A stretch of DNA of 17,222 nucleotides from Candidatus Eiseniibacteriota bacterium (GTDB lineage: Bacteria > Arandabacterota > Arandabacteria > JAGLYR01): contig JAGLYR010000204.1 in assembly GCA_023132135.1 (NCBI GenBank), positions 1 to 17,222 on the forward strand. The letters run 5' to 3'. The notes under the pieces were generated by a model. That model ran no database searches. It had not been told where the DNA came from and saw only the letters and a list, made by a program, of their open reading frames with translations. Of the stretch, positions 1-17,222 are shown piece by piece; position 1 is the stretch's first letter, and every line of letters starts with the position of its first letter. The position numbers and the translations under genes were made by a program.

Positions 1-11
1 GGAAATAGGGC

Positions 12-29
12 AGAATTCCGCAGGCTAAA
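12..29 (-). repeat. Degenerate CTAGCCTG-type element
   Basis: AGAATTCCGCAGGCTAA resembles the reverse complement of the CTAGCCTGGGTTATTCA element found at 4361 and 6141, sharing GAAT and CAGGCTA with a similar spacing. On the minus strand it carries a TAG, as the intact copies do, so it may mark the 3' end of a gene outside the window. The match is imperfect and could be chance. Confidence 0.35.
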
Positions 30-140
30 CGGTGACGTGGCGAGTGCGGGAGTGCGAGAGGCGAAAGTAGAAAGGTAACCGGGGTGAAGGTGGAGTATTC
101 GGTGTAAGACTTGGCGTTTCACCTTTCACCTTTCTCCTTC

Positions 141-242
141 CACCCGACACCGTGTTCATCCCGCGGGGCCCTCAATACCATGGACAACTCTTGCTGCCCG
201 GATTACTATGCAGACCACATAGTTGCGGCGCCGATTTGCTGA
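141..242 (+). repeat. Dispersed intergenic repeat, copy 1
   Basis: This shares two exact blocks with 4436-4512: CACCCGACACCGTGT (141-155) and CCGCGGGGCCCTCAAT (161-176). Both sit at the same 20-base offset in the two copies. TTGCTGCCC (191-199) follows. Copy 1 carries extra bases after that, including a CTATG...CATAG stem near 207-221, before the similarity resumes at TTGCGG and GCTGA. It lies about 90 bases upstream of the FmdB-type gene. Function is unknown; it could be a small mobile repeat or a shared control element. Confidence 0.8.
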
Positions 243-332
243 ATCCTTTCCACAGCTGTTATGTCTAATGTATTGAGTCGAAAGCTCGAAAGCAGGTTGG
301 AAGCAGGATCTCATTTCATGGAGTGACGGATT

Positions 333-515
333 ATGCCGCTGTACGAGTACGAATGCAACAAATGCGGGAACAAGTTCGAGTATCTGCAGGGGCACAATGA
401 GACGGATGTCCGGATTGTGTGCCCGAAGTGTGACTCCGAGAACGTGAATAAGATTTTCTCCATCTTCTCGACGACCGGGTGTGGCGGTTGCGGGACACCG
501 TCGTCATTTGGGTGA
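333..515 (+). CDS. FmdB family zinc ribbon protein
   Basis: This is a 60-residue protein with the canonical FmdB/CxxC opening M-P-L-Y-E-Y-x-C-x-x-C. Cys8/Cys11 and Cys30/Cys33 form two CxxC knuckles expected to bind one zinc or iron. A third pair, Cys50 and Cys53, lies in a Gly/Cys-rich tail. The family was named after a putative regulator of a formamidase gene, but the biochemical role of most members is unknown, so no specific target is claimed. The start is supported by GGAG (320-323) nine bases upstream. The next gene follows after 51 bases on the same strand and is probably co-transcribed. The terminal TGA is followed by one codon and a TAG, so it is an ordinary stop. Confidence 0.9.
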   Translation: MPLYEYECNKCGNKFEYLQGHNETDVRIVCPKCDSENVNKIFSIFSTTGCGGCGTPSSFG

Positions 516-566
516 CGGTAGCCAGTGGGGAGCCGTGCGCTCCGCCCTAGACAGAGGTAAACATAG

Positions 567-929
567 ATGAAAGACGGTTGGATCATCCTGGCATTCCTTG
601 CCATCTGGTTCGTGGGGATGCGGTTCGTGTTGCCGAAGCTGGGAGTTCCCACGTGAATGTCCGGTGCCTGCTCCCCGGGCGGGGAGCCAACCCGGATGAG
701 TGTCGAGGGATCTCCGGAGGGCCGGAGCCTTCTGGTGGACGTCGAGGCGATGCTGAGAAGTGATCGGATCGACGAGGCCAGGGCGACACTCGAGAATCTT
801 CGGGACCCGGTACTGATTAGGGACTGGAGAATCAACAGAGTCAGAGAGGTTCTGGCTGGGGAGCCGTCCCAGCCCGCGTTGGACGAGGCGGCAGATCTCC
901 TGGCTCGGACAATAGAGGAAACAAACTAG
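567..929 (+). CDS. Candidate selenoprotein: one membrane helix, then U-x4-C motif (in-frame UGA at 654-656)
   Basis: Read through a single in-frame UGA, this gives about 120 residues. Residues 1-29 are one hydrophobic helix ending LPKLGVPT. Residue 30 is the UGA. Then come MSGAC (Cys35) and an Arg/Glu-rich, probably helical region (about 50-120) ending at TAG. GAGG (554-557) precedes the ATG by nine bases. UGA followed four residues later by Cys looks like a redox U-x4-C site, and a SECIS-like hairpin follows at the expected distance. The rival reading is a 29-residue membrane peptide plus a separate downstream gene. That second gene could start at ATG 657, directly after the stop with GGGAG at 641-645, or at ATG 696 with GGGGAG at 681-686, giving 77 residues. 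I prefer selenocysteine because the frame, the GVPT-U-MSGAC context and the hairpin agree. No homologue was checked. Confidence 0.65.
661..695 (+). promoter_or_regulatory. SECIS-like hairpin just downstream of the in-frame UGA
   Basis: A perfect 7-bp upper stem, GCTCCCC (670-676) with GGGGAGC (681-687), carries a four-base loop GGGC (677-680). A lower 4-bp stem pairs CCGG (661-664) with CCGG (692-695). An unpaired T669 sits directly 5' of the upper stem. The loop begins 21 bases after the UGA and starts with GG. Known bacterial SECIS elements lie immediately 3' of the UGA, with a small G-containing apical loop at about this distance. The same bases also contain a possible ribosome-binding site for ATG 696, which is the competing explanation. 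Confidence 0.55.
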
Positions 930-931
930 AC

Positions 932-1064
932 CGCGTTTCTCGCCCTATTTCCTACTGTCTATTTCCTATTTCCCTACTTGGTTTCCGCCCCTCCACAAGC
1001 CTCTGGCTCCTCCCGGGGCGAGGAAGTAGGAAATAGAATGTAGGAAATAGAAAATAGGGACGCG
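932..1064. terminator. Long imperfect inverted repeat between convergent genes, with GGAAATAG iterations
   Basis: The left arm (about 932-991) carries CCTATTTCCTA, CTATTTCCTATTTCCCTAC and CCGCCCC. The right arm (about 1015-1064) is its imperfect reverse complement, with GGGGCG, GTAGGAAATAG repeated and AATAGGGACGCG. The loop is about 23 bases. It lies between the candidate selenoprotein (+) and the fumarase beta gene (-). A bidirectional terminator is the simplest reading, but the iterated GGAAATAG units suggest a repeat family. There is no clean run of T after either arm. Confidence 0.5.
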
Positions 1065-1078
1065 TAGCGAGAGCGCAG

Positions 1079-1112
1079 CAGGGATCCCTGAATAACCCAG
1101 ACTAAGGCTAGA
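1079..1112 (-). repeat. CTAGCCTG/GGTTATTCA stop-codon element, fumarase copy
   Basis: On the minus strand this reads CTAGCCT, then TAGTCTGGGTTATTCA. It is a variant of the exact 17-mer at 4361 and 6141 with a six-base insertion. The first TAG (1110-1108) is the stop codon of the fumarase beta gene. It is followed by a perfect 12-bp palindrome CAGGGATCCCTG (1079-1090). Confidence 0.6.
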
Positions 1113-1689
1113 TCTTGCCGATCAGTTTTTTATACTCCGCCTCCGATTTCGCAAGAATCTCGTCATGCAATGAATTCCCATGGCTATCCATGGTCACCAC
1201 GGCTGGGAATGCGTCTACCTCGATTACCCACATGGCTTCGGGCGTTCCGAATTCCTCCAGTTTGTGAACACCCTGGACCTTTTTCACACTCCGGGCGAGA
1301 ATCACAGCGAGTCCTCCGATGGCGTGGAGATACACGCACCCGAACTTCCCACAGGCTTCCAGGGTGCGGCCTGCCATCCCGCCCTTGCCGATGATTCCCC
1401 GAACACCGAACTTCTCGATGATGTCAGCCTCGTAGGGTTCTTCCCGGATGCTGGTCGTCGGTCCGGCGGCGACAAAGGAGTACGTGCCGTTGTCCTTCCT
1501 CACCACCGGTCCGCAGTGGTAGATCATGCCACCCTTGAGAACCTCACGGACCTCGTCGGCGGATTCCTCGACCATGTACTTGTGGGCTGTGTCCCGGCCC
1601 GTGATCATCACGCCCGTGACAGCGACCTCGTCTCCGACCTTCAGCTTCCGGATATCCTCCTCGGATGCGGGCAAGCGGATCTCAATCAT
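1108..1689 (-). CDS. Fumarate hydratase (class I, two-subunit), beta subunit
   Basis: This 193-residue protein matches the C-terminal swivelling domain of class I iron-sulfur hydro-lyases (fumarase/tartrate dehydratase). Family landmarks are the opening KLKVGDEVAVTGVMITGRD with AHK just after, then YHCGPVV, and AAGPTTS with IIGKGGM following. With the alpha subunit it interconverts fumarate and malate in the TCA cycle. Length is normal for the separate beta chain. Its ATG overlaps the end of the alpha gene by eight bases, so the two are translated together, and a purine-rich GGAAGGGAAGG precedes it. The stop TAG lies inside a repeat element. A tartrate dehydratase or other organic-acid hydratase cannot be excluded by sequence alone, but fumarase is the commonest role. 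Confidence 0.93.
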   Translation of the reverse strand: MIEIRLPASEEDIRKLKVGDEVAVTGVMITGRDTAHKYMVEESADEVREVLKGGMIYHCGPVVRKDNGTYSFVAAGPTTSIREEPYEADIIEKFGVRGIIGKGGMAGRTLEACGKFGCVYLHAIGGLAVILARSVKKVQGVHKLEEFGTPEAMWVIEVDAFPAVVTMDSHGNSLHDEILAKSEAEYKKLIGKI

Positions 1690-2551
1690 AGGATACCTTC
1701 CCTTCCTTCAGGATCATCGATGCCCGGCGGTAGGCCCAGCAGATGTAGCTCACGGAAACGAAGTAACAGGCCGGAAGGCGGTGACGCGTCCCGATCTTGA
1801 CCCCCAGCACCGTGGTCTTGCCGCCGAATCCCATGGGGCCTATGCCCAGCTCGTTCAGCTCTCTGTAGAGTCGATCCTCGAGTTCGGCCAGGAGGGAATC
1901 GGGATTCCTGTCGTCCAGAGCCCGGAAGAGCTGTTCCTTGGATTCGAGGAAGGCCGTTCCCCGGTCTCCACCAATTCCGAGACCGATGGTTCCGGGACCG
2001 CACCCCTTGCCCTGGGCTTGGAAGACCGCATCGATGGCGCACCGGCGGACGCCTTCAAGATCCCTTCCGGCGCCAAGGTTCGAATCCGGGAGCTTGTACT
2101 GCGCTCCGACGTTCTCCGAACCGCCGCCCTTGAGCATCAGGCGGATACTGAGACCGGGTTTTTCCCCCTGGTCGAAGTGGATGTAGGGCAGACCGTTTCC
2201 AATATTGTTGCCGGAGTTCTTGCCGGTTACGGGATCCACGGCGTTGGGTCTCAGGTAGTACCTGGCCGTGGCATCTGCTGTGGCTTCCAGGATCGCGTCC
2301 TGAATGGCCTTCTGCCGGTACTCGGGGCCATAGTGAACGTAGAAAACCAGGGTGCCCGTGTCCTGGCAGATGGGCGTGGAGGTCTTCTCGGCCTCGGTCG
2401 CGTTCTCCAGCATTTTCAGAAGCGTGGAGCCAGCGGAGCTGCTCTTGCCCTCCCGAACGGCCGCATCCTCCATAGCCTTGCGAACGTCCTCGGGCAAGAT
2501 GGTTGATGCCCGGCGGATGAGCTCGAGGAAGTGTTCCGAAAGTTTCTGCAT
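1682..2551 (-). CDS. Fumarate hydratase (class I, two-subunit), alpha subunit
   Basis: This 289-residue protein is the catalytic iron-sulfur subunit of class I fumarase. Three Cys regions expected to ligate a labile 4Fe-4S cluster are visible: ICQDTG (about Cys62), GCGPGTIGLGIGG (about Cys184), and the C-terminal LPACYF/ICWAYR pair (about Cys262 and Cys271). Such clusters are oxygen-sensitive, which suits an anaerobe. The start is well supported: CCGGAGGAGGGGG directly precedes the ATG, and a TTGACA-N17-TACAAT promoter lies about 50-80 bases upstream. It is first in a two-gene operon with the beta subunit. Length is typical of the family, and every expected motif is present. Confidence 0.95.
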   Translation of the reverse strand: MQKLSEHFLELIRRASTILPEDVRKAMEDAAVREGKSSSAGSTLLKMLENATEAEKTSTPICQDTGTLVFYVHYGPEYRQKAIQDAILEATADATARYYLRPNAVDPVTGKNSGNNIGNGLPYIHFDQGEKPGLSIRLMLKGGGSENVGAQYKLPDSNLGAGRDLEGVRRCAIDAVFQAQGKGCGPGTIGLGIGGDRGTAFLESKEQLFRALDDRNPDSLLAELEDRLYRELNELGIGPMGFGGKTTVLGVKIGTRHRLPACYFVSVSYICWAYRRASMILKEGKVSYD

Positions 2552-2604
2552 CCCCCTCCTCCGGTTGTGATTGTGTGATTCTCAATAGTACACTGCAACC
2601 AGGC

Positions 2605-2633
2605 ATTGTATGAATCCACGAGCACGGTGTCAA
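2605..2633 (-). promoter_or_regulatory. Sigma-70 promoter for the fumarase operon
   Basis: On the minus strand, TTGACA (2633-2628) is followed after exactly 17 bases by TACAAT (2610-2605), only one base from the full consensus. Transcription would start near 2598, giving a leader of about 45-50 bases before the fumarase alpha ATG. Confidence 0.75.
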
Positions 2634-2648
2634 TGCGTGTGTGGGAGT

Positions 2649-2698
2649 ACCGGCGGTTGGGCGAAAGGGCCCTTTCCCCTTGTCAAACCACCGCCGGT
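2649..2698. promoter_or_regulatory. Dyad overlapping the mscS promoter
   Basis: ACCGGCGGT (2649-2657) is perfectly complementary to ACCGCCGGT (2690-2698). Between them is a second perfect 14-bp palindrome, GAAAGGGCCCTTTC (2663-2676). The right arm lies in the spacer of the proposed mscS promoter, so the dyad could be an operator or a DNA cruciform rather than a transcript hairpin. Confidence 0.5.
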
Positions 2699-2707
2699 CC
2701 GTAGAAT
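2680..2707 (+). promoter_or_regulatory. Sigma-70 promoter for mscS
   Basis: TTGTCA (2680-2685) and TAGAAT (2702-2707) each match the consensus hexamers at five of six positions, with a 16-base spacer. The predicted start near 2714 leaves a leader of about 80 bases before the mscS ATG. Confidence 0.55.
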
Positions 2708-2795
2708 GTCCTCTGTCTCAGCACAACGGGACCAGACTTGGCCAGGGATAGAGCGGGGCCTGCCTCGCACAAACAGGTGAGAAAGGAGAATGGGC

Positions 2796-3605
2796 ATGAA
2801 CTGGATGGAGACTGCAACAGGGCTGATAACCCAGTGGGGTCTGAAGGTGGTCGGCGCCATTGCTGTGCTGGTCATCGGAAGTATGGTGGCCAAGGGTATC
2901 CGGAGCGGAGTCCGAAAGGGGCTGGCCAAGCGGTCGGTGGATGAGACGTTGATCCCATTCACCTCGGGAATGGTCTACTACCTTGTCATGGCGTTCGTGG
3001 TGGTATCGATGCTGGGGTTGTTCGGAATCCAGACCGGTTCCATCATTGCCGTACTCGGCGCCGTAGCTTTTGCCGTCGGTCTGGCGCTCCAGGGAACGCT
3101 GGCCAATTTCGCAGCGGGAGTCATGCTCCTGGTTTTCCGCCCCTTCAGGGTCGGCGACTATGTGAATGTAGGGGGGACCGCCGGTTCCGTCCAGTCGGTG
3201 GGGATTTTCGCGACGACGCTGAACACGCCGGACAACGTCCGCATCATCGTTCCCAACGGATCCATCTACGGACAGACCATCAAGAACTATGCGGCCAACG
3301 ATACCCGCCGGAACGACATGGTTGTCGGGATTTCCTACTCGGACGATATCGGTAAAGCCATCGACATCATCAACCGCGTAATCGCCGCCGACGATCGCGC
3401 CCTGAAGGATCCGGAGCCGACCGTCGCCGTGAGCGAGATGGCCGATTCCTCCATCAATCTCGTGGTCCGGCCCTGGTGCAAGAAAGAGGACTACTGGGCC
3501 CTGCGGTTCGACCTCACGCGGAAGATGAAGGAAGAACTGGAGGCCGCGGGTTGTTCCATACCGTTCCCGCAGCAGGACGTGCATCTTTTCAAGGAATCTG
3601 CGTAA
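2796..3605 (+). CDS. mscS: Small-conductance mechanosensitive channel, MscS family
   Basis: This 269-residue inner-membrane channel opens under membrane tension to release solutes during hypo-osmotic shock. It has the classic MscS core: N-terminal hydrophobic helices, then the Gly/Ala-rich pore helix (about residues 85-105, AVGLALQGTLANFAAG), followed directly by LLVFRPFRVGDYV and the cytosolic beta domain with IIVPNGSIYG. Its length is close to the minimal E. coli-type MscS. An ATG also occurs two codons upstream, at 2790. The start at 2796 is preferred because AAAGGAG (2782-2788) lies seven bases before it but only one base before 2790. It is transcribed divergently from the fumarase operon. 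The lipoprotein gene downstream may be read from the same transcript. Confidence 0.95.
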   Translation: MNWMETATGLITQWGLKVVGAIAVLVIGSMVAKGIRSGVRKGLAKRSVDETLIPFTSGMVYYLVMAFVVVSMLGLFGIQTGSIIAVLGAVAFAVGLALQGTLANFAAGVMLLVFRPFRVGDYVNVGGTAGSVQSVGIFATTLNTPDNVRIIVPNGSIYGQTIKNYAANDTRRNDMVVGISYSDDIGKAIDIINRVIAADDRALKDPEPTVAVSEMADSSINLVVRPWCKKEDYWALRFDLTRKMKEELEAAGCSIPFPQQDVHLFKESA

Positions 3606-3746
3606 TCTGTGGATTCCACGAAAGATCCGGCCCCAGTTTGACGATTCTCAGGGGACAGGGTCTATGCCTCATTGCTCTGCCTGGATCATGCCCTCGCCCG
3701 AATCCTGGGCTTGTGCATGATCTGGGCCGGAGGAGTCGTTAGTCAC

Positions 3747-4364
3747 ATGACGCCGCGGTGGAAGTGTATTGTTCTGTCCGTTCTGGTCCTTGCTTTCGGC
3801 GCAGGGATCTTCGGTTGCTCTGGCCCGCGCCCCTTCAGCAATCTCGACCTGGCGCGAAACCGGGCCCAGTTGGAATCTATTCAGTTCCACCTGTCCTCCA
3901 GAATCGTACTCTCCCGCAAGATTGCCGCCAGCGAGTATTCGGTGGTCTCCTCGGAACACGTTATCAAGAGTGTCCGGGGGATGAAGATCGTCGAGGTGGA
4001 ACTCGAGAAGGGAACATGCGGGGTTGCCGTTGGTACAGCCGGGGACACCCTTCTGGTCAGCTTTGAGCCTGCGATGGGAGGCCGGGAACGGTGTCTCCGC
4101 TTTGTCCCGGATACCCGGCCGGTCTCCGGCGACGAACCGGCCTCGTACGTACTGGAAACGGATGGCTCGGGCCTTGTGATGTACATGGGGGAATCCTGGG
4201 AGCTGGCTGAGTATCATGCGAAGCGCAGTGTCTACGAGCGCCTGGATGCCGTCGACCGGGTTGTTCGAACCGCGATCAGTCGCCCGCGGCTTCTGGTCAA
4301 GAGTGAAACCTCAAAGATCTTCGACAAGAGAAGCCGGGTTCTGCCGGGCAGAACAGTAAACTAG
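3747..4364 (+). CDS. Predicted lipoprotein of unknown function
   Basis: This protein has 205 residues from the chosen start. It begins with a short basic stretch (TPRWK) and a hydrophobic segment ending IFGC at Cys24, a slightly atypical lipobox (Phe at -2), so it is probably lipid-anchored outside the inner membrane. The mature part (about 25-205) is a soluble mixed alpha/beta domain with two further Cys residues in the middle; I do not recognise a family. The frame is open upstream to an ATG at 3672. The start at 3747 is preferred because the signal peptide begins there and GGAGGAG (3729-3735) precedes it. It lies 141 bases after mscS on the same strand. Its TAG stop lies in a CTAGCCTGGGTTATTCA element. 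Confidence 0.7.
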   Translation: MTPRWKCIVLSVLVLAFGAGIFGCSGPRPFSNLDLARNRAQLESIQFHLSSRIVLSRKIAASEYSVVSSEHVIKSVRGMKIVEVELEKGTCGVAVGTAGDTLLVSFEPAMGGRERCLRFVPDTRPVSGDEPASYVLETDGSGLVMYMGESWELAEYHAKRSVYERLDAVDRVVRTAISRPRLLVKSETSKIFDKRSRVLPGRTVN

Positions 4365-4377
4365 CCTGGGTTATTCA
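4361..4377 (+). repeat. CTAGCCTGGGTTATTCA stop-codon element (exact copy)
   Basis: This 17-mer is identical to the reverse complement of 6141-6157. Its TAG (4362-4364) is the stop codon of the lipoprotein gene. Related forms end the fumarase beta gene and the MATE gene. Confidence 0.8.
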
Positions 4378-4435
4378 TGGAGAGCGCAAGCGGGGGACAG
4401 CAGTATTCCCCAATCCCAGTCGCTTGTCACCCTTT

Positions 4436-4512
4436 CACCCGACACCGTGTCTATGCCGCGGGGCCCTCAATGCACAACCTTTGCTGCCCCGATCACTTGC
4501 GGTCTCCGCTGA
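4436..4512 (+). repeat. Dispersed intergenic repeat, copy 2
   Basis: This is the second copy of the repeat at 141-242. The blocks CACCCGACACCGTGT (4436-4450), CCGCGGGGCCCTCAAT (4456-4471) and TTGCTGCCC (4481-4489) are exact. The spacing between the first two is unchanged, and about five bases are missing before the third. Same orientation as copy 1. It lies about 195 bases upstream of the MATE gene. Confidence 0.8.
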
Positions 4513-4518
4513 CTCAGG

Positions 4519-4556
4519 CTGGTGAGAAATGTAGACTAGCCTGCATTTCTCACCAG
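4519..4556. repeat. 38-bp near-perfect palindrome centred on CTAG
   Basis: CTGGTGAGAAATG (4519-4531) is perfectly complementary to CATTTCTCACCAG (4544-4556). The inner twelve bases are also symmetric apart from two mismatched positions, centred on CTAG (4536-4539). The right half begins CTAGCCTG, the same core as the stop-codon elements. It would form a strong hairpin upstream of the MATE gene. Confidence 0.75.
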
Positions 4557-4707
4557 TTGGCGGGAACCTGAAATACCGAACTTTCTGGATTCCATCCGGT
4601 CTGTCCTGCAGTATACTCACCCGATTGTACCTGTTCCGGTTTCAATCCGTCGAAATACCTGGTCCTCAGTCTCGGCGTCGGCATTGCCGCTTGCCACTGG
4701 TTGATCT

Positions 4708-6138
4708 ATGGATACCACGCATACCGCTCTGCGGGGCGAAAAGGGCTCATACACCCAGGTTCTCGACCTGGCTTATCCAGTGGTCCTGAGCATGCTGTCG
4801 TGGACCGTCCTGTGGACGGTGGACACCATGTTCGTGGGTCGGTTGGGTACGGCCGAGCAGGGAGCCGTGGGGTTTGCCGGGGCGCTGACCTGGACCATGA
4901 TGACGTTGGTGACGGGCACCATGATCGGCGTCCAGATCTACGTGGCCCAGCACGTTGGAAGGAAGGAATATGCCAGATGCGGGGAGATCTGCTGGCAGGG
5001 TATCTACCTGGCCCTTGTGGCGGCTCTCCCCATCATGGCGATCGGAGTCTGGGGCGGGGGACTCGTCAGAGTCTTCGGCGTTGCTCCGGAGCTCGAGCCC
5101 CATGCCTGCGTCTATTTCCGCATCCGGCTGGCCGGCGCTTGGTTCGTTTTCCTGACCTTCGTCTGCGAGAATTTTTTCCGCGGGGTGGGAGACACCAAGA
5201 CGCCGATGAAAATCGCCATTTTCGCCAGCGCGTTGAACATCGTCCTTGACTACGGGCTCATCTTCGGCAAGTTGGGATTGCCCCGGATGGAGGTGGCCGG
5301 AGCCGCGCTTGCGACCGTGATCACGACAGTCATCCAGGCGGGCATCTGCCTGTTGGTCCTCTTCAGGAAGAGAACATTTCGTGATCGGTTCCGCACGTTG
5401 CCCGTGCGGCGTCTGGATCCCGGCCAGCTCAGGAACATCATAAAGATCGGTGGGCCGGTAGGTATCCAGTGGTTCCTGGATATGGGGTCATGGGCCATCT
5501 TCACGGCCCTGGTTGCCCGGTTGGGCGCGGTGCAGGCCGCAGCCAACCAGATCGCGATTACGCTGCTCCACGTCTCTTTCATGCCGGGGCATGCAATCTC
5601 GATGGCTGTGACGACACTGGTCGGTCAGTATCTGGGCGCGGGCGATAGGCCCGCCGCCCGCAGGAGCGCCGCCAACTCGCTGCGGGTCGCGGTGCTGTTC
5701 ATGGGAATGATGGGGCTGGTGTTCTACGTGTTACGGAGACCCCTTGTCCGGGCCTTCAACCCGGACCCGGCCGTCATCGACATCGGGGCCAATCTGCTGA
5801 TCTTCGCCGCGGTTTTCCAGATCTTCGACGCCGCGGCACTGGTCGCGGGAGGAATCCTCCGGGGGGCGGGCGATACCCGTGTCCCGGCGGCGATCCAGAT
5901 TGTGCTGGCCTACCTTCTCTTCCTTCCGGTGGCCTATGTCGCGATGGCAAGAAACGGATTCGGTGCGCTCGGGGGCTGGTTCGGGGCAACCGTCTACATC
6001 GTGGTTCTGGGCATTGTCCTGTACGCGCGGTATCGGCGAGGTGCATGGTCCCACCGCGTGCTGATCGGAGAGAAACCGGCCGAAGGCAAGCCCGCCATCC
6101 CGCCGGGCCCGGAGTGCATCGGGCCCACGACGGACTAG
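4708..6138 (+). CDS. MATE family multidrug/toxin efflux transporter
   Basis: This 476-residue, very hydrophobic protein has the length and pattern of a MATE (NorM/DinF-like) antiporter. It shows about twelve membrane helices in two related halves, an early ALRGEKGSYTQVLDLAYPVV region, and family signatures such as W-T-V-D-T-M-F-V-G-R-L-G and N-F-F-R-G-V-G-D-T-K-T-P-M. The second-half counterpart is G-G-I-L-R-G-A-G-D-T-R-V-P. These transporters export organic cations or metabolites using a Na+ or H+ gradient; the substrate cannot be told from sequence. The ATG at 4708 fits the usual N-terminus, though no strong ribosome-binding site precedes it. The basic, Pro-rich C-terminal tail (about 450-476) is cytosolic. 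Its TAG stop lies inside the palindromic element shared with the convergent gene. Confidence 0.93.
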   Translation: MDTTHTALRGEKGSYTQVLDLAYPVVLSMLSWTVLWTVDTMFVGRLGTAEQGAVGFAGALTWTMMTLVTGTMIGVQIYVAQHVGRKEYARCGEICWQGIYLALVAALPIMAIGVWGGGLVRVFGVAPELEPHACVYFRIRLAGAWFVFLTFVCENFFRGVGDTKTPMKIAIFASALNIVLDYGLIFGKLGLPRMEVAGAALATVITTVIQAGICLLVLFRKRTFRDRFRTLPVRRLDPGQLRNIIKIGGPVGIQWFLDMGSWAIFTALVARLGAVQAAANQIAITLLHVSFMPGHAISMAVTTLVGQYLGAGDRPAARRSAANSLRVAVLFMGMMGLVFYVLRRPLVRAFNPDPAVIDIGANLLIFAAVFQIFDAAALVAGGILRGAGDTRVPAAIQIVLAYLLFLPVAYVAMARNGFGALGGWFGATVYIVVLGIVLYARYRRGAWSHRVLIGEKPAEGKPAIPPGPECIGPTTD

Positions 6139-6157
6139 CCTGAATAACCCAGGCTAG
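6135..6157. repeat. Palindromic stop-codon element shared by two convergent genes
   Basis: CTAGCCT (6135-6141), GAATAACCC and AGGCTAG (6151-6157) form a 7-bp perfect inverted repeat. Bases 6141-6157 on the minus strand are exactly CTAGCCTGGGTTATTCA, identical to 4361-4377. The left arm supplies the TAG stop of the MATE gene and the right arm the TAG stop of the minus-strand gene. It may also act as a short bidirectional terminator. Confidence 0.8.
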
Positions 6158-6513
6158 GTTTCTTTCTTGCGCGCCAGTGCCAGGAGAAGCGCCAGCGCCA
6201 GGAGGGCCCGCATGGCATGATGCGTTGCGGTTGGCTGGCCGTACTGCTGGACTGCGCTGAGGATAGAGAGCACAGCCACCACGATCAGGTTGGCGCCGGC
6301 CAGAAGCTTGGCCCAGGGGAGGTTCCTCGTCAGAGCTGCGCCGGCCAGAGTGAGCCCCGCCCCCGCGATGCCCCCAAGGATGTAGAACAATCGCGCCATG
6401 AGGCCGCCGTCTTCGCCGCTGGTGTAAAGTTCCACACTCCCGGAGATGATGGTGGTGATGCCGAACAGGATAAGAACGACTGCGATCAGATTGCGCATTG
6501 CCGAAAACCTCAT
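6154..6513 (-). CDS. Small four-helix membrane protein, unknown function
   Basis: This protein has 119 residues from the chosen ATG. Four hydrophobic segments are visible: near residues 6-27, 38-60, 66-90 and 100-116. It ends with a basic RKKET tail. I recognise no family. The start at 6513 overlaps the TGA of the upstream S9 peptidase gene (ATGA), implying translational coupling. An in-frame ATG 14 codons earlier (6555) would overlap the peptidase gene by more than 40 bases. A later one at 6498 has a better-spaced TGAGG, so the exact start is uncertain. The short Asp/Glu-Gly loop after helix 1 (ELYTSGEDGG) is the only clearly polar stretch. It may simply be co-expressed with the peptidase. 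Confidence 0.65.
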   Translation of the reverse strand: MRFSAMRNLIAVVLILFGITTIISGSVELYTSGEDGGLMARLFYILGGIAGAGLTLAGAALTRNLPWAKLLAGANLIVVAVLSILSAVQQYGQPTATHHAMRALLALALLLALARKKET

Positions 6514-8636
6514 TTGACCCGCGACGAGGCTGGTGAGGAATGCGGGTTGAGCCACTGATCAAACCAATCCATGATGGAACCATACCAGAAAGCCCGGTTC
6601 TGGGGTTTCTGGATCCAGTGATCCTCGTCGGGGAAGCGGATCATCTTCGAGGGTACACCGAGCCGCTGCAGCGCCGTGAACATCTGCTCCCCGCCGGTGA
6701 TGGGGACCCGGTAGTCCAGCTCACCGTGTGTGATGAGCATCGGCGTGCGGAAGTTCCCGGCGTAGCGGATGGGGGAAGTTCTGTCGTACTCCTCAGGGTT
6801 TTCCCACGGCGGTCCGAAGGTTTCCCATTCGGGGAACCAGAGCTCCTCTGTGGAACCATACCCGCTCCACTGTTCCGCGTCGCCGGCGTGGGAAGCGAGG
6901 CACGCGAAGATGTCCTTGCCGTCCCAGCCCTCGTTGTGACCCTGGAACCAGTTGCACACAAAGCCTCCGAAGGAACCGCCCCATGCGCCGATCCGGTCCC
7001 GATCCACGAAGGAGTAGTTCTCCACCACGTGCCGGACCCCGCGCCGGATGTCCTCAATCACCCGGCCATCCCAGTCGCCCCGGATCTCGTCGGTGAAATC
7101 CTGCCCGTAGCCCGTGGAGCCCCGGGGGTTGCAGAAGAAGACCACGTAGTCGGCCCCGCTGAAGAGCAGGTACTCAAAGCGGATCGCGTAGCCGAACATC
7201 TGCTGCGGCCCGCCATGAACCCGGACCATCATGGGATACTTCCTGCCGGGGTCGAAATCGATGGGTTTGAGCAGGAACCCGTGCACCTGGGCACCTGCGG
7301 CGCCCTCGAACCAGATTTCCTCGCCCTGGGGACGGTAGACCTCGTCCATGAGTTCCTGGTTGACGAAGGTCAACTGCTTCACGTTCCTGCCGTCTCCGCT
7401 GCAGCGGAAGATCTCATAGTAGTTGTCGATGGGACGGTAGCGGTAGACAAAGAACTTTTCCCGGGGACCCGCCTGGCAGTCGAAATGGTACCCGTGCCCT
7501 GTTGGACCGTCGCCGCCCACGATGGTCCTGACCCTATCGCCCTTGCCCTTGAGCGATACAGAGAAGAGGTTCGCGTCGGCCCGGTCCTCAGCCTCGAAAC
7601 AGAGGGTCTTGCCGTTTTCCGTCCAGAAGAATGTCCCCACACTCAGGTCCACATCGTCGGTGAGGCTCCGGATCTCGCGGGTCTTGAGATCCATCACCAT
7701 CAGCTCGTACTTGTCCGACTCGTAGTATGACCTGCGGGTGGCTCGGTACGCCAACCATTTCCCATCGGGGGAAACACGGGGGTGTCCGTCTGCAGCCGGG
7801 TTGTCCGTCAGTTTCTCCACCTCTCCACCGGCTATGGAAACCCTGTAGATCTCCGTGTTGTACGACACGGCCTGGTCCTTGTCCTGGTTGCCGGCGAAGT
7901 AGACATACCTGCCGTCGGGACTGATGTCGAAATCCCGCCCGGCTGAAGCCAACCAGTAAATCAGGGCGTCGTACTCGAGCTCGGGCGTAAGATCCACCGG
8001 ATCCCCGGATCCATCCGCCGGTACGGCGAACAGGTGCTGGGCTTTGCCATCCTCATAGGTATTCCAGTGGCGGTACATGAGATGCTCGTGAACCTTGGCC
8101 TTGACCTTGTTCTCTTCCTTCTCGTCGTCTTTTTCCTCAATGCACCCGGTGTCGTCCCCGCACTCCAGGTATGTCCGGGCCGCGAAGACGATGCGGGTCC
8201 CGTCCGGGGTCCACTCGAAGTCGTCCACCCCTCCTGGGAACTCCGTCAACCGCCGGGCTTCCCCGCCTTCCATGGGGAGGATCCAGATCTGGCCGCCGTC
8301 TCCGCCTCGACTGGACCGGAAAGCCAGCTGCTTTCCGCACGGTGACCACACCGGATAGCTGTCCCCCTTGTCGCTGGTGGTGAGCTGGTGGGAGTCGCCC
8401 CCCCCGGCGGGAACCAACCAGATGTCCGAGTTGTACTTATTCTCGTCGAAGTCACAGACGCTGACCACGTAGGCTACCCATTCGCCGTCTGGCGACAGCG
8501 CAGGGGCGCCGACCCGTTTCATCCGGCAAAGATCATCGGTCGTAAACGGGCGCACCTCATCGGCCGACACGGGGTACACGGAAAGGGCCACGAGAGATGC
8601 TGCCAACAGGAATGCGCAGGTTCGCCAGGTTCGCAT
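6510..8636 (-). CDS. S9 family peptidase (prolyl oligopeptidase / acylaminoacyl-peptidase type), secreted
   Basis: This 708-residue serine peptidase has a signal peptide (about 1-24, ending PVSA). A seven-bladed beta-propeller (about 30-440) follows, with repeats such as SPDGEWVAYV, SPDGRYVYFAG and SPDGKWLAYRA. The C-terminal alpha/beta-hydrolase domain carries the triad Ser555 (GGSFGGF), Asp641 (HGELDYRVP) and His673 (DEDHW). Such enzymes cleave short peptides, often after proline or from acylated N-termini, probably in the periplasm here. An acidic Lys/Glu insert (EEKDDEKEENKVKAKV, about residue 170) interrupts the propeller, and two Cys flank it. The frame is open much further upstream, but AAGGAGG nine bases before ATG 8636 and the signal peptide fix this start. 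It is divergent from the SPFH operon and followed, with overlap, by a small membrane protein gene. Confidence 0.93.
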   Translation of the reverse strand: MRTWRTCAFLLAASLVALSVYPVSADEVRPFTTDDLCRMKRVGAPALSPDGEWVAYVVSVCDFDENKYNSDIWLVPAGGGDSHQLTTSDKGDSYPVWSPCGKQLAFRSSRGGDGGQIWILPMEGGEARRLTEFPGGVDDFEWTPDGTRIVFAARTYLECGDDTGCIEEKDDEKEENKVKAKVHEHLMYRHWNTYEDGKAQHLFAVPADGSGDPVDLTPELEYDALIYWLASAGRDFDISPDGRYVYFAGNQDKDQAVSYNTEIYRVSIAGGEVEKLTDNPAADGHPRVSPDGKWLAYRATRRSYYESDKYELMVMDLKTREIRSLTDDVDLSVGTFFWTENGKTLCFEAEDRADANLFSVSLKGKGDRVRTIVGGDGPTGHGYHFDCQAGPREKFFVYRYRPIDNYYEIFRCSGDGRNVKQLTFVNQELMDEVYRPQGEEIWFEGAAGAQVHGFLLKPIDFDPGRKYPMMVRVHGGPQQMFGYAIRFEYLLFSGADYVVFFCNPRGSTGYGQDFTDEIRGDWDGRVIEDIRRGVRHVVENYSFVDRDRIGAWGGSFGGFVCNWFQGHNEGWDGKDIFACLASHAGDAEQWSGYGSTEELWFPEWETFGPPWENPEEYDRTSPIRYAGNFRTPMLITHGELDYRVPITGGEQMFTALQRLGVPSKMIRFPDEDHWIQKPQNRAFWYGSIMDWFDQWLNPHSSPASSRVK

Positions 8637-8807
8637 TGAGACGGCCTCCTTGCCATAGGGACAGAATCGTGGGAAGTGCCAAACTGTTGCCGAGGTTAGT
8701 GCAAAACTCCCCTTCAGACAACCCCAATGTCTGACGATCCAGATAAGGTGGGGGAAATCGTACAGGATTGCCTTCTCCTGATTTGCGGATTTTTGCATGT
8801 TCTCCCC

Positions 8808-8836
8808 TTGTCTTGACCCATGTGGGGGATTATAAT
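8808..8836 (+). promoter_or_regulatory. Promoter for the CDF-hflK operon
   Basis: A perfect -10 TATAAT (8831-8836) follows TTGTCT (8808-8813, four of six to TTGACA) with a 17-base spacer. Transcription would start near 8843, just before GGGGAGG (8846-8852). The leader would therefore be very short, and only the TTG start at 8860 would lie within the transcript with a ribosome-binding site. Confidence 0.6.
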
Positions 8837-8859
8837 GGGTGTGGTGGGGAGGTAGTGAT

Positions 8860-10545
8860 TTGGATATCCGGGTAAGGGTCGCAGTTCTCGCGATTGTTCT
8901 CAACGTCGTGCTCGTCGTCATCAAGATAATCCTGACCAAGACGACGGGGAGCGCGTCCATACGCGCCGATGCGTTTCACTCCCTTTCAGACGTTCTGGTC
9001 TCGGTCCTGGTTCTAATCGGGGTCGGGCTCGGAGCCCGGAAGCGCAAGGAAGGCATCGTCAACTGGGCCGGTGTTGAGCACGTTGTGGCCATCGTCATCG
9101 GTCTCTTCATTTTCTATGCTGCCTTTGCGATCTTCCGGGAGGCGATCTCTGTTCCCACACGGGCCTTGACCAACGTTCCCATTGCCTTCATCGGTCTCTT
9201 TGCCTGTGTCATCGGTTCGTTTCTCATTTCCCGAGTTGAGATGCGAATCGGGCGGGCCCACGACTCTCCAGCTCTCATAGCCGACGGGTTCCATGCCCGG
9301 ATGAACATGTACACCACGATCGGGGTGCTCGTGAGCCTTGTGGGAATGCGGATGGGTCTCAACCTGGACTCCGCCGCCGCGGCTGTCATCGCTCTCCTGA
9401 TTGCGGTGACGGGGATCGAAGTCGTGGTGAGCTCGGGCCGCGGCCTGGTCCGGGGGAAGCCCATCGAGGACTTTTTCGTCTATCGCTTCATCCGGAGGGT
9501 CATTCTGCGCTGGAAGGGGGACGAAGCGGGGCTTGGGGACGTTCCCTTCCAGATTGCGCCCCCGCGCCGGGTGGTGATCCTGATTTGCCTGGGCATTCTT
9601 CTGCTTGCATGGCTGACCACGGCCTTCTCGGTTGCCCAACCCGGTCAACAGCTGCTGGTTCTCCGGTTTGGCCACATTGTTCGCGAGGACCTGGGCCCCG
9701 GGATTCACGTTCACTTCCCGTGGCCTTTCGAGCAGGCCAAGTCCGTGGACATCGGGAAAATCCGGAGGATCGAGATCGGGTTCCGGACACAGGCCACGGA
9801 GTACTCGCTGGCGGATCGCTCTTACCAGTGGGAGAGCAGGCACTCGGCGGGTTCCTACGCCAAGAAGTTGGACGAATCCGTCATGCTCACCGGAGATGTC
9901 AACCTCATCGACATAAACAGTGTTGTCCAATACCGTGTTTCGGACGCTACCCGATTCCTGCTGGCAGCGGAGGACCCGGACCGGATTGTCCGGGTGGTGT
10001 CGGAGGCCGCTCTCCGGCAGGTGATAGGCAACGAACATATCGACGGTCTCCTCACGACCGATCGACGCCAGATTGAGGACATGTGCAGGGTGCTGATCCA
10101 ATCGATTCTGGAGCCCTACGATATGGGCCTGGAAGTGACCACGGTTCAGTTGCAGGACGTGCATCCGCCGCTCGAAGCCGTGGCCAGTTTCCGGGACGTG
10201 GCGTCGGCGCGGGAGGACCGGAGTCGGCTCATCAACGAGGCCTATGCCTACCGCAACAGCGTGCTGCCCAGGGCCCGGGGCCAGGCGCGGAAGGATGTGC
10301 TGGGTGCGGAGGCCGGCGGTCTCGAGAGGGTGGAACGGGCCTCGGGAGAAGCGGATCGATTCCTGGCGGTTCTGAGTCAGTACCGCCGGGCGCCGGAAGT
10401 CACCGGGACACGCCTCTACCTGGAAGTGCTGGAAGAGGTGCTGCCGGGAATGGAGAAATTCGTGGTTGAGCCGGAGGCGGGAGAGCAACCCGTGGATCTG
10501 CGATTCTACCGCGGTACTCGTACGGATGCGCTGGGAGGACAGTAG
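8860..10545 (+). CDS. Fusion protein: CDF cation-transporter-like domain + HflK (SPFH/band 7) domain
   Basis: This protein has 561 residues. Residues 1-205 form a six-helix cation diffusion facilitator-like module, with the TM2 motif ADAFHSLSD (Asp37, His40, Asp44) and a TM5 motif ADGFHARMN (Asp142, His145, Asn149). The usual CDF cytosolic C-terminal domain is absent. A basic linker is followed by helix 7 (238-256) and a full HflK-type SPFH region with QPGQQLLVLRFG, FPWPFE, SVVQYRV and AAEDPDRIVR, then a coiled-coil tail. Topology fits: the even-helix CDF part ends in the cytosol, and helix 7 would place the SPFH part in the periplasm as in HflK. TTG 8860 is the preferred start, with GGGGAGG seven bases upstream. 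GTG 8839 also opens the frame but precedes the predicted transcript start. It begins an operon with hflC and a second hflK. HflK/HflC modulate the FtsH protease; the fused function is inferred. Confidence 0.88.
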   Translation: MDIRVRVAVLAIVLNVVLVVIKIILTKTTGSASIRADAFHSLSDVLVSVLVLIGVGLGARKRKEGIVNWAGVEHVVAIVIGLFIFYAAFAIFREAISVPTRALTNVPIAFIGLFACVIGSFLISRVEMRIGRAHDSPALIADGFHARMNMYTTIGVLVSLVGMRMGLNLDSAAAAVIALLIAVTGIEVVVSSGRGLVRGKPIEDFFVYRFIRRVILRWKGDEAGLGDVPFQIAPPRRVVILICLGILLLAWLTTAFSVAQPGQQLLVLRFGHIVREDLGPGIHVHFPWPFEQAKSVDIGKIRRIEIGFRTQATEYSLADRSYQWESRHSAGSYAKKLDESVMLTGDVNLIDINSVVQYRVSDATRFLLAAEDPDRIVRVVSEAALRQVIGNEHIDGLLTTDRRQIEDMCRVLIQSILEPYDMGLEVTTVQLQDVHPPLEAVASFRDVASAREDRSRLINEAYAYRNSVLPRARGQARKDVLGAEAGGLERVERASGEADRFLAVLSQYRRAPEVTGTRLYLEVLEEVLPGMEKFVVEPEAGEQPVDLRFYRGTRTDALGGQ

Positions 10546-10547
10546 CA

Positions 10548-11429
10548 ATGGGCGTGAAGTGGGTTTCCCTGATTGTTGGAGTCGGGGTTGTTCTTCTGAT
10601 CCTCAATTCCGCGTTTTTCCAGGTGGCCGAAACAGAGATGGCCATCGTTACCCAGTTCGGAAAACCGGTCCGGGTGATCAAGAAGGCGGGTCTCAGCATC
10701 AAGCTGCCAATGCCGCTCCAGGCCATCAGGCGCTTCGACCGTCGCCTGATCGTGTTCGACCCGAAGCCGGCGGAGTTCCTCACCAGCGACAAGAAAAACG
10801 TGCTGGTGGATGTCTACCTCGGGTGGCAAATCGGCGACCCACTGAGATTCCTGAAGTCGGTCAAGGACCGGTCCGTGGCGGAGCTGTTCCTGGCGGATCT
10901 GACCTACGCCGCGATCGGGGCCGAGTTGGGGAACTACCCTCTTTCGGCGCTGGTTTCGACCGTTTCTGAATCCTTGCATGTGGATACAATTCGGGAGAGG
11001 GTGACGGAGAAATGCCGGGCCCGCGCCCAGCAGGACTACGGTATCGAGATCCTGGAAGTCAGGGTCAAGCGACTGAACCTTCCCGACCAGAACAAGGAGA
11101 GCGTATTTGACCGGATGCGCACTGAGCGGGAAAGACAGGCCAAGAAGTACCGTTCCGAGGGCGAAGAGGAGGCGATGAAAATCCGGGCCGAGACGGACAA
11201 GGAAACCCGCGTGCTCTTGGCCGGGGCGTACAAGGAATCACAACGGATCCTTGGCGAAGCGGACGCCGAAGCTGCCCGGATCTACGCGTCGGCCTACTCG
11301 CGGAACCCCGAATTCTACAAGATGATCCGAACGCTGGAGTCGTACCGGAAATTCATGGATGAAAAGACGACCGTGATCCTTTCAACGGACTCCGAGTTGC
11401 TCAATCTGATGGTGGAAGGCAATCCATAA
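10548..11429 (+). CDS. hflC: HflC, SPFH-domain modulator of FtsH protease
   Basis: This 293-residue HflC-type protein has one N-terminal helix (about 5-22), the opening FQVAETEMAIVTQFGKPVR and an SPFH domain. The classic C-terminal coiled coil starts at RMRTERERQAKKYRSEGEEE and continues through KIRAETDKE, ILGEADAEAARIYA, RNPEFY and TLESYRKFM. This matches family length and order. With HflK it builds a large membrane-anchored ring that encloses FtsH and controls its access to membrane substrates. The ATG lies two bases after the previous stop, with GGGAGG (10533-10538) nine bases upstream, so it is in the same operon as the CDF-HflK fusion. The next gene, a second HflK, begins 27 bases after its stop. 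No ftsH is present in the window. Confidence 0.94.
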   Translation: MGVKWVSLIVGVGVVLLILNSAFFQVAETEMAIVTQFGKPVRVIKKAGLSIKLPMPLQAIRRFDRRLIVFDPKPAEFLTSDKKNVLVDVYLGWQIGDPLRFLKSVKDRSVAELFLADLTYAAIGAELGNYPLSALVSTVSESLHVDTIRERVTEKCRARAQQDYGIEILEVRVKRLNLPDQNKESVFDRMRTERERQAKKYRSEGEEEAMKIRAETDKETRVLLAGAYKESQRILGEADAEAARIYASAYSRNPEFYKMIRTLESYRKFMDEKTTVILSTDSELLNLMVEGNP

Positions 11430-11456
11430 AAGCCTCACCGGCAGTCGGGAAATAGG

Positions 11457-12470
11457 ATGAACGAGACGGGAACACAGGAATCGGAACCCAGAGAGAGGGT
11501 CTCCATCCTTGAAACAGTGCGAGGCGTGTTTCCACGCTGGCGGGTGATGCTGCGGGTGGGCGCGCTGGTCTTCGCGGCGCTCTATCTCGCGTCGGGCCTC
11601 TATGTGGTCCAGCCGGATGAACAGGGAGTCGTCACTCGCTTCGGCCGCATTGTCAACGACGGGGCGATGCCGGGAATGCACTATCGTCTCCCGTGGCCCG
11701 TCGAGAAAGTGGATAGACCCAAGATCACCGAAGTCAAAATCATGAGTGTCGGATTCCGGGTGGTGGACCGGGTGCGAGGATTGCCGCCGGCCAAGGAAGA
11801 ATCGGAGATACTCACGGGGGACGAGAACATCATCAATATCCAGCTGATGGTTCAGTACCGGATTGCCGATCCGGCGAAGTTCCTTTTTGCAGCGGAAGAC
11901 CCCCACTGGCTCGTGCGCAGGGCGGCCGAGAGTACTCTCACCCAGGTTGTCGGATCCCTGGGTGTCGACGATATCTTAACCAGCGAGAAGTTCGCTATCC
12001 AGGAACGCGTGCGTGAGGGAACAGAGGAGATCCTGGCCCGGTACGGGTGCGGGCTCAAGGTGATCGGCGTCTACTTCCAGGATATCAGTCCCCCGAGCGA
12101 AGTGGGCTACGCTTTCCGGGATGTGTCCTCGGCCCGGGAGGACAAGAACCGCATTGTCCACGAGGCCCAGGGCTACCGGAACGAAGTAATGCCCAAGGCG
12201 CGAGGAGAGGCCGAGGAGATTCTCCGGAAGGCCGAAGCCTACCGGATCGAGCGGGTCGAGCGGGCCAAGGGCGATGCCGACCGCTTCGTTGCCCTGCTCG
12301 CGGAATACGAGAAGCACCCGGAAGTGACGCGCACCCGTCTCTATGTGGAAGCCATGGAGGAGATCCTGCCGCGCTTGAAGAAGTACATGATTGGCAAGGG
12401 CGATGGGCAACCTGTGGCCAATCTCAAGCTGTTCCTGCCGGAAGCCTCGAAGAGCATACCCGCCAGATAG
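11457..12470 (+). CDS. hflK: HflK, second (unfused) copy, SPFH-domain protein
   Basis: This 337-residue HflK-type protein has an N-terminal cytosolic tail, one membrane helix (about 31-50) and YVVQPDEQGVVTRFGRIV followed by the PG...LPWPVE motif. The SPFH domain includes LTGDENIINI, MVQYRIAD and AAEDPHWLVR. The coiled-coil tail includes SSAREDKNRIVHEAQGYRNE and ERAKGDADRF. It lines up segment by segment with the HflK half of the upstream fusion protein, so the two look like paralogues. The fused copy has a longer loop before LTGD. It is the third gene of the operon, giving an unusual K-C-K order. Only weak Shine-Dalgarno-like GGGA or AGG lies before the ATG. No obvious terminator hairpin follows. 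Confidence 0.93.
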   Translation: MNETGTQESEPRERVSILETVRGVFPRWRVMLRVGALVFAALYLASGLYVVQPDEQGVVTRFGRIVNDGAMPGMHYRLPWPVEKVDRPKITEVKIMSVGFRVVDRVRGLPPAKEESEILTGDENIINIQLMVQYRIADPAKFLFAAEDPHWLVRRAAESTLTQVVGSLGVDDILTSEKFAIQERVREGTEEILARYGCGLKVIGVYFQDISPPSEVGYAFRDVSSAREDKNRIVHEAQGYRNEVMPKARGEAEEILRKAEAYRIERVERAKGDADRFVALLAEYEKHPEVTRTRLYVEAMEEILPRLKKYMIGKGDGQPVANLKLFLPEASKSIPAR

Positions 12471-12574
12471 CCGTGAACACTGTTTGCTTTCGCGTTGGAA
12501 TCCTGCCAGCATTATACTAAACTGCATTGCTATAAGGTTACGCTTCGCCCCTGGCCCTGACCCGGAGTTGGACT
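12471..12574. promoter_or_regulatory. Intergenic region with possible -10 boxes for the beta-helix gene
   Basis: TATACT (12513-12518) and TATAAG (12531-12536) resemble -10 boxes, but neither has a convincing -35 at 16-18 bases. GGAG (12564-12567) is the ribosome-binding site of the next gene. Confidence 0.3.
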
Positions 12575-14710
12575 ATGAAATCCTTGGTCACTGTTTTCTC
12601 ATGCGCTTTTGTTCTCGCAACCTGCTCTGCTTCGCAGGCGGTGGTCTGGAATGTGCCCACGGATGTGCCGACGATTCAGGCGGGAATCGACTCGGCCAGC
12701 GCGGGGGATACTGTCCTGGTCGCCTGCGGGACATACTATGAGCATGACATCGCGATGAAATCGGGTGTTGTACTGCGCAGCGAGACCGGCCAACCGGATT
12801 GCGTCACAATCGACGCAGACCAGCTGGGCCGTGTCCTCTACTGCGACAACGTGGACGGCACGGCCACGATCGAAGGATTCACGATCACGAACGGCCTGGT
12901 GGGCGGCTATGGTGGGGGACTGTACTGTGGCAACTCGTTCCTCACTATCGCCGATTGCGTGTTCTCCGCCAACTCGGCCGACGACGGCGGGGGGATGTAC
13001 TGCAGCAACTGCTCCCCGACGCTCACCCACTGCGACTTCTCCGAGAACTCGGCGACGGATTTCTGGGGCAGGGGTGGTGGGGTTCACTGCGAAGACGCGG
13101 ATGCCGTGTTCATCAACTGCACTTTCTACGGCAACTCGGCGAGGATGTATGGCGCCGGGTTGAGTTGCAAGACCTACAGTTCCCCCGTTCTCACCGGCTG
13201 CACCTTCCACGGAAACGAGGGGAGCATGTATGGCGGCGGAGTGAGCTCTGAGTACTACTGCTCCCCCGGCCTCACCAGCTGCGTCTTCTACGGGAACTCC
13301 GCGAGCTTCGGTGGCGGCGGGGTCTTCTGCTGGGACTACTCCTCCGCCACGCTTACCAGCTGCACCTTCTCCGGGAACTCGGCAGGCGAAGCGGGGGGTG
13401 GGGTGTTCTGCGCGGCCAACAGTTCCCTTACCGTTCAGAATACCATCATCGCGTTCAACAACAATGGTGGGGCGGCGGTCTGCGACGGCACGAGCGGCGC
13501 TACGCTTGCCTGCTGCGATCTCTACGGCAACACGGGCGGTGACTGGACCGGGTGCGTAGCAGATCAACTCGGCATACTTGGCAACATCTCTGAAGACCCC
13601 CTGTTCTGCAATCCCGGGGCTGATGACTTCCGACTGGCTCCCGGTTCTCCCTGCGCACCCATGACATCTCCGAATCCGCAGTGCTCCCTCATCGGGTGTC
13701 TCGGGGTTGGGTGTGGAGATTGGGAAGGAATCATGTCCATCACGGATGTGCCCGGCGATCAAGGCGGGCAGGTCCGGGTGACCTGGACCTCTCATGATTC
13801 CGATAACCCCGGCTCGCTGGAACCGATTGTCGAATACAGCCTTTGGCGGCGGATCGATGAGTGGTTGAAGGCGGAATACGGTGAGCCACAGAAAAGCACG
13901 CGCGGCTCCCTGCGCTATCCCCCGGGCAGCTGGGAATACGTCTTGACGGTTCCTGCCCTTGGGGAGAGCACTTACACCGCCATCTCTCCCACAATGTGCG
14001 ATTCGACGATCGCGGAGGGGCTGTGCTGGTCCGTCCTGTACCTGACGGCTCAGACGGAGAGCCCTGACGTGTACTATGAGTGCGAGCCCGACAGCGGCTA
14101 CTCGGTAGACAACCTGGAGCCCGCGGCGCCCCAGAACCTGACCGCCGAGCGTGACAGCGCGAGCATTGTCCTTAGCTGGGATCCGGTCCCCGAGGAGGAC
14201 TTCAAGTACTACACCGTCTACCGAGGCGACGAGGAGGATTTCCAGATTGATGAGCCCATTGGCTATTCGCCGGCAGAAAGCTACACCGACAACGATCTTC
14301 CGGGTCCCGGTGACTACTGGTACAAGGTGACGGCAACGGACTTCGCGGGCAACGAGAGCGAGCCGTCCCTGTCGGCCAGTGCCGGCACGCTGGGTGTAGG
14401 GGATCCGGGGGGGACTGTTCCGACCCTGTTCTACCTTGGCCCGGCGACCCCGAATCCCTTCAATCCACTCACTGAGATCAGCTATGGCATCCCCGCGGGT
14501 ACGGCTCCGTCTCACGTCGTGATGCAAGTCTTCGATACCCTGGGCCGTGAGGTGACAGCGCTTGTGGACGCGGATCACGGGCCTGGAACACATAGCGTGG
14601 TGTGGGATGGGAGAGATTGGAAGGGCGCGGCGGTGGCGAGCGGTGTCTATTTCTACCGCATTACCTGGAACGGCAGGAGCGAAACGAAGCGAATGGTGCT
14701 GCTCAAATAG
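12575..14710 (+). CDS. Secreted Cys-rich parallel beta-helix protein with FN3-like and C-terminal sorting-type domains
   Basis: This 711-residue exported protein has a signal peptide (about 1-22, ending SASQA) followed by the usual opening of right-handed beta-helix proteins (VPTIQAGIDSASAGDTVLVA). Residues about 85-340 hold seven or eight rungs of roughly 25-29 residues, pattern GGG-x-x-C-...-LT-x-C-x-F-x-GNSA, with two Cys per rung in register. Residues 390-510 are a beta-rich domain (DVPGDQGGQVRVTWT), 517-605 an FN3 domain (APQNLTAERD, SWDPVPEEDF), and 619-711 a FlgD-like or type IX-like C-terminal domain (PATPNPFNP, GREVTALVD, GVYFYR). Proteins of this build are usually cell-surface or extracellular, for adhesion or polysaccharide binding; no catalytic motif is evident. 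GGAG precedes the ATG by seven bases. Confidence 0.85.
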   Translation: MKSLVTVFSCAFVLATCSASQAVVWNVPTDVPTIQAGIDSASAGDTVLVACGTYYEHDIAMKSGVVLRSETGQPDCVTIDADQLGRVLYCDNVDGTATIEGFTITNGLVGGYGGGLYCGNSFLTIADCVFSANSADDGGGMYCSNCSPTLTHCDFSENSATDFWGRGGGVHCEDADAVFINCTFYGNSARMYGAGLSCKTYSSPVLTGCTFHGNEGSMYGGGVSSEYYCSPGLTSCVFYGNSASFGGGGVFCWDYSSATLTSCTFSGNSAGEAGGGVFCAANSSLTVQNTIIAFNNNGGAAVCDGTSGATLACCDLYGNTGGDWTGCVADQLGILGNISEDPLFCNPGADDFRLAPGSPCAPMTSPNPQCSLIGCLGVGCGDWEGIMSITDVPGDQGGQVRVTWTSHDSDNPGSLEPIVEYSLWRRIDEWLKAEYGEPQKSTRGSLRYPPGSWEYVLTVPALGESTYTAISPTMCDSTIAEGLCWSVLYLTAQTESPDVYYECEPDSGYSVDNLEPAAPQNLTAERDSASIVLSWDPVPEEDFKYYTVYRGDEEDFQIDEPIGYSPAESYTDNDLPGPGDYWYKVTATDFAGNESEPSLSASAGTLGVGDPGGTVPTLFYLGPATPNPFNPLTEISYGIPAGTAPSHVVMQVFDTLGREVTALVDADHGPGTHSVVWDGRDWKGAAVASGVYFYRITWNGRSETKRMVLLK

Positions 14711-14716
14711 GAACAA

Positions 14717-14828
14717 GTGTGGACCCGGCGGATTCCGTACTACTTGACGCCGATAGGTACCAGTTGCTACAAATTAGGAGTTCACATTGTGAGCTGGGTC
14801 CGTCAACACAGAAGGAGCACAACCCTAC
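14717..14828 (+). promoter_or_regulatory. Upstream region of thi4: promoter candidate and dyad, no TPP riboswitch seen
   Basis: TTGACG (14744-14749), 18 bases, then TACAAA (14768-14773) is a plausible promoter. GTGTGGACCC (14717-14726) can pair with GGGTCC (14796-14801) plus ACAC (14806-14809) across a four-base bulge. A small palindrome TCACATTGTGA lies at 14782-14792. The conserved TPP-riboswitch strings (CTGAGA and an ACCTGATC-like stem) are absent. Confidence 0.4.
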
Positions 14829-15620
14829 ATGAAACTCGATGATGTCAAGATCTCCGAAGCCATTATCAAGAGCTACATGAGGAAGCTGCTGTCGGTGCTG
14901 AAAACAGACGTCGCTATCGTCGGCGGTGGACCGGCGGGTCTGACGGCAGCCTACTGTCTGGCAAGAGCAAAGAAGAAGGTGGTTCTCTTCGAAAGGAAGC
15001 TGTCCCTGGGTGGCGGTATCTGGGGCGGCGGCATGCAGTTCAATGAGATCGTCGTGCAGGAGGGTGGAAGGAAGATCCTCAGGGAGTTCGGGATCAGAAC
15101 CACCGGGGCGCGGAAGGGTTATTACTGCGCCGACGCGGTGGAGGTGGCATCGACTCTCTGCTCGAAGGCAATCCAGGCCGGGGCCCGCGTCATGAATCTG
15201 CTCAGTGTGGAAGATGTGATGGTGGAGAAGGAGCGCGTGACGGGACTCGTCATCAACTGGAGCGCTGTGGAGATGGCGGGTCTCCACGTGGACCCGATTT
15301 CCGTCCGTTCGAAGTTCGTGATCGATGCCACCGGGCACGCCACCGAAATCGCTCATCTCATTGAGGAGAAAACCGGTCCCGGGCTCGCGACTGAAAGCGG
15401 CGGTGTGATCGGTGAAGGATCCATGTGGGCCGATCAAGCCGAGGTCCTGACGATGGAGAACACCCGGGAGATTTTCCCGAACGTCTACGTGGCGGGCATG
15501 GCTGCCAACGCCGTATTCGGCGGTCCCCGCATGGGGCCTATCTTCGGCGGGATGCTGATGAGCGGGAAAAAGGTGGCCGACCTCATCCTGCGAAGGCTAG
15601 AATCGGAGAATCTGAGATGA
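14829..15620 (+). CDS. thi4: Thi4-type thiazole synthase, sulfide-dependent (His) form
   Basis: This 263-residue protein of the Thi4 family makes adenosine-diphospho thiazole, the thiazole precursor of thiamin, from NAD, glycine and a sulfur source. The Rossmann motif VGGGPAGL (residues 31-38) binds dinucleotide and is followed by [12 protein letters not shown]. The key site reads [14 protein letters not shown]. The position occupied by the sulfur-donating Cys in yeast-type suicide enzymes is His153 here, as in methanogen enzymes that use free sulfide with iron and are catalytic. The C-terminal [22 protein letters not shown] is also typical. GAAGGAG (14811-14817) precedes the ATG by 11 bases. 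Its TGA overlaps the ATG of the DUF2207 gene. The His form implies a reducing, sulfide-containing cytosol. Confidence 0.94.
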
Positions 15621-17222
15621 GAATTCCTGTACGGATCCTGCTCCTGGCCGCGGTCATGGTGGCGATGTCCACCGGCGCAGCAGAGGCGAAGAGGTACCAC
15701 GTCTCCGACTATGACGTCCAGATTGACGTCCTTGAGAATGGGGATCTGCGCGTCGCCGAGACCATCCGCTACGCTTTCACAAAGGGCACTTTCACGTACG
15801 CATACCGGAAGATCCCCGTCCGGCATTTTGATGACATCGAGTTTGTGTCGGTGAGCAGTCCCGACGGGCCCATGACGCTGGAAAGGGCCCAAGTTGAGAG
15901 AGATTGGAGCACAAGCCTGAGGCTTCGATGGAGCTTCCCGGAGACGGACGGATCCCGGACCTTCCGGATTGAGTACATCGCCCGCGGTGTGCTGAGAAGC
16001 AGGGCCGGAGCGAACATCCTGGACTGGGCTGCTGTGGGAGAGCAATGGAAAGTCCCCATAGAGGATGTTGACGTCGAGGTCCGGCTGCCCTGGGTTTTCG
16101 ATGCCGGGATTGAAACCAGCCCCGAGGCCAGGGTAGTGGTCTCGGGCGACAAGACCGTGCTGACATTCCACCGGGACTCTATCAAGCGCAAGAGGGGCTT
16201 CCGGATTGTCCTCGAGTTTCCCCAGAAAATCGTGATCGCGCCTTCAGTAGACGCGAGCTATGCCCGGAGTCTCATCGCGGTCCTGGGTCTTGGTGCCCTG
16301 GCAATTGTTTTTCTCCTGATTGTGTTATGGAGGCGGATCGGGCGGGTGCAGCCGCTGGGGGTTCCTTCTGCGGTGGCCTCGTACCCGGATTCCAGTCTGA
16401 GTGTTGCCGAAGCGGCGGGTCTCGCGCACTACGGCAGCAATGCGAGGCGATCGATCATATCAGTCGTCTTTGATTTGGCCCGTCGAGGCGTCCTCAGGAT
16501 TGAAGCGAGCGCCAAGAAGGGTGTTCTCAAGACCAGTTCGTTTGAGATCCGCGCGCGAATAGCCGATTGCCCCGGGGACCTCGCCCCGTGGGACGAGAGA
16601 ACAGTTCGGGAACTGGAGCGGGAACCCCGTCTGAAGAAGTTCGGGCAGCGGAGCGGGAAAATCTCGAAGATCGTCAAGGACATCACGAATCGACTTCGGG
16701 ATGAAGGGCTGATCTCCAGAGAGCGGGAGATCTACCGGAGAAAGTGGCTAATCGGGTCCTTGGCCTTTGCCGCGGTGGGTACGGGGTTTGTTGTTCTCGT
16801 TGCGCTCAACGTGTGGAGAGGTTTGTTGGGGCCGGCACTCGTGGCCATGGCCGCCGGCTGGGCTGTGGCTATTCTGAGTGGAGTCATGGAAACCCGATCG
16901 GCCCGAGGCATGACACTGGCCGTGTCCTTCCGGAACTATGGTCGTTGGCGGAGGGAGGAAATCGAGACGCTGATTTCGGCGGATCCTTCCCAGGCAGCCA
17001 GCCGGTTCGCGGAAAATCTCCCGGAGCTGGCGCTGGACAAGAAGGTGGACCAGCGCTGGATCAAGAAGCTCGGAAAAAAAATCAGGAAGCGGCCCCTTGA
17101 GTTCTCAACGCCCGAGTGGATGGATCTCAGGGACAAGGCCGGGAATCCCGTGGACGCAGCGGCAGCCGCTGTCGAATGCTTCGAGGTTTTTGCCGAATGC
17201 GTGGGAGTTGTGGTGGTGTATG
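15617..17222 (+). CDS. DUF2207 family membrane protein (3' end beyond the window)
   Basis: An open frame of at least 535 codons runs to the right edge without a stop. A signal peptide (about 1-23, ending GAAEA) is followed by a beta-rich extracytoplasmic domain with [27 protein letters not shown] and AYRKIPV. Then come one membrane helix (about 218-240), a cytosolic domain with [12 protein letters not shown] and [12 protein letters not shown], and a pair of helices (about 377-397, 401-420). A further cytosolic part holds the FRNYGRW and [17 protein letters not shown] motifs. This order is that of DUF2207 proteins, widespread bacterial membrane proteins of unknown function; the Gly-rich tail they often have would lie outside. 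ATG 15617 overlaps the thi4 stop (ATGA), so the two are translationally coupled. Confidence 0.85.

Follow-up and report, generated by a model that had tools for sequence, protein, structure and literature searches.

A cation diffusion facilitator domain fused to HflK heads a three-gene SPFH operon found in several bacterial phyla

Results

A CDF domain and a complete HflK in one reading frame

The window, the 17,222-nt stretch of a Candidatus Eiseniibacteriota genome analysed here (GCA_023132135.1, contig JAGLYR010000204.1), contains an uninterrupted frame on the plus strand (8839-10545) that encodes a complete HflK preceded by a cation diffusion facilitator (CDF) domain (Table 1). The TTG codon at 8860 is the likely start, because the relatives that start with ATG begin at the same residue (MDI/MDV). 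The CDF part exceeds the curated cut-offs of both Pfam Cation_efflux (E 7e-26, 91.7 bits against 26.6) and NCBIfam TIGR01297 (93 bits against 82). The HflK part matches Pfam Band_7 (E 2e-18) and, with hflC adjacent, NCBIfam TIGR01933 hflK (219 bits against 159.4), and it aligns with E. coli HflK at E 1.5e-38. A sequence-only reading of the window had described a six-helix CDF-like module and a complete HflK in one frame, with HflK in its normal orientation. The curated cut-offs bear out the first point, and the second agrees with the predicted topology, in which six CDF helices, a basic cytoplasmic linker and the HflK helix place the SPFH domain on the periplasmic side; this arrangement is supported. 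The helix pattern from AlphaFold2, run on a three-row alignment, fits six CDF helices, the HflK helix and long C-terminal helices, at a pLDDT (41) too poor for tertiary claims or a cage model.

CDF exporters usually, though not universally, carry a C-terminal ZT_dimer domain, which normally dimerises and regulates the protein. Between residues 198 and 257 of the window protein, no Pfam match to this cytoplasmic domain was found.

Table 1 Features of the CDF-HflK locus in the window
Feature	Coordinates	Strand	Evidence
Promoter-like site TTGTCT-17-TATAAT ahead of CDF-HflK	8808..8836	+	1 found vs 1.2 expected by chance in the scanned region; weak
Ribosome-binding site GGGGAGG, seven bases before TTG 8860	8846..8852	+	Sequence
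CDF-HflK fusion gene, 561 aa, TTG start	8860..10545	+	Pfam, NCBIfam, orthologues, purifying selection in relatives
CDF (Cation_efflux) six-helix domain, residues 9-197	8884..9450	+	Pfam; helix pattern
TM2 half of metal site, His40-x3-Asp44	8977..8991	+	Alignment
TM5 half of metal site, His145-x3-Asn149	9292..9306	+	Alignment; the other 22 aligned copies have Asp
Basic linker, presumably cytoplasmic, replacing the CDF C-terminal domain	9451..9579	+	Alignment
HflK transmembrane helix, ~residues 241-260	9580..9639	+	Alignment, predicted helices
SPFH/Band_7 domain of HflK, residues 258-463	9631..10248	+	Pfam
hflC, 2 bp after the fusion gene	10548..11429	+	TIGR01932, 210 bits; clade in tree
Second, unfused hflK (HflK2), 27 bp after hflC	11457..12470	+	TIGR01933, 267 bits; clade in tree

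The operon and its genome

The fusion gene heads a same-strand operon with the order [CDF-HflK]-HflC-HflK2. The sequence-only reading had placed it in an operon with hflC under a shared promoter; the operon stands, the second hflK had been overlooked, and the promoter-like site is about as frequent as chance would give. The operon is flanked by a divergent gene of the S9 prolyl oligopeptidase family (6510-8960, minus strand), with which it has its upstream region in common, and by a gene for a predicted repeat-rich, apparently secreted protein. Elsewhere, the window's genome encodes a canonical hflK-hflC pair (L126) and one copy of FtsH. A PF01545 search of this genome, which is fragmented into 345 contigs, returned no CDF besides the fused one.

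Distribution of the fusion

The fusion was found in ~20 of 386 genomes spread over the domain, and later additions brought the aligned fused copies to 23; the comparison covers mainly draft genomes, with one closed plasmid as an anchor. Within the window's class it is present in seven of eight genomes, the window's included; the other copies are ~37-46% identical to that of the window, and one of them lies across two contigs. Phylum-restricted searches around G042, G272, G224 and G031 covered small, non-overlapping phyla (3 to 9 genomes each), which, together with the window's own group, places the fusion in at least five phyla. The Pseudomonadota are a sixth: a closed conjugative plasmid of the alphaproteobacterium Aquibium oceanicum (NZ_CP018172.1) encodes CDF-HflK (515 aa), HflC and a further HflK, a trio annotated just as HflK, HflC and HflK. 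Mapping the phyla of such homologues had been proposed from the window alone, and fused proteins thus occur in at least six. The same proposal had allowed that the homologues might always be separate genes; among the loci read, we found no split CDF and HflK version, and no copy has a stop between the halves.

The order fused HflK, HflC, HflK2 recurs in ~20 loci with enough contig, G098 being the exception, and the trio is almost certainly a conserved three-component system. Canonical hflK-hflC pairs are also present in many of the other genomes with the fusion. The G098 protein (L085:6260-8083, plus strand) is very divergent, and its gene has neither HflC nor HflK2 nearby.

Several candidates were rejected. 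The long frames of G032 (650 aa) and G013 either read through upstream of a normal HflK or have nothing to do with one, and the 522-aa frame of G109 is a stand-alone CDF. The 945-aa frame of G076 (L086:3995-6829, plus strand) has a degraded, GC-rich CDF ahead of HflK and no Pfam match to either domain. A scan of genome contigs for the fusion gave only normal gammaproteobacterial HflK-HflC, and a plasmid search with the G224-type sequence gave no matches.

Ancestry of the three proteins

In careful trees, the HflC proteins of the trio operons form one clade against canonical HflC (100/99), and the fused CDF domains form one clade against stand-alone CDFs (100/99). Fused HflK (95/98), HflK2 (95/98) and canonical HflK (97/95) make three separate groups, and the window's fused HflK does not group with the canonical one. 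Quick trees put the Aquibium proteins in the expected groups. From these separate, well-supported clades it follows that CDF and HflK were joined once, as far as the data tell, and that the trio travelled together; to judge from the trees, the join is old.

The metal site

The HxxxD/HxxxD ligands are complete in 20 of the 23 aligned fused copies, and the site is also complete in the Aquibium copy. In the window copy the ligands are His/Asp/His/Asn (HDHN), an AAC codon (9304-9306) having replaced the last Asp by Asn149. The first His is replaced by Ala in G353 and G399 (ADHD), and G076 has lost the CDF metal-site motif. The only CDF found in the window's genome is therefore a copy with an altered metal site. 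Asn149 may lower or retune metal binding, so that transport or selectivity may be altered in the window copy; the manganese transporter SLC30A10 has an Asn in the TM2 part of its site.

Codon comparison of close pairs of relatives gave dN/dS values of 0.03-0.23 in the CDF, linker and HflK parts alike, and of 0.08 in the CDF half between the two ADHD copies (G353 and G399). Given the altered sites in the window, G353, G399 and G076, a working transporter is not needed in every copy.

A P1B-ATPase in the place of the CDF

In addition to its CDF operon, G272 has a P1B-type ATPase that continues into HflK in one frame of 1052 aa (L125:6494-9649, minus strand), with HflC and HflK2 behind it. The P1B-HflK proteins match PF00122 and PF00702 (E1-E2_ATPase and Hydrolase) and carry TGES, CPC, DKTGT and GDGINDAP (GDGxNDxP); one copy ends at a contig end. 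This version was found in five of five genomes of the order to which G272 belongs (L125, L171, L172, L173 and L174), and in the broad sample in G272 only, among the matches listed. Its HflC and HflK proteins fall in the trio's clades, and an AU test on the direction of the CDF/P1B exchange favours neither pump as the earlier one (p = 0.435). CDF and P1B pumps both have an even number of helices and cytoplasmic ends, and therefore either pump leaves HflK normally oriented. The P1B version, like Asn149 and the iron, Fe-S and copper neighbourhoods of the relatives, was absent from the sequence-only reading.

In a separate region of G272 (L129:3326-5359, plus strand), a slipin-type SPFH protein apparently continues into a radical SAM/SPASM-like domain (678 aa); next to this gene stand those of another radical SAM-like protein and of an FtsH-like protease.

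Metal-related genes beside the operons

In G002, G005, G006 and G007, the CDF-HflK operon is immediately preceded by FeoA/FeoB genes of the same strand. A set comprising MrpORP, MinD-ferredoxin ATPases, a NifX-type protein and DUF5320 is found nearby, whole or in part, in G001, G005, G006, G178, G224 and G293. The MrpORP near the operons combines a NUBPL-type ATPase with a dinitrogenase-cofactor domain, and MrpORP serves the ORP complex as an iron-sulfur carrier (PMC6345978). Two MinD-ferredoxin genes flank the operon in G178, and MrpORP follows the second of them. The Aquibium plasmid operon is surrounded by genes for Nramp, copper chaperones, SCO, CopD and a heavy-metal ATPase. Feo, MrpORP-type and copper genes are absent beside the operon in the window, nor were they found in several of the relatives. 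The neighbour genes thus support a role of the family in metal handling, but do not fix the metal.

Individual loci of this kind are L077:1968-11152, L037:11861-16000 and L039:172-5293, where CDF-HflK operons stand beside MrpORP, MinD-ferredoxin, NifX and DUF5320 genes, and L189 (NZ_CP018172.1) 11785-15430, where the CDF-HflK/HflC/HflK2 operon lies within a copper/Nramp metal island; in the window's class, operons were seen directly after feoA-feoB.

Discussion

A proposed dedicated cage with a built-in exporter

The reading that we prefer, and hold to be somewhat better than an even bet, is that the trio would form an SPFH cage of its own, equipped with a metal exporter and existing in parallel with HflKC-FtsH. 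With a canonical hflKC pair and one FtsH in the same genome, and with the trio in separate clades, a dedicated complex beside HflKC-FtsH fits better than a modified HflKC-FtsH.

From the genes we infer cage assembly, ring stoichiometry, the position of the transporter, transport itself and the identity of the metal as follows. The cage would have three components, the transporter-HflK (HflK1), HflC and HflK2, and would exist as a distinct complex beside the cell's HflKC-FtsH. In a ring that alternates between K and C, the 'K' positions are probably divided between HflK1 and HflK2: a limited number of exporter modules would be placed at the foot of the cage, in the membrane, each connected to the HflK helix by the cytoplasmic linker, and HflK2 would fill the remaining K positions, keeping the bulky pumps from packing side by side. 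The SPFH oligomer would take over the clustering role of the missing CDF C-terminal domain. The exporter would carry a divalent metal out of the cytoplasm to the periplasmic side, releasing it within or next to the space that the cage covers, and we tentatively place the transporters inside the cage or at its wall, a placement that has slightly less than an even chance. Metal transport is likely to be typical of the family, and for the window copy with its altered site it could go either way. Context favours iron in some lineages, and zinc or another metal is possible; iron as the main metal is a somewhat doubtful assignment.

Alternative explanations

The sequence-only reading had suggested a unit for metal transport or sensing tied to the control of FtsH, itself a zinc protease. 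In a sensor version of this idea, the CDF-like part would bind metal and shift the conformation of a cage regulating FtsH, without bulk transport. Such a role would suit a family that conserves the four-ligand site and lacks the regulatory CDF C-terminal domain, and in E. coli canonical HflKC has ties to FtsH and to iron physiology (PMC12005517). What a passive sensor leaves unexplained is that an unrelated, ATP-driven pump whose catalytic motifs are intact occupies the same slot, and the genomes have kept canonical hflKC as well; we regard a sensor as unlikely. That pump also bears on the idea that the CDF part, as the relic of a former transporter, mostly anchors the protein in the membrane or acts as a spacer, as the HDHN, ADHD and degenerate sites might suggest. 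If any anchor would do, the alternative occupant need not be another metal pump, and both the full site in most copies and the purifying selection on the CDF half, which persists between ADHD copies, speak against a relic, making this quite unlikely.

Both halves look like complete domains, and the fusion might serve only to have a transporter and an SPFH protein made together, each then working separately. This is very unlikely in view of the missing split versions among the loci read, of halves never parted by a stop, and of fused HflK, HflC and HflK2 partners that form clades of their own. An assembly join or frameshift artefact might be suspected in a genome as fragmented as that of the window; the same join in ~20 other, independent genomes and in a closed plasmid leaves it practically no chance, and the sequence-only reading was right to take the gene as real.

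Significance

SPFH proteins build cages on the membrane, for which the usual view is a role in protease control and membrane organisation. A cage covalently joined to an exporter, with two unrelated pump types in one slot, points to a specific cargo, and CDF-HflK offers a defined protein for asking whether SPFH cages organise transport. The dedicated cage may, at about even odds, represent an undescribed SPFH class, in which a ring subunit carries its own pump and would create a metal-loaded or metal-screened membrane compartment, the pump type (CDF or P1B) being exchangeable and the cage conserved, across phyla and on a plasmid. Genes publicly labelled plain HflK (e.g. WP_072608301.1) can hide a transporter domain. 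A search confined to the open literature gave no paper on HflK or another SPFH protein joined to a CDF or P-type ATPase, and this domain pairing may have been noticed elsewhere before.

Comparison with known systems

The trio shares with canonical HflK-HflC of E. coli (PDB 7vhp, 7wi3, 9cz1) the HflK and HflC families, adjacent genes, a single N-in helix and a periplasmic SPFH domain, and departs from it by a third gene, that of the second HflK, by its placement in separate clades and by the metal exporter that HflK1 carries. In E. coli, the HflKC cage around FtsH occurs in open and closed forms (PMC13220708), and cells that lack HflKC lose the Fe-S protein IspG as well as TonB and show a heightened sensitivity to iron chelation (PMC12005517). 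The fused CDF has the six helices and, in most copies, the TM2/TM5 HxxxD site of CDF/SLC30 exporters (FieF/YiiP 3h90, SLC30A1 8zb0); unlike them, it has no detected ZT_dimer, is followed by HflK and forms its own clade, and in the window copy one site residue is Asn. P1B-HflK shares the core and motifs of P1B-type ATPases (CopA 3j09, ZntA 4umv), but continues C-terminally into HflK, with HflC and HflK2 behind it. The MrpORP, MinD-ferredoxin and NifX-type set beside several operons matches the Desulfovibrio ORP cluster (MrpORP, Orp3/4; PMC6345978), whereas that paper makes no mention of HflK and the window has no ORP-type cluster. The same idea of an SPFH cage round a membrane transporter is embodied in the stomatin dome, which has been seen enclosing AQP1 and UT-B (PMC12407830). 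That assembly is human and non-covalent, whereas in the system described here the transporter lies within the SPFH polypeptide itself.
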